Positions 1 through 55,920 of a DNA stretch of 55,920 bases are shown here, one piece after another. The position numbers and the translations under genes were made by a program. Each line of letters opens with the position of its first letter. Position 1 is the first letter of the stretch. The notes beneath the pieces are model-generated. The model did not search any database and was not told where the DNA came from. It was given only the letters and a program-made list of their open reading frames with translations. Source of the DNA: a virus; IMG/VR virus record IMGVR_UViG_3300005253_000382, positions 1 to 55,920 of that record; one strand, written 5' to 3'.

Positions 1-241
1 ATGTGAGTGAACCCGGCGTTGATAAATCGCCCGTAAGGTCAAGAGTAGCTTCGCCTTCTATGGCGCCGATGGCATCGGAATCGGTATACTTAGTGTGATG
101 GTCTGAGGGACTTACATCATCTAGTTGGTCGTGTGATAGTTGACTGCCTCCGCCTAGACCCTCTAATAGGTTTTTTATAGTTACAGCAACATCCTCTGCT
201 GGGCCTGGGTTAGCTTCTGGTAAATATTTTCCTACTGCCAT
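1..241 (-). CDS. tail-fibre-like protein, N-terminal part (cut by window edge)
   Basis: Open frame from an ATG at 241-239 running off the left edge, 80 codons plus one base. It carries the motif SHDQLDDVSPSDHHTKYTDS (around residues 36-55), of the HxxL...HHxxYTDxEA kind often seen near the N-terminus of phage tail-fibre and adhesin proteins. Its ATG overlaps the TAA of the preceding 712-residue tail gene (TAATG), so it belongs to the same operon. Joined to the right edge of the window, the frame continues without a stop into the partial gene at 55505-55920, giving a 218-residue protein. Structural role is inferred from the motif and context. Confidence 0.75.
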   Translation of the reverse strand, partial: MAVGKYLPEANPGPAEDVAVTIKNLLEGLGGGSQLSHDQLDDVSPSDHHTKYTDSDAIGAIEGEATLDLTGDLSTPGSLT

Positions 242-2379
242 TATGCCTCCAATGATGGTTTCTTGGTCGCATACCTTAATTCCATCAAATTTAGAATTAT
301 ATCATCCACCTCAGATGTATCAGTCTCCAGGTTAATGGCAAAGGACAGAACATCTAAAGAGTCAATCACATTACTAGCAGCATCATAGTCTATAGCAAAG
401 GTAGTCTTGAATTGCTTATATCGGGCAGAAGCCCCAACAGTAGTGGGCACTTCTACTGTCTGAGTTTTAATAGCCGTGTCTCCTTCCCCTTTATATCTGA
501 CGACCAGTTTGAGGTCTACGGTATCTCCCCCAGCCCCACCTGTATTATCTACGTTGACTTCCCACCAAACATTTATTATCAAGTCACTGGTAGCGTCCCA
601 TTCGACCTCCATATGAGCTTCAAAATAAAGTGTTTCCCCTGAAGCGTTGAGTTGCCAGCCACCAATAGTATTAGAGTCAGGAGCGGTTCGAGTAGCCCCA
701 GACGCACCTGGGTTAAGTGAGGTAGCGAAGAGGTCGTGTTCGTGATGCCAGACTGATGTTTGCGCTGTAATTTTATTAGTATTAGTAAGCTCTTGGTTGT
801 TCCAATCAAACGCAGCACCCGCTTGGGCACTCAGGTCTGAAAGAACCTCTGAATAATCTCTGCCCTCTAGCCCGCTTGTGGTGAATTTAGCATAATCATT
901 ATCAGCTGCATCAGCGTCATCTACAACTAAAACATCCGTGTCAGCGATGCCAGTATCATCCCTGTGAATATACTTTCTTTCTATGGCATTTTCATCAAAA
1001 CCACGAAGATTAGAACCCTCATTCCAGATATAGCCTGCGTTTTCTGTAGAGGGTGTTATCGTCAGGGTAGCACACTCTACATCATCTTCTCCTTGCGCCC
1101 CATAGGTGATGGCATATTTGTCCCCGCCGAGGGACAGTATATAAGGGGTTCGAGCATCCGAGGTTATGAATTCTAGACTGTCGCCAACAGCCCCTACAGT
1201 ACCATCAGAGTTGATAGGTATTGTCACTATAAAGCCGTCATTACCCACGCCTCGGTATACAACAGCAAATAGGTTGGCCTGGGTTGCTAATATGTTACAT
1301 TGCTCGGCATCGCTGGCTTCGTAATTGCCCCAACCCTTGACGATTATGCTGCCAGCGCTATCTATACTAACGATATATATAGTACCCGATACACCAGGGT
1401 CTGCAGTGGCTACAGCATAGTAATCAGTACCAGGGACCCTTATAATGTTACCCATCTGAATACTGATAGAAGCTAATAGTTGTGTATCTGTTACTGCTGC
1501 AGCTATAGTACCATCACTGCCAATATCCACTGTGGTTACATTGGGATAATCGTTAGTGTCAGCCCAAGCTATGGCGTAGTAGTCAGTAGTTCCGACCCTA
1601 GTAATTGATACATTATTCCCAAAAGTATTAGCAGCGACATCTAGTGAATCTACTACCGCATTGCTAATAACTCCAGCACTGTCTATAGTAACAGTAACAA
1701 CAACTACTGGTTTAGTTGCACCAGACTCATTAAATACTATCGCATAGACATCACCTGAGATATGGATTATATCAGTAGCCCACAAATTAACAGGTTCACT
1801 ATTGGTAATTGGAAGTGCCAAGGTTTCTATGAATGACTGGGTAATATCTCCAGTATTACTAACTGTAAAGGTGCTAACTCTAAGTTCGTTAATTGTCTGA
1901 GATAAACTATAGACCGCAGCATAAGTAGTACCTGATATTTTGATAAGCTTGATTGCATTAGTTGTGTCTGCATCAGCAAACTCCCAAGTTTCAATAGTAC
2001 TGCCTATATTACCATCACTTTCGTCTATATGAAAAGTGGATATTCTGCCATCCGAATCATTATCCTTGAAAGCCATCATATAGTGACCAGCAGAGAGCTT
2101 GATACAGTTATAGGTATCACCAAGATTGTTGGATACTATGTCCTTCGTCTCAATGACTGCACTAATGGCCGTTGAATTGGGCTTGACAGGAGGGTATTTG
2201 TCAGTTCCCGCTGGGATTTTATTAGTCTTTTTCACTACTAAATTATTTAAGGTTAGACTATCTTGGCTTAAAATCACCCCAGCAGTGCTGCTTTGAATGT
2301 GTTGGAGCAGGGATGCCATCTCTGCATTATCAACATCATCCCCTAAAGCACCTCGGAACTTTCTTTTAACTATATACAT
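241..2379 (-). CDS. large tail protein with propeller-like repeats and a C-terminal beta-sandwich
   Basis: 712 residues. The N-terminus resembles the start of a tail or baseplate appendage protein. Residues ~70-450 are built of repeating ~50-residue units with a pattern like 'GDxYAIxY...TVTIDSAGxI', as in beta-propeller blades. Residues ~530-700 look like a separate beta-sandwich, with the run TVDLKLVVRYKGEGDTAIKT. No catalytic motif is visible, so a host-binding or structural role is the safest inference. It abuts the 607-residue tail gene upstream (shared base at 2379) and overlaps the next gene by TAATG, indicating one transcript. Exact fold is not proven by sequence reading. Confidence 0.75.
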   Translation of the reverse strand: MYIVKRKFRGALGDDVDNAEMASLLQHIQSSTAGVILSQDSLTLNNLVVKKTNKIPAGTDKYPPVKPNSTAISAVIETKDIVSNNLGDTYNCIKLSAGHYMMAFKDNDSDGRISTFHIDESDGNIGSTIETWEFADADTTNAIKLIKISGTTYAAVYSLSQTINELRVSTFTVSNTGDITQSFIETLALPITNSEPVNLWATDIIHISGDVYAIVFNESGATKPVVVVTVTIDSAGVISNAVVDSLDVAANTFGNNVSITRVGTTDYYAIAWADTNDYPNVTTVDIGSDGTIAAAVTDTQLLASISIQMGNIIRVPGTDYYAVATADPGVSGTIYIVSIDSAGSIIVKGWGNYEASDAEQCNILATQANLFAVVYRGVGNDGFIVTIPINSDGTVGAVGDSLEFITSDARTPYILSLGGDKYAITYGAQGEDDVECATLTITPSTENAGYIWNEGSNLRGFDENAIERKYIHRDDTGIADTDVLVVDDADAADNDYAKFTTSGLEGRDYSEVLSDLSAQAGAAFDWNNQELTNTNKITAQTSVWHHEHDLFATSLNPGASGATRTAPDSNTIGGWQLNASGETLYFEAHMEVEWDATSDLIINVWWEVNVDNTGGAGGDTVDLKLVVRYKGEGDTAIKTQTVEVPTTVGASARYKQFKTTFAIDYDAASNVIDSLDVLSFAINLETDTSEVDDIILNLMELRYATKKPSLEA

Positions 2380-4202
2380 TAGCTAAAACTCACTTCCCTT
2401 AAACTCACCTTAATCGCTTGCTCCGCCGCTCGGCCATCTAAATGGACTATCTCTGTTTCTTGAGGGAAGCCAGGCTCCATAACACAATTAACATAATCAG
2501 TCCCAGCAGTCCCACCTGTGTATTCCTCAAAATTCAAATTAGCAAATCTTATCAATGTAGTTGATGTTCTGCCTGTTCTCAAAAGGTCTCTTAGCACCTC
2601 AGCATCTTGAGAAGGAGAGTCGTCTATAGCGTAGGTGGCTTCGTGTATTCTAACTGTCGTTGGTTTCTCGACTCCCTTCGCCTGAAAGTATCTTACCTCA
2701 GGGGTAGCCGTGTTCGTATTAGAGGCTAGGTGAATTTCAAATTGTATCTTATTAGAAGCTAGTTCAGCAGCAAAGTTGGACTCAAACACCCCGTTAGTTG
2801 CAGCAGCAGCAATACATTCAGTGGCTGAAGTTTCGACATCCTTTCTATATTGAATCTGGACAGTCTCCCCAGAAGCCCCACCTACGACTTCCAAAACTGC
2901 CGATTGCCATAACTTATCCCAGTTAGCATCTGTCCCATAATCGTAGGACATCCTTAGAAAACCAGATGGAGCAAATCTGGCTGCTGAATCTGCGGTGGGA
3001 TTGTCGGATAAAATAACATAAGCGGTGGTAGTGCCATACCCAAACCACAGCCTGAAATCAGTTGTTGAGTGCTGGGCAACCGCTATGGTGGCGCAGGCAT
3101 TAGCTCCTAGAAATACCCACGGACACCACTGCCATTGAAGTTTGCCCTGAACATTTAGAATCTCCCTGCCCTTGTAGATGATTGTATTCGTACCCTCATC
3201 TACAGCTACATACAGCCAATCTTTATCACCAGCTATACCAACAATATCCCCCACTTTTCCTATATCATCTATTCCGAATAACGGCCCCATTACGTCATAA
3301 GAATTGTAGGCAGTAATCTCTGCCATCCCCCTAGCTTCGGAGTGATAGACTGAGGTCTGCCATTCGGCTACATATTTATAATTATTTGTTGACTGGTTGA
3401 TTTTAAGGTCATCTCTGAAAGGGTGTGTTCCCCCATTGGAGTCTACGTGAAAAAGATTGTCCTCCCTACCAACCATGAGTTTATTATTCTGTAAAAAGAT
3501 ATTGGTGATATTATGAGACGTATCGCCTACAAAAGTTGGGGATTCCCATTGAACACCACCAGCAGCAGATGTCCGCCCGTCTGTGGTTCTTGATAATTCG
3601 TTGGGTTGTTTGAACTTCCATAAATTCTCAGCAGTCCCATCGGGATTAGGTGTTACTAGGAACCTCTCAGCATATCCGTCCGTAAGGTCTGTCGCAGTCC
3701 AATCCGTTCCATTGGAGGAATATTTGTAAAGAGTGGATGTGCCGAGAGCAGCGTACATAATCCCCTTGAATTCAGCCATGTGGGTTATACCAGCTAAAGT
3801 TTCAACTGCCGTCCAGCCAGTAGTATAAACGTATATCTTGCCCCCAGAAGCACATAACCATTGATTCTGTGCTTCGAACCAAATGAATTGAACAACCGCA
3901 GAATCTAAGTTCCCGCTATCCCCTATTTCCCCGACTGTGTTGATTAGTGGGCCGAGAAATACTCTCCCTTCTTGGGTGGTGTCAATGGATTGTCCCTCAA
4001 AATAAACAGCAGGGGATTTCCTTTCAAAACTGCCATGCCCTTCTATCCAATTAGACTGAGTGAATCTTAAAGGGTCTCTATACTGAGGGATAATGTTGCG
4101 GATATTATACATAACAGCCCCACCCTCTCCTTTGACAAGGCGAAACTGCTGTGTATCACTGCCAATCTTGAGCCCATGGTCATAATCACCTTGAATACTC
4201 AT
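2379..4202 (-). CDS. tail protein, probable beta-propeller (nozzle-like)
   Basis: 607 residues, mostly beta-rich. Short repeated units with aromatic-plus-glycine turns (IYVYTTGW, LYKYSSNGTDW, LWFGYGTT) suggest propeller blades between about residues 90 and 400, followed by a sandwich-like C-terminal part. In short-tailed phages a large beta-propeller nozzle protein follows the adaptor gene. Here it follows the 439-residue gene with a 4-base ATGA overlap, which fits. Assignment to nozzle (the gp12 role in T7-like phages) is inference from order and size; no diagnostic motif was recognised. Confidence 0.6.
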   Translation of the reverse strand: MSIQGDYDHGLKIGSDTQQFRLVKGEGGAVMYNIRNIIPQYRDPLRFTQSNWIEGHGSFERKSPAVYFEGQSIDTTQEGRVFLGPLINTVGEIGDSGNLDSAVVQFIWFEAQNQWLCASGGKIYVYTTGWTAVETLAGITHMAEFKGIMYAALGTSTLYKYSSNGTDWTATDLTDGYAERFLVTPNPDGTAENLWKFKQPNELSRTTDGRTSAAGGVQWESPTFVGDTSHNITNIFLQNNKLMVGREDNLFHVDSNGGTHPFRDDLKINQSTNNYKYVAEWQTSVYHSEARGMAEITAYNSYDVMGPLFGIDDIGKVGDIVGIAGDKDWLYVAVDEGTNTIIYKGREILNVQGKLQWQWCPWVFLGANACATIAVAQHSTTDFRLWFGYGTTTAYVILSDNPTADSAARFAPSGFLRMSYDYGTDANWDKLWQSAVLEVVGGASGETVQIQYRKDVETSATECIAAAATNGVFESNFAAELASNKIQFEIHLASNTNTATPEVRYFQAKGVEKPTTVRIHEATYAIDDSPSQDAEVLRDLLRTGRTSTTLIRFANLNFEEYTGGTAGTDYVNCVMEPGFPQETEIVHLDGRAAEQAIKVSLREVSFS

Positions 4203-5518
4203 TGAAACCTTACTGGGATTGATTGAACTTCCATCCCAAATTTACTAATACGTCTTCTTAATTCGCCATCCCAAAAACCCATCATCTCTTGGAAGTCCTG
4301 CCGTGTATTCCTTGAAAAGTTGGGCATTGACATTTGGGTGTAGAGATAAAGGATTGCCCGGGCTATTAAAATATCGGTCTGTGGGGAGTTAATGTTTATG
4401 GTTGAATTCCATGCCGTTGCAGAATCTCCACTAGAATCCACAAAGTCTAAATACCCTATCCCCTTTATCCTTAATCTACGGTCTCTCTGAACTGAGGAAG
4501 GAAGGTACAGGTATCCAAGTTCAGTATCTATTCTGGAATTAAAGATTATAGCCCACGGCTCATCTGTTGAGTAATACCAAGGCTCAATTTCTACTTGAAT
4601 AGGCTTTTCTTGGGCTAATCCTAAAGTTTCTATAAACAATCTTGGCTGATAGGGACCGATAACCCTTGCGTCATCTACATAAGAAGCAGTACCAGACGCA
4701 CCGTAATGGATAGTAAATGTGACTTGGGTGGCGTTCCAATCTATGAATTGGGTGACATACATATTGTCGTTTCTGGGATTATCTTGAGTCCATGCCGAGT
4801 CCCCAGCGTGGTATCCTGAGTAAGTTTGAGTAGTGCCATCATTGATTGAAATACGTAGGTCGGTAGCATTATCAGACCATCCTTGGATTGAAAAGGTAGG
4901 GGAGTGTCCCCTTAGATTCCTCAAATCCTCATTCTCGGCTGTGCCTGCCTTCCATTCCTGTACTACCGTCCCCGCTGAACCGCTTAACTTGACTGAGTAA
5001 GTACCATGCCTCAGATAACCAGCAGTAGAAGTCTTGGTAATTGTTGAGGTTGTAGTAGTCCAATATGTCAAAGCAGAAGATGAAGCCCATATCTCGAAAG
5101 AACCGTCTTTCAGCCAATTCCCCGAAACCATACTTTCATCCCATATCTTTTCATGTATATGAGGATAAGCCATTCTAGCGGCAGCTATTAAAGCCCTTCT
5201 TTTATCCGAGGCAGTGAATAATCTATGAACCTCATAATCCAAGCCTGAAATTATCTGGGCGGTATGTGCCAGTGTGGAGAGAGTCCCACTTGAATTATCC
5301 AGAGAGGATATTTGCCTTTCATTGTCCACAGAGGTATCCCCTGATTCCGTGATGAGAGTGTACATATCCTTGCCTATCCAGGCGTTTTGTTTGGCTTTCA
5401 GGGCATCATCAATCATTGTAGTACCACCCCCATTTCCAGTGCCAGAGGTCGTACCTGCCCAAAAGTCTCCGATTTGACGGCTTAATTCCTGTCTATTAAC
5501 TGCGAGAGTAGTAGTCAT
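4199..5518 (-). CDS. tail/connector protein with an inserted carbohydrate-binding-like domain
   Basis: 439 residues with a split architecture. Residues 1-130 (helical, RRALIAAARMAYPHIHEKIW) and ~290-439 (RAILYLYTQMSMPNF ... MMGFWDGELRRRISKFGM) read as one alpha-helical structural protein of head-tail adaptor character. Residues ~133-290 are a beta-rich block beginning NWLKDGSFEIWASSSALTYW and including GTYSVKLSGSAGTVVQEW, the signature style of family 4/9 carbohydrate-binding modules. The insert probably displays a sugar-binding face on a virion structural protein. Overlaps the preceding gene by 4 bases. Domain names are from pattern recognition only. Confidence 0.65.
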   Translation of the reverse strand: MTTTLAVNRQELSRQIGDFWAGTTSGTGNGGGTTMIDDALKAKQNAWIGKDMYTLITESGDTSVDNERQISSLDNSSGTLSTLAHTAQIISGLDYEVHRLFTASDKRRALIAAARMAYPHIHEKIWDESMVSGNWLKDGSFEIWASSSALTYWTTTTSTITKTSTAGYLRHGTYSVKLSGSAGTVVQEWKAGTAENEDLRNLRGHSPTFSIQGWSDNATDLRISINDGTTQTYSGYHAGDSAWTQDNPRNDNMYVTQFIDWNATQVTFTIHYGASGTASYVDDARVIGPYQPRLFIETLGLAQEKPIQVEIEPWYYSTDEPWAIIFNSRIDTELGYLYLPSSVQRDRRLRIKGIGYLDFVDSSGDSATAWNSTININSPQTDILIARAILYLYTQMSMPNFSRNTRQDFQEMMGFWDGELRRRISKFGMEVQSIPVRFQ

Positions 5519-5928
5519 TTGCTTACTCCAAATTTTACTAAGTATCCACCCCCATAGGACGCTTTATCGTCAGATTCATTCCAACAGCTACTAGGGTATC
5601 CTATGGGTCGTGGCTTCCAACCACAATTGACTATCTCTTCTAAGAACCAGTCAAAGCGATAATGGTAGTAGGGGTCGTGCTCATACTCGTCTATGAAAAT
5701 CCTGAATAATGCTCTAAACAATCCGTTCCTGCCCAAGTTGTTTTCATACTTAAAGAACTTATCTTGTATATCCAGTAATTTTAATGTATTCGGATGAATG
5801 ATGTTGTCTCTTGTTGGTTCAGGATATCGTTGTGCGAATTTAATAAGAGCTTTCATCAAGGGTGCTTTAACCTTGTGCATGATATATTCCCTCATATCTC
5901 CTTCAAGCATATAATTAACGAGGAACAT
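5515..5928 (-). CDS. unknown protein, paralogous family member 3 of 3 (YENN/YEH family)
   Basis: 137 residues. Not recognised as a named family, but clearly homologous to the products at 7109-7492 and 9125-9547. Shared features in order: RYPEPT, LLDIQDKFFKYENN, RALFRIFIDEYEHD.YY, RFDWFLEEI...GW and a terminal P..CW. Charged, helical, no signal peptide or membrane segment. Start supported by GGAG before the ATG. It lies between virion genes and overlaps the next one by 4 bases, so it is expressed late. The three copies each follow a different fibre or small gene, suggesting a chaperone or assembly role tied to individual tail parts; that is inference. Confidence 0.7.
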   Translation of the reverse strand: MFLVNYMLEGDMREYIMHKVKAPLMKALIKFAQRYPEPTRDNIIHPNTLKLLDIQDKFFKYENNLGRNGLFRALFRIFIDEYEHDPYYHYRFDWFLEEIVNCGWKPRPIGYPSSCWNESDDKASYGGGYLVKFGVSK

Positions 5929-5937
5929 AACGCTCCT

Positions 5938-6165
5938 TTATATCTCCTGTTCGAGTTCGCAATTTCCGCCAGTGTCATGATGGCAGATGTGCCAACTTGC
6001 CCTTACCGTCATTTCTTCATTTCCCATACCCTCATTGATTTTGACAGCATAAGACTTGGCTAGTTTAAGTAGCTGGTAAAGTTCTACCAACTTTCCTCTG
6101 ACGGCAGGTTTATCTGCTATCTCTTTGGGAATTGCCAAATCTACTCGTATTCTAATCAAAGCCAT
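5938..6165 (-). CDS. hypothetical small protein
   Basis: 75 residues from the ATG at 6165, beginning MALIRIRVDLAIPKE. This start is preferred over the upstream ATG at 6180 because a GGGGG stretch lies at ribosome-binding distance before it. Helical middle (RGKLVELYQLLKLAKSYAVK) and a C-terminal Cys/His group (WHICHHDTGGNCE) that could bind a metal. Sits in the tail operon between the zinc-ribbon gene and the YENN-family gene. Function unknown. Confidence 0.6.
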   Translation of the reverse strand: MALIRIRVDLAIPKEIADKPAVRGKLVELYQLLKLAKSYAVKINEGMGNEEMTVRASWHICHHDTGGNCELEQEI

Positions 6166-6198
6166 TATACATACCCCCATTTCGTTATAGCGTAAATC

Positions 6199-6354
6199 TC
6201 AAAGCGTTCTGAGATAAGCTTCTTCATCGTTATTCCAGACTTTCTCAAAACATTTCTTACAATAGGGTTGTGTTAGACATCCCCTTGTCTCTTCTTGGCT
6301 AATCTTTTTACCACAGTTTACACACATCAGATAAAGTTTTCTTTCATTTGCCAT
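6199..6354 (-). CDS. small zinc-ribbon protein
   Basis: 51 residues, too short for routine gene calling. Two Cys pairs, CVNC (residues 11-14) and CKKC (32-35), form a typical four-cysteine zinc ribbon. The ATG is preceded by GGGGAG at good spacing. Lies in the tail operon between the LamG-like gene and the 75-residue gene. A regulatory or nucleic-acid-binding role is usual for such proteins but is not shown here. Confidence 0.6.
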   Translation of the reverse strand: MANERKLYLMCVNCGKKISQEETRGCLTQPYCKKCFEKVWNNDEEAYLRTL

Positions 6355-6365
6355 TTACTTCTCCC

Positions 6366-7112
6366 CTATACGAACTTATGCTGCGTGTATGATTTGTTTT
6401 TAAGATATAATCCCTGAGCGGTGCTCAGAACATAGTCGTGAATCCAAACCTCACTGATATTACCTACCAAGTCAAAGTTGACAGCATCGCTTAGAACTCC
6501 AATGTAGAGTGGGTCGTTGGCGTTACCTGTACCACCATCGTCTCTTGTTTTGTCAACATTTCCCTTAGATACTTCATCCACAAAGAACTCTCCGTTGGTA
6601 TTGACAGGAGCTTGATTCCAAGTTATACGACAGAAATGATAATTTGAATCAGCAGGATAGGCTACAACATCCGAGAAATCCCCAACTATAACACCAGGGT
6701 CTCCCTTTATGCTTAAATGAAATCTGCGGTTTTCTGCTCCATCGTCACGATAATAAATATTGATACCTACATTTGCACCACCCCGATTGTTTGAGAATAA
6801 GGCATAAAGAGTACTAGGGTCAGGATTATCTAGCTTCATCCACCATGATAGAGTCCAAGTAAATCCTGTAGTGTTTGGAGTACCATGCATGAACCTGAAG
6901 GTAGAAGTATCCCCTACTATGATATGGTCATCCCCATCAAAGTCCCTGCTGTCGTTTTCCTGAATACAACCAACCACTGTAACAGCATGTCCGAAGGAGT
7001 CTACGGACTTGAAGGCACTACCTCTTAAACTTGGAGACCACAAAGGCAAATACAGCTTACAACCATTAGGAATGGGATTGTAGCTCCATAAACTCTTGGC
7101 GTATTCCGTCAT
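6366..7112 (-). CDS. LamG/concanavalin-like adhesin, probable receptor-binding tail protein
   Basis: 248 residues. The order of motifs fits a LamG-type jelly roll: YLPLWSPSLRGSAFKSVDSF..G, the DFDGDDHIIVGD strand, FTWTLSWWMKLD, then YHFCRITWN, FFVDE, and a terminal PLYIGVL...GNISEVWIHDYVLS strand. Such domains bind glycans and are common on phage tail fibres. Overlaps its upstream neighbour by 4 bases. A close analogue lies at 54707-55495. Confidence 0.75.
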   Translation of the reverse strand: MTEYAKSLWSYNPIPNGCKLYLPLWSPSLRGSAFKSVDSFGHAVTVVGCIQENDSRDFDGDDHIIVGDTSTFRFMHGTPNTTGFTWTLSWWMKLDNPDPSTLYALFSNNRGGANVGINIYYRDDGAENRRFHLSIKGDPGVIVGDFSDVVAYPADSNYHFCRITWNQAPVNTNGEFFVDEVSKGNVDKTRDDGGTGNANDPLYIGVLSDAVNFDLVGNISEVWIHDYVLSTAQGLYLKNKSYTQHKFV

Positions 7113-7492
7113 CTAATTCTCCCATAAGGCACTGGCTCTTTCCAACATTGAGTAGGATGATTCAATGCTCTCTGTTTCCATCCGCTCTTATTTATTTCTT
7201 CAATGAACCAATCAAACCTACCACTGTAGTAGGGACTATGTTCGTATTTAACTATCAGTATCTTAAAAAGTACACTAAACAAAGCCCTCTTCAGTCGGTT
7301 ATTCTCATACTCAAAAAACTTGTCCCTTATATCTAAAAGTCTATGAGAGTTGGGATAAATGCAACTCAATTTTGTCGGTTCAGGATACCGATTACCAAGG
7401 ATAACGATAGCCTTCTCTAAGGGCTTATTCACCTTCTCCATGAAGTAACCCCGCATCCCACTCCTGTTTATATGGGGTTTAAGAAACTCCAC
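7109..7492 (-). CDS. unknown protein, paralogous family member 2 of 3 (YENN/YEH family)
   Basis: 127 residues starting at a GTG that overlaps the stop of the upstream gene (TAGTG). It shares with its paralogues at 5515 and 9125 the segments RYPEPT, LLDIRDKFFEYENN, ALF..LFKILI..YEH.PYY, RFDWFIEEI and P.QCW. It has a three-residue gap after YENN relative to the others. No catalytic motif recognised. Its placement directly after a virion protein and before the LamG adhesin suggests an accessory role in tail assembly. Confidence 0.7.
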   Translation of the reverse strand: MEFLKPHINRSGMRGYFMEKVNKPLEKAIVILGNRYPEPTKLSCIYPNSHRLLDIRDKFFEYENNRLKRALFSVLFKILIVKYEHSPYYSGRFDWFIEEINKSGWKQRALNHPTQCWKEPVPYGRIR

Positions 7493-8172
7493 TAAAACTG
7501 CTCAACTAACAATGCAATAGTTATATCGTCAGTGGCTGTCTGTGTGAAGGCATCCCTTGCAATAAAGATACCAGAGAGGTCTTTTGTGCCCGATGCACAC
7601 TTAAATATTTGGGGCAAGCCACCCAATGTTGATGGTGAGGCTAAGGTGGTTGAGGCATCGGTAGTAGTACAAAGGGATTCCATGGCAACGAAGTCTATCT
7701 GTGCTACCTTCAGTAGCCTGTCTGCTCTAGCTTCAGTAGATAATGAGTTATCTGTTAACTGGCTTGATGGCAAAGCATTGTAAAGACGGAGTATAGTTCG
7801 TGGTGTCACCCCCTCCTTCTCATTGAAAACACTGGCATTGATTATTTTGCCATACCCACCATTCTCCAGCACCATATCCGAGAATGTCCACGCTGTAGCC
7901 GTGGTGGAACAGTCGTCATCATTTATCACATCAAAGGCAGCATAAGCCCCTATCGATGCATCAATCACCTTGGAAGTGGTTATCTGTTTTACAACGTTGG
8001 TAGCGGACTTGAGAACCCAATTCGTTTTGTCATAAGTAATATACAGAGCACCTGTATCATACTCAAAAAATGTAGAACCCTCACGAACCGAACTGCTCAA
8101 CGCTTGGGTGGGCTTGGTATCAGTTGATAAACCAATAAACTTTCTAGGTTGGGCTATTATTCTTACAGCCAT
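7492..8172 (-). CDS. virion structural protein (fibre/decoration-like)
   Basis: 226 residues. The N-terminal part has a pattern common in phage structural proteins: FIGLSTDTKPT, then a short beta hairpin ending FFEYDTGALYITYDKTNW. The rest is Ser/Thr-rich beta sequence ending in an exposed LLVEQF. Starts at an ATG with a purine-rich upstream AGGAGG. No enzyme motif. Decoration or short tail-fibre role is inferred from composition and neighbourhood. Confidence 0.65.
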   Translation of the reverse strand: MAVRIIAQPRKFIGLSTDTKPTQALSSSVREGSTFFEYDTGALYITYDKTNWVLKSATNVVKQITTSKVIDASIGAYAAFDVINDDDCSTTATAWTFSDMVLENGGYGKIINASVFNEKEGVTPRTILRLYNALPSSQLTDNSLSTEARADRLLKVAQIDFVAMESLCTTTDASTTLASPSTLGGLPQIFKCASGTKDLSGIFIARDAFTQTATDDITIALLVEQF

Positions 8173-8189
8173 TTTTGCAACCTCCTATT

Positions 8190-8786
8190 CTATTTTATTT
8201 TTGCTTTATCTTTTGCACTCACGTAGAGAGGTGCCTCAGTTACTTCTTTCTTTCCCCCCACAGCTTCATATAGAGTCTTCTGGAATGACCTATCTTCCTG
8301 TCGCTCTGCTTCCTTCCTCATGTCCTCTATTGCCTGCCATTCTTTGGGATGTTTTTTGGACATGTGTTGCTTGACTTCAAATTTGTTGATAATGTTTGAT
8401 TTCTTACATACTCTCAAACCCATCTCGTCAAACCTTTCTCTATTAGGGCTGTCCTTATGAAGTAAGCACTTGTGCGTTCCCTTCTTAGGGAGTTGCTTGG
8501 GGTCGTTGGTAGTCCAGATAAAAGAGCCATCTTCCCGCCTTCTTCGTAGAATACTGGGGAGCATGTAATAAAGGACAGGTGCTCTTTCAAACGTGCGGGA
8601 GTCCCACACGTAGACATACCCCGCACTCGACAGTTCCTTAACTGTCATTGGTGCGTCCAGTGTTTCGTCACCCTTATGGATGACTGGATTTTTCTTGAGT
8701 CCGCTAGGAAGGTCAACTAATTTCGCATCCCTTAGTGCCTCCTGAATCAAACTCTCGTTGTCTGTAAGTGTTTCCTTTGTAGTCAT
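8190..8786 (-). CDS. zinc-finger-containing phage protein of unknown role
   Basis: 198 residues. The central part has a finger-like Cys/His set: CLLHKDSPNRERFDEMGLRVC followed by a basic helix with H and H (KQHMSKKHPKEW), reminiscent of a long C2H2-type finger (around residues 107-148). The C-terminal 50 residues are strongly charged and helical. It lies between structural genes, after an AGGAGG-type site. A DNA- or protein-binding accessory role is possible; I do not recognise the family. Confidence 0.6.
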   Translation of the reverse strand: MTTKETLTDNESLIQEALRDAKLVDLPSGLKKNPVIHKGDETLDAPMTVKELSSAGYVYVWDSRTFERAPVLYYMLPSILRRRREDGSFIWTTNDPKQLPKKGTHKCLLHKDSPNRERFDEMGLRVCKKSNIINKFEVKQHMSKKHPKEWQAIEDMRKEAERQEDRSFQKTLYEAVGGKKEVTEAPLYVSAKDKAKIK

Positions 8787-8816
8787 TTTTACCTCCTTGA
8801 CTTATTTCGTTTCCAC

Positions 8817-9146
8817 TTACCCTGCTTTGTAATGTTCTAAACCAAGCCAATCTTTAACGTCAATGAATGTCTCATTGCGTAGAACATTCGCTATATCTAA
8901 AAGTTCCTCGACCGAATGCTCCCACAAACTTGGGACGTTGAATTGTCTTATGCCCTTGAAGTTTTTAGCTAATCCCATATCCTCCCTATATTCGGCAAGT
9001 TTTCCATCACGGTTGACTATAAGTATCCTGTATCTGTGAAAGCCCCTGGAGCCAGGTGATTGGAGATGGACTTCCTGCAAGCTGTAAGCCTTCTCATTAC
9101 CCGAAACCAATGTCGTGGCAGGTATTAGCATTTTTCCTTCCAGCAT
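8817..9146 (-). CDS. hypothetical protein
   Basis: 109 residues from the ATG at 9146. An internal ATG at 9131 has a better-placed AAGGA and may be the real start. Mixed alpha/beta with the run HRYRILIVNRDGKLAEYRED. A similar short run (YYIVNQAGKFLSYFR) occurs in the small protein at 25512-25769, which may indicate a shared fold. Overlaps the paralogue gene upstream by 22 bases. No function recognised. Confidence 0.55.
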   Translation of the reverse strand: MLEGKMLIPATTLVSGNEKAYSLQEVHLQSPGSRGFHRYRILIVNRDGKLAEYREDMGLAKNFKGIRQFNVPSLWEHSVEELLDIANVLRNETFIDVKDWLGLEHYKAG

Positions 9147-9547
9147 TTAACTGGGAACCTTATGGGTCTGATACCCCAACCACTTTTGACAATTTCCTCA
9201 ATAACCCAATCTATGCGGTCTCGGTAGTAACCATCGTGCTCATACTCAATAATGAACATCCGCCACATAGCCCGAAACAACGCATCCCTACCCTTATTGT
9301 TCTCATACTCGAAGAACTTGTTTTGAATATCTATTAGTATGTGGGTCTTGGGCAAAAGGGTATGGTCTTTGGTGGCTTCAGGGTACCGCATAGCCAGAGT
9401 TACAATAGCCTTCATAAGCGGCTTCTTGATTTTATCTATCACATACTGCCTCTTATGAAAAAGCATCCACCAACTAACCCACTTATGCTGGGGTAAAGAG
9501 CAACTTGTCCCACCTTCAAGTAAGTCAGCTAGGATACTCTTTGTCAC
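9125..9547 (-). CDS. unknown protein, paralogous family member 1 of 3 (YENN/YEH family)
   Basis: 140 residues from a GTG that overlaps the previous stop by 4 bases. The family core begins near residue 28. Shared segments: RYPEAT, LIDIQNKFFEYENN, ALFRAMWRMFIIEYEHDGYY, RIDWVIEEIVKSGW, P.KCW. The N-terminal 27 residues (SILADLLEGGTSCSLPQHKW) are not found in the other two copies, so an internal start is possible. Same late-operon context as its paralogues. Confidence 0.7.
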   Translation of the reverse strand: MTKSILADLLEGGTSCSLPQHKWVSWWMLFHKRQYVIDKIKKPLMKAIVTLAMRYPEATKDHTLLPKTHILIDIQNKFFEYENNKGRDALFRAMWRMFIIEYEHDGYYRDRIDWVIEEIVKSGWGIRPIRFPVKCWKEKC

Positions 9548-10008
9548 GCTACTGTCATCTCCCCGTCAGGGTCTAGTGGTATATAAGTTGCCGCCCACTT
9601 AATGTTCCCAGTACTCGTTTCACCACATTCTAGGTCTATTGTCCCAACTTGTAGCACGACTGGTGATGAAATTATTACAGTTGCCCCAGCGTTAGTTCCT
9701 ATTAAGGCATCAGCGAATGCACCAGTAATACCATATAAAGTCCCAACCTCATCACCTGTAGCATTCAGGTCGGCGGCAATATCAGCAGTAGTACCAGTCG
9801 TAGGGTTCACCTGAACCTTCAGGTTGGTTGTTTGTCCCTGTATTTGGATAGTTGCCTCCCCGATGAGAGATGTGAGTATAACCCGTCCATTGACAATATT
9901 GAACAATGGGTCTACTGTATTCTGTGGCAAAGCAGCAGTGGCCTTATCAACCTTCGCACCGAGTATTTCTCTCCTTAATGCTCTTCCTTTAAAATATCTG
10001 TTACTCAC
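9544..10008 (-). CDS. virion structural protein, tandem paralogue B
   Basis: 154 residues, homologous to the adjacent gene at 10008-10481. Both start with a basic segment and share 'NIVNGRVILTSLIGEAT' versus 'NIVGGRVVLTSMIGEVT', a T-rich repeat (PTTGTTADIAADLNAT) and the ending TGNIKWAATYIPLDPDGEM. Composition fits a capsid decoration protein or short fibre. Its ATG overlaps the paralogue's stop by one base. Tandem duplication with divergence is directly visible. Confidence 0.7.
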   Translation of the reverse strand: MSNRYFKGRALRREILGAKVDKATAALPQNTVDPLFNIVNGRVILTSLIGEATIQIQGQTTNLKVQVNPTTGTTADIAADLNATGDEVGTLYGITGAFADALIGTNAGATVIISSPVVLQVGTIDLECGETSTGNIKWAATYIPLDPDGEMTVA

Positions 10009-10481
10009 TATGCCACCTCCATGTAAGCGTTATCGTCCAGTGGAATATAGGTTATCGTCCATTTGATTGAACCTGTTGAGGTTGCCCCTGTAGTTATCCC
10101 TAGTGTTCCAGTGTTTATGACTATTCCATTGGCAGAAGATATGTTAGTACCTCCCGCTCCTCCTGTCATGGCAGCAACATAGGCACCAATACCATAAAGA
10201 CTTTGAACCGCATCTGCGTTTGTGTTTAGGTTGGTAGCGATGTCAACAGCCGTGCCAGTTGTGGGGGTCGCAGTGATTTTTATATTGGTTGTCTGACTAT
10301 GTATTACTGTCGTTACTTCACCTATCATTGAGGTAAGTACAACCCTTCCCCCCACTATATTAAATAACGCACCATAAGTAGTCGCTGGTAAAGTGGCAGT
10401 CTCCCTATCAAGCTGTAGCCCCAGCTTGGCTCTTTTGCGAGATAAACCACCATGAAATCCTTTTCCCATGTTTCCTCCCAA
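10008..10481 (-). CDS. virion structural protein, tandem paralogue A
   Basis: 157 residues. See the paralogue at 9544-10008: shared core strands, shared position of the VDIATNLNTNADAVQSLYGI segment and shared C-terminal SIKWTITYIPLDDN. A glycine-rich loop (TGGAGGTNISSANG) replaces a shorter loop in the other copy. AGGAGG precedes the ATG. Located two genes downstream of the capsid in the late operon, so a decoration or head-fibre role is plausible. Confidence 0.7.
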   Translation of the reverse strand: MGGNMGKGFHGGLSRKRAKLGLQLDRETATLPATTYGALFNIVGGRVVLTSMIGEVTTVIHSQTTNIKITATPTTGTAVDIATNLNTNADAVQSLYGIGAYVAAMTGGAGGTNISSANGIVINTGTLGITTGATSTGSIKWTITYIPLDDNAYMEVA

Positions 10482-10508
10482 GCAACTAAAAGTTGCAATT
10501 TACTAGGC

Positions 10509-10534
10509 GTGGCTTGATTTCAGGCTCAAGCCAC
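10509..10534 (-). promoter_or_regulatory. intergenic hairpin in late operon
   Basis: Perfect 9-base-pair inverted repeat (GTGGCTTGA / TCAAGCCAC) with an 8-base loop between two late genes. There is no U-run after it, so it is not a normal intrinsic terminator. It could be an mRNA-processing or stabilising hairpin, or a weak attenuator. A second small hairpin (GCAAC/GTTGC) follows just before the next gene's ribosome-binding site. Confidence 0.5.
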
Positions 10535-10546
10535 AAAGCCCCTAAA

Positions 10547-11308
10547 TTATATTGTCCAGTCTCGTGAAGCCTTGACCAGCATGTAGTCAAGGTCAGCCGT
10601 CATAGAGGTAGTAGTGAGGGTCTGAAGAATAGCTTGAGCAGCTAAATCGGTAGTTGTAGAAACTGCTCCCTCTAACGTCTTTAATAGAACCCCGTCAATA
10701 TACCATCGGACAGTGCCGTTGTTGTCTACTTCAAGTCGCAGAACCTGCCATTCGCCAGTAGTGAGGGTGTTATCTAAATCAAGTTCAGTTGAATCAGTTA
10801 CCGCTGCCGCAACCCCACCTTTATAGACTGCATGCCAATCCGTGCTGTCAGTAGCTTCGGCTGAAAAAAGGAAGCCACAAACGTCAGAGGCACCATATAC
10901 AACAGTTGTGGCATTAGCCGTAGCAATATAGACTATACCAGTCTCAAGAATAGCCGTATCGGTATTAACATCCGAGAGACCAAAGAAAAATTCCTTGGTA
11001 GCAGCGGAGCTAAACTGAACACGGCATTCCAAAACAAGTGGAGCCATCTTTGCAACATCAAAACACAGGGCTGTGGTAAGCCCACAGGAGTGATTGTCTT
11101 CATCGGTTGTGGTAAGACGGGCAACTCCACTTAAAGTAGGGTCAGTCTCATTGACAATAACGCCTGAGTCGTCAGTTTCTATTCCCTGCCCGATAACCCT
11201 AAGAGCGCCTAGTGCACCTGAGGCAGCTGTTTCTGCGATAATCCATTCTGGGCCGCAAAAGTCTTCAAAGATTCTAATTCCACCTTTTCCACTTTGTTGT
11301 AAGGTCAT
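10547..11308 (-). CDS. adhesin-like virion protein, tandem paralogue 2
   Basis: 253 residues, homologous to the gene at 11318-12076. Shared elements: a start of the form GR/GGI.(L/I)FEDF, EWI(I/V)AETAASG.LG..RVIG, SG(V/I)IV(N/D)E, ECRVQF, W(H)(A/G)VYKGG, GEWQ(V/I)LR and RWYIDG.LL.T. The RWYIDG and D..L.V strands are those of a concanavalin-like (LamG) fold used for glycan binding. No active-site residues seen. Likely a head or tail fibre component. Confidence 0.7.
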   Translation of the reverse strand: MTLQQSGKGGIRIFEDFCGPEWIIAETAASGALGALRVIGQGIETDDSGVIVNETDPTLSGVARLTTTDEDNHSCGLTTALCFDVAKMAPLVLECRVQFSSAATKEFFFGLSDVNTDTAILETGIVYIATANATTVVYGASDVCGFLFSAEATDSTDWHAVYKGGVAAAVTDSTELDLDNTLTTGEWQVLRLEVDNNGTVRWYIDGVLLKTLEGAVSTTTDLAAQAILQTLTTTSMTADLDYMLVKASRDWTI

Positions 11309-11317
11309 ATTTCCTCC

Positions 11318-12076
11318 TTACACCGTCCAGTCTCGATTAGCGCTGACATGCAAATAATCCACATAGCATACTTCCGCACCACCAGCGTGGTCGCCAAGTA
11401 AGGCTACAACAGCCAAGTCTTCTGTAGTTGAGGCAGCACCTGTGATGGTTTGCAATAGTGTGCCATCAATGTACCAGCGAGCCGTGCCGTTAGTGTCTAT
11501 CTCGAACCTCAGAATCTGCCATTCTCCGTTTACGATAAGGTTATTGGGAAAGTCAACTGATACTCCGAGTGTTGGCGCTGTTCTAGTTCCCCCCTTGTAG
11601 ACACCATGCCAAGAAGTTGCATAAGAAGTTGCCTCAGCATCAAAGTAGAAGCCGACAAAGTCATCTGCTGAAATAGTAAAAGTATTAGTAGAAATGGAGA
11701 TTATATCATCTTCAATGGATACGGTATCTGCATTTTCGTTGGTTAGACCGAAGGCAAAACCCTTGGTAAGTACATCAGCAAATTGCACACGGCACTCTGC
11801 AACCAATGTTCCCATCTTCCCAATCTCAAAACACAATGATGTACTAAGTCCTATAGCGTGGTTATCGTCTCCTGACGTTGTGTAAATACCTACACCACTC
11901 AGGGGAACTAGGGCTTCATCAACTATTATGCCCGAATCGCTCTGTTCGCCACCATCTCCAATAACCCTGAACGGGCCGAGGTCGCCTGAAGCAGCCGTCT
12001 CAGCAACAATCCACTCTGCCCCTAAGAAATCCTCAAATAACTCAATTCTTCCTGTGCCACTTTGTATAGTAGCCAT
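11318..12076 (-). CDS. adhesin-like virion protein, tandem paralogue 1
   Basis: 252 residues, the upstream member of a tandem pair (partner at 10547-11308). Motif order: RIELFEDFLGAEWIVAETAA, SGIIVDEALVPLSG, CFEIGKMGTLVAECRVQF, SWHGVYKGG, GEWQILRFEIDTNGTARWY, then YVDYLHVSANRDWTV. The fold is probably a LamG-like sandwich. Duplication followed by loop divergence suggests selection for altered binding or for heteromers. Preceded by GGAG; follows the small HNH gene directly. Confidence 0.7.
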   Translation of the reverse strand: MATIQSGTGRIELFEDFLGAEWIVAETAASGDLGPFRVIGDGGEQSDSGIIVDEALVPLSGVGIYTTSGDDNHAIGLSTSLCFEIGKMGTLVAECRVQFADVLTKGFAFGLTNENADTVSIEDDIISISTNTFTISADDFVGFYFDAEATSYATSWHGVYKGGTRTAPTLGVSVDFPNNLIVNGEWQILRFEIDTNGTARWYIDGTLLQTITGAASTTEDLAVVALLGDHAGGAEVCYVDYLHVSANRDWTV

Positions 12077-12289
12077 TTATTTCTCCCTTAAGAGTTTTAA
12101 CTCTTTTTCCAAATTTCTTATCCTCGCCACATAAGGGGCAGTTACCTGACCCAAATGAACAGGATTTCTGGGGATAGCAGCAAGATTCTCTATATGAACG
12201 TCTCCCCTATTTCCGTTCAGAGAGTGAATTAACCACCCTTTAGGGATTAGACCGTGATGCTCTTGCCATACTTCACGTCTTTCGCTCAT
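12077..12289 (-). CDS. compact HNH endonuclease, possibly truncated
   Basis: 70 residues. Contains the core of a phage HNH homing endonuclease: EHHGLIPKGWLIHSLNGNRG followed by H.ENLAAIP, then a basic coiled C-terminus (RIRNLEKELKLLREK). Compared with the 145-residue plus-strand HNH protein (31444-31881), it lacks the N-terminal zinc region and the upstream strand. The usual HH pair at the active site is here HS (IHSLNG), so catalysis may be lost. It sits between the capsid and fibre genes, a typical homing-gene position. Confidence 0.7.
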   Translation of the reverse strand: MSERREVWQEHHGLIPKGWLIHSLNGNRGDVHIENLAAIPRNPVHLGQVTAPYVARIRNLEKELKLLREK

Positions 12290-12301
12290 TCATTAACTCT
12301 T

Positions 12302-13177
12302 CTAAGAAGTTGGAGCAGTCGCATCTGACTTTATCTGGTATACCCAGTTTGAAAGCCTGATACCATAAGCATATTCATCATAGTGATAAACATGATCTCC
12401 ACCACCACCCCTCTTCTCATTCCTTACGGATATGATTCGGGGGGCACGACCTTGAACCAGGATAATTCCCTCCATAGCAAAGACACCACCAATAGCATCA
12501 TCCGAACCATCTATAGTGATGTTGCCATCCTCATAAACCTCCACACCTGCTATTGGGAGGTCAAACCTGTTCTGGAATACTCTGGCAGTTGGGCCTTCAT
12601 CAACCACATACGCCCCTACACCAGCTACTAGTTCGTCATAGAGGTCTTTTAGCTGGAAGCCGTGACTCACAAACCGTATTGGTTTATGCCCAGGCTCAGT
12701 AGTATTAGAAGTAACATTGTAGGAAGCTGCGGCAACATAGCCCGAAGTTAAAGTCGTTCCAGCACCAGGGGAAGCTGTAGTACCAGCACTGGCAAATAAT
12801 ACCAGCCCATCCTCATCCTTCTTCCTCTGAATTGCGTTCTGCCCAAGACTACCTATCTTAGATAAGCCTATTTTGCTGATTCTCGCCCCTACCCGGTCAG
12901 TGATAAATGTCTCAATACCCACCACTGTCGGAGTAATTGTTATCAGTGAATCAACTAACTGCTGAGGGTTTTCCAAATCCGTATTTTCAGTTATAGCCTG
13001 TGCGGTTAACTGGTCATACTTGATTTCCTGCCACGAAAGACCAATGCCCTCACCAAGCATTGCTTTATCTACCAATTGGGGCATAACCCCCTCAAATTCC
13101 CTGACTATCCTTGCTGAAGAACGGACATCATCCAAACTATCAGCAAGTGAGCCAGTGGTTGTCCATCCTGCTGGCAT
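12302..13177 (-). CDS. major capsid protein (HK97-like)
   Basis: 291 residues. Placed directly after the scaffold gene and well inside the head module. N-terminal helical part, then 'TPTVVGIETFITDRVGARISK' as the spine-helix region, an extended E-loop-like segment rich in G/T/S (residues ~125-165), and a C-terminal beta-rich axial part (EDGNITIDGSDDAIGGVF ... YHYDEYAYGIRLSNWVYQIK). The size suits the scaffold-dependent members of this family. No other candidate capsid gene exists. Start supported by AAGGAG before the ATG. Confidence 0.8.
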   Translation of the reverse strand: MPAGWTTTGSLADSLDDVRSSARIVREFEGVMPQLVDKAMLGEGIGLSWQEIKYDQLTAQAITENTDLENPQQLVDSLITITPTVVGIETFITDRVGARISKIGLSKIGSLGQNAIQRKKDEDGLVLFASAGTTASPGAGTTLTSGYVAAASYNVTSNTTEPGHKPIRFVSHGFQLKDLYDELVAGVGAYVVDEGPTARVFQNRFDLPIAGVEVYEDGNITIDGSDDAIGGVFAMEGIILVQGRAPRIISVRNEKRGGGGDHVYHYDEYAYGIRLSNWVYQIKSDATAPTS

Positions 13178-13188
13178 ATTATTTCTCC

Positions 13189-13971
13189 TTATGCGGTTTC
13201 TAGTTTCCTAGCCCGCTTCATATTTACTTGAGTATTAGGAAGTTCACCCGAACCCCAAGCTCTTTTGAACTCAGCATCGGAATCATCCCCACTACCACCT
13301 CCTGCGGTAGTATCTACCAAGTCAAGATTTAACTCTTTGCGATTTCTAAGGTTCTGTTCCTCAATCTTCGCTGTAAGTCTCTTTTCCATATCTGTTTCAG
13401 CCACCTTTTTCTCTTCACTTATTATCTTTGCCACGGAAGCGTCTAATCTCGCTCTGGCTTCGGGCAAATCCCTTGAACCCTCGCCCCAATCCAATCTTTT
13501 ATCGTCTCTCGGTATTCCAAGGTTATCCAGATTAGTCAAAACTTGGGTGTTGATCCTTCCCCAAAAGTCAGCATCCTGTTGTTTCTGTGCATCTTCCTGT
13601 GCGGTTGACTGAAAGTACTTATCTTGTTCTCGGTATCTTGCCAGTTCTATGTCCTTTTGAGTTTCCTCATCAAGACCTTTAAAACTGGTCTCATAGGCAT
13701 TGGCTTTACTCTCGGCAAACCTAGCCCGTTTTTCGGTATTTATATTGCGGTCTTGTTCACTTTGTAGTTGTCGCCGACCCGCTTCTACTGCTTGCTTGGT
13801 AGCTTCATCTGTAGCCTGTGCCACCATCTGCTGTATCCTAGCCTCTTGCTCTTCATTAAAAGGCTGTTCTTTAGGTTCGCCCTCTGGTTTAACTTCGGGC
13901 TTAACCTCTGGCAAAACATCTTTGCCTTCTGGCAAAACTGCTTCTGGTTGAACGTTCTCTTTGTCGCTCAT
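13189..13971 (-). CDS. capsid scaffold protein
   Basis: 260 residues. Acidic, Pro/Glu-rich N-terminus with a PEVKPEVKPEGEPKEQP stretch, then a long Gln/Glu/Lys-rich helical coil (residues ~40-220), a Gly/Asp hinge (TTAGGGSGDDSDAEF) and a short basic tail ending KRARKLETA. This is the standard scaffold layout (basic C-terminal capsid-binding tail), and the gene immediately precedes the major capsid gene. AGGAGG precedes the ATG. It is the first gene after a terminator and a likely promoter region. Confidence 0.8.
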   Translation of the reverse strand: MSDKENVQPEAVLPEGKDVLPEVKPEVKPEGEPKEQPFNEEQEARIQQMVAQATDEATKQAVEAGRRQLQSEQDRNINTEKRARFAESKANAYETSFKGLDEETQKDIELARYREQDKYFQSTAQEDAQKQQDADFWGRINTQVLTNLDNLGIPRDDKRLDWGEGSRDLPEARARLDASVAKIISEEKKVAETDMEKRLTAKIEEQNLRNRKELNLDLVDTTAGGGSGDDSDAEFKRAWGSGELPNTQVNMKRARKLETA

Positions 13972-14000
13972 CTTTACCTCCTAGTTAATTCCGCCTACCC

Positions 14001-14100
14001 TGAACCCCTTTTTATATGGGTTCAACCCACCCTTAAATGTCCAACAAAATGTCCACGTTTTTAGTCTCAATTTGACGTTTACATGTCCACTCCGATGTCT
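14001..14100 (-). promoter_or_regulatory. regulatory region upstream of scaffold: hairpin and ATGTCC repeats
   Basis: Non-coding DNA between a terminator and the scaffold gene. On the plus strand, ATGTCC occurs at 14037, 14049 and 14083, with a variant ATGTCT at 14095; the spacings are 12, 34 and 12. A perfect 7-base inverted repeat (TGAACCC/GGGTTCA, 14001-14024) encloses ATATAAAAAG, which contains a TATAAA -10-like element reading left. No clear -35 accompanies it. The arrangement looks like an operator plus activator-type late promoter, but this is inference. Confidence 0.45.
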
Positions 14101-14127
14101 AAAATAAAAAAAGCCCACCAAGGGCTT
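14101..14127 (-). terminator. intrinsic terminator
   Basis: On the minus strand, AAGCCC-loop-GGGCTT is followed by a run of T (TTTTTTTATTTT). Strong stem plus U-tract. It closes the transcript carrying the HNH/Com-like small genes and the tRNA-like element, separating it from the scaffold-capsid transcript. Confidence 0.85.
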
Positions 14128-14180
14128 CATGAGCCTCTTAAATGGGCTATCTATGTAGCTCTAAATATTTAAGAATATAC

Positions 14181-14302
14181 TTATCGGCTAGGGATTTGAA
14201 TTTCTGTCACCCTAGATGTCTCCGCTTCATCGGCTTTCACACCTTTACATTAGCATTGACTCGCCTTCACGCTAGAGCGTCTACCTATTCCGCCACCAAT
14301 AA
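14181..14302 (-). ncRNA. tRNA-Leu-like structured element (aberrant)
   Basis: Minus-strand 122-base element. It has a 7-pair acceptor-like stem (TTATTGG/CCGATAA, one wobble), then TG at positions 8-9 and a D-arm identical in style to tRNA-Leu (GCGGAATAGGTAGACGC). CTAGC follows as an anticodon-stem 5' strand with a loop containing GAA. The 3' strand of that stem does not pair properly. The T-arm reads CTAGGG, nine extra bases, TTCAAAT, CCCTAG. So the ends look like a tRNA but the middle and T-arm are expanded. Either a decayed tRNA-Leu or a tRNA-mimicking RNA. The stretch 13972-14343 holds no gene; it contains this element, the terminator and the scaffold regulatory region. Confidence 0.5.
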
Positions 14303-14343
14303 GTTATTCCATTTTTAAGGTTCTACGTCTATCGGCTATCTTA

Positions 14344-14688
14344 TTATACCACAAGTGGATATTTTGCACTTTTTGCCTTATGATGCTTCTTGCAAAGCCA
14401 AGTAATCTCTAATGGTTTTGAGTAATCTTCGTGATGCCGCTCACCCGATGCTTCGCAGCCACCTGCGCTGCATACTTGGGCAGGCAAACCCCTGAAGGCA
14501 TAGGTCTGGGCACGATGGCGTTCAGGATTTTCTTGTGCGTATGCTATCCGCCAATCATAGTGTTTTCCCTTGTTCTCCTGATACCACTTATGAAAATTCC
14601 TGCGGTTTACATCAGGATGCAACGCCATCCACTTCCTGTTATATTCTCTCCGTTTCTCAATACTATTCATATCACTATCATACCACAC
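14344..14688 (-). CDS. HNH endonuclease (zinc-containing)
   Basis: 114 residues. N-terminal basic helices (REYNRKWMALHPDVNRRNFHKW), then CSAGGCEASGERHHEDYSKP and WLCKKHHKAK, i.e. C..C...HH.DY.KP...W.C..HH, the pattern of small phage HNH nucleases with a structural zinc. The first ATG is supported by AAGGTG. Located in a cluster of tiny genes between the internal virion protein and scaffold, as a likely selfish insertion. Confidence 0.75.
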   Translation of the reverse strand: MWYDSDMNSIEKRREYNRKWMALHPDVNRRNFHKWYQENKGKHYDWRIAYAQENPERHRAQTYAFRGLPAQVCSAGGCEASGERHHEDYSKPLEITWLCKKHHKAKSAKYPLVV

Positions 14689-14701
14689 CTTTACTAGAAA
14701 G

Positions 14702-14878
14702 TCAAAGCGTACTCTTCATTATTTTAGTAATTGCTTCCAACATCTTACTTCTTTTGAATATATTAAACCGCTTGCAAGTAGAACGAGGGCATACAGTTTC
14801 AAAGTCTAAATTAACTGTAAACCTTCCAAGTTTCTTATTACAGCCATCACATCTACAGTATCCTTGTTCGTCTATCAT
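14702..14878 (-). CDS. Com-like small zinc-finger protein
   Basis: 58 residues. Pattern CRCDGCNKKLGRF (Cys 8, 10, 13) followed by VCPRSTCKRFN (Cys 30, 35) closely resembles the Mu Com family (..RC..C.KLL...IKCPRC...N), small zinc proteins that bind mRNA to activate translation. The second CPRC is altered to CPRSTC. Basic C-terminal helix. The ATG overlaps the previous stop (ATGATAG), implying coupled translation. Com in Mu controls a DNA-modification gene; no such partner is obvious here. Confidence 0.6.
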   Translation of the reverse strand: MIDEQGYCRCDGCNKKLGRFTVNLDFETVCPRSTCKRFNIFKRSKMLEAITKIMKSTL

Positions 14879-15030
14879 TGCTTAGTTAATTTGCCTCCAC
14901 GCTCAACATGATACAGTAAGCGCATTTGGCTCATAGCCTCTTCCCTTGTAGCATGGGTTCCTTTTACATGACCAGTTTCAGAATTTATCGTAACCCACTT
15001 ATTTCCTCTCTTGTGGACGGCGTATGGCAT
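14875..15030 (-). CDS. conserved small phage protein
   Basis: 51 residues, MPYAVHKRGNKWVTINSETG followed by HVKGTHATREEAMSQMRLLY. The pattern V.KRG.KW.V.N..TG.V.GTH.T...A..Q.RALY is one I recognise from many phage genomes, where it has no known function. Strong GGAGG upstream of the ATG, inside the preceding gene. Compact beta hairpin plus helix predicted from sequence. Part of a run of overlapping tiny genes. Confidence 0.7.
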   Translation of the reverse strand: MPYAVHKRGNKWVTINSETGHVKGTHATREEAMSQMRLLYHVERGGKLTKQ

Positions 15031-15142
15031 CACCTTCCTCCCTCAATTTGATATATTCCGTACAGGTCTTGGCATATGGCATGTTTGTCTTTATTATTTC
15101 CCTTGCTGTGTATAAGTAATAAATTGCCGATGGTTTGCGCAC
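14999..15142 (-). CDS. hypothetical small protein
   Basis: 47 residues from a GTG that overlaps the stop of the 22-residue gene (ATAGTG). Sequence runs RKPSAIYYLYTAREIIKT and ends RRPQERK; mostly one amphipathic helix with basic ends. Overlaps the next gene by 32 bases. Chosen over the competing frame at 15030-15257 because of tight coupling to its neighbours. Function unknown. Confidence 0.5.
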   Translation of the reverse strand: MRKPSAIYYLYTAREIIKTNMPYAKTCTEYIKLREEGDAIRRPQERK

Positions 15143-15210
15143 TATTTCTTCCCTTTCGGCTTTGGATGCCCTTTAGTAGCTTTGTATGGCTTACTTCCTT
15201 TATGTGGCAT
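15142..15210 (-). CDS. tiny basic peptide
   Basis: 22 residues, MPHKGSKPYKATKGHPKPKG plus KK, almost entirely Lys/Pro/Gly. Perfect AAAAGGAGAAAG before the ATG, which lies inside the end of the upstream gene. Very short basic proteins of this type occur repeatedly in phages near structural genes. Likely binds nucleic acid; not shown. Confidence 0.5.
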   Translation of the reverse strand: MPHKGSKPYKATKGHPKPKGKK

Positions 15211-15463
15211 TGCTTTCTCCTTTTAATGGTTCCCTTGTAATTGTTTGGTGTCCGCATTTCTTGTGCAGTTGCGTGGTATACAACGGGAGCACTGGAACGA
15301 CATAATCCCCCTCTGTATATTCAGGCATTTCAGAATGTTCTATTAAAACATCTAATACACCCACCTTATCACAACTACTGCGAATATCCACAATCCTGCC
15401 ATCTTCAAAGTGTAGCCAACTCAACAAAACCTTGTTTGTAATAGATACTTTACCTAGTTTCAT
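15200..15463 (-). CDS. hypothetical small protein
   Basis: 87 residues. Beta-rich N-terminal half (VSITNKVLLSWLHFEDGRIV) and a C-terminal region with CGH. GGAGG directly precedes the ATG. It is the first gene after the 1302-residue virion protein, 9 bases downstream. No family recognised. Confidence 0.6.
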   Translation of the reverse strand: MKLGKVSITNKVLLSWLHFEDGRIVDIRSSCDKVGVLDVLIEHSEMPEYTEGDYVVPVLPLYTTQLHKKCGHQTITREPLKGESNAT

Positions 15464-15472
15464 TTCCCCCTC

Positions 15473-18400
15473 CTAAAATCTATAGAATTGGTTTAACGCA
15501 TTTGTTATCTCTTGGCTCGTCATTTTCAGTTGTCTCTTAAGTAACGCTATCTGCCTTCTGGCAAAAACTATTTGGGGATAAGAAAACAGCATTATTTTCG
15601 CCTGTCGAGGGTCTGTTCTTTCTAAAATCTTAATCTGGTCTGATATTTGTTTTAATCCTGGCAGTTGACTCCATACCTGTCTTTCTATATCCCAATAGGG
15701 TTGTAAAACCCGTCTGGCCTCTCTAAGCATCTTTACCGCAGATGGCTCATCTACTCTACGTTCCCCAATCACAGATTCTACAGAATTAAGCGCTTCTATT
15801 CCATATTGCTGTATAAAAAGATTTCTTCGCCTATCGGCTTCGTCAAACCTATATTCTCCAAATTCATCATATAAATCTGGCGCATACATTATCTGATTAT
15901 AGTCACGATATAAAAGTTTTTGGGGTTGCATATCAGCCCTTTGCTCTTCTGTTAGTGGCACATTAAAGGTATCTCTTACAATAACAAAGCGGTCTTGTTT
16001 AAGTAAATCGTTCATCATCTGGGCTTTAAGCCAATATGCTTGATTAACCCTTTCTCTTAATTGGCTGCCATTCCCTGTAGTTTCAAACTGTCTCGATGCT
16101 TGATTAAGTTCTTGTGTAACCATTACACCGATACGGTCAGCTTGTTGAGTATATTCATTCCATACTAACTGTTCACTACGAGCAAACTTCTCAGATTGTT
16201 CTGCTGTTTTAGCTGTTAAATCCTGTAATTCTTGGTCTCTGGATAATTGGGACTGAAGCAGAAAACCATCTGGGCGTTGCCCTAATTCATCCCAAGTCAC
16301 TCCATATTGCTCTTGAGCCAATTCATCCTGCCTGTCTTTTAGTTCGGCATAAGCACTTTGGGGATAAGCCCGCATACCTCCAAATTCTCCTATCCCCCTT
16401 GTTACTCTTGCTGCAAAATCGCCACCCTCTAAAGCTACACTTTGCACCCAGATAGGGAGTAGATTCTCTGCTAATATTGTTTTTGTTAAACTAGGCAATC
16501 CATCCCTTGTCGGGTCGCCCATAAAATCCTTGCCTGAAATTAAATCCATACTTGTTCTAAGGAATGGTGAGAAATTACCTTGTAAAAATCTACCCGCATA
16601 AAAGGCGGTATCTTCTGGTCTCTTTGTCATCTTCCCAAAAGTAGCAAGTAAACTTCTAACCTTTGAACCAGGCCCAATTCTTTGCCCCACTATATCCCAA
16701 GTCATAAAATTAGTTGATAATGGATTGAGATGGTCTACAATTTCTTCTTCTGATTCCCCCATAGCCATCGAGACAGCTACGGTCATTGCCATTATCGCAG
16801 CCGTACCCTTTGCCACGGCTTGTCTGGCTAATTGTCCCCTTAAATTCCCTTGCGTGAGGTCATACATTAAAGCCCCAATAGCACGATTATATTGAGGAGC
16901 GAGTATCACCCCTCTCTCTATTTGCCTTTGTCCACTTGATATTCCTATTCTTGTAGTATTAAGTAACCCCCTGAATTCATTTATAAAAGCATCTACTTGT
17001 GCTCTACGTGCAGCAGTAGTTCCAAGATGTTCATAGGCTTCTGCCATATAAATTCCCGCAGTATCCAAAGCAGACTCAAATCCTCTTTGGAATGGTTCCA
17101 GTACTTTGCCCGCTATTTTCAAGGGGCCTTTTCTGAGTAACCCCCCTTTAGCCATAGCTTCGGTCATTTCTGTAGAACCGCCTCTGGTTAATATTAACCC
17201 AGGATGCCTCTGAATAGTTCCGATATGCTTTGCCAAAAAGTTATCGTGATATAAAGGATCAAACATTGCTCTAACAAACCCGCCCATTGCTTTACCATAA
17301 ATCTTGGGATGGGCACCAGCTAAGAAGATAAGCTGGATACCAAACGGACTCATATCTCCTGCTAGGGCAAAATACCTTCCCACAGCATTAACCTGATTGA
17401 TTGCACTAAGTGCAGCGTTAAATTGAGGGTTTAATTCGTTACGGATTATATTTACATATTCCTTAGCTTCTGGGCTAGTGAAGACTTTGCCCGCAAACGC
17501 CGGTATATCAGGAGCAATTGCTCCGCCAAATGGTGCTCTACGGGCTTTAGCAAGAGCATCTTTCCATATAGGTTCTATTTCTGCTAATTCTACTAGCCTA
17601 TCATCTAATCGCTTACTAACATCAAGAACCTTCTGATAAGCCGCTTCGTTTCTATTAGCTACATTAGCATAGGTTCTCGCTAACTTATTGGCATACCTCT
17701 TCTCCGCACTAAGTCTTCCCTTGAGATAACTTACATTTTGCTTCAATGCTTGTCTTGTGGTTACTTCACTGAGTAAATCCCCAACTTCCTCTGTTGCTCT
17801 AAATGTAACTCCTTGTTGGCGTTCAATGTCTCTCGCACTCTGTTTAAGTTTCTTGTGTGCATTTCTTAGAGACGCCCTAGCTCCTGTAACCCCAGTTCTA
17901 AAGAAGTTAACTTGTGCCTTCAAGTCTTCTGGACCTGCAGTGGTTCGCCAAGGAACTCTCTCTAGAAACCAATCTGTATATTGTCTATTTGCGACACTAT
18001 TATAAGCACCAGTGATATTATAATAAAGGGCTTCTTCTTCGGGAAGATAGCGGAATCCGTCTCTAATGGCATCATTTATATCTTCATATTGCCTTGATTT
18101 GAGTGCTGCTGTCTTTGCGCCAGGTCTACCTGGTTGTCCTCGTCCTATATAAGCAGTATCTATTAGATTACCTTCGGCATCAAACTTGCCCAGAACCCGC
18201 CTACCCGCATATACACCACCCTCTTCAAAGGTTAATTCGGGAACTTCTATACCATATCTTTCAAATAATGCCTTCTTTTCCCGTTCTAATAATTGAGCCT
18301 GTTCTATCCACGCCCTTTGTGGTTCAGTTAAATCATCCCAATATTTCTTAGGAAAGGTTCTAATCTCATTAAGATGAACCTGCTTGCCCCGAATAGCCAT

Positions 18401-19381
18401 TAGACCATCATCGGTCAACTTAAACAATCGCCTAGAATCACCCATTCTATTCAACGTAGCAATAGCTGCCGTAGCTTTATTGGAACCCTCAAATCTTAAT
18501 ACATCTCTTCCTACTAATGATAATGTGGCTGGATTATTAGCTGTAGCCATTCTGCCACCTATAGCACTGGCTAATCCCTTCAGGGGGTTTCTGCCCCCAA
18601 TCTCCATATTAACCAAACTTCGTAATTTACTCGGTTGAGTTGCAATAGATATAGCATCATCTACTGGCTGTAAGTCAGCAAGAATACGAGCGCCAGCATC
18701 TGCAATTCTAGGTGCAATCTTCTTTGCCGCTATTGAAAGTGGTTTAGTTATCGGATAGGCCAATGCTCTCTCCGCAGCAATAACAGGGCGCAATGCCTTT
18801 TGTCCCAGCGAGGCAGCCCGCACTAGACCCCCAAGACCAGTTTTCACGCCCACAGCACCTAGCCCAGCCAATCCCCCAGTGGCTAAAGCCGTAGCAAACC
18901 AAGGAATTGTCTCTAAAGCACCTTTAACGCCAATAGTCCACGGCTTATCCCTTATCTCTTGTGGTGTCCAAGGAAGTCTAAAAAGAGGTTGAACTTGAAA
19001 ACTCGGTTCATCCCAAGCCTCATATTCAGCCCTTTCTCTTTGCCACCACGGAAGATTCTCCGTCCCTGCAACCGAAGGAGTAAATGGGGCAGCTAAAAAT
19101 GTACCCGCAGCTTGCTCGGCAGTTCTTATCCAGTTTAATGGGTGTTGCCACCAAGGAATGTCTTGAGGGGCTTGTATGGGCGTTGTAGGCTGTCTGGTGA
19201 TAGGTTGAGGGGCTTGTTGCGATTGAAACCCCCCTAACTTAAGTTCAGGTAATCTCTTTAATTGTTCAAGGGCAGTATTTCTCTCTAACTCCCCCATCTC
19301 TTTAAGTCTCTGGGGAAGTTGCTTACGAAATATATCTAAGGCTTCTGGTGAAAGTGCCCTAACTTGTCTTTCTAAAGTCAT
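15473..19381 (-). CDS. giant internal virion protein (ejection-type candidate)
   Basis: 1302 residues, the largest protein in the genome. The N-terminus is charged and helical, with Pro/Gln linkers (~residues 55-80). A hydrophobic Gly/Ala segment (ETIPWFATALATGGLAGLGA, ~155-175) could insert in membrane, and a second hydrophobic stretch occurs near 855-880 (AIMAMTVAVSMAMG). Long helical regions fill the rest. Placed between portal and scaffold, it fits the internal or ejection proteins of podoviruses rather than a tape measure, which would lie after the capsid. No lytic transglycosylase motif was recognised. Confidence 0.65.
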   Translation of the reverse strand: MTLERQVRALSPEALDIFRKQLPQRLKEMGELERNTALEQLKRLPELKLGGFQSQQAPQPITRQPTTPIQAPQDIPWWQHPLNWIRTAEQAAGTFLAAPFTPSVAGTENLPWWQRERAEYEAWDEPSFQVQPLFRLPWTPQEIRDKPWTIGVKGALETIPWFATALATGGLAGLGAVGVKTGLGGLVRAASLGQKALRPVIAAERALAYPITKPLSIAAKKIAPRIADAGARILADLQPVDDAISIATQPSKLRSLVNMEIGGRNPLKGLASAIGGRMATANNPATLSLVGRDVLRFEGSNKATAAIATLNRMGDSRRLFKLTDDGLMAIRGKQVHLNEIRTFPKKYWDDLTEPQRAWIEQAQLLEREKKALFERYGIEVPELTFEEGGVYAGRRVLGKFDAEGNLIDTAYIGRGQPGRPGAKTAALKSRQYEDINDAIRDGFRYLPEEEALYYNITGAYNSVANRQYTDWFLERVPWRTTAGPEDLKAQVNFFRTGVTGARASLRNAHKKLKQSARDIERQQGVTFRATEEVGDLLSEVTTRQALKQNVSYLKGRLSAEKRYANKLARTYANVANRNEAAYQKVLDVSKRLDDRLVELAEIEPIWKDALAKARRAPFGGAIAPDIPAFAGKVFTSPEAKEYVNIIRNELNPQFNAALSAINQVNAVGRYFALAGDMSPFGIQLIFLAGAHPKIYGKAMGGFVRAMFDPLYHDNFLAKHIGTIQRHPGLILTRGGSTEMTEAMAKGGLLRKGPLKIAGKVLEPFQRGFESALDTAGIYMAEAYEHLGTTAARRAQVDAFINEFRGLLNTTRIGISSGQRQIERGVILAPQYNRAIGALMYDLTQGNLRGQLARQAVAKGTAAIMAMTVAVSMAMGESEEEIVDHLNPLSTNFMTWDIVGQRIGPGSKVRSLLATFGKMTKRPEDTAFYAGRFLQGNFSPFLRTSMDLISGKDFMGDPTRDGLPSLTKTILAENLLPIWVQSVALEGGDFAARVTRGIGEFGGMRAYPQSAYAELKDRQDELAQEQYGVTWDELGQRPDGFLLQSQLSRDQELQDLTAKTAEQSEKFARSEQLVWNEYTQQADRIGVMVTQELNQASRQFETTGNGSQLRERVNQAYWLKAQMMNDLLKQDRFVIVRDTFNVPLTEEQRADMQPQKLLYRDYNQIMYAPDLYDEFGEYRFDEADRRRNLFIQQYGIEALNSVESVIGERRVDEPSAVKMLREARRVLQPYWDIERQVWSQLPGLKQISDQIKILERTDPRQAKIMLFSYPQIVFARRQIALLKRQLKMTSQEITNALNQFYRF

Positions 19382-20401
19382 TTATCTAAACCTGCTAAAT
19401 CCCCCAAATCGCCCTGTAGGCGCTCGTCCTGCACCTAACCTGAATTGAGTCTCTTGTGGCGCAGCACCTGTTCTTGCTTGTCTATATCCTAAGAATTGAG
19501 CCTGTGCTGTCGGCCCCCATCTAGCCTGAAGTTGAGCAGATGGAGTTGTCAATTGGGGCAAATCCCCGAAACTCTGTATATCCCTTTGACCTGCTTGCCC
19601 TTGGAATCCTGGTATGGGTTGACCTGCCTGTAATCCTTGAGGAGTTACATCCCCACCCACATTCTGAAATCCTAATGGAATCATCCAAGGTTGTATAACA
19701 GGGGGTTCTCCTGTATAAGCAGAATATTGTAACCAGTTTATCGGGTTAGCAGCTAGTTGCGACCTGTATTGCCTTTCTTCTTCTTCTGCAGCGAATCTTG
19801 CTTGCTCCTGTTGAAATTCTAATTGTGCTTGAAATTGTGTTTCCGCTTGACCTAACTGTTGTTGTTGAAACCCTAATTGCTGCTGTCTAAAAAGTTCCTC
19901 TCTCCTTGATTGTTCTCGCTGTGTAAGAAGTTGCTCTTGTTGAAATGCTGTAATATCCCGTGGTTCTAATTGCTGTCGTTGAAGGTCTAATTGTTGTCGT
20001 TGGTAAGGGGTTATTGAAGGAGTGGCCTTTTTCCGCCTAACATCAAAATTACCAAACTCATTCTTGTAAACTTCCCAATTCTCATTGGGAAGCGAGCCAA
20101 GTGCCTCCTTAAAGGTTTCAAAGCCCATCCGTCCCCTTCCCCCTAAATCCACTCCTGCAGCTTCCTTTTCTGCAGCACGCCTTTGTGCTGCTTTCTGGGG
20201 AACTGTAAGTTTGGGGGGTTCTACTAAACCAGCCCTTTCTTCGGGCTGTAACCCCCTCAAAATATCAAAAGTGCGGGGTGTAAGTTGTGCAATCGGTCTA
20301 GCCGCAGGAGCACGTTGACCAAGTAGTCCCTGAAATAAACTTGCTTTTGTGGGGTCACTCCACGGGAATAGATTTCTTCTCCAATCAAATCCATCTGGCA
20401 T
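19382..20401 (-). CDS. Gln-rich coiled-coil virion protein
   Basis: 339 residues. A helical Gln/Arg-rich core (~residues 130-215, for example RQQLDLQRQQLEPRDITAFQ) forms a coiled coil. The C-terminus is Pro/Gly/Gln-rich and ends in an Arg/Gly/Phe tail (GRFGGFSRFR). Such composition suits an internal head protein or portal-associated protein. Starts at an ATG overlapping the previous stop (TAATG) and precedes the giant internal protein directly, so the two may act together. No family recognised. Confidence 0.6.
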   Translation of the reverse strand: MPDGFDWRRNLFPWSDPTKASLFQGLLGQRAPAARPIAQLTPRTFDILRGLQPEERAGLVEPPKLTVPQKAAQRRAAEKEAAGVDLGGRGRMGFETFKEALGSLPNENWEVYKNEFGNFDVRRKKATPSITPYQRQQLDLQRQQLEPRDITAFQQEQLLTQREQSRREELFRQQQLGFQQQQLGQAETQFQAQLEFQQEQARFAAEEEERQYRSQLAANPINWLQYSAYTGEPPVIQPWMIPLGFQNVGGDVTPQGLQAGQPIPGFQGQAGQRDIQSFGDLPQLTTPSAQLQARWGPTAQAQFLGYRQARTGAAPQETQFRLGAGRAPTGRFGGFSRFR

Positions 20402-20571
20402 TATGTTTCCTCCTCAAGTTTTTTCATTTCCCGAAACGCTTTTTCAAATTCTTTCTTCTCTAATTGTTCTCTGAATTGTATTAAGGGCAGTATATCTTCG
20501 GCAATAACTTCCCTCATCAATTCAAGGTCTTCCTTAACTAATTCCTGCATAATTTCTAGGTCATTTGGCAT
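20401..20571 (-). CDS. small acidic coiled-coil protein
   Basis: 56 residues, nearly all helix (MQELVKEDLELMREVIAEDI, then EKKEFEKAFREMKKLEEE). Start ATG lies inside the end of the upstream HNH gene; its stop overlaps the next ATG. It is in the head module between HNH and the Gln-rich virion gene. May act as a small assembly factor; function unknown. Confidence 0.6.
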   Translation of the reverse strand: MPNDLEIMQELVKEDLELMREVIAEDILPLIQFREQLEKKEFEKAFREMKKLEEET

Positions 20572-21136
20572 TACCTATTACCTCCTCTTTTATACGCTTA
20601 TTTTCCCAACGAAGTAGTCTAATCTCTTGTTTTAATTCTTGGATTTGCTTATCTTGTGCATCTTGAAAACCCTGCCTATACCCATCACGATAACCCTTGT
20701 TGTGCTGACGACTGTGAGAACCCGTAGTTGAGAGTTCCAAATTCTCGATTCGGTTATCGTCCTTAACCCCATTCTTATGATGTACTATCTCCCAGGATTG
20801 CAAGCATCTACCAAGATGCTTTGCCATAACGAGACGGTGTTCCCTTGTATACCTATCCTTTTTAATCATAGGCGCAAAGAAATCATCTTTATCTAACCAA
20901 ACCATTACATACCCATCAGTGTCATAAAAACGCCCACCCTTCCAATTTGAAGCCCTATCACCCTTGGGATAATCCTTATAATCACGATGCCTAGCAGAAC
21001 AACTCCTGCAACTATATTTATTGAGAAGTTTCTTAATGCAACTTAGCCATCTCTCCTTGCCACAATATATACAAACCACCCAAATTTGCCATCGTCCATT
21101 TTCATCTTTCCCAGTCTCCCCTAAGTGTGGCATCAA
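20561..21136 (-). CDS. HNH homing-type endonuclease with N-terminal zinc ribbon
   Basis: 191 residues. Residues 22-46 form a zinc ribbon (CIYC...CRSC). A strand-linker NWKGGR follows, then the nuclease core REHRLVMAKHLGR (H100), IVHHKNGVKDDNRIENLEL (HH119-120, N128, N132). This is the AP2/NUMOD-less H-N-H arrangement common in phages. The C-terminal 50 residues are a coiled coil. Sits between portal and the next head gene, overlapping portal by 4 bases, a classical homing location next to a conserved head gene. Confidence 0.85.
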   Translation of the reverse strand: MMPHLGETGKDENGRWQIWVVCIYCGKERWLSCIKKLLNKYSCRSCSARHRDYKDYPKGDRASNWKGGRFYDTDGYVMVWLDKDDFFAPMIKKDRYTREHRLVMAKHLGRCLQSWEIVHHKNGVKDDNRIENLELSTTGSHSRQHNKGYRDGYRQGFQDAQDKQIQELKQEIRLLRWENKRIKEEVIGNAK

Positions 21137-22950
21137 CGCTGACCTCCGCCACCAAGTCCTTGTCCGCCTTGTATCCCCGAACTATTCTGTTGTACTAGAT
21201 TCCTTAATTGGTTATCTAAATCTTGTGCTGACCCAAGAGGTGCTCGGTTCGGAATCTCAGGAACTAAAGGTCTCTGTCCTTGAGATGTTCCCTGAGCTGG
21301 TTGTCCTTGAGGTGGTTGACCTTGCAATCCAACTTGTCCTAAAGCTTGCTGATATAACATAGCCATTGTCTGGTCTTTGATTTGATTATAAGAGGGCATC
21401 CTTCTTAAATTCTCTTTCTCCTGCTGTCTTCTCATCCTTTCTGGGTCAACATTGGACATTTGATTCCAAGTCCACTCCTGAGTAGTGATTCCATCCCCAC
21501 TATTCCACATCTTTAATAAAGAATCCTGCCGTCTATATTCATCCTCTTCAGAGATGGGTGCAAACTCAACATAATAATTAAGTGGCTCTCTGATTAAATC
21601 TTTTTTAACCACTACATCAAACTCATCTGTAGGTGTTTTAGTCCATATCTCGAAGTCACCTGGGATAACATTCTTTACTAACATCGCACATTTTGAAAGT
21701 ATCTGTGCCCAACCATTCTGGAAAGCAGGAGTAGCGTATTGATAAATAGCTGAAGCCTCAGCGATTATTAACCTTCGGTCAGCCCCACTTCTCACTCCAA
21801 CCTCAGAAAGTCCTCTAGCACTTCTAGGTGCAGCGTGAGCCGAAATATAGTCGTGAGTAGTGGCTAATTGTCTAAAGGAGGCCTCTGGGGGTACCTTGGA
21901 TTCCCAATCGTGAAACTCTACATCCTTATCTCCCACAGGCCAGTATTTGCCGTATTCCTGTTTGATTTCCCCAAGAGAACCAGCATCCGCCCCCGTGATA
22001 TATCCGCCCTTCATTGTTTCTCTCGCCATCAAGATATTGTTTAAACTATAGTTCATAGATTCAGAAACTAGAAGGTCATACATATATCTTAACAGGCCGA
22101 CATATCTATTTTCTGGCTTATTATTTGTATCCTCATCCCCAAGTCCAGATTCTATTAAAGTATAAGGGTTAAAGCCATATTTGTGGGCTACTACACCACC
22201 AGGGATTTTCAGCATAGACTCATTTTCCACAAACTCAGCCCTGTATTTGTCTGTCCAAAAAGAGAAGGTTTCTATCATATCATCAGGTTCTCTGCCTTTT
22301 TTATCCTTGAAGTGAGGCCAGATTCTTTTGACATCATATAATTTCCTCTTATACCACTCTATGACATAATAATCTCCCCCAGTATAGGGGTCGGGCATTA
22401 TGTGATACGGATTTATAGCCTTAATAACTATTGGAAGGGAAAGATGTTGCCCAGCCCGCCATTCATCCAATCTTACAGCGTAATTTTCTTTAGATTCACC
22501 GTCTTTTTGTTCGGGTTTATCTATCCACCTATCAGCGTCCCAGATGGTCTTAAAAACTGCTAATCCGTGCTTCCAGTAATGCTTTGCCCCGACATGGGCG
22601 GGAGCTATACGAGATTCTACATTTATCCCGTGAATTATCCCAAGACCTAATTTACGCAACATCTCGGCAGATTTCTTCCCGATTTCCGATGTTCCCTTTT
22701 TATTGGTGAAAACACGAGCATTAAAGATATTTGTGTGATTTATACCAGTATCCACGACATCTCTAGCCGTGGGCAGAACAACCCTGTCTTTCGCAAACTC
22801 ACCTGGAATATGCAGTTTTTTCTTAAAATCTAAATTATAGAAGTTCTCATCCCATTCATAGCAAGTTCTCAGCTTAGAATAGTATTTCTTACAGAATTCA
22901 AACTGCTCTAAAATGCTTTCTTTGGTAGGCTTTTCATCACGCTTCGGCAT
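21133..22950 (-). CDS. portal protein
   Basis: 605 residues, in the canonical position right after the large terminase. Features typical of portals: helical N-terminus, wing strands (INPYHIMPDPYTGGDYYVIE), a GxxxLL..YDLLVSESMNYSLNN helix, and a Gln/Pro-rich C-terminal barrel/tail (QGQPPQGQPAQGTSQGQ). GGAGG precedes the ATG. It forms the dodecameric DNA gate to which terminase docks. The C-terminal low-complexity tail is longer than minimal portals. Confidence 0.8.
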   Translation of the reverse strand: MPKRDEKPTKESILEQFEFCKKYYSKLRTCYEWDENFYNLDFKKKLHIPGEFAKDRVVLPTARDVVDTGINHTNIFNARVFTNKKGTSEIGKKSAEMLRKLGLGIIHGINVESRIAPAHVGAKHYWKHGLAVFKTIWDADRWIDKPEQKDGESKENYAVRLDEWRAGQHLSLPIVIKAINPYHIMPDPYTGGDYYVIEWYKRKLYDVKRIWPHFKDKKGREPDDMIETFSFWTDKYRAEFVENESMLKIPGGVVAHKYGFNPYTLIESGLGDEDTNNKPENRYVGLLRYMYDLLVSESMNYSLNNILMARETMKGGYITGADAGSLGEIKQEYGKYWPVGDKDVEFHDWESKVPPEASFRQLATTHDYISAHAAPRSARGLSEVGVRSGADRRLIIAEASAIYQYATPAFQNGWAQILSKCAMLVKNVIPGDFEIWTKTPTDEFDVVVKKDLIREPLNYYVEFAPISEEDEYRRQDSLLKMWNSGDGITTQEWTWNQMSNVDPERMRRQQEKENLRRMPSYNQIKDQTMAMLYQQALGQVGLQGQPPQGQPAQGTSQGQRPLVPEIPNRAPLGSAQDLDNQLRNLVQQNSSGIQGGQGLGGGGQR

Positions 22951-22958
22951 ATATCCTC

Positions 22959-23153
22959 CTAGTTTATCGCTATACCCTGAGAGCGGAGATATTTCAGCAT
23001 CTCCGATTCCATTTCCTCAACGCACTCTTGCGGTAGTTTGTGGTCTTCTGAATATTCGATAAAGTGTGCACCACCCAATCTGCTATAAGTCCCATCACAA
23101 TAATTGGTTATGACTCCCCTTATTATCCTCTGTATCTCTTCCTGTTTGACCAT
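22959..23153 (-). CDS. hypothetical small protein between terminase and portal
   Basis: 64 residues. Helical N-terminus (EEIQRIIRGVITNYC) and acidic helical C-terminus (LPQECVEEMESEMLKYLRSQ). ATG overlaps the terminase stop. No recognisable domain. Position suggests a packaging accessory role, by inference only. Confidence 0.6.
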   Translation of the reverse strand: MVKQEEIQRIIRGVITNYCDGTYSRLGGAHFIEYSEDHKLPQECVEEMESEMLKYLRSQGIAIN

Positions 23154-24778
23154 TAACTTACCCCCTGTAATTGTCTATCTATAAGTTTCTGTATCACTGG
23201 TGGGACATCTTTTTCTCCAAAAGTTAATGTCTCAATGGGTTTTAAGATTTCCTGCTTCATATCCCTCTTTTTCAAAAGGCATATCCCTGTCATTATAACA
23301 TAGTCATCGTGAGTTGAGGACATTGCTTCTATTTTACCATTTTTGTTGGAGTTTCTTATCATATTAAAGAAATGCCTCAATCCCTGTTCGTTGTAAATCC
23401 TTATTTGCATATCGTTTATACCAGAAATCAAACCACCGAATAAGTCCGTCCTTGACTTTTCATTAGTAGAAAACCCTATCTTTGAAAGCATCTCGGGTCT
23501 GTCAAGTTGACTCCAAGTAATATCTCCCTTATGACCTAATTTCTTATATCCCAATTCAACAGCTTTCTTTATGACAATTCTCCCACCACCAGCGACATTA
23601 TTCTCAATCCACCACCAAGGGTTTTTGTAATGCTTTAAAAGTTCCACAGAATACTCGGTGAATTCGTCAGGCTCTAACTTATTAGACATAATATCAGCCA
23701 CCATATCACCGTGTTCGTCCATTACCCCTGTAACCGAAAAGTCCGCACCAACCCCCCAACTAACATCAGAAGAGGCGACATACTTATTCCCAACATGATA
23801 ATCTTTATAAATATGAATCGAGTCGTCCAATTCCCATCCTTCGTTTATATGCCCCCTGACATCCTGCATCATTAGATTAAGAACCTTCTTATCAAACACC
23901 GCTACAGATTCAGCCGTAGAAAGAGCTTCTTCTATAGAATGAGGATAATTTTTAGCCATATAAAGAGTAGGACTTAATTTGGCTAAATCTCTTTCGGGGA
24001 TAGTTCGCATGGTCTCTTCATACCATTTTTCATCCCTATCAGGTATAACATCCCAAGAGAAAAAAAGAGGATAGAAACCGTTTTTCTTTTTAAGAGCATC
24101 CTCAAAGATAGCTGTTGCCAAATTATCGTTCCCAAACGGGTCTGCGGTGAAAATTGAAATAACCTGCCCGCCGCCGTCTATAGTTGGTTTGGCATGGGTA
24201 TAATTCGTATCAGCGTATTCATGCTTGGCGTGTTCATCCCATACTAAGATAGAAGCTGTCTCCCCAATCCCAGCCGAGGTCGTTGAGGGTAATGCCTTGA
24301 TAACACTTTTAATAACAGGAAAACCTATCGCTTCTTTTGAGTCGGGGTCTAATTTGAATTTCAAAAATTTGGGTAATTGGTCATAAACATTTCTGCACTT
24401 TTGTAAAAGAGCCTTCGCCTCATCCTGTCCCTGAGAGAATAAAAGAACATTCGCCCCTATATGACCCAAAGCATACCAGGTTACATAAACAGCAATTGTC
24501 GTTGATAAACCTATCTGGCGAGCCTTTAAGACAGAGATGTGCTTTTCCCTTAAAAGGGTGGCAATCGTTTCTTGTGTATGTTCCCACATCTCTAAAGGAA
24601 CAATACTCTCACTTACTTGTCCTGGCATTGGGGGTCGGATAATCCTCGCCCACTTCAGAAAATGTAAAAAGTCAAGCTGACAGATAGCCCTTTCGTGTTC
24701 CCAAACTTCTCTGTCTTCTGGGGTTAAATCTGTCTCTTCTTTATAAGCACAATTAGTCAGGATTTCTTCATAGTTCAT
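23153..24778 (-). CDS. terL: terminase large subunit
   Basis: 541 residues with both expected modules. ATPase: Walker A-like KARQIGLST (residues 85-93) and Walker B ILVWDE (177-182) with the catalytic Glu. RNase H-like nuclease: acidic positions in SSDVSWGVGADFS (D338), WIENN (E392) and THDDYVI (D491/D492). It packages DNA through the portal encoded next. Start ATG has only a weak upstream purine stretch. Its first residues (MNYEEIL) mirror those of the small gene just upstream (MNYEDIL), suggesting a local duplication of the start region. Confidence 0.9.
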   Translation of the reverse strand: MNYEEILTNCAYKEETDLTPEDREVWEHERAICQLDFLHFLKWARIIRPPMPGQVSESIVPLEMWEHTQETIATLLREKHISVLKARQIGLSTTIAVYVTWYALGHIGANVLLFSQGQDEAKALLQKCRNVYDQLPKFLKFKLDPDSKEAIGFPVIKSVIKALPSTTSAGIGETASILVWDEHAKHEYADTNYTHAKPTIDGGGQVISIFTADPFGNDNLATAIFEDALKKKNGFYPLFFSWDVIPDRDEKWYEETMRTIPERDLAKLSPTLYMAKNYPHSIEEALSTAESVAVFDKKVLNLMMQDVRGHINEGWELDDSIHIYKDYHVGNKYVASSDVSWGVGADFSVTGVMDEHGDMVADIMSNKLEPDEFTEYSVELLKHYKNPWWWIENNVAGGGRIVIKKAVELGYKKLGHKGDITWSQLDRPEMLSKIGFSTNEKSRTDLFGGLISGINDMQIRIYNEQGLRHFFNMIRNSNKNGKIEAMSSTHDDYVIMTGICLLKKRDMKQEILKPIETLTFGEKDVPPVIQKLIDRQLQGVS

Positions 24779-24783
24779 TTTTT

Positions 24784-25023
24784 TTATATTTGCCTACCAG
24801 CAAAGCCCATCCCTACTTCCCGTAATTCTACCTTTAATTCTTTGGGTATACTATCCCACGCTAATTCAGTCGCTTCGTAAGTCTTTTCAGGACTCGTGCT
24901 GTGCATATATAAAATGAATGTCTGCAACTTGGAATCAAAACAAAGTATGCGTCCCGCAACCCCTAACTCCACCACGTTAAGGCAATCTCTTAACTTCTGA
25001 TATAATATATCTTCGTAATTCAT
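24784..25023 (-). CDS. hypothetical protein upstream of terminase
   Basis: 79 residues, MNYEDILYQKLRDCLNVVEL... ending GMGFAGRQI. Beta strands in the middle (GRILCFDSKLQTFILYMHS), no metal or catalytic motif. Ends 5 bases before the terminase ATG. The shared MNYE(D/E)IL start with terminase is the only noteworthy feature. Confidence 0.6.
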   Translation of the reverse strand: MNYEDILYQKLRDCLNVVELGVAGRILCFDSKLQTFILYMHSTSPEKTYEATELAWDSIPKELKVELREVGMGFAGRQI

Positions 25024-25057
25024 ATCAATGGTATAGTTGCTATCTCAAGCAATGACC

Positions 25058-25147
25058 TTACCGCCAAAAGAAGCCGATAATACTCCAAAAGCGATTATTT
25101 ATTTGCTTATCCCAAAACTTCACCGCACAATTTATCATCTTTTCCAT
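25058..25147 (-). CDS. tiny protein, aromatic and basic
   Basis: 29 residues, MEKMINCAVKFWDKQINNRF then WSIIGFFWR. Excellent GGAGGAG ribosome-binding site. One amphipathic or interfacial helix with several Trp/Phe, so it may associate with membrane. Overlaps the upstream gene by 13 bases. Its reality rests on the ribosome-binding site and packing only. Confidence 0.45.
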   Translation of the reverse strand: MEKMINCAVKFWDKQINNRFWSIIGFFWR

Positions 25148-25284
25148 TTCTCCTCCTTAATTAAAGATTCAGTTGCTACATAGCCAGCCCTGAGCATATC
25201 TTGTTGAGCCTTATCATGCGCCATGTAAAACGGATACCATCTAGCGTTTGGATTATCACCCCATCCATTATACCTGTTCTTCAG
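25135..25284 (-). CDS. small protein with a probable CTG start
   Basis: 49 residues if it begins at the CTG at 25284, which is preceded by AGGGAG. Sequence KNRYNGWGDNPNARWYPFYM followed by HDKAQQDMLRAGYVATESLI looks like real protein and fills the frame back to an in-frame stop with no ATG, GTG or TTG. The first ATG is at 25224 (29 residues) and lacks a ribosome-binding site. Function unknown. Confidence 0.45.
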   Translation of the reverse strand: MKNRYNGWGDNPNARWYPFYMAHDKAQQDMLRAGYVATESLIKEEKWKR

Positions 25285-25501
25285 GCAACTCCCTATCTAC
25301 CTTTATCACTACTCCTCGAGAATCCATATCCTTAAAGTGTTGTGTTATGAAATCCTCGTTGCTAGCACAAAAAGCAGGAGCTTCTCTATTCAGTGGATTA
25401 TACCAGCAGTCAGCCACAACACCCATAACCTTCTGAATGGCCTTACAGTGTTGGCAAAATAAATACTGAGTTGCTTCCCTTATCTCTTCTCGATTAGTCA
25501 T
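25268..25501 (-). CDS. small zinc-binding protein
   Basis: 77 residues. CQHC (residues 16-19) plus CW (32) and CAS (45) could form a zinc site. Acidic ends. The ATG is preceded by GGATAAG, a modest site. In the leader segment of the packaging operon, among other tiny Cys-rich proteins. Confidence 0.55.
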   Translation of the reverse strand: MTNREEIREATQYLFCQHCKAIQKVMGVVADCWYNPLNREAPAFCASNEDFITQHFKDMDSRGVVIKVDRELPEEQV

Positions 25502-25511
25502 CTTATCCGCT

Positions 25512-25769
25512 TTAACTTAACCACCCCCATAGTTTATAAAACCATCCATACCTTTCCCTTAAATAATGGTGATAAGCTACATACTCAGCTTCAATTTTCA
25601 TCCACATCAACCCCTCTCTAATATGTTTGATATAAGTCTCTGATGTATCCATTATTTCTCCCTTATGTAAAGTAAGCCTAAAATATGATAAAAATTTACC
25701 TGCTTGATTAACAATATAATAACCCCATCTCGTGTGCCCAACCCACTTCCCGAATAGTCCTTCACTCAC
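25512..25769 (-). CDS. hypothetical small protein (start uncertain)
   Basis: 85 residues from a GTG at 25769. The internal ATG at 25652 has the better AAGGGAG site and would give 46 residues (DTSETYIKHIREG...). The upstream part, WGYYIVNQAGKFLSYFR, looks protein-like and resembles a run in the product at 8817-9146, so both readings are kept. The C-terminus is aromatic (YGWFYKLWGWLS). Confidence 0.5.
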   Translation of the reverse strand: MSEGLFGKWVGHTRWGYYIVNQAGKFLSYFRLTLHKGEIMDTSETYIKHIREGLMWMKIEAEYVAYHHYLRERYGWFYKLWGWLS

Positions 25770-25834
25770 AACTGATACACACTACAACAGGCTAGTAACT
25801 GACGGATTAGTAACCTGGTATCCCTAGCTTCATT

Positions 25835-25996
25835 CTATTCTCCTATGGGACGCACTATATATGTAAACTTGCTGGGCTGAGGGTTTGCACCCTTCTTTGG
25901 TTTACTACGACAATCCCTACAGATACGATAGGTTGCGGTGTCGGTGCCACCATTGAATACAAAGTCCCTGCCGCATTGAGCACATACTACCCACAT
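25835..25996 (-). CDS. small zinc-ribbon protein
   Basis: 53 residues. CAQC (5-8) and CRDC (26-29) give a four-Cys ribbon with a basic C-terminal tail. AAGGAGGAG directly before the ATG. Such ribbons often precede packaging genes in phages. Role unknown. Confidence 0.6.
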   Translation of the reverse strand: MWVVCAQCGRDFVFNGGTDTATYRICRDCRSKPKKGANPQPSKFTYIVRPIGE

Positions 25997-26005
25997 ATCT
26001 CCTCC

Positions 26006-26152
26006 TTAATACTCAGGTACGATATTACCGTCTGCATCCAGCTCTTGGGTCTTAACAACAGGTCTTAACACACGCTGTTTTAGCCTCAGATTGCGCATAT
26101 AGTCCTTCATATATGTACGCTGATAGTCTTTCTTAGCTTGTCCCTTCAACAT
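26006..26152 (-). CDS. small basic helical protein
   Basis: 48 residues, with the motif KKDYQRTYMKDYMRNLRLKQ, a pattern frequently found in short phage proteins next to terminase and HNH genes. Its ATG lies inside the end of the DUF5681 gene (20-base overlap) and is preceded by AAGGAG. Possibly DNA-binding. Confidence 0.6.
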   Translation of the reverse strand: MLKGQAKKDYQRTYMKDYMRNLRLKQRVLRPVVKTQELDADGNIVPEY

Positions 26153-26504
26153 TATACTTCTCCTTCAGCTCCCGGGTACCATTCATTGCGCCTGTAAGCC
26201 GTTTCTGGGCTTGTTCTAAGAGTTCGGGTGTTGTATGAGCCATAATGCCCAATGTTAGCCTGGTTTCAGTTACCTTACCATCAGTGCGGTCTATGTATTC
26301 CCTTATAGCAGACATATCCCCTCGAATAGCCAGGGCATAGAGTGTATCAGCTACTTTCTTGTTGTCCTCTGGGTTTCTATTCTTTAAGAGTGTAGTAACT
26401 GAACTCTTTGGCCTGCCGTTAGGATTACCAGATTGACCAGGCTGCCATCCCTTAGCTGGATCGGGGTTTTTATAACCATAATCATTGCTATTTCGTTGTA
26501 CCAT
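26133..26504 (-). CDS. DUF5681-type protein, candidate terminase small subunit
   Basis: 123 residues from the ATG at 26504. N-terminal motif KGWQPGQSGNPNGRPKS (19-35) is the DUF5681 signature, found in proteins encoded just upstream of large terminases. The remainder is helical with a possible DNA-binding helix (MSAIREYIDRTDGKVTE). First gene of the leftward packaging operon. An ATG 33 bases upstream is in frame but lacks a ribosome-binding site. The -10 box lies so close that transcription would begin at or near this ATG. Confidence 0.7.
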   Translation of the reverse strand: MVQRNSNDYGYKNPDPAKGWQPGQSGNPNGRPKSSVTTLLKNRNPEDNKKVADTLYALAIRGDMSAIREYIDRTDGKVTETRLTLGIMAHTTPELLEQAQKRLTGAMNGTRELKEKYNVEGTS

Positions 26505-26510
26505 TATCTT

Positions 26511-26519
26511 ATTATACCA
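26511..26519 (-). promoter_or_regulatory. extended -10 promoter for leftward packaging operon
   Basis: On the minus strand TGGTATAAT (TGn plus perfect TATAAT). No good -35 at 17 bases. The predicted start point (seven bases downstream) falls at about 26504, the A of the ATG of the DUF5681 gene, implying a leaderless transcript. Confidence 0.6.
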
Positions 26520-26593
26520 CAAACAGATTAAAAACACATTTCAGAACAGATTAGGCACAAAATAAATATTCAGCTCACGCCTAGGGGGGGGTA

Positions 26594-26622
26594 TTGACAG
26601 CCTGACTAGACTATAGTAAAAT
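26594..26622 (+). promoter_or_regulatory. strong sigma70-type promoter for rightward operon
   Basis: TTGACA (26594-26599), 17-base spacer, TAAAAT (26617-26622). Perfect -35 and 5/6 -10 at the optimal distance. Drives the plus-strand operon 26653-29437, divergent from the packaging operon. Confidence 0.85.
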
Positions 26623-26652
26623 GAGACTAGAATAAACAAAGGGGGCAAGGCG

Positions 26653-26832
26653 ATGACAACAATCAACAAGCATTATATCTTACACCTTGCAGACGAAGAT
26701 GGCACAATTCTCGATAGTATCGACCTCTTCGAGTACAACCTTGATAAATCCATAGCACAGAGTGATATTTGCCATACCATACAATATGCCATTGAGGTTT
26801 GGGAACAACAGCAAGAGAAAAAAGGCAGCTAA
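26653..26832 (+). CDS. hypothetical small protein, first gene of rightward operon
   Basis: 59 residues, TTINKHYILHLADEDGTILD... ending EQQQEKKGS. Beta hairpin then helix. Good GGGGGCAAGG ribosome-binding region, about 25 bases after the promoter's likely start point. Early expression expected. Function unknown. Confidence 0.65.
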   Translation: MTTINKHYILHLADEDGTILDSIDLFEYNLDKSIAQSDICHTIQYAIEVWEQQQEKKGS

Positions 26833-26859
26833 CCTAACAAATAGAATAAAGGAGGGATA

Positions 26860-27054
26860 ATGAAAAAAGGTAGCTTAGAAGGGCTAGCCTTGGATAGAAT
26901 AAAAGAATTATTAGAAGTGATTGAGCGTTCCATAACAAGAGAATGTGCGGACAAAGGCGAAGAACTTAAATCTGGCACTCACTTGTGTGATATTTCGGTA
27001 GCTAATACTGATGCCAAAAGATGGGTTAGGGCATTACTGGAAGAACTGACATAG
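26860..27054 (+). CDS. hypothetical small protein
   Basis: 64 residues; helical N-terminal half (LDRIKELLEVIERSITREC), then a C/H/C trio (C, HLC) and a helical end. AAAGGAGG before the ATG. Followed by the structured non-coding stretch at 27.1 kb. Confidence 0.65.
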   Translation: MKKGSLEGLALDRIKELLEVIERSITRECADKGEELKSGTHLCDISVANTDAKRWVRALLEELT

Positions 27055-27098
27055 GCGAACTATGAAGTAGCGAGTGATATTGAACTTAATATATGAAA

Positions 27099-27118
27099 TA
27101 GCACCTTAACAATTGAAT
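27099..27118 (+). repeat. junction repeat R3, copy 1
   Basis: TAGCACCTTAACAATTGAAT, identical to 27697-27716. Here it is non-coding. A variant (AATAATTGAATAGA) begins the leader RNA at 41.4 kb on the other strand. Confidence 0.8.
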
Positions 27119-27285
27119 AGAGCCTGCTGGTGTCCTGTATATCGGTAATCCAGCTTGGATGATAGCTGATGAGCCAAAGGCACAAGCCCTCAATGTCCGT
27201 CTAGTTCAAAATAGCTAACCGCTTGACTATCTGGCCGGGGGTTGAGGTCCCCGGTCAGCCGTGAGGCGGTAAGTAAATAAAGGAG
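27119..27285 (+). ncRNA. structured untranslated region in rightward operon
   Basis: Non-coding stretch between two small genes. It contains a 10-pair hairpin (27231-27240 with 27249-27258, loop GTTGAGGT) nested inside CCGC/GCGG (27219-27222 with 27266-27269), just before the AAAGGAGG of the next gene. Upstream is a weaker GCTGG/CCAGC hairpin and the string CTGATGAGCCAAAGGC. The hairpin lacks a U-run, so it is not a terminator. It may control translation or stability of downstream genes. Whether it is an independent RNA is unknown. Confidence 0.5.
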
Positions 27286-27292
27286 GGATGAG

Positions 27293-27469
27293 ATGCCACT
27301 AACACCTGAACAACAAGAGTTTGTTAAGGAAGTAGATGAGTTCAAGATTCAATCACACAATGTACTAAAGGAAGCCCGGGAATTAGATGCTAAAGCCATA
27401 TCTATTATCAAACGCTTTAACAAGCTTGAGAAAATAATTAAGGATATGGCAAAGGAACACGGATTATAA
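27293..27469 (+). CDS. small coiled-coil protein
   Basis: 58 residues, all helical: LTPEQQEFVKEVDEFKIQ then ELDAKAISIIKRFNKLEKII. AAAGGAGGGATGAG upstream. Just downstream of the structured hairpin. Function unknown. Confidence 0.65.
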   Translation: MPLTPEQQEFVKEVDEFKIQSHNVLKEARELDAKAISIIKRFNKLEKIIKDMAKEHGL

Positions 27470-27494
27470 TACTCTAGCTGAGGAGGTTTAGAAG

Positions 27495-27707
27495 ATGACC
27501 CCGGAAAAGCGATATAAGAAATACCTGAAAGACCTGATTACTCAAGTAGAAATTCATCTTACTGATATAGATAAAATTATGAAACTACCTGAGAGCAACA
27601 AGAGAGGTCAACTTATCGCCAAATCGTGTAATAACTTGGATTTGGTGAAAGATATGGCAAGGCACTTTGGACTTGGTTTGCCCTTCAAAAAGAAAGTAGC
27701 ACCTTAA
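27495..27707 (+). CDS. small basic helical protein
   Basis: 70 residues, TPEKRYKKYLKDLITQVEIH ... with a basic end (PFKKKVAP). GAGGAGG precedes the ATG. Its last codons lie inside the R3 repeat. Similar in style to the preceding gene, perhaps a diverged duplicate. Function unknown. Confidence 0.65.
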   Translation: MTPEKRYKKYLKDLITQVEIHLTDIDKIMKLPESNKRGQLIAKSCNNLDLVKDMARHFGLGLPFKKKVAP

Positions 27708-27716
27708 CAATTGAAT
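27697..27716 (+). repeat. junction repeat R3, copy 2
   Basis: Same 20 bases as 27099-27118, here covering the last three codons and stop of the upstream gene plus nine bases beyond it. Confidence 0.8.
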
Positions 27717-27736
27717 GTTAAGGAAAGGAAGGGAAG

Positions 27737-27883
27737 ATGTCGCCAACAATGATTAGGTATCTCAGGGACAATTACTGCCTACAGTTTGGACATTGTAAGC
27801 TCCGTTCTCACCCTTGCATCAAGAACCTGGAGGAAGTGAGGGTTGTATGTATGGAGTGTAAGAAATTATCGAGAGGAGGTTAG
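27737..27883 (+). CDS. small Cys-rich protein
   Basis: 48 residues with five cysteines: C14, C20, C27 and CMEC near the C-terminus, likely a zinc knuckle. AAGGAAGGGAAG precedes the ATG. Function unknown. Confidence 0.55.
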   Translation: MSPTMIRYLRDNYCLQFGHCKLRSHPCIKNLEEVRVVCMECKKLSRGG

Positions 27884-27889
27884 TATGAA

Positions 27890-27923
27890 GAAGTATCAGA
27901 TAATATATGCTGAAAGGGGAAGG
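27890..27923 (+). repeat. RBS-leader repeat R2, copy 1
   Basis: Contains AAGTATCAGATAATATATGC followed by TGAAAGGGGAAGG. The same module (TATATGCTGAAAGG plus purines) precedes genes at 29162 on this strand, and 36389 and 37562 on the opposite strand. Confidence 0.7.
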
Positions 27924-27927
27924 TTTA

Positions 27928-28353
27928 ATGTTTGAAGTTAAATATAAGGCGCTGAGTTTTAAGCAACCTTGGGCGTGGTTGATGTGTAAGGGATTTAAGG
28001 ATATAGAGAATCGGAATTGGCAAACAAGATTCAGGGGGCGGATTTATGTCCACGCTAGTAAATCGCAATCAGATATGGACAAGGAGACTCTAGCTTTTAT
28101 GCTGAAACGATTGTCGAACAGGCAAGCTAGTGAGTTTATGCTTGCTTATAGCCGATTGACTTTTGGGGCGATAATAGGCGAGCTAAATATTACTGGATGT
28201 GTGGATTTACACCCTAGCCCGTGGTTCTTTGGAAAGTATGGTTTTATGGTTAGCGAGCCAGTCCTTTATGACAAGCCAATCCCGTGTAGGGGTAAACCTA
28301 GTTTTTTCACCCCAGAGCTAACTGAAGTGAGTATCTTTAAGTTGGGGCAATGA
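27928..28353 (+). CDS. ASCH-domain protein
   Basis: 141 residues from the ATG at 27928 (AAGG upstream). The N-terminus, ALSFKQPWAWLM.KGFKDIENRNW, followed by FRGRIYVHASKS, matches the ASCH/PUA-like fold (S..QPWA..I..G.K..E.R.W...RG...IHA). ASCH proteins bind RNA or act as small nucleotide-processing enzymes; some hydrolyse N4-acetylcytidine. Here an RNA-binding or nucleotide role in early infection is inferred. The stop lies within repeat R1. Confidence 0.75.
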   Translation: MFEVKYKALSFKQPWAWLMCKGFKDIENRNWQTRFRGRIYVHASKSQSDMDKETLAFMLKRLSNRQASEFMLAYSRLTFGAIIGELNITGCVDLHPSPWFFGKYGFMVSEPVLYDKPIPCRGKPSFFTPELTEVSIFKLGQ

Positions 28354-28376
28354 AGTAGAGAGTGATATAGAAATTA
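28342..28376 (+). repeat. dispersed junction repeat R1, plus-strand copy
   Basis: TTGGGGCAATGAAGTAGAGA followed by GTGATATAGAAATTA. Near-identical copies end two minus-strand genes (36179-36212 and 36931-36963), and a weaker one lies at 27054-27087. Each is read in a different frame. Confidence 0.8.
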
Positions 28377-28388
28377 AAGGAGGTCAAG

Positions 28389-28664
28389 ATGACAGATAAA
28401 CTGGTGGAGAAGTGCTTGTTGACACCTGAAGAAATGAAAGAGGCGTGGCTAAAAGCCTGTAGAGAGAATACTACACTAGATATGCTCAACTATCCGCAGG
28501 TCATAACCAAAGATCAACTAATCAAGGCCATCCCCATCATAGCCGAGGAGATAAAGAGGGAGTTGGAGTTAGAAAGCTACGGAGACCCTAGAGTTACTGA
28601 TTGGGTAAAAATCTCTTATAGTGATTGGCACACATTCTGGGAAAAATATAAAGGAGGTAAATGA
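28389..28664 (+). CDS. hypothetical protein
   Basis: 91 residues, charged and helical (LLTPEEMKEAWLKACREN), with W-rich end (WVKISYSDWHTFWEKYKGGK). AAAGGAGG before the ATG. Overlaps the next ATG by 4 bases. Function unknown. Confidence 0.7.
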   Translation: MTDKLVEKCLLTPEEMKEAWLKACRENTTLDMLNYPQVITKDQLIKAIPIIAEEIKRELELESYGDPRVTDWVKISYSDWHTFWEKYKGGK

Positions 28665-29095
28665 TGCAAGAGACTAAACAATTAGAGGAACAAATCAAGG
28701 TGGTGGCTGAGGCGAGACAACGGGCACAGAATGCAGTAGCAGTTAAGACCGCCTGTCAAAGAGAATGGGTGGACGAGAACAAAGATATGCTTGACATTGT
28801 TGTTGCTGTAGCACAAGAAGTAACCGAAGCCGAAGTCAAGCTCCGAGAACTCACACTCCAAGCCTATGCTGAGACCGGCAACAAAGCACCGGCAGTAGGT
28901 GTGGGTATCAGGGAAGTAACCAAGCTAGACTATGATGGCAAGGTTGCCTTTGACTGGGCTAAGTCGCACAAGATGGCATTGAAACTAGATGTATCAGCCT
29001 TTGAGAAGATAGCGAAGGCAGACACACCTGATTTTGTCAAAATCACTACTGAACCACAGGCTACAATAGCTACTGAACTTAATAAGGTGGAGTAA
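28661..29095 (+). CDS. conserved phage coiled-coil protein
   Basis: 144 residues. Long N-terminal helix (residues 1-75) and a C-terminal domain with AETGNKAPAVGVGIREVTKL, AFDWAKSH and AIATELNK-like ending TIATEL. I recognise this layout from phage early regions, where it lies near recombination or single-strand-binding genes, but it has no assigned function. Overlaps the upstream gene by 4 bases. Confidence 0.65.
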   Translation: MMQETKQLEEQIKVVAEARQRAQNAVAVKTACQREWVDENKDMLDIVVAVAQEVTEAEVKLRELTLQAYAETGNKAPAVGVGIREVTKLDYDGKVAFDWAKSHKMALKLDVSAFEKIAKADTPDFVKITTEPQATIATELNKVE

Positions 29096-29128
29096 ACGAA
29101 CCCATAATCGCCATGAGAGCGAGGTAGA

Positions 29129-29160
29129 GAAGTATCAGATATATGCTGAAAGGAGGAGGA
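29129..29160 (+). repeat. RBS-leader repeat R2, copy 2
   Basis: AAGTATCAGATATATGCTGA followed by AAGGAGGAGG, immediately before the TTG start at 29162. Confidence 0.7.
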
Positions 29161-29161
29161 A

Positions 29162-29437
29162 TTGAAAGAACTTGAACTTGAAGACCTTACTAAGCAAGAG
29201 TTAATAGAGTTAATCAAAAACAATATATACTTTGTTTTCAGTTTCAAACAGCGTGACCTCATAGAGATTAAATGGAAATCGAAGAATAAGGAAGCTAGTA
29301 GAATTATGGGCGAAGCCGTAGAGGAGCAAGCTCTTTACTCAGAGGGAACAGATATGACCAGTCTTGCAAAATGGGATGAGGCAAGCCCTAGCCAAAGCAG
29401 AATAATCACGCACTACAATCTAGGAAAGAGCCGGTGA
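29162..29437 (+). CDS. hypothetical protein, last gene of rightward operon
   Basis: 91 residues from a TTG start with a strong GGAGGAGG. Acidic helical N-terminus (KELELEDLTKQELIELIKNN), then beta and a Ser-rich tail. The stop is inside the operon terminator stem. Function unknown. Confidence 0.6.
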   Translation: MKELELEDLTKQELIELIKNNIYFVFSFKQRDLIEIKWKSKNKEASRIMGEAVEEQALYSEGTDMTSLAKWDEASPSQSRIITHYNLGKSR

Positions 29438-29457
29438 GTCATATCGGCTTTTTCTTT
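29427..29457 (+). terminator. intrinsic terminator of rightward operon
   Basis: AGCCG (29429-29433) pairs with CGGCT (29445-29449), followed by TTTTTCTTT. Reading the other way, the same stem lacks a good U-run. A separate CCAAGC/GCTTGG hairpin lies at 29463-29483 next to the end of the convergent gene. Confidence 0.75.
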
Positions 29458-29472
29458 ACCTTCCAAGCCCAC

Positions 29473-29703
29473 TTAGTGCTTGGTTACACGAGAGGCATAC
29501 TCGTCAAATAGCTCCCTGATTTTATTCTTTTCTGCCCACGGAGGCGGTTCCTTATACTCAGCTATACATTCAGACCAGGGGCAATTCAAACATTCTCCCT
29601 TAACCTTGACAATCTTACCGTTTATCACCTTTTTAATGAGGTAATGTTTACAACCCTGATAGTCTTTATATGTGGGTTCTATGTCTTTCTTTTCAGTAAT
29701 CAT
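29473..29703 (-). CDS. Cys-containing small protein, last gene of leftward early operon
   Basis: 76 residues. CKHYLIKK...CLNCPWSEC resembles a small zinc or Fe-S binding module (C18, C38, C41, C46). Charged C-terminus. Convergent with the rightward operon. Function unknown. Confidence 0.6.
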   Translation of the reverse strand: MITEKKDIEPTYKDYQGCKHYLIKKVINGKIVKVKGECLNCPWSECIAEYKEPPPWAEKNKIRELFDEYASRVTKH

Positions 29704-29734
29704 TGTCCATCTTTCACCACACAGTTCTCATCTA

Positions 29735-29818
29735 CTATAACCTGGGCATAATAAAGTAAAAGCTCCAATACAGTCGGTCCTCTAGGTTTTTAGTCCCGGC
29801 ATCTTTTACTTTAGGCAT
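29735..29818 (-). CDS. possible tiny protein
   Basis: 27 residues, PKVKDAGTKNLEDRLYWSFY... AAGG lies just before the ATG, which overlaps the coiled-coil gene's end region. Evidence is only spacing and frame; could be non-coding. Confidence 0.25.
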   Translation of the reverse strand: MPKVKDAGTKNLEDRLYWSFYFIMPRL

Positions 29819-29822
29819 AGCC

Positions 29823-30092
29823 TTAATGTTTTCGCTCCAATATCGTGACGATGCGTCTAGTTGTTTCAATCCCCATGTTGATAGTCTTATTCATTGATTC
29901 CATGTTTCCCTGCATCAGCATCACACCTTGCTGTATTTCGGCATGTTGTTTGTCATTTTGTTTAATTAGGGTAGCAACATCGTCAACCAAATGGTGAAAA
30001 TCGTTTGTTAGAAATTTCCTCCATTCTTTCTGGAAGTCACGAAAGTCCTTTCCCAATTTCTCGACGGGGTCTTTCTTCTTTTCCTCGCTCAT
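29823..30092 (-). CDS. coiled-coil protein beside the switch region
   Basis: 89 residues from the ATG at 30092 (GGAGC upstream). Lys/Glu-rich start (SEEKKKDPVEKLGKDFRDFQ), then a long heptad helix to the C-terminus. No HTH. Its promoter overlaps several inverted repeats, so it may be tightly controlled. Function unknown. Confidence 0.65.
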   Translation of the reverse strand: MSEEKKKDPVEKLGKDFRDFQKEWRKFLTNDFHHLVDDVATLIKQNDKQHAEIQQGVMLMQGNMESMNKTINMGIETTRRIVTILERKH

Positions 30093-30126
30093 TGTCCTAG
30101 CTCCTTTTTTTTTATAGCACCTTTTT

Positions 30127-30203
30127 ATCAAGTCTGTCTAACTTGATAAACTTGTCAGCCCTGACAATCTGTAGCTAGTATAACACATTTGACCAAAAGT
30201 CAA
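30127..30203 (-). promoter_or_regulatory. leftward promoter with palindromic operators
   Basis: Extended -10 TGTTATACT (hexamer 30177-30182) with a TTGACT (30198-30203) 15 bases upstream. Three inverted repeats overlap or flank it: ATCAAGT/ACTTGAT (30127-30147), TTGTCAgcccTGACAA (30152-30167, just past the start point) and TTGACcaaaaGTCAA (30189-30203, over the -35). A dimeric repressor is the likely reader. Confidence 0.6.
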
Positions 30204-30312
30204 CACCTGGAGCAATTATTTTGTGCCTGAGTGAAAATATTTTTGGTGATTTTCTTACTTTTTCTCACTATTCCTTACATTTTCGGGGTATTTTGAGTAA
30301 AAAGTCAAGTTA

Positions 30313-30327
30313 TTGACACTTTGTCAA
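30313..30327. promoter_or_regulatory. palindromic operator upstream of GIY-YIG gene
   Basis: TTGACActtTGTCAA, perfect 6-base half-sites separated by three bases, eight bases before the -35 of the rightward promoter. Related half-sites occur at 30152-30203. The interval 30093-30384 holds only these control elements and AT-rich DNA. Confidence 0.6.
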
Positions 30328-30334
30328 CCATATC

Positions 30335-30362
30335 TTGACATCCCCTAGTTTAGGAGTATGAT
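30335..30362 (+). promoter_or_regulatory. promoter for GIY-YIG gene
   Basis: TTGACA (30335-30340), 16-base spacer, TATGAT (30357-30362). The transcript reaches the ATG at 30385 after a short leader containing GGGGGTGAT. Confidence 0.75.
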
Positions 30363-30384
30363 CCACATTAAAGGGGGTGATATT

Positions 30385-30708
30385 ATGGCAGAGACACCAA
30401 CAATTAGTTGGGCTGGAACATCCGGGGAAAAGTACCTCTACTGGATTTATGCAATTGGAACCTCTTTTAAAGCTGAACCTGGTAACTATATCTTCGCCAA
30501 AGAAACCAAACCCAATACATGGGCACCAGTTTATATTGGTCAAACGGGCAACCTCAGTGAACGCTTAAATAACCATGATGAAATGCCATGTATCAAGCGA
30601 AATGGGGGCACCCATATACATGCCCATATCAATAATGCTGGGGAAACTACACGTTTAGCAGAAGAAAGAGACTTGGTTTCAAAATGGTCGCCTCCCTGTA
30701 ATGGATAA
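30385..30708 (+). CDS. GIY-YIG nuclease-like protein
   Basis: 107 residues from the ATG at 30385, preceded by GGGGGTGAT. Motifs: YIFAKE (around 35) as the degenerate GIY, VYIGQTGNLSERL (49-61) as YIG plus the catalytic Arg, and a helix with E93 (RLAEERDLV). A stand-alone GIY-YIG domain without a DNA-binding tail, with the first motif (usually GIY) altered to YIF as in several phage homologues. Stands alone on the plus strand within the early region under an operator-flanked promoter. DNA cleavage is likely but substrate unknown. Confidence 0.75.
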   Translation: MAETPTISWAGTSGEKYLYWIYAIGTSFKAEPGNYIFAKETKPNTWAPVYIGQTGNLSERLNNHDEMPCIKRNGGTHIHAHINNAGETTRLAEERDLVSKWSPPCNG

Positions 30709-30713
30709 ACAGA

Positions 30714-30887
30714 CTAACTAATAACATCAGGTTTATTTGTTTCATCAACAATTGTGCCAGGCGGATTACCAAGACACGTTTCAACTGCGTGACCGTTCCT
30801 ATCTAGCCACTCTAAGAAGTCATCCATTTTGCTGTCAGGAACGGTATACTCCATACTGTTGTTGATAAGTAGATGATTACTAGGCAT
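30714..30887 (-). CDS. hypothetical small protein
   Basis: 57 residues, PSNHLLINNSMEYTVPDSKM then DDFLEWLDRNGHAVE... Perfect AAAGGAGGTGAAAGT before the ATG. Convergent with the GIY-YIG gene. Function unknown. Confidence 0.65.
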   Translation of the reverse strand: MPSNHLLINNSMEYTVPDSKMDDFLEWLDRNGHAVETCLGNPPGTIVDETNKPDVIS

Positions 30888-30944
30888 ACTTTCACCTCCT
30901 TTCTACGTGTGTCAAGGGGAACATCACCGCAGGTTAGTAATACT

Positions 30945-31076
30945 TCAGGATAGTTCATTTTCCCTCTGAGGTGTTACGATTGGAATAACCAGTCGCCAAC
31001 ACCTAGAGCAAAATCTTATAATATCGCATGTAATCCATAAATGGCCGTATCCGCATATAGGGCAAATTCTTATCAT
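30945..31076 (-). CDS. small zinc-ribbon protein
   Basis: 43 residues. CPIC (5-8) and CSRC (23-26) give a four-Cys ribbon. The ATG overlaps the upstream stop region (TAAATGATAAG). Function unknown. Confidence 0.6.
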   Translation of the reverse strand: MIRICPICGYGHLWITCDIIRFCSRCWRLVIPIVTPQRENELS

Positions 31077-31370
31077 TTAATCCTCCTCTGGGATAAAGAT
31101 TACCCATCCCTTCTTACCACACTGCCTTATCAAATTATCGGGATTATGTATATCAAGGGTTTCTTCGTGATTCCCCTTAGCCTCAATGACAAGAGACCAT
31201 GTAGTTGTAGCTTCTACCTTTGTGCCATAACTCTTTTTCAATTCCCTCAACATCGCATCAGCACCAGCTTCATAAGCAGAAAATTCAGGTTGCTCATTCC
31301 AACTTTCCTCGCCAAAATCTCCAGTTTTATGAAAGGGATTATCCCAATTCTCTTTAGGTCTCCAACTCAT
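31077..31370 (-). CDS. hypothetical early protein
   Basis: 97 residues from the ATG at 31370, chosen for the AAAGGAGGAGAAA just before it. N-terminus W-rich (SWRPKENWDNPFHKTGDF), then an EAGADAML..LK helix and beta strands (TWSLVIEAKG, KGWVIFIPEE). Function unknown. Confidence 0.65.
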   Translation of the reverse strand: MSWRPKENWDNPFHKTGDFGEESWNEQPEFSAYEAGADAMLRELKKSYGTKVEATTTWSLVIEAKGNHEETLDIHNPDNLIRQCGKKGWVIFIPEED

Positions 31371-31428
31371 TTTCTCCTCCTTTCCGTTACTCATCAGGCT
31401 TAATCAGCCTGCAATATAGATTACATTG

Positions 31429-31437
31429 TGTTAAAAT
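31429..31437 (+). promoter_or_regulatory. extended -10 promoter for plus-strand HNH gene
   Basis: TGTTAAAAT (TGn plus TAAAAT). The predicted start point falls at 31444, the first base of the HNH ATG, so the message would be leaderless. Confidence 0.5.
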
Positions 31438-31443
31438 AAAGTT

Positions 31444-31881
31444 ATGGGAATACAAAACCCCGCAAATTTTTGCACTGATTGCGGTGTGATTATATTGAAG
31501 GAATCCAAGCGTTGTTATAGTTGTGCCACTAAACATAAATGGGAACAGGGAATTATGCATACGCTCAGGGGGGCTCAACATCCCCAATGGAGAGGGGGTC
31601 GCTTCATCAGTCTTGGATATGTACTTATTTGGTATCCGCAACACCCCCGTGCTTCTAAACAGGGGTATGTTAAAGAGCATATCCTTATATGGGAGCAATA
31701 TCATGGTAAGCCTGTGCCGAAGGGGTGGATAATTCATCATCTGAATGGGATTAGAAATGATAATCGGCCGCAAAATCTGGTTGCTTTTCCAGATAGGAAA
31801 CATAAACATATTCTTCAAGCTAAGGCTAAACGCATTCAAGAATTGGAAGCTCTCCTTAATCATCAATCACAACTCCTCTGA
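31444..31881 (+). CDS. HNH homing-type endonuclease, opposite strand to its neighbours
   Basis: 145 residues. N-terminal zinc ribbon (CTDC 10-13, CYSC 24-27), WRGGR.ISLGYVLIW strand, then the nuclease core KEHILIWEQYHGKPVPKGW and IIHHLNGIRNDNRPQNLVAF, and a coiled C-terminus (AKRIQELEALL). Intact HH and N residues. Inserted on the plus strand among minus-strand early genes and overlapping the end of a convergent small gene, as expected of a mobile selfish gene. Related to the HNH genes at 12077 and 20561. Confidence 0.85.
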   Translation: MGIQNPANFCTDCGVIILKESKRCYSCATKHKWEQGIMHTLRGAQHPQWRGGRFISLGYVLIWYPQHPRASKQGYVKEHILIWEQYHGKPVPKGWIIHHLNGIRNDNRPQNLVAFPDRKHKHILQAKAKRIQELEALLNHQSQLL

Positions 31882-32001
31882 GCGAATTAGCCCCCTATCT
31901 TTTAGCCATTGTATGAACTCTTTATAATCAACTCCACCCCAAAGATATTGCATTATCTTGAGCTTCATTTCTTCTTCTGTTGGGCGTTTATCTTCTGTCA
32001 T
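31867..32001 (-). CDS. hypothetical small protein
   Basis: 44 residues, TEDKRPTEEEMKLKIMQYLW ... FIQWLKDRGLIRSEEL; helical. AAGGAGAAGTA before the ATG, which overlaps the upstream stop. Its last codons overlap the convergent HNH gene. Function unknown. Confidence 0.6.
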   Translation of the reverse strand: MTEDKRPTEEEMKLKIMQYLWGGVDYKEFIQWLKDRGLIRSEEL

Positions 32002-32349
32002 TTACTTCTCCTTATCTAATACACAATATAGAGCTAGGGCAGGATTTACCTCTTCTCTGCTTAGGCTTACCTTGCAAGCCCAATCAACTAGCAGTTTATA
32101 CAGTGCTTCTCCTCCATAGTGGAACTTATAGACTGGCACAGCATGCAGGAACAGGTTTCCTAATGCCTCAATGCCAGTAAGGTCAGGCGGTGCTTGATGG
32201 GTAGACCCATCTGGATATTCCCAGTAAGGCTGTCGGCACACAATGCCCCCTTCGTAGGCAGTCTCTTCTTCGGGGAAAGTTTCAAGAGGATGATATACAA
32301 GCCCACACCCTTCCCAGAACCTTTCTTCCTGCTCTTTTGTTGGTTTCAT
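32002..32349 (-). CDS. phage ABA-sandwich-like protein
   Basis: 115 residues. The C-terminal pattern, LLVDWACKVSLSREEVNPALALYCVLDKE, resembles the small phage ABA-sandwich family in which a conserved 'A.ALC.A' helix ends the domain. The protein at 39944 shares this style. Metal or ligand unknown. Overlaps its upstream neighbour by 4 bases. Confidence 0.6.
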   Translation of the reverse strand: MKPTKEQEERFWEGCGLVYHPLETFPEEETAYEGGIVCRQPYWEYPDGSTHQAPPDLTGIEALGNLFLHAVPVYKFHYGGEALYKLLVDWACKVSLSREEVNPALALYCVLDKEK

Positions 32350-32531
32350 TTCTTCCTCCTTATCTTACAAGCTGGTTGCTCACCATGCCATTCACATAAT
32401 TTCATATACATCTCACAGTTAGATTGTAGGAATTTCTTACAGGGTACTGTATCTCTAACATGCTGATTGGGGGGCTTGTTATCCCCTGATAGATATTGCG
32501 GGCAAGTGATATGTATGTAACAGTTTTTCAT
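32346..32531 (-). CDS. Cys-rich small protein
   Basis: 61 residues with six cysteines (C4, C10, C31, C39, C46, C55) and HITCPQYLSGDN. It lies between the radical SAM gene and the ABA-sandwich gene with 4-base overlaps on both sides. Several Cys could bind zinc or an iron-sulfur cluster. Possible partner of the neighbouring radical SAM protein, by proximity only. Confidence 0.55.
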   Translation of the reverse strand: MKNCYIHITCPQYLSGDNKPPNQHVRDTVPCKKFLQSNCEMYMKLCEWHGEQPACKIRRKK

Positions 32532-33400
32532 CTTTTCTCATATTCCACGCAAAATGTCTCAAAATCATACTTGGCGAATGTCCAGAATTGGTTACACCAT
32601 TCAGCTAGTCTTATATATTGTTTCTCTCTTGGGGTGTTCTCATGCCTCATAATGTAAGGGCGACAGTCGAGCTTCCGCAGTAGATTACAACGTTGTAAAT
32701 CTTGTTCGAAGGTAGTATTAAAGCCGACCAAAACATAGAAGAAAATATACTTCCGCTTGTAGTGTTGGCGAAGCAGGGCAATTTTCTCTCTAACTATTGG
32801 CTCTAATTCAGGATAATCAAAGGCAAATCGAACACCGCCCTTTAACCTAACTTCATTTAGCAACTTAATTATGCGAACTGTCAATAAGCGAATGTCCATA
32901 CCTTGATTCCAATCAATAGCCAGTGATTCTCTTATCGCTTGCCTGGCTATCTTTTCAAAGTGGTCTTCATCGGCATAGGGATTATTGTCATAAAGCACCA
33001 CCCATTCATTTTTACCATCCCAAACATCATAAATGTCCCCAATAGCATGCCAATATCCTTCCTTGCGTCGTACAATACAAAAGGGGCAATTGCGGATACA
33101 CCCCAAAGAAGTATAACCGTAGTTTATATGTGGCTTTACGCCCTCAATCTCTTGTGGTAATTTTATATCTAGGTCGAACCCACTACCGCCAGCCATAATA
33201 TTGGGGTGCAACCCTAATAAATTCTCTACTTTTTGTTTATTCTTGGTGAATATACAAGAGGCATAAACCTTGTCCGCATTATAGATATCCATAGGTGAAC
33301 CCCATAGAACACTATCGCCTTGCTGAGCGTGCCACATGGCTATTTTATGGAGTGCGATATTGGGTAGCTTACTATCTATATTCAAAAGCAATATGTTCAT
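32528..33400 (-). CDS. radical SAM protein (early region)
   Basis: 290 residues. CIRNCPFC (C101, C105, C108) is the CxxxCxxC [4Fe-4S] motif. A preceding segment (MNILLLNIDSKLPNIALHKI) resembles an N-terminal Rossmann-like region of B12-binding-type radical SAM proteins, though no cobalamin histidine motif is clear. DYPELEP and YVLVGFNTT match barrel strands. Homologues in phage early regions are known but their substrate is not. Between the metallophosphoesterase and a Cys-rich small protein. Confidence 0.8.
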   Translation of the reverse strand: MNILLLNIDSKLPNIALHKIAMWHAQQGDSVLWGSPMDIYNADKVYASCIFTKNKQKVENLLGLHPNIMAGGSGFDLDIKLPQEIEGVKPHINYGYTSLGCIRNCPFCIVRRKEGYWHAIGDIYDVWDGKNEWVVLYDNNPYADEDHFEKIARQAIRESLAIDWNQGMDIRLLTVRIIKLLNEVRLKGGVRFAFDYPELEPIVREKIALLRQHYKRKYIFFYVLVGFNTTFEQDLQRCNLLRKLDCRPYIMRHENTPREKQYIRLAEWCNQFWTFAKYDFETFCVEYEKR

Positions 33401-33440
33401 ACTTCCACCTTTACTCGCTTCTTCCTATCACCAACTAGAG

Positions 33441-34409
33441 TTATTCATATAATTTACCACCATACATAAGGGCATGTCCCAGAATCGGTATCTGCTCGGT
33501 CAGAAATCTCTTTTTACCTAGAAAATGAACTAATGAAAAGCCATGCACCCAGTTGGGATTTTGTATCCAGTCAGGGTAGAGTGAGCATAAACAAAAGTTC
33601 TCCCACCAACCCCATACGCCAAACCTATCTCGCTTATAGAAAGAACCACCGCGATGACAATGCCCACATACCCCACAGCCACCATGCTTCTCATACATTC
33701 TCTTGGCTGTATATCCAGAGTGAATACTGGCAATATCACCATGAAGAACAAGGAATATATCGTTTATCATTAACCCGCATTCATAAGGGATATAATCAAT
33801 CTCATAAGCGTCTAAATCAAAAAGCTCTGTAATGCTGAGGCAAGTTAGAGAGGATAGTTCGGGGGCTTTTGTCCATAGAAACTTCTGCCATCTCTCTTCG
33901 TGATTACCTGCTATTAGTTTCTTCTTTGTGTTGGGCAGTATCTTCTTATGTCTTTCAAACATTGCCTTGGTATTATTGACATCAGATTGTAAGTCAACTA
34001 CTCTTTTCGGGTCTTTATCGAACTTTGAAATCTGGTAGAAATCGCACATATCCCCACCATATATCAAATAATCAGGTTGGACTTCCACTAATAAATCTTC
34101 TACTAATTGCAAAACCTTATTGTCCTGATAGGGATTATGGGTATCTCCAATAATCGCTACTGTCTTCAATTCACCATTAAGATGTAAATTGAGGGGTACG
34201 TTGGATTTTACCCCCGTTGAAGAAGGGATGGGATATGTCGCCACTCTTCTTAATTTGAAATGGCGATAAACAGCATCCTTGAAGGTGCCAATCGTAGAAT
34301 AACCACAAGTTTCTGACCAGCTTTCGATTTGCTCCCTGGTAGCAGTGGGATAGAAAGCCATAATCTCTTCGGCTAAAGCAGTCCCTCTTTCTGGTAAAAA
34401 ACTATCCAT
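33441..34409 (-). CDS. calcineurin-like metallophosphoesterase
   Basis: 322 residues from the ATG at 34409 (GGAG upstream; an in-frame TTG at 34430 is less likely). All five motifs are present: GDTH (88-91), GGD (118-120), GNHEER (168-173), LVLHGD (H223) and CGHCH (249-252), giving a two-metal centre. The N-terminal ~80 residues look like an HTH-type or DNA-binding addition (ATREQIESWSETCGYSTIGT). May act on nucleotides, RNA ends or DNA. Member of the replication-side early cluster. Confidence 0.85.
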   Translation of the reverse strand: MDSFLPERGTALAEEIMAFYPTATREQIESWSETCGYSTIGTFKDAVYRHFKLRRVATYPIPSSTGVKSNVPLNLHLNGELKTVAIIGDTHNPYQDNKVLQLVEDLLVEVQPDYLIYGGDMCDFYQISKFDKDPKRVVDLQSDVNNTKAMFERHKKILPNTKKKLIAGNHEERWQKFLWTKAPELSSLTCLSITELFDLDAYEIDYIPYECGLMINDIFLVLHGDIASIHSGYTAKRMYEKHGGCGVCGHCHRGGSFYKRDRFGVWGWWENFCLCSLYPDWIQNPNWVHGFSLVHFLGKKRFLTEQIPILGHALMYGGKLYE

Positions 34410-34509
34410 GTCTACTCCATTTTTCACCAAGCAGACAGCTTACTATAAAACCAATAAGAAAAAGAAGTAGACCGAATGTAATGATTTGTTCTAATGTGGT
34501 TTCAATCAT
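34402..34509 (-). CDS. single-pass membrane protein
   Basis: 35 residues: IETTLEQIITFGLLLFLIGF then IVSCLLGEKWSRHG. One hydrophobic helix (about residues 9-27) with a basic C-terminus. GGAGG precedes the ATG; overlaps neighbours on both sides. Possible small inhibitor or anchor; not identifiable. Confidence 0.55.
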   Translation of the reverse strand: MIETTLEQIITFGLLLFLIGFIVSCLLGEKWSRHG

Positions 34510-34640
34510 TTCTTGCCTCCATTAAGTTTTTTCCTCTTAGCTACTGGGTTAAATTTCCTGTTAAGGTTCTTTCTAGCAGAGTCTAAATTCCCAGTAATTA
34601 CAATACCTAGTTCCTTTAGTTGCTCTTTGCGTTTATCCAT
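34506..34640 (-). CDS. small basic protein
   Basis: 44 residues, DKRKEQLKELGIVITGNLDS followed by a Lys/Arg-rich tail (PV AKRKKLNGGKK). ATG overlaps the upstream stop. Possible nucleic-acid binder. Confidence 0.5.
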   Translation of the reverse strand: MDKRKEQLKELGIVITGNLDSARKNLNRKFNPVAKRKKLNGGKK

Positions 34641-34905
34641 CTAATCCCGCCTCTTTTAATGCTTCTCGGTATTTATGATAGTCAGGAACAAGGTAAGCAG
34701 TATTATCCATTCTCTTAACTTCCTTACCTACGCCCAAAAGTGCTTTCTTGAGTTGGGCTTGGGCTACCCTTGCGAAACATGAATCTAACTCACTAGGCTT
34801 TTTTAGTTTCCATTCACGAGTCCTATTCCTTGCCCATATCTTCCTGCTTTCTATCGCATAAGCCTCTCGTTCTATTTCTATCTCCTCATCTCTCAGTCTT
34901 ATCAT
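34633..34905 (-). CDS. hypothetical basic helical protein
   Basis: 90 residues from the ATG at 34905, preceded by GAGGAGGGTTAAG at the end of the ATPase gene. Charged N-terminal helix (RLRDEEIEIEREAYAIESRK), then RREWKLKKPSEL-type basic segment and a C-terminal helix. Directly downstream of the ATPase; could be a loader or cofactor, by inference. Confidence 0.6.
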   Translation of the reverse strand: MIRLRDEEIEIEREAYAIESRKIWARNRTREWKLKKPSELDSCFARVAQAQLKKALLGVGKEVKRMDNTAYLVPDYHKYREALKEAGLDG

Positions 34906-34906
34906 C

Positions 34907-35779
34907 TTAACCCTCCTCTTTGCCAAGTGGCATAATATTAACGAATTTTTCACCACCCACTAGCTTAAACGACCACCGTAAACCATCGGGGTTGACATCT
35001 CTATCCACCCATGATTTGCCCTTCAGGATTTTTAGAATCCCACCCTCCATAGAAACAACCATTCTTGGTAATTGCTTGGCCCAATCTTTTCCATAAGGCA
35101 AGTCTCTCCCCTCTGGCTTCTGTAGCATAACAATCCATATACCAGTAGTTAGCATATCCCTAAGTTCTCTAAGTAAAGTTCTAATCTCCCAAATGTTTTC
35201 AGGGGATTCTAGGTAGTCAATAATATTGAGAGCATCTGGTTCACCCACATCGGCAAAATCAAAACTCTTGGAACGAATTAAATCGTCTGGCCACTCTTGA
35301 AAGTTGGAGTATTGAGATAATCTCTCATATAATTCTGCCTCACTATTCTCGGTATCAAACAAAACAATCTTATGCTTCTTCCAGTTAAGGTCTACAATGT
35401 TATGAGCAATAGCGGTCTTGCCTGCTTGTGGCGACCCCCCAAAAATAATAACGCTCCTGCGTGGGGTTTTCACATACTCTTCCAAGCCAAAGGGATACTT
35501 AATATCAAACCATCCCCCAGGATTAGCGTGCTTAAAATTCAGTATGTCGTAATCCCTATCAATAACCTGATAAAACCTGTCTCTCTTTTTAAGTTTGGGC
35601 TGTTGTTTGGTAGTTTCATAATAGAGTTTCTTGGAAAGAGCATCCCTGGTTTCCCTCTCCCTCCAATCATAGTATCTGGCAATATCATCAAAGGTGAAAC
35701 GCTCATCTAGCCGCAAGAGAAACCACTCATCAACCCTTAGTGATACCTTCTTATATACTCCGTCTGTGGGTTCATCCAT
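34907..35779 (-). CDS. RecA/RepA-type replication ATPase
   Basis: 290 residues. Walker A GGSPQAGKT (114-122), an acidic FDTENSEAE segment (141-149) as in RepA/AAA_25 proteins, and a Walker B-like ALNIIDYLE (183-191), followed by MLQKPEGRDLPYG. N-terminal 100 residues contain an HTH-like portion (TFDDIARYYDWRERETRDAL). Shorter than DnaB helicases. Its position directly beside a phased TTGTAT array makes it the best candidate initiator or helicase for phage replication. ATG has AAGGAG ten bases upstream. Confidence 0.8.
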   Translation of the reverse strand: MDEPTDGVYKKVSLRVDEWFLLRLDERFTFDDIARYYDWRERETRDALSKKLYYETTKQQPKLKKRDRFYQVIDRDYDILNFKHANPGGWFDIKYPFGLEEYVKTPRRSVIIFGGSPQAGKTAIAHNIVDLNWKKHKIVLFDTENSEAELYERLSQYSNFQEWPDDLIRSKSFDFADVGEPDALNIIDYLESPENIWEIRTLLRELRDMLTTGIWIVMLQKPEGRDLPYGKDWAKQLPRMVVSMEGGILKILKGKSWVDRDVNPDGLRWSFKLVGGEKFVNIMPLGKEEG

Positions 35780-35783
35780 TTAG

Positions 35784-35915
35784 TTGTATCTCCTTGTATA
35801 TTTTGTATCCGCTTGGGTGTGTTTGTATGAAAGTTGTATAGAATTTGTATGAGTTTTGTATGGACAAGGCTAGAATTCTCAATACAAGACCTCCTATATA
35901 CTATATTAAATAATA
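35784..35915. other. candidate replication origin: TTGTAT iteron array plus AT-rich DNA
   Basis: TTGTAT on the plus strand begins at 35784, 35794, 35803, 35823, 35834, 35845 and 35856. A degenerate TTGGGT fills the gap at 35813. Spacings are 10, 9, 10, 10, 11, 11, 11, one helical turn each. A run of A/T (TATATACTATATTAAATAAT, 35894-35913) follows. This is the layout of iteron origins, next to the replication ATPase. It could also be an operator array for that gene. Confidence 0.65.
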
Positions 35916-36178
35916 TCTTTCTTATAAGAGAGCTTCTTCTTCTGTTCGATAACCTTTTTAAGATTTTCTTCTAGGGATACGATTCTTTCCTGTAATCGCA
36001 TAGCTTTTCTATCAAGATGTATGTGAGTATGTGTATGAATAGTTTGTTTCTCAGGAATCTTTTCCTCTTCAGGGTATGTGGGGTAGGACTGAAACTTACT
36101 TCTCCAAGCCTCCAGCCTAGCTCTGGCTTCGTATATTTCTACCCATTGTTCTCGGGTGAAAAGGGGTTTAGTATTCAT
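35906..36178 (-). CDS. coiled-coil protein with His-rich stretch
   Basis: 90 residues. Helical N-terminus (TREQWVEIYEARARLEAWRS), central alternating His/Thr run (HTHTHIH, residues ~47-53) that could bind metal, and a C-terminal coil (RLQERIVSLEENLKKVIEQK). Upstream of the origin candidate in the same transcript. Function unknown. Confidence 0.6.
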   Translation of the reverse strand: MNTKPLFTREQWVEIYEARARLEAWRSKFQSYPTYPEEEKIPEKQTIHTHTHIHLDRKAMRLQERIVSLEENLKKVIEQKKKLSYKKDII

Positions 36179-36212
36179 AATTCTATATCACTCTCTACTT
36201 CATTGCCCCAAC
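36179..36212 (-). repeat. dispersed junction repeat R1, minus-strand copy 1
   Basis: On the minus strand GTTGGGGCAATGAAGTAGAG then AGTGATATAGAATT. Covers the last codons and stop of the 64-residue gene (frame GTT GGG GCA ATG AAG TAG). Confidence 0.8.
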
Positions 36213-36389
36213 TTTGATATGTCCATCCTCATCCCATCTCGGTTCACCGAATGTTTGACTATAATAGAGTTCTACCATAGTAAAATGTCCCTTCTTTTTA
36301 TGGTGTATTGCAGCAACTCCCATAGCATTTTTACCCTCAGTCTTCCAATCGCACTCAGTACACCAAGCATTAGCGTCTAGTAGGTGCAT
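36195..36389 (-). CDS. small C2H2-type zinc-finger protein
   Basis: 64 residues. C10, C13, H29 and H35 (WCTECDWKTEGKNAMGVAAI HHKKKGH) form a C2H2-like finger with a basic helix. Preceded by an R2 leader with AAAGGAGGAG. Likely nucleic-acid binding. Function unknown. Confidence 0.65.
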   Translation of the reverse strand: MHLLDANAWCTECDWKTEGKNAMGVAAIHHKKKGHFTMVELYYSQTFGEPRWDEDGHIKVGAMK

Positions 36390-36390
36390 C

Positions 36391-36422
36391 TTCTCCTCCT
36401 TTCAGCATATATTATCTTCTTT
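36391..36422 (-). repeat. RBS-leader repeat R2, copy 3
   Basis: On the minus strand AGAAGATAATATATGCTGAA followed by AGGAGGAGAA, providing the ribosome-binding site of the zinc-finger gene. Confidence 0.7.
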
Positions 36423-36563
36423 ATCTCTCGGCATTTTCCCTATTAACATATCTTCTATGTCCTGTTTCTTTAAGGTAATATCTACCCATTCTCCATTTGA
36501 GTGATAATTCTTACTATGTCGGATTAAGTATCGGGCGATTATTTCTAAGAGTATTTTATCCAT
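36402..36563 (-). CDS. hypothetical small protein
   Basis: 53 residues from the ATG at 36563, chosen because GGAG in the end of the upstream gene precedes it. Helical start (DKILLEIIARYLIRHSKNYH), beta middle and charged tail. Its stop lies in the R2 repeat. Function unknown. Confidence 0.55.
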   Translation of the reverse strand: MDKILLEIIARYLIRHSKNYHSNGEWVDITLKKQDIEDMLIGKMPRDKEDNIC

Positions 36564-36933
36564 CCTCCATCTCCTTAATTTTCTCTTTAAGGATAGCTTC
36601 AGTCTGAACATCATCACGTTTTTTATAGGTATTTGAGCGAATGGTTAATTCTTCGAAACCCTTTTGTCCCAATCTGGTTATCATATATTCGGTGTAATCA
36701 GCACGCTCCTCTCCTCCCCATCGTCTATGACACGGCATATTGCACAGAAGGGTTACATTGTCATCGTCATATCTTGTGGCCTCTCTGCTCCGTCCGTAAT
36801 AATGGCTCACCCCCAGGTTGTATAAGGAACCATCCTCATCGTATTGTCTACCGCACTTCTGGCAGGTGTAGTTAAATCTAAACCTCTGTATCTGCGTAAA
36901 TAATCGGTCAGTTTTTCTCAATTTGATTTTCAT
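36556..36933 (-). CDS. HNH/NinG-like nuclease
   Basis: 125 residues. YTCQKCGRQYDEDGS gives the first Cys pair, SHYYGRSREATRYDDDN the catalytic His/Arg/Asn region, and LLCNMPCHRRW the second metal pair. The arrangement resembles NinG (lambda Rap-like Holliday-junction nuclease) more than homing HNH proteins, and its place in the early recombination region agrees. Start ATG overlaps the upstream gene. Confidence 0.7.
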   Translation of the reverse strand: MKIKLRKTDRLFTQIQRFRFNYTCQKCGRQYDEDGSLYNLGVSHYYGRSREATRYDDDNVTLLCNMPCHRRWGGEERADYTEYMITRLGQKGFEELTIRSNTYKKRDDVQTEAILKEKIKEMEDG

Positions 36934-37562
36934 AACTCTATATCCTTTACTTCATTGCCCCAACAATCCCAACCCTTTGTTGTTGTTGGGTTATTTTGTA
37001 TTAGTATAAAGTCCACCATTCCCATTGGAATATGTTGAACCCTCACATTACCGAGCCGCTCTTTAATTTCTTGTGTGCGGTGAAGGTGATATTCCCCGTG
37101 GTTCACCCTCGGATAATGTTGATATACTAGCACATCGCAATCTTGTTCTAGTATCGGTTCTATATCTGAATAATAGACATACCGCTTGCTCTGTGGGCTG
37201 TTACGATGAACTGATTTAATCTCCAAACCATTATCGGGGTCAAAAAATAGCAAATCAGGTAAATCTTCTTCATCAATATCCTCTAGGTTGGGGTAATACT
37301 TTCGTATAGGGATAATGCCTGCCTTCTGAATAGCTTTTATATCCCTTATACCAGAAGTTACTAACCCCCGAAGGCAATCGTATATCAGGGTATCTTGCCT
37401 TTTACTCCCATCAAACAAGTAGTTAGTTTTCCTCCCATCCCTTTTGCCATCATCGGGGGTAAGCATCCAGCAAATATCTATCGTATCATAGATATTTGAA
37501 ATGTCTGTTAGGAGTAGGTATTTATTATAATCATTAACATCGGCCACATATTGGTTTTTCAT
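36930..37562 (-). CDS. conserved uncharacterised protein with DPDNG motif
   Basis: 210 residues. Starts MKNQYVADVNDYNKYLLL, then WMLTPDDGKRDGRKTNYL, LLFFDPDNGLE and VYQHYPR. I recognise this ordered set from a widely scattered uncharacterised family in bacteria and phages; the Asp-rich motifs suggest a metal-dependent nuclease-like or nucleotide-binding fold, unproven. Preceded by an R2 leader; the last codons are inside repeat R1. In the early region between the NinG-like nuclease and small genes. Confidence 0.65.
   Translation of the reverse strand: MKNQYVADVNDYNKYLLLTDISNIYDTIDICWMLTPDDGKRDGRKTNYLFDGSKRQDTLIYDCLRGLVTSGIRDIKAIQKAGIIPIRKYYPNLEDIDEEDLPDLLFFDPDNGLEIKSVHRNSPQSKRYVYYSDIEPILEQDCDVLVYQHYPRVNHGEYHLHRTQEIKERLGNVRVQHIPMGMVDFILIQNNPTTTKGWDCWGNEVKDIEL
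36931..36963 (-). repeat. dispersed junction repeat R1, minus-strand copy 2
   Basis: On the minus strand GTTGGGGCAATGAAGTAAAG then GATATAGAGTTAT; here it encodes the C-terminus WGNEVKDIEL of the DPDNG protein. Confidence 0.75.
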
Positions 37563-37563
37563 C

Positions 37564-37596
37564 CCCTTCTCCTTTCAGCATATAGTATCTTCTTCA
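37564..37596 (-). repeat. RBS-leader repeat R2, copy 4
   Basis: On the minus strand GAAGAAGATACTATATGCTG followed by AAAGGAGAAGG, directly before the ATG at 37562. Confidence 0.7.
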
Positions 37597-37617
37597 TTCC
37601 ATTCCTTTATAATTTCG

Positions 37618-37785
37618 TCATTCTTTGGGGGGCGGGTATCTTTTGTCCAGCTCGGCGACCAGCTTATCGCTTTCTCTTAACACCTCTTCCATCGTCCCAC
37701 CAGTAATATCTACCGTGCAATCGTAGGTCTTAATTCCCTTTACTGACGTGCTGATGTTTACCCTATAACGCTTTGATACTTCCAC
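37618..37785 (-). CDS. small conserved-looking protein with GTG start
   Basis: 55 residues from the GTG at 37785 (AAAAGGAGGAACAAAA upstream). Sequence EVSKRYRVNISTSVKGIKTY followed by DCTVDITGGTMEEVLRESDK; a beta strand pair then a helix, ending RYPPPKE. Good composition for a real protein. Function unknown. Confidence 0.65.
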   Translation of the reverse strand: MEVSKRYRVNISTSVKGIKTYDCTVDITGGTMEEVLRESDKLVAELDKRYPPPKE

Positions 37786-37822
37786 TTTTGTTCCTCCTTT
37801 TCAGATTAGGGCATTTATCCAT
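37763..37822 (-). CDS. possible leader peptide
   Basis: 19 residues, DKCPNLKRRNKSGSIKAL after the Met. Strong GGGAGGAATA before the ATG, and the reading frame runs over the ribosome-binding site of the 55-residue gene, so it could couple or regulate its translation. Confidence 0.3.
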   Translation of the reverse strand: MDKCPNLKRRNKSGSIKAL

Positions 37823-37835
37823 TATTCCTCCCTTC

Positions 37836-37937
37836 CTACTTACTATCCTTTTCAAACCGAGCAAGAATCTTCTTGAGATATTTCATTGCATTCTTCTCGG
37901 CATCTTTTATTACCAACAAGATTTCAGGGCTTGCCAA
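37836..37937 (-). CDS. small helical protein with TTG start inside a structured RNA
   Basis: 33 residues from the TTG at 37937, ASPEILLVIKDAEKNAMKYL then KKILARFEKDSK: a convincing amphipathic helix. AAAAGGG lies eight bases upstream, within the loop of a predicted pseudoknot (37940-37966), so its translation may be controlled by RNA structure. An in-frame stop lies just upstream, excluding a longer protein. Confidence 0.45.
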   Translation of the reverse strand: MASPEILLVIKDAEKNAMKYLKKILARFEKDSK

Positions 37938-38089
37938 CAGATTGCCCTTTTAACGCTGTTGCAATCCTTCGGACTTCCTAGCTTTATATCCAGAAGCACG
38001 GACTCAGGCTAGGCAATCTTGCTGATGTAGCACCCTTTCTCTATTAAGGTGTCACCATGTCACCGATTTACACCACTTCCATCAGCAAG
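37938..38089 (-). ncRNA. structured RNA region with competing stems and pseudoknot
   Basis: Within the gene-free stretch 37938-38102. First, a perfect 10-pair stem CTTGCTGATG/CATCAGCAAG (38080-38089 with 38018-38027) encloses 52 bases including GGTGT/ACACC. Second, a 79-base unit closed by GATTGCC/GGCAATC (38018-38012 with 37946-37940), containing CCTAGC/GCTAGG. Third, GATTGC at 37966-37961 also matches GCAATC (37945-37940), and AACA/TGTT interleave to form an H-type pseudoknot. These pairings exclude one another, as in a switch, just upstream of the 33-residue gene. Confidence 0.5.
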
Positions 38090-38102
38090 CTGTTTTAAGG
38101 TT

Positions 38103-38285
38103 CTAATCTATTTCCTCTAGGACTTCTTTGCAGTACTGAATGTAAGTCTCAATTTCGCTACGGGTGGGTGTCTCTTCCAATGAGTCAAAATCACAAAGCT
38201 CACCATCTCTTACTATGGCGATAAAACATTTGTTAGATTCTGGCACCTTAACTTCTATCCCTATTTCTTTTACCTCGCTTTTCAT
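38103..38285 (-). CDS. hypothetical small acidic protein
   Basis: 60 residues. Beta strands (EIGIEVKVPESNKCFIAIVR) then an acidic helix (RSEIETYIQYCKEVLEEID). AAAAGGAGGGAG before the ATG. Its stop is directly followed by the structured region. Function unknown. Confidence 0.6.
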   Translation of the reverse strand: MKSEVKEIGIEVKVPESNKCFIAIVRDGELCDFDSLEETPTRSEIETYIQYCKEVLEEID

Positions 38286-38307
38286 TTCTCCCTCCTTTTA
38301 AGGTTCT

Positions 38308-38742
38308 TTATTGCCCCTCGATATATTTAAGGAACTCGTCAGCCCATCTTCTCATATCAGATATGCCGATAAGTTTAGCACACGCCAAATCTTTGGCATA
38401 GGAAAGAGATACCGCCTTGTCCTTCTTGTCATGCTTGATTTCCTGTGGGGCAGGTACTCTCTTTAAGTCTTTATCTATCTGTGCTTGGTCAGGGGTTTCT
38501 ACTTCAGGGGGTGGCACTGGTTGAGGAAGTGCACCCGCAACTGACTTGGCATTGGCGACATAAGGTTTATTATTATAGGTCTGCCAGTCTAATTGCACTG
38601 CTTGCCCCTGTTGGAATATAGGGTGGAGACTTTCACGCTTCTTGGCGATTTTAATCTTCTCTCCCCCACCTTGCGGTGTTACCCATAAATTACCATATCC
38701 GTCTACTTCAGTATGTCCTACTACTATAATTGTTTCAGCCAT
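38308..38742 (-). CDS. hypothetical protein, possible OB-fold single-strand-binding role
   Basis: 144 residues. N-terminal ~65 residues are beta-rich (TIIVVGHTEVDGYGNLWVTP, QAVQLDWQTYNNKPYVANAK) in a pattern that would suit an OB fold. A Pro-rich linker (QPVPPPEVETPDQ) follows, then a helical C-terminal domain (KDLACAKLIGISDMRRWADEFL). Two-domain layout and early location suggest a DNA-binding protein, but no family was recognised. Confidence 0.55.
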   Translation of the reverse strand: MAETIIVVGHTEVDGYGNLWVTPQGGGEKIKIAKKRESLHPIFQQGQAVQLDWQTYNNKPYVANAKSVAGALPQPVPPPEVETPDQAQIDKDLKRVPAPQEIKHDKKDKAVSLSYAKDLACAKLIGISDMRRWADEFLKYIEGQ

Positions 38743-38919
38743 TTATTTCCTCCCCCAATTTAATAAATATTGCCAATCTTCATCATTAAGCATTAACCCA
38801 TCTATACAAGAAAACCCATTGTGGTCTTTAAGCCACTGAATTAACTCGGACATTTCCACACAATCGTAGGCTTCTATAGCTCTGTCGCAGTACGGGCAGT
38901 GAATTGTTGCGTGTTTCAT
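38743..38919 (-). CDS. small zinc-binding protein
   Basis: 58 residues from the ATG at 38919 (AAAGGAG upstream, preferred over the ATG at 38958). CPYC (8-11) with C18 and C36 nearby; helical tail ending in WQYLLNWGRK. Function unknown. Confidence 0.6.
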   Translation of the reverse strand: MKHATIHCPYCDRAIEAYDCVEMSELIQWLKDHNGFSCIDGLMLNDEDWQYLLNWGRK

Positions 38920-39242
38920 TTCTGCTCCTTTAGTTTGGCTTGCCAGCAAAAACCACACTCTCTGCGTTTCATTGTCCCACTGTGCTTCTTATCAGTGCAA
39001 ACCTCATCCCCCCACTCCATCACTTCCTTTCTACCTGACTCAATTCCTTCCAGTAAAATCTCACTTAGGGATACTAAGCAGACATCCTCTTGCCCCGCCT
39101 TGAATGAGATTTCGGCTTGGATTTCCGTGCCATCTTTCCATCCCGTTGCATAGCACGCCTTAGCATGTATACTATCCTCTTGGTTTTCAAATATCTGCTT
39201 CGGAACTGCTTTTAGCTTAATCACCGTCTCTTTCCAATTCAT
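38916..39242 (-). CDS. hypothetical protein with C-terminal Cys cluster
   Basis: 108 residues from the ATG at 39242 (GGAG seven bases upstream). Helical N-terminus (NWKETVIKLKAVPKQIFENQ), central domain, then VCTDKKHSG...RECGFCWQAK, a CX..C-x2-C group for zinc. Overlaps the next gene by 4 bases. Function unknown. Confidence 0.6.
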   Translation of the reverse strand: MNWKETVIKLKAVPKQIFENQEDSIHAKACYATGWKDGTEIQAEISFKAGQEDVCLVSLSEILLEGIESGRKEVMEWGDEVCTDKKHSGTMKRRECGFCWQAKLKEQK

Positions 39243-39243
39243 T

Positions 39244-39453
39244 TTATTCTCCATTCATCCATTGATTATCTAATTGCCTGAATACATTACAATAAAAGTC
39301 ATAAGAACAGGTGTCGCACTTTACACCATCTCTACAAGGGAAGAAGTGTCCTTTACCATCAATGGTTGTAACTAGACGGTGTTTGCCATAACAGATATGA
39401 GCGCTTGAGATGTCCCTTGCTTGTTGCTCTTTTTGTATTGCCGTGTAGGTCAT
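39244..39453 (-). CDS. Cys-rich small protein
   Basis: 69 residues. CYGKHRLV, CRDGVKCDTCSYDFYC: five clustered cysteines in the second half, typical of zinc or Fe-S binding. The ATG overlaps the upstream stop (ATGA). Function unknown. Confidence 0.6.
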   Translation of the reverse strand: MTYTAIQKEQQARDISSAHICYGKHRLVTTIDGKGHFFPCRDGVKCDTCSYDFYCNVFRQLDNQWMNGE

Positions 39454-39611
39454 TCTGCCTCCTTAATAGTTATAATTATCATTGCACCCACCAAACAAAC
39501 CCAACCGATTGTGGTTGCATCAGGCACTTTTTGTAGTGGCCCCCACCAATGCATAATTGTAACGAACATTAAAAATAACCAAACTATAAACCTTACTATA
39601 CGCTCTATCAT
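39450..39611 (-). CDS. small two-helix membrane protein
   Basis: 53 residues with two hydrophobic helices: FIVWLFLMFVTIMHWWGP and TIGWVCLVGAMIIITI, separated by a short polar loop. GAAGAAGAA precedes the ATG. Holin-like in shape, but it lies in the early region, so a host-membrane takeover role is as likely. Confidence 0.6.
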   Translation of the reverse strand: MIERIVRFIVWLFLMFVTIMHWWGPLQKVPDATTIGWVCLVGAMIIITIKEAE

Positions 39612-39877
39612 TTCTTCTTCCTTAATCTGTATGCTATCCTACATTCCTCGCAGTTTTTAAGTATCTTCCAAGCTGTTGAAAAGTTCTCACTTCCAAATTC
39701 CTCTTGTGCCATTTCCTTCGGCTTGATTCCACACTTAGCTGCTAGTTCACTAATACTCGGTTCCTTTGGCTCTTTCATACCCTCATCCAGTACTCGCTTC
39801 TGTTTCCTACTCAATTGTGGAAACACTGGTGCACTGCCTCTTCCAAGCTTTAACCAACCTTTTCTCATAAGAAGCAT
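39608..39877 (-). CDS. possible DNA-binding protein (HTH-like)
   Basis: 89 residues. SRKQKRVLDEGMKEPKEPSISELAAKCGIKPKEM has the helix-turn-helix rhythm (ISELAAKCGI as turn). Basic C-terminus. Overlaps the preceding gene in another frame by 71 bases; an internal ATG at 39868 is an alternative start. Its stop overlaps the next gene. Confidence 0.5.
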   Translation of the reverse strand: MLLMRKGWLKLGRGSAPVFPQLSRKQKRVLDEGMKEPKEPSISELAAKCGIKPKEMAQEEFGSENFSTAWKILKNCEECRIAYRLRKKK

Positions 39878-39947
39878 CTTTACCCATACTTTCTCTTGCC
39901 TTTATAATCTTTTCCATTGCCTCGATTGAGTATTCTGTTTTTGTCAT
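39807..39947 (-). CDS. hypothetical small protein
   Basis: 46 residues, TKTEYSIEAMEKIIKARESM then GKDASYEKRLVKAWKRQ; helical and basic. ATG overlaps the upstream stop (ATGA) with AGGTG before it, so coupled translation is likely even though it shares DNA with the next gene. Confidence 0.5.
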   Translation of the reverse strand: MTKTEYSIEAMEKIIKARESMGKDASYEKRLVKAWKRQCTSVSTIE

Positions 39948-40261
39948 TTTTCACCTATCAGTTTTTCTATTGCTAGGCAGAGGGCTAGGGTCGATTCTCT
40001 TTCTGATGCATGATAATTAACACCACTCTCAAAATGTATTCCCCAACCATGGCGCAACATATCAATGTTTCTTGCAAATCCTATGTATTGATAACTCAAT
40101 AATCTAAACCCTATTAGGTTATACAACTTCGGCACAAGCACCTTAAAGCAACGTGCTATACCAAACTCAGGGTCGGTGAAGTTATAATCTTCAGGATACA
40201 TAATGAACTCATCTATTGAGATACCTGCCCACAATGCTAGTTTTTTGTTTAGTTCTTCCAT
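39944..40261 (-). CDS. phage ABA-sandwich-like protein
   Basis: 105 residues. Central YQYIGFARNIDMLRHGWGIH and the ending ESTLALCLAIEKLIGEK match the style of small phage ABA-sandwich proteins; compare 32002-32349. GGAG precedes the ATG. Function unknown. Confidence 0.65.
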   Translation of the reverse strand: MEELNKKLALWAGISIDEFIMYPEDYNFTDPEFGIARCFKVLVPKLYNLIGFRLLSYQYIGFARNIDMLRHGWGIHFESGVNYHASERESTLALCLAIEKLIGEK

Positions 40262-40392
40262 GCCCTCTCCTTAAAGAAATCCTGCCATTTAATATAATTT
40301 CTTTCAGGATAAAGAATACTGGGTTTACTCCATAACCAGATATCTATAAGTTGATGAGGTGTCCAGCGTCTAAGTCTTTTTAGTGGTCTCAT
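40249..40392 (-). CDS. small basic protein
   Basis: 47 residues, RPLKRLRRWTPHQLIDIWLW then SKPSILYPERNYIKWQDFF; Trp/Arg-rich, one helix. The ATG overlaps the end of the YopX-like gene. Possible nucleic-acid binder. Confidence 0.55.
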   Translation of the reverse strand: MRPLKRLRRWTPHQLIDIWLWSKPSILYPERNYIKWQDFFKERAWKN

Positions 40393-40739
40393 TTTAATAG
40401 TTCCTTATTCTCATATATGTTGCCGATGACTTCACACATTAAAGCCATATCAGCCTTAGTTATTCCGTGCCAGCCACCGTGAATAGGTTTCAAATACCAT
40501 CCTGCTAAATTATCGTGCCATTCAATTATGTATAAAATATCTAACCTTCGGACAATATCTTTTTGGTATGCCTCCTTGCCGTTCTTGTCTTTGAGTCCTG
40601 TGAATTCTTGGTCATCACCCTTTCGGCAACCAGATAATTCTCGTCCCACGAAGCCATCAGGGAATATCCCCCAATAATGGAACATCTCAAACTCGCCATT
40701 TACATCTAATAATGGTTGTCTGAATTTAATTTCTCTCAT
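40389..40739 (-). CDS. YopX-family protein
   Basis: 116 residues. Starts MREIKFR, followed by the typical segments FTGLKDKNGKEAYQKDIVR, IIEWHDNLAGWYLKP and a C-terminal CEVIGNIYENKELL. This ordered pattern (KFR..., TGLKDKNGKEIYEGDIV, EVIGNIYENPELL) defines YopX, a common phage and prophage protein of unknown role. Intact length. Overlaps neighbours by 4 bases. Confidence 0.9.
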   Translation of the reverse strand: MREIKFRQPLLDVNGEFEMFHYWGIFPDGFVGRELSGCRKGDDQEFTGLKDKNGKEAYQKDIVRRLDILYIIEWHDNLAGWYLKPIHGGWHGITKADMALMCEVIGNIYENKELLK

Positions 40740-40948
40740 ATCCCCACCTTCTTCCTAAGCAAATCCAATCTTTCCCAGATAGTTAATTTCCTTCTCTTCC
40801 ATACTTGATTGACACACTGCCTTGATACACCATATTCTTTAGCAATATATACTTGAGAGTAACCCCGCTTAATTAACTTAATCCAATATAAGTTCCTCTC
40901 GTAGGTTTTCCAAGCCCTTTGTAAAATGATTGATTTAGATTGTTTCAT
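40736..40948 (-). CDS. helix-turn-helix protein
   Basis: 70 residues. IKRGYSQVYIAKEYGVSRQC then VNQVWKRRKLT is a clear helix-turn-helix (A.E.GVS...V). Basic throughout. Second or third gene of the early operon, so a candidate regulator; its small size leaves little room for a dimerisation domain. A possible reader of the palindromes at 30.1-30.3 kb, untested. Confidence 0.7.
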   Translation of the reverse strand: MKQSKSIILQRAWKTYERNLYWIKLIKRGYSQVYIAKEYGVSRQCVNQVWKRRKLTIWERLDLLRKKVGI

Positions 40949-41167
40949 TTAATCCACTCTTAACTCTGACTGCTGTAGCAAAAGTTCTAAGTCAGCCCTG
41001 TTTTCGGGATTTGTAAGGCAATGTAAAATCCAGCGAGCACCCTCTACTTCGGGGGGGCAACAAAGAGGTACAGCTAGTTCATATTTATAAAGGTCAAATA
41101 AACCACCAATACCCTCTATATACTTGCGAGCCATAGCCTCATAATTATCTATTGGAGTTTCTTTCAT
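40949..41167 (-). CDS. hypothetical early protein
   Basis: 72 residues. Helical with CCPPEVEGARWILHCLTNPE in the middle. ATG overlaps the stop of the 50-residue gene (ATGA). Function unknown. Confidence 0.6.
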   Translation of the reverse strand: MKETPIDNYEAMARKYIEGIGGLFDLYKYELAVPLCCPPEVEGARWILHCLTNPENRADLELLLQQSELRVD

Positions 41168-41316
41168 TCCTTTTTAATCCTTCTCATATTTTCGTCCCCG
41201 ATTTTCTTGTCGTGTTTATCGCAGACATCCAGCCATTCTTTATTACCAGAAGGAAGGGTTATACCCATAAGGTATTTGGCTAGATTTCTACATTCCTTAA
41301 TCTCACACTGTTTCAT
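41164..41316 (-). CDS. small zinc-finger protein, first gene of early operon
   Basis: 50 residues, KQCEIKECRNLAKYLMGITL then PSGNKEWLDVCDKHDKKIG. C4 and C9 with C32 and H35 form a treble-clef-like metal site. AAGGAG precedes the ATG. It directly follows the structured leader, so it is the first product of the leftward early transcript. Confidence 0.65.
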   Translation of the reverse strand: MKQCEIKECRNLAKYLMGITLPSGNKEWLDVCDKHDKKIGDENMRRIKKE

Positions 41317-41324
41317 AATTCTCC

Positions 41325-41447
41325 TTAACAACTCAATAGAAGGGGGGAGCTGGTGCTGTGAATTCCATCGCCACTAGGATTTGCAACAGTCTTATACAAC
41401 TAATGCTGACTCACCCTCAGCACTCCCCCACTCTATTCAATTATTAA
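41325..41447 (-). ncRNA. structured 5' leader of the early operon, tRNA-sized core
   Basis: Minus-strand leader RNA. Outer imperfect arms (TTAATAATTGAATAGA with the complement of 41325-41340, 13 of 16 matching) enclose an 87-base core closed by GGGGGAG/CTCCCCC (41429-41423 with 41349-41343). After the 7-pair stem come TG, a D-arm-like GCTGA/TCAGC, and ATTAG/CTAGT enclosing a 22-base loop that begins TTGTA. No recognisable T-arm. It resembles a type II tRNA in size and ends, but not a functional tRNA. Likely a regulatory leader. Confidence 0.55.
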
Positions 41448-41462
41448 AGTCCTTTATTACAT

Positions 41463-41491
41463 AAAATATCACAATTTTTAGTCATTGTCAA
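41463..41491 (-). promoter_or_regulatory. early leftward promoter
   Basis: On the minus strand TTGACA (41491-41486), 17-base spacer, TATTTT (41468-41463). Transcription would start near 41456, at the beginning of the structured leader. Confidence 0.8.
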
Positions 41492-41545
41492 TAGGGTACG
41501 GAACTATTTTTGCCCTTTGAGAATAAATAACTCTTGACCTGTATA

Positions 41546-41580
41546 AAAGAAAAACCCCCCTGAATCGTAACTCAGGGGGG
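41546..41580 (-). terminator. intrinsic terminator
   Basis: On the minus strand CCCCCCTGA, 8-base loop, TCAGGGGGG, then TTTTTCTTTTAT. Perfect 9-pair stem plus U-run. Ends the ncRNA and any read-through from the tail operon before the early promoter. Confidence 0.9.
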
Positions 41581-41718
41581 AGATTTTACTCCACTGGTGA
41601 TGGTTTGCTGGGGCTACACACTAGTCTGCACTAGCATCCTTTCGCTGACTTTGACACTCACGGTATCTTAAGTGGCAGCACACCCTAAATACCCCTATTG
41701 TTCAGCCCTCACCCCAGC
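41581..41718 (-). ncRNA. candidate small non-coding RNA gene
   Basis: Between an extended -10 promoter (41725-41733) and the terminator at 41546 there is no plausible ORF. The predicted start base (41718) is the first base of a 7-pair closing stem GCTGGGG/CCCCAGC (41718-41712 with 41613-41607), followed by TG. Inside are CTAGT-CTGC-ACTAG and a string CTTAAGA like a tRNA-Leu(UAA) anticodon loop, without a matching stem. Total RNA with terminator about 173 bases. The gene-free interval 41457-41807 holds this unit and the early promoter. Confidence 0.6.
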
Positions 41719-41724
41719 ATCTAT

Positions 41725-41733
41725 ATTATAACA
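41725..41733 (-). promoter_or_regulatory. extended -10 promoter of ncRNA
   Basis: On the minus strand TGTTATAAT (perfect TATAAT with TGn). A TGACAT lies 18 bases upstream as a weak -35. Confidence 0.65.
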
Positions 41734-41807
41734 TATCCAACTACCAATATGTCAGTTAAGGGGCTGTATGGGCATCCTGGTGCGTGCCAGATATACAGTA
41801 GGGGATA

Positions 41808-42065
41808 TTACGGGTTTAATTTCTTGGCTATACTTTTTGGTAATAGAAGCATAACAGCGTTAAAGACATCCATCCATTCTTCCAGCAATTCTACGGCTTC
41901 GGCTTTGGTGATTTTTTTGTCTTCTAATGCTTCGCCTGTCTTGGTGAAAGCCTCGCCTAATTCAAGTAGTAAATTTACCACTTGCTTCCACTTTCTATAG
42001 AAGTTGCCACCAAGAACTGCACCACAGATAACTACTACCAACGATAGAATTTCATACCATTCCAT
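41808..42065 (-). CDS. small membrane-anchored coiled protein
   Basis: 85 residues from the ATG at 42065 (GGGGG upstream). N-terminal hydrophobic helix EWYEILSLVVVICGAVLGGN, then a long charged helix (KVVNLLLELGEAF...ALEDKKITKAEAVELLEEW). This layout matches a small phage protein family usually found after tail and holin genes. A lysis-related or membrane-scaffold role is possible. Last gene of the tail operon. Confidence 0.65.
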   Translation of the reverse strand: MEWYEILSLVVVICGAVLGGNFYRKWKQVVNLLLELGEAFTKTGEALEDKKITKAEAVELLEEWMDVFNAVMLLLPKSIAKKLNP

Positions 42066-42067
42066 AT

Positions 42068-42265
42068 TTACCCCCAATCAATATCCGCAAGGTGGTCGTT
42101 AGAATTACAAATCGAGCAAATCCCAATAGACTTTTCTATTCCTATTAACTCCTCCCCGCATTCACATAGACATTTACTGCACAGCCATTTATCGTTTACG
42201 AGTTTTAATCTGTCTACATTAAAACATCCGCATTGCTGAAAGGATATTGTTTGTGCTTCATTCAT
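42068..42265 (-). CDS. small zinc-ribbon protein
   Basis: 65 residues with eight cysteines: CGC (12-14), CSKC, CEC, CSIC. Enough for two zinc sites (CSKC..CEC and CSIC). The ATG overlaps the upstream stop. Function unknown. Confidence 0.6.
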   Translation of the reverse strand: MNEAQTISFQQCGCFNVDRLKLVNDKWLCSKCLCECGEELIGIEKSIGICSICNSNDHLADIDWG

Positions 42266-42416
42266 CTAGGATCTCCATTTGATGTCTCACTAATCGGGCA
42301 ATATCTAAGGCGTCATCATAAAGTCTCTTCTTCTTAGCATACCATATTTTCAATATCTTGATTTCTTCCTTGAGTTCCTCATTTTCCTTTAATAAATCTT
42401 CGTAGGTGGGTTTCAT
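42258..42416 (-). CDS. small coiled-coil protein
   Basis: 52 residues, KPTYEDLLKENEELKEEIKI then LKIWYAKKKRLYDDALDIAR; a single heptad helix. Overlaps its downstream neighbour by 8 bases. In the holin-like group at the end of the tail operon; a spanin-like or assembly role cannot be told. Confidence 0.6.
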   Translation of the reverse strand: MKPTYEDLLKENEELKEEIKILKIWYAKKKRLYDDALDIARLVRHQMEILDE

Positions 42417-42641
42417 CTAACCCCCCAGAGTAAGCCTTAATAACCATCCTATAATAACGACAAGCCCTGTCCCCCCAATGCTGACAGTTACCCTTCGCCA
42501 GATTGTGTTTGTTTTGACCGCACCATTTAATTGCTTGAGGCGCTCTTTGATTTCTGGGATGTCTCCCTCATCACCATCTTTGAGAGTCTTTAACCTCTCA
42601 TCAATCCGTATTAAAAGCTCATCTCTTTCTGGTTGTTTCAT
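42417..42641 (-). CDS. holin-like / XhlA-like membrane protein
   Basis: 74 residues. Charged N-terminal coil (ERDELLIRIDERLKTLKDGD...) and one C-terminal membrane helix (VSIGGTGLVVIIGWLLRLTL). This 'coil plus C-terminal TM' form is that of haemolysin XhlA and related phage lysis accessories. ATG overlaps the upstream gene by 4 bases. Best lysis candidate in the genome, though no endolysin was found nearby. Confidence 0.6.
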   Translation of the reverse strand: MKQPERDELLIRIDERLKTLKDGDEGDIPEIKERLKQLNGAVKTNTIWRRVTVSIGGTGLVVIIGWLLRLTLGG

Positions 42642-42829
42642 TTCGGCTTCTTACCATTCAGGCTCTTTAGTAAATCTACTGCCCCCTGATTCTTCAGAGC
42701 CTCATTGATAAGAAGTTGCTGTCTCTGTTGGAGTTGGGTTGCCTGTTGCTGCATTAGACTTAGTTCCTCACCAATCTTCCGTGCCTCGGCTTTTAACTTT
42801 GCTTCCTGTTTCTCTATGTTAATTTCCAT
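42638..42829 (-). CDS. small coiled-coil protein
   Basis: 63 residues with a Gln-rich helix (MQQQATQLQQRQQLLINEAL). AAGGAG precedes the ATG. Follows the discoidin-like tail protein. May be a fibre chaperone or accessory; unknown. Confidence 0.6.
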   Translation of the reverse strand: MEINIEKQEAKLKAEARKIGEELSLMQQQATQLQQRQQLLINEALKNQGAVDLLKSLNGKKPK

Positions 42830-42898
42830 ATTATACTCCTTGTGGTAAAACTAATTCTATCTAACTTTATTCCTCTTATGAGTTGCCTGCTTTTATTT

Positions 42899-43432
42899 TT
42901 AATAAATAACTTCTATTTCCCTAAACTGACTTCCAGCACCAGAGAAAGTATCTACTACTTCGCAGACACTCCTTATTTTATCAGTTAGTACTTCAGTTAC
43001 AGTAGAATAACCGCTCCAATCACGAGTGCTCCTTGTGGCAAGGCCAGTTACCCAATCTGTCCAAGCGTGGGTTGCTAAGTTATAATATTGAATTTTCCAT
43101 CTTCCATCACCACCATTATTGAACTCACCGTACTGTCTCCAACGCTTTATGTAGACTACTTTACCAAAGTCAACTTCAATATACTCACCAACAGCGTTAT
43201 GCCCGCCTATAGTGCCAGTGTCATTATCGTTAATCCTGGCTGGCCAATAGCCAGTTCCAGTAGCTGGATTAGCCTGAAACATAGCCACAGTAGCTTCAAG
43301 CCCAACTGCAGCACCTGGGCTTGTTAGGGTGATAGTGGTGGCATCCTCTACTGCATCAATACCATTACCTGTTATAAGTAGCTTATATCCCTCCCTATTA
43401 CCGTCACTTCTGCCAGAAAAATAGGCGACCAT
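42899..43432 (-). CDS. discoidin (F5/8 type C)-like tail protein
   Basis: 177 residues. GEYIEVDFGKVVYIKRWRQY, followed by GRWKIQYYNLATHAW and a terminal FREIEVIY strand, are the hallmark strands of the F5/8 type C (galactose-binding-like) sandwich. The N-terminal part gives TGYWPARINDNDTGT, the usual loop region. Probably binds a host glycan at the tip of a tail appendage. Confidence 0.75.
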   Translation of the reverse strand: MVAYFSGRSDGNREGYKLLITGNGIDAVEDATTITLTSPGAAVGLEATVAMFQANPATGTGYWPARINDNDTGTIGGHNAVGEYIEVDFGKVVYIKRWRQYGEFNNGGDGRWKIQYYNLATHAWTDWVTGLATRSTRDWSGYSTVTEVLTDKIRSVCEVVDTFSGAGSQFREIEVIY

Positions 43433-43443
43433 CTCAACTCCTT

Positions 43444-44169
43444 CTACGCTGCCGCGATTAGCCCGTGACTAATCATGGCATCCCTAAGAGCATCTATAAC
43501 TCCATCAGTAGTTGCATCTCCTGAGTTTATGGCATCATCACACCTGGCATCAACTACCCTCGTTCCAACTACTTGAGCACTATTAACATCAAGAATAGAA
43601 TTTACATTATCTATGTTTTGGCTGTTAGCATCTAAAGCACCACTCAGCACTATGCCTGTAATCGTGCTATTTTGGAATGTCCATACCGCAGTATCAACAC
43701 CGCCGCTCAAGCTCAATCTTACTCTATAGATATCGGAGGTGTCCCTTGACCTAATGTCCCAAGCTATGCCAGCATTTGCAGCGGTTAACGCAGCCCAGAA
43801 GGCACCTAGGGCGGACGCAGTACCAAGTTCTATATCTAAGACATTAGTTAAGGCTTGAGAGTTAGCATCCATTGTGCCACCAAGAGTAAAGGCAGGGATA
43901 GTCAATCCAGTGGTAGCTATTGTGCCGTTGATGGTAGGAGAGGTTAAGGTTAAACTAGCAGCCTCAACTTGGTCTACCACTGAGCTTATAGCAGCTTGAT
44001 CGTTACCATCAATCACATCTGTGAGGTGGTGAGTGCAGAGAGTTAATCCCAGAAAGACACTAAGCCTACTCTCCAATAAGGTTGAGCCAGAAGCACTCTC
44101 CTCATATCGCCCCGATACTGATGCCGGATTACTCGTTAATGTTGCGCCACATATTGTACAAGTTGCCAT
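43444..44169 (-). CDS. tail fibre protein with zinc-ribbon-like N-terminus
   Basis: 241 residues. N-terminal CTICGATL plus CTHH (residues 4-7, 45-48) could bind zinc, unusual on a fibre. Repeats of 'TLGGTMDANSQALTNVLDIE' and 'VLSGALDANSQNIDNVNSIL' are the fibre-shaft pattern G.LDANSQ.I.NV found in phage tail fibres. Likely trimeric shaft. Confidence 0.75.
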   Translation of the reverse strand: MATCTICGATLTSNPASVSGRYEESASGSTLLESRLSVFLGLTLCTHHLTDVIDGNDQAAISSVVDQVEAASLTLTSPTINGTIATTGLTIPAFTLGGTMDANSQALTNVLDIELGTASALGAFWAALTAANAGIAWDIRSRDTSDIYRVRLSLSGGVDTAVWTFQNSTITGIVLSGALDANSQNIDNVNSILDVNSAQVVGTRVVDARCDDAINSGDATTDGVIDALRDAMISHGLIAAA

Positions 44170-44193
44170 TGTTTTCTCCTTTTTAAGAGTATA

Positions 44194-45360
44194 TCATAAT
44201 TCGAGCCAGTTACTCCCGTGCTTCATAAAGATTAAATGCTGTTTCGTGGAGGCCATATAGGTAAAGGCTGGGGCAGTGTGTACCCCCAAGTGGAGGTCGG
44301 CGTGTTCTATTGCCCTGTTTGCTGATGTCGTTATCTCTACTACTGTCCCTTCACTGCCACTTCCTGTAATATCAGTGTTCAAATCGACCCGCTTATGCTG
44401 GAATGGTTCACCATTTATTAGGTTCTGTTCCGTTGAGTGGTCGGTATTCATATTAGTTAATTCGTTAGCTTCTCCAGCAGTCGGGCCAGGTACAAAAGCT
44501 GTTGCATGCCAATGCCAATTCGCTGTGCTGTGTTTAAGTAATCTAACATTAGCACCTGTATCATTTGCTCCCGCAACACCTACTACCTCAAATAAAGATG
44601 AGGTGAAGTCTTGATTGCCGAAATCTTCATACTTAGCATATCCGTAATTAAACGAACAGTTAAATGTACCTCCACTAGTAGAGGAAAGAGTGATCGTGGC
44701 TTGGCCTAACCATTTCTTAGGAGTCTCTGACATTGTGTTGAGGGCGAAGGTGGCAAGTAAGGCATCAGCTACGATAACTTCAGAATCAGAGCCGTTGTAA
44801 TTTCCTTCATCATCAATACTTGCCCCTGTTACTGTTAATACCAGGTCGGAACCATCAGTTGCCCCGTCACCCTTACCTACAACAACAGCGTGCATAGCAT
44901 AAGAACCATTAGCCGAACCAACCGTTACAGTGAGGCTGGCATTGGTAAGGGCTGCTTCCGTTGCAGGAAATAGATAATTACCGCCCACATAATCAATACC
45001 TGACGAACCAGTAGGAGAGTTAAAACTATAATCGGCTCGATCTACTTGGTGCTTGGTGTATATGTTCCCAACACCGTTACGGATGCGGACTGTCTGGGCA
45101 TCGTTGGATGGTAAAATAAATAAAACCTCTCCGGACTCACCGCCGTTAATAGTGTCAAGGTCATCATCAGCAGCACCGGACTCGTTTAATACCTTGATAT
45201 GGCCGTGGTCTATAGTTATCGCACCACTAGAGATAGTGACTTCTTGGGCACTCTCAAAATCTATACCACGAAGATTAGAGGCTCTTGTATTCCCGAAGTC
45301 CAAATCACCATCTTCTTGAAGGGCTGGTTTGTCGTGTCCTGGTACTAAAGGTTTGCTCAT
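44194..45360 (-). CDS. tail fibre/adhesin protein
   Basis: 388 residues. N-terminal fibre signature LDFGNTRASNLRGIDF and EVTISSGAITIDHGHIKV (shaft-like turn) then Ser/Thr/Gly-rich beta domains. The middle block 'VVGVAGANDTGANVRLLKHST' and the end 'HLIFMKHGSNWLEL' are typical fibre tip strands. No enzyme motif. Overlaps its upstream neighbour by 4 bases. Confidence 0.7.
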   Translation of the reverse strand: MSKPLVPGHDKPALQEDGDLDFGNTRASNLRGIDFESAQEVTISSGAITIDHGHIKVLNESGAADDDLDTINGGESGEVLFILPSNDAQTVRIRNGVGNIYTKHQVDRADYSFNSPTGSSGIDYVGGNYLFPATEAALTNASLTVTVGSANGSYAMHAVVVGKGDGATDGSDLVLTVTGASIDDEGNYNGSDSEVIVADALLATFALNTMSETPKKWLGQATITLSSTSGGTFNCSFNYGYAKYEDFGNQDFTSSLFEVVGVAGANDTGANVRLLKHSTANWHWHATAFVPGPTAGEANELTNMNTDHSTEQNLINGEPFQHKRVDLNTDITGSGSEGTVVEITTSANRAIEHADLHLGVHTAPAFTYMASTKQHLIFMKHGSNWLEL

Positions 45361-45746
45361 GCTAGAAATCCAAAAACATCTATCGTGGCCGTTGCTGCGG
45401 CCGTACTACCTGTGATTACTTTAATTCCAAACACAGAGGCTGCTGCATTATCGGTGTATTTTGTATTAGCAGCCCCCCTGATTTCCATGTAGTCTGTACC
45501 TGCCGTAGTCATAGTTGATAAATCGTTGGTCTGTCTCCACGTATCGGCATTAGCTCCTGTCCCCAAGTCGTAATCAGTCCCCCCAGCTAGAGATGCGGAA
45601 GTCTCCCTTATCACTACTGAAGTAACGTAGGCTGTCTTACCAGTAGGGACTGTATAAAGCGTGTTCTTCTGGGCGGTTTTCATATCTACCGCAGTTGTAG
45701 TAGAGAGTAAAGCTATCGAGTTTTCAATTAGTGGGGCACCTGGCAT
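45357..45746 (-). CDS. small tail protein (beta-sandwich)
   Basis: 129 residues. LYTVPTGKTAYVTSVVIRE is the edge strand of a small jelly-roll common in phage appendage proteins; Thr/Ala/Gly-rich loops follow. AGGAGG precedes the ATG. Role probably as a fibre head or collar; inferred. Confidence 0.65.
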   Translation of the reverse strand: MPGAPLIENSIALLSTTTAVDMKTAQKNTLYTVPTGKTAYVTSVVIRETSASLAGGTDYDLGTGANADTWRQTNDLSTMTTAGTDYMEIRGAANTKYTDNAAASVFGIKVITGSTAAATATIDVFGFLA

Positions 45747-45755
45747 AATATCCTC

Positions 45756-46124
45756 CTAGTTATAAATAACCTGGTCGTTAATAGTCACAACCAAACCATC
45801 ATAAACCACAATCTCAGGGTCTATAGTATGGGTTGCGTGCCACTCTGAAGGCCCCGCTTTTGTTCTTATAGCCTCATACTGCTCATCTAAAATCTGATTA
45901 GGCACCCCATCTATGTTAGACGTACTCGTAACGGTAACTTGATTCGTGGAGGTGTCTATCTTTTTAACTGTATGTTCCCTACCACCTATACTCGTGACCG
46001 CAGGCAGAGTTATAGTAACGGCACCACTTGAAGCATCTACCAGAATAAGCCTATCACCATCGGTGGCAGTATAATCCCCTGTCTTGGAAGTTACCCCTGA
46101 TAAATCCTTAGTCCAGTCTGGCAT
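45756..46124 (-). CDS. small tail fibre protein
   Basis: 122 residues with GDYTATDGDRLILVDASSGA followed by VTITLPAV, a motif very common in phage fibre N-terminal domains (G.YT....D..I.VD.S.G..TITLP). Ends in a beta hairpin (LVVTINDQVIYN). GGAACTTTA before the ATG is weak. Confidence 0.7.
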   Translation of the reverse strand: MPDWTKDLSGVTSKTGDYTATDGDRLILVDASSGAVTITLPAVTSIGGREHTVKKIDTSTNQVTVTSTSNIDGVPNQILDEQYEAIRTKAGPSEWHATHTIDPEIVVYDGLVVTINDQVIYN

Positions 46125-46133
46125 TAAAGTTCC

Positions 46134-47165
46134 TTATGGGACAAGAGTCCCCTCGATAAACCGTTCCCTTCCATCATCGTGCCCTACCCAATGAAGGCGG
46201 TTTTGTACTACTGATAGATTGCCTGGTATCAATTGAGTACCACCACCACCTACACCAGAGGTAAAGACCACATTCGCTCCGTAAACAGTCCCCTCAGTAT
46301 TCGTTGCATACGCTCTCACATAATATTTCTGCCCATCTAGTAAACCAGTGATGCTTGAGGTAAACACCCCTAAACTTCCAGCCCCGTTATCCACATTGTT
46401 ATCTCCTGTAACAGGGTCTACAGATGTATTCCAAGCGTGTCCGTGTGCCGTCACTGAGCTTATACCAGTATCATCAATAGCCCCATTCCCCGTTGCGGTG
46501 GTGGCTGTGATGACTGTCATAGCCTGAGTGCTTACTTGAAGGGCTGTAGCTATCGTGGTAGAAATCTCAAAGTTCTGAGTCCAGCCACTAGTAGCTTTGG
46601 TAGTACCCTGATTGGCTGACATTATCGCATAAATATATCTAAAATCCTTCTTGGATGTGGCGAGTCCCAAAGCAACACTACTAACAATAACAGTCCTTGC
46701 TGCATCAGAATATACAACAAGGTAAATCGTGCCAAAAGTTCCCACGCTTTCATCTCTGTAGAATTTTAGATAATAATTTGTGAGATGGGTCAAAGTTATA
46801 ACAGTCGCTTCACGCCTTGTTCCACCATCTATTTCTGTTAAAATAGCCCTGAATGAAGCCCCTGCTGCTGCCGGACGGCTAAATCTCACCCCTTGCATGT
46901 CTTCACTGTTAATCTCAATCCCCCTAAAATCGTCTACAACATTAGCCAGTGCGCACCACACAAATTGAGCATCAGTCTCAGATAAGATTGTATGCAGATC
47001 AAACTCAATTACAAAGTTACCACCAAAGAATGCAGCTCCTTTATCAAAGTAAACATAGGCATCCTCATTCCTTGCCAGACTAGTCCACGTAGCCCTGCTA
47101 GTAGTCACAGCAATCTTGGAATTAGGGTCGGTTTCCGTATAGGTAGTTAAATCTTCAGTTGCCAT
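46134..47165 (-). CDS. adhesin with LamG-like and fibronectin-like domains
   Basis: 343 residues. Residues ~1-200 start ATEDLTTYTETDPNSKIAVT and look like a concanavalin-like fold (FVIEFDLHT, YYLKFYRD, YLVVYSD). Residues ~205-310 form a fibronectin-type-III-like unit (ATTATGNGAIDDTG...GHAWNTSVDP...YYVRAYATNTEGTVYG). C-terminal tip ends in LHWVGHDDGRERFIEG. Binding function inferred. The N-terminal start is duplicated in miniature at 47337-47402. Confidence 0.7.
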   Translation of the reverse strand: MATEDLTTYTETDPNSKIAVTTSRATWTSLARNEDAYVYFDKGAAFFGGNFVIEFDLHTILSETDAQFVWCALANVVDDFRGIEINSEDMQGVRFSRPAAAGASFRAILTEIDGGTRREATVITLTHLTNYYLKFYRDESVGTFGTIYLVVYSDAARTVIVSSVALGLATSKKDFRYIYAIMSANQGTTKATSGWTQNFEISTTIATALQVSTQAMTVITATTATGNGAIDDTGISSVTAHGHAWNTSVDPVTGDNNVDNGAGSLGVFTSSITGLLDGQKYYVRAYATNTEGTVYGANVVFTSGVGGGGTQLIPGNLSVVQNRLHWVGHDDGRERFIEGTLVP

Positions 47166-47362
47166 TACCCACTAAGCCCCACTACCTTACTTCCTACATT
47201 ACCTTCAGGAAAGGTATAAACGTCATACAATTCTCCTCGTTGCCTTATCTCTGTAATATAGCCTAGTTTTTCGTACTCAGTAGCACACCTTTTGGCTAGA
47301 AATTCTGCGGTTCTACCCTTTGGCTGTATACTGTTATCATATGTGGCTAACCAATACATCAT
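47165..47362 (-). CDS. small hypothetical protein in tail operon
   Basis: 65 residues, YWLATYDNSIQPKGRTAEFL then AKRCATEYEKLGYITEIRQR; an alpha/beta domain ending YTFPEGNVGSKVVGLSG. Its ATG lies inside a short remnant ORF. Function unknown. Confidence 0.6.
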   Translation of the reverse strand: MMYWLATYDNSIQPKGRTAEFLAKRCATEYEKLGYITEIRQRGELYDVYTFPEGNVGSKVVGLSG

Positions 47363-47402
47363 CCTTATGCTCCTTATACGTAGTAAAATCTTCTATTGCC
47401 AT
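47337..47402 (-). pseudogene. remnant of a duplicated adhesin start
   Basis: 21 codons, AIEDFTTYKEHKDDVLVSHI after the Met, matching the first residues of the downstream adhesin (ATEDLTTYTETDPNSKI) and then breaking off. It suggests an abortive duplication or a deleted adhesin copy; the 65-residue gene occupies the DNA that follows. Confidence 0.4.
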
Positions 47403-47406
47403 AATA

Positions 47407-48771
47407 TCACTCGTGGGGTATCTCTAAAGCATCTGTTACAGTTAATCTCCTGAAATAAGCATCTTCTATCTGTGCGTTCAGAAATTCTATTATTCCCGTC
47501 TGGGTACTATCTAAATTAAAAATAGCAAAAGTAATTGAAGTAACAGCTTCTATGAGGTTAGCAATATTTGTGTCTCCTCCACCTACTCGTCCTACTCCCC
47601 CACCAGATGTACCTACCAAGATAGGACTTGGCAGAATAGCCGACTTCCCAAACCTTATGTCCATATCAAAAACAAGCTGGCCGCCACGTCCAGGCACTTG
47701 AACATTCCTTTTAAGGTATCTAACATTACCAGTCCTCGTATCGTTCTGGCGTGAGTCCGTAACCTTAATGAAATCCCACACCTCCTGTCCTACGTTCATT
47801 GGAACCTTCACCGCCCCAACCTCACTATCCAGCTCATAGGTTTCTATAATAGCCGGAGCAATAGAGGCTGCTATACCCGTAGAAGTCAATCTTAAATAAG
47901 TAGTATGGGTCTGAGGGAACAACGCAAAACTGGTAGCACTGGTAGCACTAGCCGTAAATTGAGGGGTATGTGAAGGGTGAGAGGAGACCACTTCTTTATT
48001 AGGATTAACAAACCTGTTGATAAGCTCCTTATTAAACAAGGTATGCTCTCCCGATACAGCCAGTTTATATTCATAATCGAATACAGCCCCTGAAATAACA
48101 GGGTCGAAGAAGTGTAACGCCTCATCATCTTCAACCCTCATCTTCTCCCCAGTCCACGACAACAATCTTTTAACCCTACTCAAACGGGAAGAGTTTAACG
48201 GCACCCTGAAAGCCTCTTTGGGTAGAAGGCCGTCTACTACCCCATCCAGACTATCAAATGTTGTCGTGAAATTGGTGTAATTAGTGTATGGAGCTAAGGT
48301 TGCATTAGCTACCGCACTGATTAAGGTCTGAACAGTTCGTGCATCCCCCTCAGTTAAAGTTAGTTCCGATTCAGCAAGGTCTAACCCTAACAAATTAGGG
48401 ACACCGATTAAATTTAACTGGCACACCAGAATCCCTTGAGCAGAGAAGAAGCGCTGGTTCTTGACAAATACAGGGGCAGTAGGGGAGTATTCATCTCCCT
48501 GAGTAGGGTCATTATACCCATACGAAATAACACCCCTGTATCTCTCAAAGTCTATCGTAGTAAGAACGCCATCGGAGTTATCCAGTAAAACAGTAGCTAT
48601 TCCATTGTCTTCTGTTTCTGTATGACTGATTGAAAGGATACGTGTTTTGGTGTAGGTCTGTGTAGACTGTCCCGCCCTTGAAAGCGTAATTTTCCAAATA
48701 GGGTTTTGGGGTAGCCCATCTACCCCAACGGAAGCCTGATTACTCGTAAGTGTTGCACTTAAAGTACGAAT
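47407..48771 (-). CDS. tail protein with non-canonical start (ATT) or read-through
   Basis: 454 residues if initiated at the ATT at 48771. No ATG, GTG or TTG occurs until 48426, yet the intervening 115 codons read as good protein: RTLSATLTSNQASVGVDGLP, then ISHTETEDNGIATVLLDNSD and a VISYGYNDPTQGDEYSPTAP loop. GGGGG lies ten bases before ATT. The frame is also continuous with the upstream gene through a single TAA, two codons before ATT. Later residues (NLIGVPNLLGLDLAESELTL, FGKSAILPSPILVG) suit a phage structural protein. Confidence 0.6.
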   Translation of the reverse strand: MRTLSATLTSNQASVGVDGLPQNPIWKITLSRAGQSTQTYTKTRILSISHTETEDNGIATVLLDNSDGVLTTIDFERYRGVISYGYNDPTQGDEYSPTAPVFVKNQRFFSAQGILVCQLNLIGVPNLLGLDLAESELTLTEGDARTVQTLISAVANATLAPYTNYTNFTTTFDSLDGVVDGLLPKEAFRVPLNSSRLSRVKRLLSWTGEKMRVEDDEALHFFDPVISGAVFDYEYKLAVSGEHTLFNKELINRFVNPNKEVVSSHPSHTPQFTASATSATSFALFPQTHTTYLRLTSTGIAASIAPAIIETYELDSEVGAVKVPMNVGQEVWDFIKVTDSRQNDTRTGNVRYLKRNVQVPGRGGQLVFDMDIRFGKSAILPSPILVGTSGGGVGRVGGGDTNIANLIEAVTSITFAIFNLDSTQTGIIEFLNAQIEDAYFRRLTVTDALEIPHE

Positions 48772-48777
48772 TTTAGA

Positions 48778-49833
48778 TTACCCCCTCGTATACAACCTCT
48801 TGCTTCTCGGTTTGCTGCCACCTAGTTCATTGATAACTTCGTTATATAGTTCTCTCTTCCATCCCATATAATCAGCCCAAGTCCCGGGCCCGCCTATGTT
48901 AATAGTGTTTATGAAACTTCTGGAATCACTCATTGCAGCCCTGGCAGCCACAAGGCGTCCAAATATTTCCTCATCCTGATCCCTTAAAGTGTTCTTCCTG
49001 AATGTTAAAACCTCAGCCGTATTTGAGGCGTCACTGTCTAATCCCGGGAAGAAACTAATGGTAGCTGTATTACTGGCTATCGTGGTGGCAGTAGTTACAG
49101 TATAAACGAACCTCTGATTTTCAAGATGAAACTCCTCCCCTATCTCAATCGTACCGGCTCCCATTGTTGCTGATGCCAGGGAAGTAGCCCCTGCTGTTGT
49201 AGTAGTTGCCACCTGCCCCGTTAAACCAACCAACTGTGAGATTTTGTGGGCGACTGCAAACCTGACTAAAACATCTACATCAGGTAATCGGTCGAGCGTA
49301 GAATCACTGTCAGGTATCTGGTCTACCATTATCTCAATAACGTCATCCAATTCCTTCCAGTTCCTCTTTTCACCTACGGGATATTCTACGGAATCAATCC
49401 ACATATAGGGCATAAAATCCCCTATGAATATCTGCCTGTTATTGGTACACCTTTTATTATAGATTCGATAGGCTTCATTGGCACTAAAAATATCCTTGCT
49501 AATTGAGAATATGGAGGTTGAATCCTGAGCTAGAACCACAGCGTAAGTGTTTTGGCTAAGATTATGCACTACCTTTTCGTCAGTGGCATCCCCCGCTAAG
49601 AATTGAGCCTTCACAGAGTCGGTTAATTTATCGGTTGTACCGGTGACATCATCCCCAAACCTTGACTCCAATTTGAAGATAACATCCACTAGATGAGGAC
49701 GATAAGTAGAGAACTTCTTTAACCCTTCTTCAATCCAGTAATCCCATTCCACTGTTCCAGCAACAGCATTACCAGTATCCTGATATATCTGCTCAACGAG
49801 ATTACGGAATTCAGAATATGTTCGACTTCCCAT
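48778..49833 (-). CDS. tail/neck structural protein with inserted beta domain
   Basis: 351 residues. N-terminal helical part (RTYSEFRNLVEQIYQDTGNA...WDYWIEEGLKKF) resembles adaptor proteins, and the end (YMGWKRELYNEVINELGGSK) is helical too. Between ~205 and 285 there is a beta insert with TTTTAGATSLASATMGAG then IEIGEEFHLENQRFVYTV, a common phage add-on domain. Its TAA is followed in frame by the next tail gene. Confidence 0.65.
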   Translation of the reverse strand: MGSRTYSEFRNLVEQIYQDTGNAVAGTVEWDYWIEEGLKKFSTYRPHLVDVIFKLESRFGDDVTGTTDKLTDSVKAQFLAGDATDEKVVHNLSQNTYAVVLAQDSTSIFSISKDIFSANEAYRIYNKRCTNNRQIFIGDFMPYMWIDSVEYPVGEKRNWKELDDVIEIMVDQIPDSDSTLDRLPDVDVLVRFAVAHKISQLVGLTGQVATTTTAGATSLASATMGAGTIEIGEEFHLENQRFVYTVTTATTIASNTATISFFPGLDSDASNTAEVLTFRKNTLRDQDEEIFGRLVAARAAMSDSRSFINTINIGGPGTWADYMGWKRELYNEVINELGGSKPRSKRLYTRG

Positions 49834-49836
49834 CTG

Positions 49837-49884
49837 TCACCTCTTCTTTGCCGATTTCAATGTTTTCTTTATATGTTTTGGCAT
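49837..49884 (-). CDS. possible tiny basic peptide
   Basis: 15 residues, MPKHIKKTLKSAKKR, with a TAATG overlap to the DUF3008-like gene. Very short, kept at low confidence because the coupling and basic composition mirror other tiny genes here. Confidence 0.25.
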   Translation of the reverse strand: MPKHIKKTLKSAKKR

Positions 49885-50009
49885 TATTTCTTCCTCGTAA
49901 ATTCCTTTAGTTTCTTCTCGGATAACCCTGTCTTGGTTTTCTTCCCTGCCCTCCGCCTTGAAAGCTCGGCTCCAAAGAACCTTCTCTGCTTTGTACTCTT
50001 AGCTGGCAT
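49884..50009 (-). CDS. DUF3008-like small basic protein
   Basis: 41 residues, MPAKSTKQRRFFGAELSRRR then AGKKTKTGLSEKKLKEFTRK. The pattern MPAKS..Q.RFFG...R(R)..K...S..K..EF is that of a small phage family known from many genomes, with unknown function. Follows the thiamine-enzyme beta gene with an 11-base overlap. Confidence 0.75.
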   Translation of the reverse strand: MPAKSTKQRRFFGAELSRRRAGKKTKTGLSEKKLKEFTRKK

Positions 50010-50538
50010 TACTCACCTCAATCAATAAACTACTCCTGTCACTATTCAAGGCACACTTATAACTCTCAACAACATCCTCAGCCTTGTCTAGTTTAATGAC
50101 ATCCACGTTCTTTAATATGTCCCTGAAGCCTGAAGTGTAATCAGAGCAATGCTGTATCCCGGGATATAAAGGTTCGGTTGCTCCTACTGCTGTACGTATG
50201 ATTACTTTAGGATTGAACTCTCCATTGCTCATTTCACTTATCTTGTCCAGATGATTGACTAGCTGGTTCATTGCCAGGATTAAGAAATCAAATCTCGGAT
50301 AAATGCTAATCGGGATATACCCCTCTAAAGATAACCCGATACTCATACCTAATTGGGTATCTTCCATAATTCCAACCTCTAATCTCTTGTCCATTGGTAC
50401 ACCTTTTAACGTGTCATACATACCACTCCCCGAATACTCCACTGTCTGCCCTAAGAATATCGTTCTGGGGTCACTCCCTAAAAGGGTCATTGCTTTTGTC
50501 AGTTCTTCATACATCAAAAATTCACCCACTGCCCGCAT
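49999..50538 (-). CDS. thiamine-diphosphate enzyme, pyrimidine-binding subunit (E1-beta-like)
   Basis: 179 residues. GQTVEYSGSG, then GIMEDTQLGMSIGLSLEGYI (E59 aligned with the catalytic Glu that activates thiamine) and PRFDFLILAMNQLVNHLDKI are the transketolase/E1-beta pyrimidine-domain motifs. It stops after this domain; the usual C-terminal transketolase domain (about 130 residues) is absent. Overlaps the alpha subunit gene by 25 bases, implying 1:1 coupling. Acts with the alpha subunit on a 2-keto acid or ketose donor; substrate unknown. Confidence 0.8.
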   Translation of the reverse strand: MRAVGEFLMYEELTKAMTLLGSDPRTIFLGQTVEYSGSGMYDTLKGVPMDKRLEVGIMEDTQLGMSIGLSLEGYIPISIYPRFDFLILAMNQLVNHLDKISEMSNGEFNPKVIIRTAVGATEPLYPGIQHCSDYTSGFRDILKNVDVIKLDKAEDVVESYKCALNSDRSSLLIEVSNAS

Positions 50539-51065
50539 CCGTGATGAGGAAAGCCCCTTTCATAGCTATATCTCCATACATCCTTTGTTGGAGTATTCAC
50601 ACTAAAACCGTTATCTTCCACCACAAATTTAATCGGTAACTCGTGTCCGTTAGCATACTTAACGCATTCGTGAAAAACCCCTGTCTCAGCCCCCATATCA
50701 CCGATGAATACCCATACCTTATTAGGAGCATTCCGCCTCTTTAGTCCCAATGCCACACCAAGGGCTATCGGTAAACACCCCCCCACAATAGAAGAAGTGA
50801 AAAACTTATGCTCTTTACTATTGATGTGCATTGACCTGTTATCCAGTATCTCAGCCCGTAACCATTCCACACCCATCCCCTTTAATAAGGCGTGGTAATG
50901 ACTCCTATGAGTGGAGAATACCCAATCATCAGGGTGAATATTCCTGAATATGCTAATCAACTGCTCCTCATTCCCCTTACTCAAATGCACCGGCGAATGT
51001 ATCTTCCCACCAATGTAGGCAGTTTTAATCCCTTCCTCAAAGTCTATTAAGGTCTTGGTGTCCAC
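50514..51065 (-). CDS. thiamine-diphosphate enzyme, diphosphate-binding subunit (E1-alpha-like)
   Basis: 183 residues. FSTHRSHYHALLKGM, SSIVGGCLPIALGVALGLK and FIGDMGAETGVFHECVKYA ... VVEDNGFSVNTPT are E1-alpha signatures. D123 and N152 are the Mg/diphosphate ligands; the usual GDG has become GDM. About half the length of standard E1-alpha, missing the N- and C-terminal extensions. No E2 lipoyl gene is present, so the intermediate is probably passed to an aldehyde or sugar acceptor. Part of the modification cassette. Confidence 0.8.
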   Translation of the reverse strand: MDTKTLIDFEEGIKTAYIGGKIHSPVHLSKGNEEQLISIFRNIHPDDWVFSTHRSHYHALLKGMGVEWLRAEILDNRSMHINSKEHKFFTSSIVGGCLPIALGVALGLKRRNAPNKVWVFIGDMGAETGVFHECVKYANGHELPIKFVVEDNGFSVNTPTKDVWRYSYERGFPHHGCGQWVNF

Positions 51066-52267
51066 TCTAGCATCTCCTGTATCTGGATTACTGCTTGCTT
51101 CCCATACTTCTTCTGTATCATTTTCAGGTAATCTTCCCTTGAGAAGTATTCCTGAAAAGCCCTGTCTCTGAACTCCAACACTTCCTTAGAAGTCAAATAC
51201 TTGGTCGGTAAGGGCTTCAGGTTAGGAGAATACTGGTCGTAATCCTCCCATTTATCAGGTAAATCCTCTTTAGGGGTGTCTTCGTACAATTGAGAGCCTG
51301 GATAAGCCATCGCACAGTAGAAATTAACATACTCACACTTTAATTCCTCAGCGAAGTCTAAAGTCTCCCTCATTGATTTAAGGTCGTCATCAGGCAGGCC
51401 AAATATGAAGTTCCCCAGAACACTTATACCCGCCTCTTTGGTCATCTCAGTGGCTCTCATCATATCTTCCGTACTTTGTTTCTTACCTATACCTTTGAGA
51501 ACATCCTCGTTAGCTGATTCAAAACCATAAGCCAGCCAGTTTATGCCGACTTGCTTCATTCTTTTTAACATCTCAGGTTGTACCAAACCTACCTTAGCAT
51601 ACGCCCACACATTCAGATTCTTCCCTTCCAAAACATCACATATCTGGTAGACGTGACTTGGGCTTATTGTAAACAACTCATCGGCTATCTTCAGGTTCTT
51701 AACTCCTTTAGAAACCAGATAATCTATCTCCTCACCTACATCTTGTGGCTCCCTGTAAGTTACCCCCTTATATAGCGTGTGGATGTTACAATAAGAGCAA
51801 CTAAAAGGACACCCGAATGACGTATAAATAACTCCGTAATTACTCCTGTCACTCCCATTCAGACAGTGCCAATTGTGAGCTTTATATTTAGAGAAGTCTA
51901 TTAAGTCCCAACGAGGGACAAGCTCACACAATTGCTCAGGAGAAGGTATTGGCATACAATAGCCTTTTTGAGTTACAGCTTGATGATGCAGTCCCATTAT
52001 CTTTGGGGTTTTTATAAGCCTATAATAAAGTTCACCCACTATTCCCATCTTAGGCGTAGAAGACGCTGAAGGATTTGCTCCCATTGCTACAAGAACTGAC
52101 TTCTCCTTTCCTATCTGAGCTACTGTTTCCCACGATGACCATCCCTCAACCTCAGCATCGAGTATTTTATCAGCCTTCAAATAACCCGCTAGATAAGCAC
52201 ACCATATCGGAGGCTCTATCGCTGATTGAGGCGAAGGATTCCTATGATTTGGATTAACGATAATCAC
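51047..52267 (-). CDS. B12-binding-type radical SAM protein
   Basis: 406 residues from a GTG with AGGAG upstream. N-terminal Rossmann-like region (MIIVNPN...PPIWCAYLAGYLK, VLVAMGANPSA) as in cobalamin-binding radical SAM proteins, though the DxHxxG cobalamin ligand is not evident. The iron-sulfur motif CPFSCSYC is at C153, C157, C160. ADELFTISPSH, YGFESANEDVLKGIGKKQS and GNFIFGLPDDD are standard barrel elements. C-terminal ~110 residues resemble the variable domain of these enzymes. Could carry out a C- or P-methylation or ring rearrangement on a sugar; substrate unknown. Confidence 0.85.
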   Translation of the reverse strand: MIIVNPNHRNPSPQSAIEPPIWCAYLAGYLKADKILDAEVEGWSSWETVAQIGKEKSVLVAMGANPSASSTPKMGIVGELYYRLIKTPKIMGLHHQAVTQKGYCMPIPSPEQLCELVPRWDLIDFSKYKAHNWHCLNGSDRSNYGVIYTSFGCPFSCSYCNIHTLYKGVTYREPQDVGEEIDYLVSKGVKNLKIADELFTISPSHVYQICDVLEGKNLNVWAYAKVGLVQPEMLKRMKQVGINWLAYGFESANEDVLKGIGKKQSTEDMMRATEMTKEAGISVLGNFIFGLPDDDLKSMRETLDFAEELKCEYVNFYCAMAYPGSQLYEDTPKEDLPDKWEDYDQYSPNLKPLPTKYLTSKEVLEFRDRAFQEYFSREDYLKMIQKKYGKQAVIQIQEMLEWTPRP

Positions 52268-52352
52268 GTAATGCTCCTGCGGGGAAGGCTGCTACTAAAT
52301 GTAACCTATTAGCCTTACCAATGTCAGTTCCGATTGCTTCTCTATATGCCAT
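52254..52352 (-). CDS. small protein within sugar cassette
   Basis: 32 residues, AYREAIGTDIGKANRLHLVA then AFPAGALRDYR. Strong GGAGGTACAA at the ATG, which lies inside the end of the cupin gene; the stop overlaps the radical SAM start. May be a remnant of a fibre gene or a real linker peptide. Confidence 0.4.
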   Translation of the reverse strand: MAYREAIGTDIGKANRLHLVAAFPAGALRDYR

Positions 52353-52677
52353 TTGTACCTCCATTTGTAGAACCTGAAAGACGAATAACATCATCCTCCC
52401 TGTGAGGTGTACTTACTTCTAAAATAACCGCATCTGAAATCCCAAAGAACTTATGTGGAGTATTAGGGTTAATGGTATAAGGCTCTTCCAAAAGAAACTC
52501 ATCACCATCGATTGTCAAACTAACCTCACCCTCTAAGCAATAAAAGGTCTCCTGTTTCTCAGGATGATAGTGATAGGAACAATTAGCACCTGCATCCAGG
52601 TAGAGCAATTTACCGCAATATTTATCGTTGTTCACTACCCAGATCTCCTTCCCCCAGTTCTTCTTGACCTCAATCAC
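52342..52677 (-). CDS. cupin (sugar-phosphate isomerase/epimerase-like)
   Basis: 111 residues. HYHPEKQETFYCLEGE (H36, H38, E43) and NTPHKF (H75) supply the metal-binding set of the cupin fold, and STPHREDDVIRLS is the ending seen in cupins of nucleotide-sugar clusters. Single cupin domain; the sugar-nucleotidyltransferase half found in some bifunctional homologues is absent. Role: isomerase or epimerase on a phosphosugar, or a metal-bound sensor. Overlaps the kinase gene by 8 bases. Confidence 0.75.
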   Translation of the reverse strand: MIEVKKNWGKEIWVVNNDKYCGKLLYLDAGANCSYHYHPEKQETFYCLEGEVSLTIDGDEFLLEEPYTINPNTPHKFFGISDAVILEVSTPHREDDVIRLSGSTNGGTNGI

Positions 52678-53470
52678 AATAAATTACCTTTGCCCCGTCA
52701 GTATCAAACTTAAACTCCACCTGTTTTATCTTCAATGCCTGCCCGACATTATCCTGCTTGTCCGGCTCAACCACAAAGACTATAAACCCTCCACCTCCAG
52801 CCCCTAAAAGTTTCCCTCCTATCGCACCGGCTTTGAGAGCTTTATCATAAATGGTATCCGTGAGGGGAGAGGAAACATCATCAGCCAGTTTCTTCTTGAG
52901 TTGCCATGACATATCAAGTGCTGCCCCAAACTCTGAGGGGGTGTTGTAGTCATTCAATGCCACCTCCTTTAACTGATGAAGTATATCCTGATTCTCATCC
53001 ACTCTTTCAAGCTGATGCTCCACTATCTTCCCAGCACTCCTATATTGTCCTGTATCAAACAACATTAAGTAAGGCTCAAGCCATCTGTAATCTACTTCCT
53101 CATCTACTATCCCGGAAGCATAAAACCTTAATCTGCGAAACCCACCCATAGCACAAATATACTGATCTTGATAACCAACATGACCATCCAGTTTATCCCT
53201 CTCCCATATCGTAGCGAGACCTGCTATCTCCTCATTACTCTTATCCGTGCAAGCCTTCAGTAACCCTACCGTAAAAGCCGAACTCGTTGCCATACCACTT
53301 CTCACAGGTAAATCAGAATGCGACCACATCTTCCCGCTATCTACTCCTACATAACAATACTTATTTATCGAGGTGGCTAGAACTACTCCCCCGTGTTCGT
53401 TAAAATATTCAGGGTAATCCGTCCCTCCTCCAAAAAAGGATATTCTAAATGGTGTCCTGCTTATAATCAT
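52670..53470 (-). CDS. GHMP-family sugar kinase, HddA-like, internally shortened
   Basis: 266 residues. Start RTPFRISFFGGGTDYPEYFN and the end GKLLGAGGGGF are the D-glycero-D-manno-heptose 7-phosphate kinase (HddA) signatures. The phosphate-binding motif PAG.GLGSSS is replaced by RSGMATSSAF (57-66). About 60 residues that normally separate the first strand region from this motif are missing, so the protein is shorter than the ~330-residue norm. Might still bind a heptose or related sugar phosphate. ATP use is likely but not certain. Confidence 0.75.
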   Translation of the reverse strand: MIISRTPFRISFFGGGTDYPEYFNEHGGVVLATSINKYCYVGVDSGKMWSHSDLPVRSGMATSSAFTVGLLKACTDKSNEEIAGLATIWERDKLDGHVGYQDQYICAMGGFRRLRFYASGIVDEEVDYRWLEPYLMLFDTGQYRSAGKIVEHQLERVDENQDILHQLKEVALNDYNTPSEFGAALDMSWQLKKKLADDVSSPLTDTIYDKALKAGAIGGKLLGAGGGGFIVFVVEPDKQDNVGQALKIKQVEFKFDTDGAKVIYCD

Positions 53471-54516
53471 GGGAAGCTAACGCACATACTATCGCTCTCA
53501 ATTGCAGTGACCTGTTTATTGTATTCACTCCACGTACACCTGGCACACTCTACAGCAGGGTCAATATCTTTAAGCAATGCCCTGTGTTCATTGGAACCCC
53601 ACTCTTTAATCTCAAACCTTTCCTCCATCCTGTGGTCAACACAAACGTACATCTTCTTATCACTGCATATCTGCACTACTAAAGGTGAAGCCAGGCATTT
53701 ATTGAAGTCATGCTTAACGTGAAACTCATTATCATATTTATGCGTTACCGTGTGTACATGGAAATCCTCCCCTTCCAACTCATGCAATTGACTAAACACA
53801 TAATGCACCTTCTCCATATCCAGTTCAGCCCTTTCCCCGGTAAAGTCTTTTCTCTCTAAATCTACAGGTCGAACATGAAAGTCCTGAACACCTAATTCTT
53901 TAGCAACCTTACCGGTATAAAGTAACGTGTCTATAGTCTCAGGCAGAACCAATGCCTTAATGCAAATATCAGTTCTCTGTCTATGGAGTGCCAACCACTT
54001 TATATTATCTAACACCTTCAAGCAGTCATCACTACCCCTTACCTTCCTGTAGACCTCAGGGTCCGCACTGTCCAATGAAATCCCGACCCACCTGCAAAGC
54101 TGTAACTCATTACGTACATCCGAATCCATGAGTACCCCATTGGTAATTATCGAACACTCCATTCCGAGATTAACACCATAAGCAGTCATCCCTTTTATGT
54201 TCTCATTCAAGAGAGCTTCACCACCACCACCCCAGCAGAAGGCTTTAACCCCCCATTCAGAAAGATAATTAAGAGTGTCTTTAATGTATTCTCCATCCCA
54301 CTTAAACTTAGCCGGTAAATATCGCTGAGAATTACAGTAATAACAATTCTGATTACAAGCGCTTATAGGGTCAAGGGAAGCCTCAATCGGTGCAGGAAGT
54401 TCCCCACCATCAAGCCATGCCACTATCTTTTTGTAATGCTCGTAGTACGTTAATCCTTTGTACGAGTTAAAACTTGAGTATTTATTAGCGTCAGACCACT
54501 CTTTTATCTTTTCCAT
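53467..54516 (-). CDS. radical SAM/SPASM-like protein
   Basis: 349 residues. CNQNCYYC (C54, C58, C61) is the [4Fe-4S] site. WGGGGEALLNENI is the GGE motif and ISLDSADPEVYRKVRG the SAM-ribose strand. C-terminal cysteines (C268, C278, C287, then CARC) form a SPASM-like auxiliary cluster region. Such enzymes modify peptides, sugars or sugar nucleotides (for example epimerisation or dehydrogenation). First enzyme of the cassette. Overlaps upstream and downstream genes by 1 and 4 bases. Confidence 0.85.
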   Translation of the reverse strand: MEKIKEWSDANKYSSFNSYKGLTYYEHYKKIVAWLDGGELPAPIEASLDPISACNQNCYYCNSQRYLPAKFKWDGEYIKDTLNYLSEWGVKAFCWGGGGEALLNENIKGMTAYGVNLGMECSIITNGVLMDSDVRNELQLCRWVGISLDSADPEVYRKVRGSDDCLKVLDNIKWLALHRQRTDICIKALVLPETIDTLLYTGKVAKELGVQDFHVRPVDLERKDFTGERAELDMEKVHYVFSQLHELEGEDFHVHTVTHKYDNEFHVKHDFNKCLASPLVVQICSDKKMYVCVDHRMEERFEIKEWGSNEHRALLKDIDPAVECARCTWSEYNKQVTAIESDSMCVSFP

Positions 54517-54710
54517 TATTTTGTATACCTCTCAATGACTTCACAAGGTTTACCCTGATAGCATCTGTGGATATTACATGATGGTCTTATTCCATTAACA
54601 ATCTTAGTCTTAGAAACCTCTGCCTTCCTTTTGCCAAAGACTGACCTCGCCTCTGGTTCTGTATCAAAATCTTCGTTAGGTTTGCCATCCATCATTACTC
54701 TGTATTTCAT
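54516..54710 (-). CDS. small Cys-containing protein
   Basis: 64 residues, KYRVMMDGKPNEDFDTEPEA then a basic stretch and SCNIHRCYQGKPCEV with three cysteines. Sits between the LamG adhesin and the SPASM enzyme with a 4-base overlap upstream and a 1-base overlap downstream. It could be a peptide substrate or partner of the enzyme next door, by position only. Confidence 0.55.
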   Translation of the reverse strand: MKYRVMMDGKPNEDFDTEPEARSVFGKRKAEVSKTKIVNGIRPSCNIHRCYQGKPCEVIERYTK

Positions 54711-55495
54711 CTATACCCCCCCTTGGTAGCTAGGAAAATACCTCGGATTGTATTAGAAGGTAGAGGCTTATCGTAAATTATAACCTCTCCTATCTTTCCT
54801 CCGAACATGAGGACTGAGGTAGCTCTTCTTAAAGTTCCAACAGCAAAACTATCCCGCAAATCAGTATCAGCAAACCAATCTCCGTTGTTAGCACCTCCGA
54901 TAACAGTTAACGTTCCTTCATCTAAACCATCTATCAAGATTGAGTAGGCTGTGCCATTAGATACCAACGCCCCAAGATGCCAAGTATCGTCCCTAACATC
55001 TGTTACACCACGAAGTTCGTCATTGGTATCCGCATTTCGTTGCTGCACAACAAGTAATCCACTACTATTTATCTCTAAGAAAAGGTAATTAGCATTAGGC
55101 CCAGCCTCATCTGACGAACTAAAAAGACAACCAGATGTGCCCGATATGCAATTAAACCATACCAAGATTGTACCCGCAGAGTCACCGCTTCTAAAGTTAG
55201 CTACAGTGGTAAAGACCTCATCGTCAACGTCATCAAAACTTAACACCCGTTTCCCACTGTCTGAGATAGCCCAAGTAGCCCCGTCAATGGTACCGTGATT
55301 TTCAAATTTAGTTTTATCAAACCAAAAAAAGGGGTTTGGTTCGTGTAGGGGAGATACAAGATGTAGCACCTCGGCTTTAGCTAAATTGGTACTAGGGGAG
55401 TATAGGTCGTCAATAGCATAACTAGCCACGCCCTTACTAAAGTCACGGCTCACGCTGCCTATCTGGTTAGGTCTTATGATATGTGATTGTACCAT
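54707..55495 (-). CDS. LamG-type receptor-binding tail protein
   Basis: 262 residues. Residues ~50-250 form a LamG domain: FFWFDKTKFENHGTIDGATW, GTILVWFNCISG, YLFLEINSSGLLVVQQ, DDTWHLGALVSNGTAYSILI then DGLDEGTL and a GGKIGEVIIYDKPL end strand. N-terminal 50 residues anchor it to the virion, by analogy. Last binding protein before the sugar cassette on the same transcript. Confidence 0.8.
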   Translation of the reverse strand: MVQSHIIRPNQIGSVSRDFSKGVASYAIDDLYSPSTNLAKAEVLHLVSPLHEPNPFFWFDKTKFENHGTIDGATWAISDSGKRVLSFDDVDDEVFTTVANFRSGDSAGTILVWFNCISGTSGCLFSSSDEAGPNANYLFLEINSSGLLVVQQRNADTNDELRGVTDVRDDTWHLGALVSNGTAYSILIDGLDEGTLTVIGGANNGDWFADTDLRDSFAVGTLRRATSVLMFGGKIGEVIIYDKPLPSNTIRGIFLATKGGYR

Positions 55496-55504
55496 TCCTT
55501 CTCC

Positions 55505-55920
55505 TTACAACGATGTTATGAGGGCTGCCCTTGCGACTATAGGCTGTGTTCCAGAGCTATTGTTGTTATTGACAATCACTCTCACCCTCGTTACCGCTTC
55601 CAGGTCAGCAGAAACTACGAAATGTTCACCACCACCAAATATACCGGTATCCGAAGCATGGTCGAATCTGGTAGCATCCTGAACACTGAACGAGGCTGTG
55701 CCTGCTATGGCAGTCGCCCTAACCCACTCAATTGTCCCACTTGTAAAGCAGATAATATCACCCAAGACCATAGCAGTTCCACTGGTGATTTTGACCACTG
55801 ATGTACCGATAGCAACATCAGATGAAGCGGCTGCTGAAGCTGCCACCGCCGACCCCGCTACCAAGGAAGCAATAGGTCTCCACGTGTCATTGTCCGCAGA
55901 CTCTGCCGATACCTCTATCC
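55505..55920 (-). CDS. tail-fibre-like protein, C-terminal part (cut by window edge)
   Basis: Open to the right edge; 138 full codons including the stop at 55507-55505, with the frame entering two bases in from the edge. A TTG at 55864 could be read as a start, but the frame stays open above it (IEVSAESADNDTWRPIASL). Beta-rich domain with SGTAMVLGDIICFTSGTIEW and SVQDATRFDHASDTGIFGGG. Joined to position 1-241 the frame is continuous (codon TGG formed across the join) and yields 218 residues. Confidence 0.75.
   Translation of the reverse strand, partial: IEVSAESADNDTWRPIASLVAGSAVAASAAASSDVAIGTSVVKITSGTAMVLGDIICFTSGTIEWVRATAIAGTASFSVQDATRFDHASDTGIFGGGEHFVVSADLEAVTRVRVIVNNNNSSGTQPIVARAALITSL

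Follow-up and report, generated by a model that had tools for sequence, protein, structure and literature searches.

We found a helically phased array of TTGTAT repeats directly 5' of a gene for a winged-helix ATPase in the window, meaning the whole 55,920-nucleotide stretch analysed here, which belongs to a 66-kb IMG/VR virus record. Judged from its sequence, from its relatives and from a structure model of the ATPase, the array is probably the iteron half of a replication origin, at which the winged helix (wHTH) of the ATPase itself would bind the iterons and load a RecA-type helicase at the adjacent AT-rich element. With somewhat less assurance, we lean towards the wider reading that this is a widespread class of viral origins, in which iterons and the winged helix of the helicase travel together as an exchangeable cassette. 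In many lineages the iterons would be embedded in the winged-helix codons themselves, and a simple code would apply, by which Arg or Lys at residue 49 specifies G at unit position 1.

The repeat array, the ATPase gene and their genome

The array lies in the 126-bp intergenic gap between two minus-strand genes, at 35906-36178 and at 34907-35779, the latter encoding the ATPase. Seven exact copies of TTGTAT were found in the gap, all on the plus strand (35784-35789, 35794-35799, 35803-35808, 35823-35828, 35834-35839, 35845-35850 and 35856-35861), which read ATACAA on the coding strand. Their start-to-start spacings are 10, 9, 20, 11, 11 and 11 bp, and a degenerate plus-strand unit in phase with them, TTGGGT at 35813-35818, splits the 20-bp step into 10+10 and brings the overall phasing to 9-11 bp. 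Since the ATPase gene starts at 35779, the array end falls in its leader, and on the coding strand the Shine-Dalgarno sequence GGAG (35790-35793, minus strand) and the ATG are embedded among the last ATACAA units; GGAG sits between two units, and the unit at 35784 lies between GGAG and the ATG. A lone inverted copy (35882-35887, ATACAA on the plus strand) was found 26 bp from the array. Beyond it is the candidate unwinding element at 35895-35924, which is 90% A+T and is the AT maximum per 30 bp of the whole record. The eight phased units on one strand (one degenerate) and the A/T run beyond them, both described in the original prediction, were thus confirmed. Short direct repeats in one orientation at helical spacing, an adjacent AT-rich element and linkage to a replication gene are among the marks of an iteron origin, and each of these three was found at this site.

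The TTGTAT array was the top 6-mer cluster of the window, with seven units against four for the runner-up. In the 66-kb record other 6-mers formed chains of at most four, the chain of four being an overlapping word of the TTGTAT array, and the longest chain in 200 Markov shuffles of the record was three. A relative, L012, whose ATPase is 87% identical to that of the window, retains all seven exact units, spaced 11, 11, 11, 20, 9 and 10 in coding-strand order (a near-identical contig, L001, was uninformative for conservation). Between the window and L012 the unit bases were unchanged at 42 of 42 positions, against 23 of 40 spacer bases, with 17 of 40 altered (Fisher p 5e-7). The counterpart of the degenerate unit in L012 also retains CAA alone, the inverted copy is also present, 29 bp from the array, and the AT-rich element is likewise the AT maximum. 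An overlapping frame of 36 codons, with a TTG start and a good Shine-Dalgarno sequence, runs through the array in the window and could be taken for a coded leader peptide. However, L012 has this small ORF in another frame; coding therefore does not account for the array, in agreement with the earlier claim, and the leader peptide was rejected. Chance and a relic of tandem duplication are likewise refuted by the kept units and changed spacers in L012 and by the shuffles, which never came near seven units; explanations of this group have next to no probability.

The ATPase gene (34907-35779, minus strand) encodes a product of 290 aa, which we propose as an initiator-helicase from domain matches, a structure model and fold comparison. 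The product showed a weak DnaB_C match and a better match to DnaB-like phage helicases. In the AlphaFold2 model (mean pLDDT 93, from a 51-sequence alignment) a winged helix at residues 7-72, with a recognition helix at 42-57 that includes Ser49, is followed by a RecA fold, and the closest solved folds are DnaB, RadA and KaiC. The corresponding minus-strand codons are 35564-35761 for the winged helix and 34910-35506 for the RecA/DnaB-like ATPase domain. The protein is homologous to the C-terminal half of the PrimPol-helicases of Methanosarcina virus MetMV and of vir555, and by these homologous domains it joins their wHTH-RecA (PrimPol-linked) helicase family. The fused PrimPol that is typical of most family members is lacking in the window ATPase, as in several other stand-alone members, and neither PrimPol (PF09250) nor Toprim_2 (PF13155) was found in the 66-kb record, which is possibly partial. 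By sequence, then, the neighbour that had been called a RecA/RepA-type ATPase is a member of a wHTH-RecA/DnaB-like family usually fused to PrimPol; its position directly next to the array and its RecA-type domain stand, and a relation to plasmid RepA is not demonstrated.

Cumulative GC skew had been suggested as a check of the origin, but it cannot decide, because it follows gene strand in the window, and it was rejected as an origin test. A plus-strand gene block with inverted GC skew was seen at 27000-29000 in a genome that is otherwise minus-strand. The first and last 500 bases of the record, compared as a clue to origin or circularity, had no 14-base word in common. The window also carries metabolic cargo that is unusual for a tailed virus, comprising adjacent genes (49999-51065 and 51047-52267) for two thiamine-diphosphate (transketolase/E1-like) parts and a radical SAM protein. 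More radical SAM-like genes were seen at 32528-33400 and 53467-54516 and in another locus (L010:1821-3404).

Arrays and winged helices across the protein family

Searching with an alignment, we obtained 71 viral loci with homologues of the ATPase. A loose detector (exact hexamers 8-23 bp apart) picked up phased arrays built on diverse hexamers (TCTACA, GTTACA, CCACAA, TCAGCA, GTTGAA and others), most of which were located at the ATPase gene; shuffled sequence gave no phased arrays. A strict test compared each gene with its own synonymous recodings, in which the protein is preserved, and a gene passed at p<=0.01. It was passed by 36 of 58 dereplicated family genes and, with identical settings, by 9/14 (bacterial and archaeal bins) and 10/15 in later sets. 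Overall, 55 of 87 homologous genes beat their synonymous-codon shuffles at this threshold with arrays of differing sequence, against 5/127 control long ORFs of the loci. Among these five control hits, two were coding repeats of 12 bp and another two were situated immediately 3' of the ATPase gene. In about one third of the family genes no array was detected at the sensitivity of the strict test. The spacing between successive exact copies was mostly 9-11 or 19-22 bp, and it re-emerged when 8-23 bp was allowed. The ATPase was the sole gene family common to all 47 array loci within the flanks examined, and the next family occurred in 13 of 47. An AT-rich neighbour of the arrays was not enriched family-wide (median percentile 0.46). 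A single-sequence search of genome contigs gave no relatives and an alignment-based search of them gave 14.

Besides the window, the array lies directly upstream of stand-alone wHTH-ATPase genes in L012, L037, L069, L080, L119, L146 and L169. In other relatives it occupies a primase-helicase gene, either in the linker that follows PrimPol or within the wHTH codons; the automatic split between these two places was blurred by alignment and is for rough use only. Where the array occupies the wHTH codons, all three reading frames are used for a single hexamer, which dictates residues such as ST, VY and LQ; these residues are often missing from members whose array is elsewhere. Our searches of open-access papers turned up no account of iterons within these codons in this family, and such a lack is weak evidence. 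Phased arrays just 3' of the ATPase gene were seen at L110 (about 6118-6156) and L054:6173-6241, where both genes are without an internal array. A 12-bp coding tandem repeat (TAGCGT core, 14-18 copies) was seen in the gene upstream of the ATPase at L017:810-1014 and L020:1877-2033. At L103:3870-5915 the wHTH-RecA part is fused to a DnaG-like primase (by eye, with a zinc-finger-like start and a Toprim-like middle) instead of PrimPol, and eight phased units precede the gene; it seems that primase modules can be exchanged.

With the units registered and oriented by hand, the family consensus on the coding or antisense strand is usually NNNACA. The variable triplet followed the recognition helix and wing (Mantel r 0.37; partial given RecA 0.35, p 0.0005), against a partial value of -0.04 with the RecA domain given the wHTH. 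Units beginning with G were accompanied by Arg or Lys at residue 49 of the recognition helix in 11/11 cases, compared with 2/30 for the non-G units, the two with Arg49 being CTAACA and TTAACA. In a later set, from which L119 was left out with a misaligned residue 49, Arg was found at this residue for 5/5 clear GTNACA units and for GCGACA, and the non-G units were without Arg. Contact between Arg and guanine is a standard mode of DNA recognition. Units also differ between related helicases that have swapped winged helices: L050 and L060 have 75% in common over the RecA domain but 37% over the wHTH, and their units are not the same, while L060 and L034, both with TCTACA, share 62% and 56%, respectively. 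The window and L037 are only 31% identical overall, yet both have ATACA-type units and a similar recognition helix. The G-first state changes eight times on the RecA tree, where only two independent pairs are well supported, both in the expected direction, which is too few for a formal phylogenetic test of the residue-49 rule. As the sequences are related, the covariation between unit and residue 49 is partly phylogenetic. Binding of the repeats by their initiator, which is expected of an iteron array, is suggested indirectly by this covariation of unit and recognition helix.

A separate search for TTGTAT in four copies at 11-bp intervals gave matches in the leaders of gp32-type SSB genes, with a Shine-Dalgarno layout like that of the window. 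In the near-identical L085, L086 and L092 and in L088, ATACAA at about 11-nt spacing merges into the Shine-Dalgarno sequence of such genes, and an RNA role is possible for these arrays of other phages. TTGTAT arrays with 11-bp spacing were also seen at L083:1487-1525 and 1771-1809, L094:11045-11083, L097:1692-1730, L099:2277-2315 and L089:266-304, beside or inside SF3 primase-helicases, a replication initiation protein, a DnaD-like loader and a gene next to an IstB/DnaC-like ATPase. The occurrence of such arrays at other replication genes suggests that short repeats in helical phase are a design used generally for origins.

Alternative readings and a proposed mechanism

The array could be an autoregulatory operator only, on whose duplex the ATPase or another DNA-binding protein represses transcription, with replication placed elsewhere. 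In agreement with this, the array stops no more than about 20 nt from the start codon in the window, L012, L037, L069, L080, L119 and L169, but many relatives carry the array 500-1000 nt inside the ORF, and because those arrays are so deep in the reading frame a promoter operator is unlikely in many of them. A promoter scan, which covered the sigma-70 type, also gave no match at the array, and a terminator scan at the array found nothing. We consider the operator reading unlikely. It is more doubtful still that the array acts at the mRNA level, where ATACAA repeats on either side of the Shine-Dalgarno sequence, in a leader without structure, would bind a translation-blocking protein, as single-strand-binding proteins do on their own messages. 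The units do flank the Shine-Dalgarno sequence and the ATG, the leader does not fold above its shuffles (z +1.2), and the four gp32-type leaders have a like layout. Against this, family arrays lie deep in ORFs and in both orientations, with the ACA core antisense in L041, L055, L070 and L071. Duplex DNA is favoured because the residue-49 rule still holds in the antisense-core L041 and L055, and the 10-bp periodicity and the winged helix point the same way.

Helicase loading by a distinct origin-binding protein is common, as with lambda O and RSF1010 RepC, so the array might instead be read by a host initiator or another viral protein, with the ATPase loaded afterwards. However, no other gene family is common to the array loci within the flanks examined, the unit sequence tracks the ATPase's own wHTH, and the window has three DnaA-box matches, below the chance expectation, with none near the array. 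Such a separate reader is very improbable in our judgement. The most likely reader, as far as binding can be inferred, is the protein encoded next to the array. The original prediction named either the ATPase or an HTH protein; from the covariation we amend this, as the HTH is probably the N-terminal domain of the ATPase and not a separate protein. The design of an iteron origin is supported by the conservation of units and spacing in L012, the family arrays of other sequence and the covariation of unit and recognition helix.

For the iteron origin we propose the following course. The N-terminal winged helix would bind one ATACAA per helical turn, so that about seven to eight subunits stand on one DNA face, as the phasing, the family covariation and the model suggest. 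From their fold, the RecA/DnaB-fold domains may thereby be concentrated into a ring or spiral. The AT-rich element at 35895-35924, whose position and conservation are observed, would then open, and the ATPase would load on the single strand and begin unwinding. Since PrimPol and Toprim_2 were not found in the record, the primer would presumably be supplied by another primase. Autoregulation of the ATPase gene may be a second effect, as units cover the ribosome site. The equivalent module of relatives is found 5' of the gene, in the linker between primase and helicase, or within the winged-helix codons. If this is true, the same stretch of gene would in many lineages specify the reader together with the text that is read, and a concrete candidate origin and initiator would be available for a large group of viruses with little annotation, some of them assigned to methanogens. 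A single protein and short oligonucleotides would be enough to test directly both the apparent recognition code and the double duty of the codons, which specify the binding domain and also contain its proposed site.

Comparison with known replication systems

SaPI Rep and SCCmec Cch2 are also mobile-element helicases with their own DNA-binding domain and short direct repeats beside their own gene, and the 5-nt AAGTG iterons of Cch2 are required for its helicase activity (PMC7581432). In those systems the binding domain is C-terminal and the origin is downstream of the gene (PMC7581432), whereas the window has a RecA/DnaB-like ATPase in place of an AAA+/SF3-type helicase domain, an N-terminal winged helix and iterons upstream (in relatives, upstream of or inside the gene). 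The lambda O/ori system likewise has iterons and an AT-rich region inside the initiator gene, but there the iterons are central within O and the helicase is recruited separately (PMC7466680). In the present case the units are helically spaced hexamers, the window array is outside the gene, the relatives' units lie in DNA-binding-domain codons, and the initiator candidate is itself a RecA-fold ATPase. Because fold, domain order and position differ, the array is not a member of the SaPI/Cch2 or the lambda type.

The pRN1-type replicon combines an archaeo-eukaryotic primase, a helicase and a winged helix in one protein that acts near its own gene, but with an SF3 helicase, a C-terminal winged helix and a stem-loop origin without iterons (PMC4234260). 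RSF1010 RepA/RepB'/RepC similarly brings helicase, primase and iteron-binding function into one initiation set, as a three-protein scheme (PMC4234260). The iteron reader RepC of RSF1010 is separate, whereas in the window the reader is proposed to be fused to the ATPase. The helicase of RSF1010 has a RecA fold.

The PrimPol-helicases of MetMV and vir555 differ from the window ATPase in that PrimPol is in the protein and the array is not outside the gene; in this analysis we recognised their phased linker arrays (CCACAA and GTTGAA x11, respectively). Their wHTH-RecA part is homologous to that of the window, with 34% and 26% identity, respectively. The proposed origin would add a case of a RecA/DnaB-fold ATPase that apparently recognises its own origin, as SF3-type Rep proteins do.

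Follow-up and report, generated by a model that had tools for sequence, protein, structure and literature searches.

The locus raises the question of what a cassette of six enzyme genes, including two radical SAM proteins and a thiamine enzyme, does amid the structural genes of a phage. The window, i.e., the whole stretch of 55,920 nucleotides that was analyzed, corresponds to positions 1 to 55,920 of an incomplete 66-kb viral record, which looks composite, with two major capsid proteins and a scaffold gap. All six enzyme genes are on the minus strand in the ORF list, and the identities proposed for them in the initial annotation were all confirmed: a twitch radical SAM protein, a short HddA-like kinase, a cupin, a B12-class radical SAM protein hereafter called B12A, and a two-gene thiamine enzyme. 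The features are as follows.

Record 59763-60581, same strand: GT2 protein, beside a capsid gene, upstream of the cassette
Record 57620-59203, same strand: second B12-class radical SAM protein, upstream of the cassette
54707..55495, minus strand: LamG / concanavalin A-like virion protein, upstream of the cassette (PF13385; phrog_8510, virion structural protein)
54516..54710, minus strand: 64-aa ORF between the LamG gene and the first enzyme gene (only a sub-threshold Pfam match)
53467..54516, minus strand: radical SAM protein with twitch domain, 349 aa (PF04055)
52670..53470, minus strand: compact HddA-like GHMP kinase, 266 aa (GHMP_kinases N and C; best NCBIfam match HddA)
52342..52677, minus strand: cupin, 111 aa, ManC C-terminal / WbuC-like (Cupin_2, MannoseP_isomer; GMP_PMI and WbuC weak)
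51047..52267, minus strand: B12A, 406 aa, N-terminal domain shortened (PF04055)
50514..51065, minus strand: E1-alpha-like half of the thiamine enzyme, 183 aa, TPP motif GD...EDN (E1_dh; PDH E1 alpha structure matches; alignment)
49999..50538, minus strand: E1-beta-like pyrimidine half of the thiamine enzyme, alternative start 50514 (Transket_pyr under its cut-off; phrog_34187; alignment)
49884..50009, minus strand: 41-aa basic ORF (MPAKSTKQRRFFGAELSRRR...), last of the cassette (sequence)
48778..49833, minus strand: tail-like structural gene bordering the cassette (phrog_1302, weak)

The enzyme genes had been described as overlapping by 1 to 25 bases with no gap. Overlaps are present, but 74 bases (52268-52341) separate the cupin and B12A genes, and whether the thiamine genes overlap by 25 bases varies with the start assigned, a TGATG stop/start at 50514 being at least equally likely. 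Similarly, the LamG gene does lie upstream of the cassette, but not directly, as the 64-aa ORF intervenes. The 41-aa ORF closes the cassette and the tail-like gene comes next, in line with the proposed tail genes; the cassette of virus contig L002 has the same neighbor, at 11576-12646. Few large ORFs of the window were assigned by PHROGs and Pfam, with which most of them were searched, and a scan for promoters and terminators gave no more than shuffled sequences did.

Compared with their nearest relatives, in contig L003, the six enzyme genes have pN values of 0.16-0.36 and pS values of 0.69-0.91, indicating purifying constraint. All six are open and their active-site motifs are intact. The cassette is thus not a product of chance, and an overlapping-ORF artefact was ruled out by this constraint, the existence of kin and the high-confidence structure models.

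The twitch protein harbors a CX3CX2C motif (C54, C58, C61) and four further cysteines (C274-x17-C292 ... C324-x2-C327), and these seven residues are invariant in the alignment of all 57 virus copies. Its AF2 model (pLDDT 87.5) best matched DesII, SuiB, SkfB and BlsE in Foldseek searches, and its profile also matched BtrN, the twitch radical SAM dehydrogenase of butirosin. It resembles BtrN in having CX3CX2C and four cysteines for one auxiliary cluster; in contrast, the sequence match is limited to the radical SAM core, and the nearest folds are those of the four other enzymes. Two-electron alcohol oxidation is a candidate reaction, hinted at indirectly by kindred viral cassettes, in which a twitch protein alternates with a zinc alcohol dehydrogenase (ADH). 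The two were never found together beside thiamine genes, the twitch protein occurring alone at 21 loci and the zinc ADH alone at 20, and exactly one of them is present in every row of a 36-row clade. This exchange was mostly seen with twitch proteins just 20-25% identical to that of the cassette. A comparable replacement, of BtrN by NAD-dependent dehydrogenases, occurs in aminoglycoside pathways. Viral cassettes in which a zinc ADH takes the place of the oxygen-sensitive twitch enzyme, or the reverse, amount to a natural replacement experiment.

B12A, whose CX3CX2C motif is intact, was modeled by AF2 with a pLDDT of 92. By both fold (6fd2, E 1.9e-18, TMq 0.73) and profile (E 1.9e-29), its top match is AprD4, the radical SAM 1,2-diol dehydratase of apramycin, which is likewise of the B12 class and acts on a sugar-like substrate. 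Unlike in the AprD4 system, no AprD3-like reductase was identified, and identity is about 16% in the structural alignment. The score against NCBIfam NF033070 (AprD4), 51.9 bits, does not reach the cut-off of 500, only the radical domains are alignable by sequence, and other B12-class enzymes, methyltransferases among them, are also fold neighbors. In the B12A of the window a large part of the N-terminal Rossmann domain is missing, and a Pfam scan did not find the B12-binding domain (PF02310) in it.

The kinase scored 113.1 bits against the HddA equivalog cut-off of 600, and because this is far under the threshold its substrate may not be a heptose. Alignment revealed a single internal deletion (about 40 residues), common to L002, L003, L014 and L036, with the catalytic motifs retained. 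That several phages have this compact form indicates that it has resided in phages for a long time. One of the best kinase matches in the phage collection, 'Bacteriophage sp.' MT835828, resembles a piece of Firmicutes chromosome with HddA, HddC/HAD and GmhA, and was therefore left out of the phage evidence. The cupin has an intact metal site (HxHx4E...H), and by sequence it is possibly a sugar-phosphate isomerase.

The thiamine enzyme had been called split. It is indeed encoded by two genes, but it is not a broken gene, because this is the ordinary E1 alpha/beta arrangement, which is also present in the bacterial operon L221. Like pyruvate dehydrogenase E1 and transketolase, it has the TPP motif and a pyrimidine half, and true transketolase halves occur in L002 and L011. 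Unlike them, both halves are much shorter, and no E2/E3 genes were seen adjacent. Pfam and alignment showed that the beta half stops after the pyrimidine domain, with no Transketolase_C domain found.

Searches for the gene order in other phages and bacteria showed that the set recurs, but reshuffled and with changed partners. At least six other virus contigs carry it (L003, L014, L015, L002, L011 and L013), in which E1, transketolase and acetolactate-synthase-like (L013) enzymes interchange. B12A adjoins a thiamine-type enzyme at 20 of 27 virus loci, the figure for loci of distant twitch proteins being 0 of 55. In bacteria, a recurrent operon combines B12A, HddA and a thiamine enzyme with an HddC-like nucleotidyltransferase and an RfbH/ColD-like DegT enzyme. 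Operons L220 and L221 comprise an epimerase, HddA, the HddC-like gene, B12A, a transketolase or E1 pair and a DegT enzyme, which in L221 is RfbH/ColD-like and accompanied by a GT2 gene; L220 has a GmhB-like phosphatase. The phage cassette is thereby linked to an uncharacterized bacterial operon, and as this operon occurs in Omnitrophota and in the phylum of a Deltaproteobacteria MAG, the small phage set could offer a way into an unknown sugar pathway. None of 17 bacterial B12A loci was found to have the twitch protein alongside, so this protein may act in a separate step.

The initial annotation had reported no glycosyltransferase, which holds for the window but not for the whole record, where the GT2 gene and the second B12-class radical SAM gene lie 2-5 kb upstream. 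The absence is a window-edge effect and does not imply a host enzyme or direct modification. Sugar-biosynthesis genes and a glycosyltransferase thus sit amid phage structural genes on this record, and the context is similar in L002, L003 and L014. A nucleotidyltransferase, in contrast, was found neither by PF01467 nor by PF00483 in the 66-kb record, itself incomplete; cytidylyltransferase-like genes lie inside the cassettes of L014, L015, L019 and L020.

There is good support for the proposal that the genes make or modify a sugar on the virion or host surface, because in viruses and bacterial operons alike their kin are accompanied by nucleotidyltransferases, epimerases, DegT enzymes and glycosyltransferases. 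The cassette probably encodes part of a heptose-type nucleotide-sugar pathway in compacted form; it would stem from a bacterial glycan operon and have been retained in the phage structural block. We infer the following reactions and their order. The thiamine enzyme would supply or transfer a two-carbon unit, as transketolase does in sister cassettes, and the cupin, or the GmhA-like SIS protein in L002, may convert a ketose to an aldose. The twitch protein would form a ketone by oxidation of a sugar alcohol, B12A may remove or rearrange a hydroxyl as in AprD4, or C-methylate, and the kinase would phosphorylate C1. A nucleotidyltransferase, presumably host-encoded here and cassette-encoded in relatives, would activate the sugar for transfer by the GT2 protein encoded upstream, the most likely acceptor being a virion protein or a glycan of the host surface. 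If GT2 acts on the virion, these phages would produce their own rare sugar coat.

Two other accounts of the product are conceivable, though each is rather doubtful. YerE and the E1-like AviB1/AviB2 reportedly attach a two-carbon branch to keto sugars, and the thiamine enzyme might do so here, with the radical SAM enzymes forming the ketone and tailoring the branch. The recurrence in bacteria of RfbH/ColD-like DegT enzymes (producers of 3-deoxy-4-keto sugars) and of sugar dehydratases beside the thiamine enzyme and B12A argues for such a branched-chain pathway, as do the combination of DegT enzymes and a dehydratase in L019/L020, the mutual substitution of three kinds of thiamine enzyme, and the pairing of an alcohol-oxidizing partner with the thiamine genes, which fits a keto acceptor. 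However, the window cassette contains neither dehydratase nor DegT enzyme, and the kinase with its GmhA-, HddC- and GmhB-like partners suggests early heptose chemistry. Alternatively, B12A might be a cobalamin-dependent C-methyltransferase yielding a C-methyl sugar, a tentative reading consistent with its structural neighbors MgmA, TsrM, CysS and TokK and with the full-length B12-binding domain (PF02310) of its family relative L176, but at odds with AprD4 as top match and with the truncated N terminus of B12A.

Direct modification of a peptide or virion protein by both radical SAM proteins is improbable. The resemblance of the twitch model to SuiB, SkfB and anSME, the position of the genes amid virion genes and the 64-aa ORF as a candidate precursor would fit, but Pfam and NCBIfam scans detected no RiPP recognition element, leaving a RiPP system unsupported apart from general twitch similarity. 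Moreover, the neighbors across kin are sugar genes, and both models resemble enzymes acting on sugars (DesII, BlsE) or aminocyclitol glycosides (AprD4, on an aminoglycoside). It is very unlikely that the six genes are just residual or non-functional cargo taken up from a host glycan locus. An incomplete pathway in this record and unstable gene order among phages favor this, and the idea of 'stuffer DNA' was brought up by Sullivan et al. for LPS genes in cyanophages (PMC3037559); open genes with intact motifs, pN low against near-saturated pS, and the compact kinase argue against it.

The heptose-type reading invites comparison with the GDP-D-glycero-alpha-D-manno-heptose pathway (GmhA-HddA-GmhB-HddC). 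Shared elements are the HddA-like kinase, the GmhA-like SIS protein in L002, and the HddC- and GmhB-like genes of B12A-containing bacterial operons. Unlike the cassette, that pathway has neither two radical SAM enzymes nor a dedicated thiamine enzyme. A complete GDP-heptose pathway was rejected, given the missed HddA cut-off and a record that yielded no HddC-type nucleotidyltransferase or GmhA-type SIS isomerase.

The set had not been recognized as a described phage system. This stands for the exact combination as far as searched, no paper having been found on a radical SAM, thiamine enzyme and heptose-type kinase together, but not for phage LPS and nucleotide-sugar cassettes in general, which are well known from T4-like cyanophages (S-SM2, P-TIM68) and pelagimyophages (PMC3037559, PMC7029224), radical SAM cassettes also being mentioned in the latter (PMC7029224). 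The cyanophages examined differ in having a zinc ADH, a fused thiamine enzyme and a PfkB kinase (S-SM2), and no B12A beside HddA. The cassette may, more speculatively, represent a so far undescribed route in which radical chemistry tailors a heptose-type sugar (to a deoxy, branched or keto form) for virion decoration, and in which a thiamine enzyme, AprD4-like and BtrN-like radical SAM proteins and a compact kinase would act jointly from within a phage structural block. The cyanophage and pelagimyophage clusters resemble the cassette and its viral kin in that the phages themselves encode a thiamine enzyme, a kinase, a cupin and glycosyltransferases, as well as a nucleotidyltransferase, which on the present side is known from the kin.

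The six enzyme genes near the end of the window are best explained as part of a nucleotide-sugar operon from bacteria, probably of the heptose type, which the phage has kept in compacted form. Their arrangement is as follows.

Upstream: LamG gene and 64-aa ORF
49999-54516, minus strand: cassette, comprising genes for a radical SAM protein with a twitch domain, an HddA-like GHMP kinase (HddA), a cupin, a B12-class radical SAM protein (B12A), and the E1-alpha-like (TPPa) and E1-beta-like (TPPb) halves of a thiamine enzyme
Downstream: 41-aa basic ORF, then tail-like gene

The initial annotation described gap-free overlaps; adjoining genes do overlap by 1-25 bases, but 74 bases separate cupin and B12A (52268-52341), an interval spanned by a 32-codon ORF (MAYREAIGTDIGKANRLHLVAAFPAGALRDYR).

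The whole record is 66,101 bases long, the window being its positions 1-55920. L007, a stretch of the same record reaching past the window, carries the following genes upstream of the cassette and on the same strand.

57620-59203 (L007:4621-6204): second B12-class radical SAM protein, about 528 aa
L007:6201-6767: HNH-endonuclease-like gene
59763-60581 (L007:6764-7582): GT2 glycosyltransferase
61436-62329 (L007:8437-9330): major head protein

The claimed absence of a glycosyltransferase was thus an edge effect, as GT2 is encoded in the same record outside the window, whereas that of a nucleotidyltransferase was borne out by searches for PF01467 and PF00483 across the record, neither of which was found. 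The pairing of GT2 with the second B12-class radical SAM gene, downstream of the capsid gene, is conserved between L007 and the viral loci L002 (1229-3639) and L003 (1-2482). HNH-endonuclease-like genes sit in or beside the sugar genes of L007 and L002 (7164-7631) and are possible agents of cassette shuffling.

The record may be a join of two phages or a mosaic. It encodes two divergent head proteins (12302-13177 and L007:8437-9330; 29% identical). The first gene set, with its head and terminase (23153-24778) genes, matches contig G007 at 57-69%, and the second, from about 46 kb up and including the cassette, matches contigs G008 and G009. In both of the latter, the cassette forms one contiguous block with the genes for capsid, GT2 and the second B12-class radical SAM protein, and G008 also carries the tail gene; the phage setting of the cassette is therefore independent of the composite record. 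The second part is not complete, so the phage may still encode pathway genes that are missing here. The window ends at a scaffold gap (L007:2922-2955; record about 55921-55955), where a run of N precedes what is left of a Nextera-like adapter, AGATGTGTATAAGAGACAG; translation of this remnant yields a spurious peptide within a 210-aa ORF. The adjoining segments 110-203 and 332-905 match the start (99%) and end (79%) of G008, a pattern that would fit a circular permutation of that contig, with its terminal gene running on into this part of the window.

Viral relatives were collected by scans with three cassette proteins, and their genes were labelled by phmmer, with support from Pfam. The set recurs in viruses, with varying gene order and partners.

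L003: TPPa, TPPb, twitch, HddA, cupin, B12A
L014: TPPa, TPPb, twitch, cytidylyltransferase, HddA, B12A, then capsid and GT2
L015: as L014, without HddA
L002: twitch, SIS, HddA, B12A, and true transketolase halves
L011: transketolase halves, cupin, twitch, HddA, B12A, aminotransferase, cytidylyltransferase
L013: acetolactate-synthase-like thiamine enzyme, split over two ORFs

Three thiamine enzyme families thus replace one another, and SIS and cupin seem to do so as well, which suggests conserved roles for those steps. A TPPb-twitch-TPPa trio lies within an extended cluster of glycan genes in a 735-kb uncultured phage (LR756501, 10388-12606). Another candidate, MT835828, labelled 'Bacteriophage sp.', was set aside, as it looks like a piece of a Firmicutes chromosome that carries an ordinary HddA-HddC/HAD-GmhA cluster. 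One deletion of about 40 residues is common to the kinases of the window, L002, L003, L014 and L036, all of which retain the catalytic motifs. Between the cassette and L003, pN was 0.16-0.36 and pS 0.69-0.91, values of which only the direction, towards constraint, counts because dS is saturated in most genes.

B12A orthologues, defined by E below 1e-110 (other paralogues in two test genomes scored about 1e-60 or weaker), were found in 82/384 genomes of the phylum of an Omnitrophota MAG and in 19/395 of that of a Deltaproteobacteria MAG. Among 40 loci with about 1.5 kb of flank, counted by eye, 18 had a thiamine-type enzyme and 16 HddA. Among 17 longer loci (about 19 kb each), a thiamine-type enzyme was always near B12A (17/17), with HddA and an HddC-like nucleotidyltransferase in 14 each and a DegT enzyme in 13; the 40-locus count is less biased, as the long loci were partly chosen for content and phmmer thresholds were lenient for distant E1 forms. 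The bacterial operon L221 encodes GT2, an epimerase, HddA, a nucleotidyltransferase, B12A, the same short TPPa/TPPb pair as the window, and then a DegT enzyme; NCBIfam and PDB comparisons identified the nucleotidyltransferase as HddC-like and the DegT enzyme as RfbH/ColD-like. Operons combining the thiamine enzyme, B12A, HddA, these two enzyme types and epimerases (L217-L232, L176) are common in Omnitrophota. The cassette's kind is already known; neither its exact enzyme combination nor the bacterial operon behind it was found described in the open-access literature searched, most subscription papers lying outside the search.

Within 4 kb of TPPa (76 dereplicated loci), a twitch gene occurred in 21, a zinc alcohol dehydrogenase (ADH) gene in 20, and both in none (Fisher p 0.0008, uncorrected for kinship). 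In a well-supported 36-row clade of the TPPa tree, exactly one of the two was present in 36/36, and starred branches force at least two changes. This alternation suggests that the twitch protein performs alcohol oxidation, tentatively so for the window copy, since most alternating twitch proteins share only 20-25% identity with that copy.

The B12A model (pLDDT 92) most closely resembled the structure of AprD4 with paromamine, and the B12A profile was likewise nearest to AprD4, a diol dehydratase of the radical SAM type (PMC5461906). The B12-like domain of B12A is shortened and without a Pfam match. The structures closest to the twitch protein model (pLDDT 87.5) were DesII, SuiB, SkfB and BlsE. 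Its cysteines C54, C58, C61, C274, C292, C324 and C327 are kept in 57/57 copies, a number that would serve, as in BtrN, one auxiliary cluster held by four cysteines (PMC9012708).
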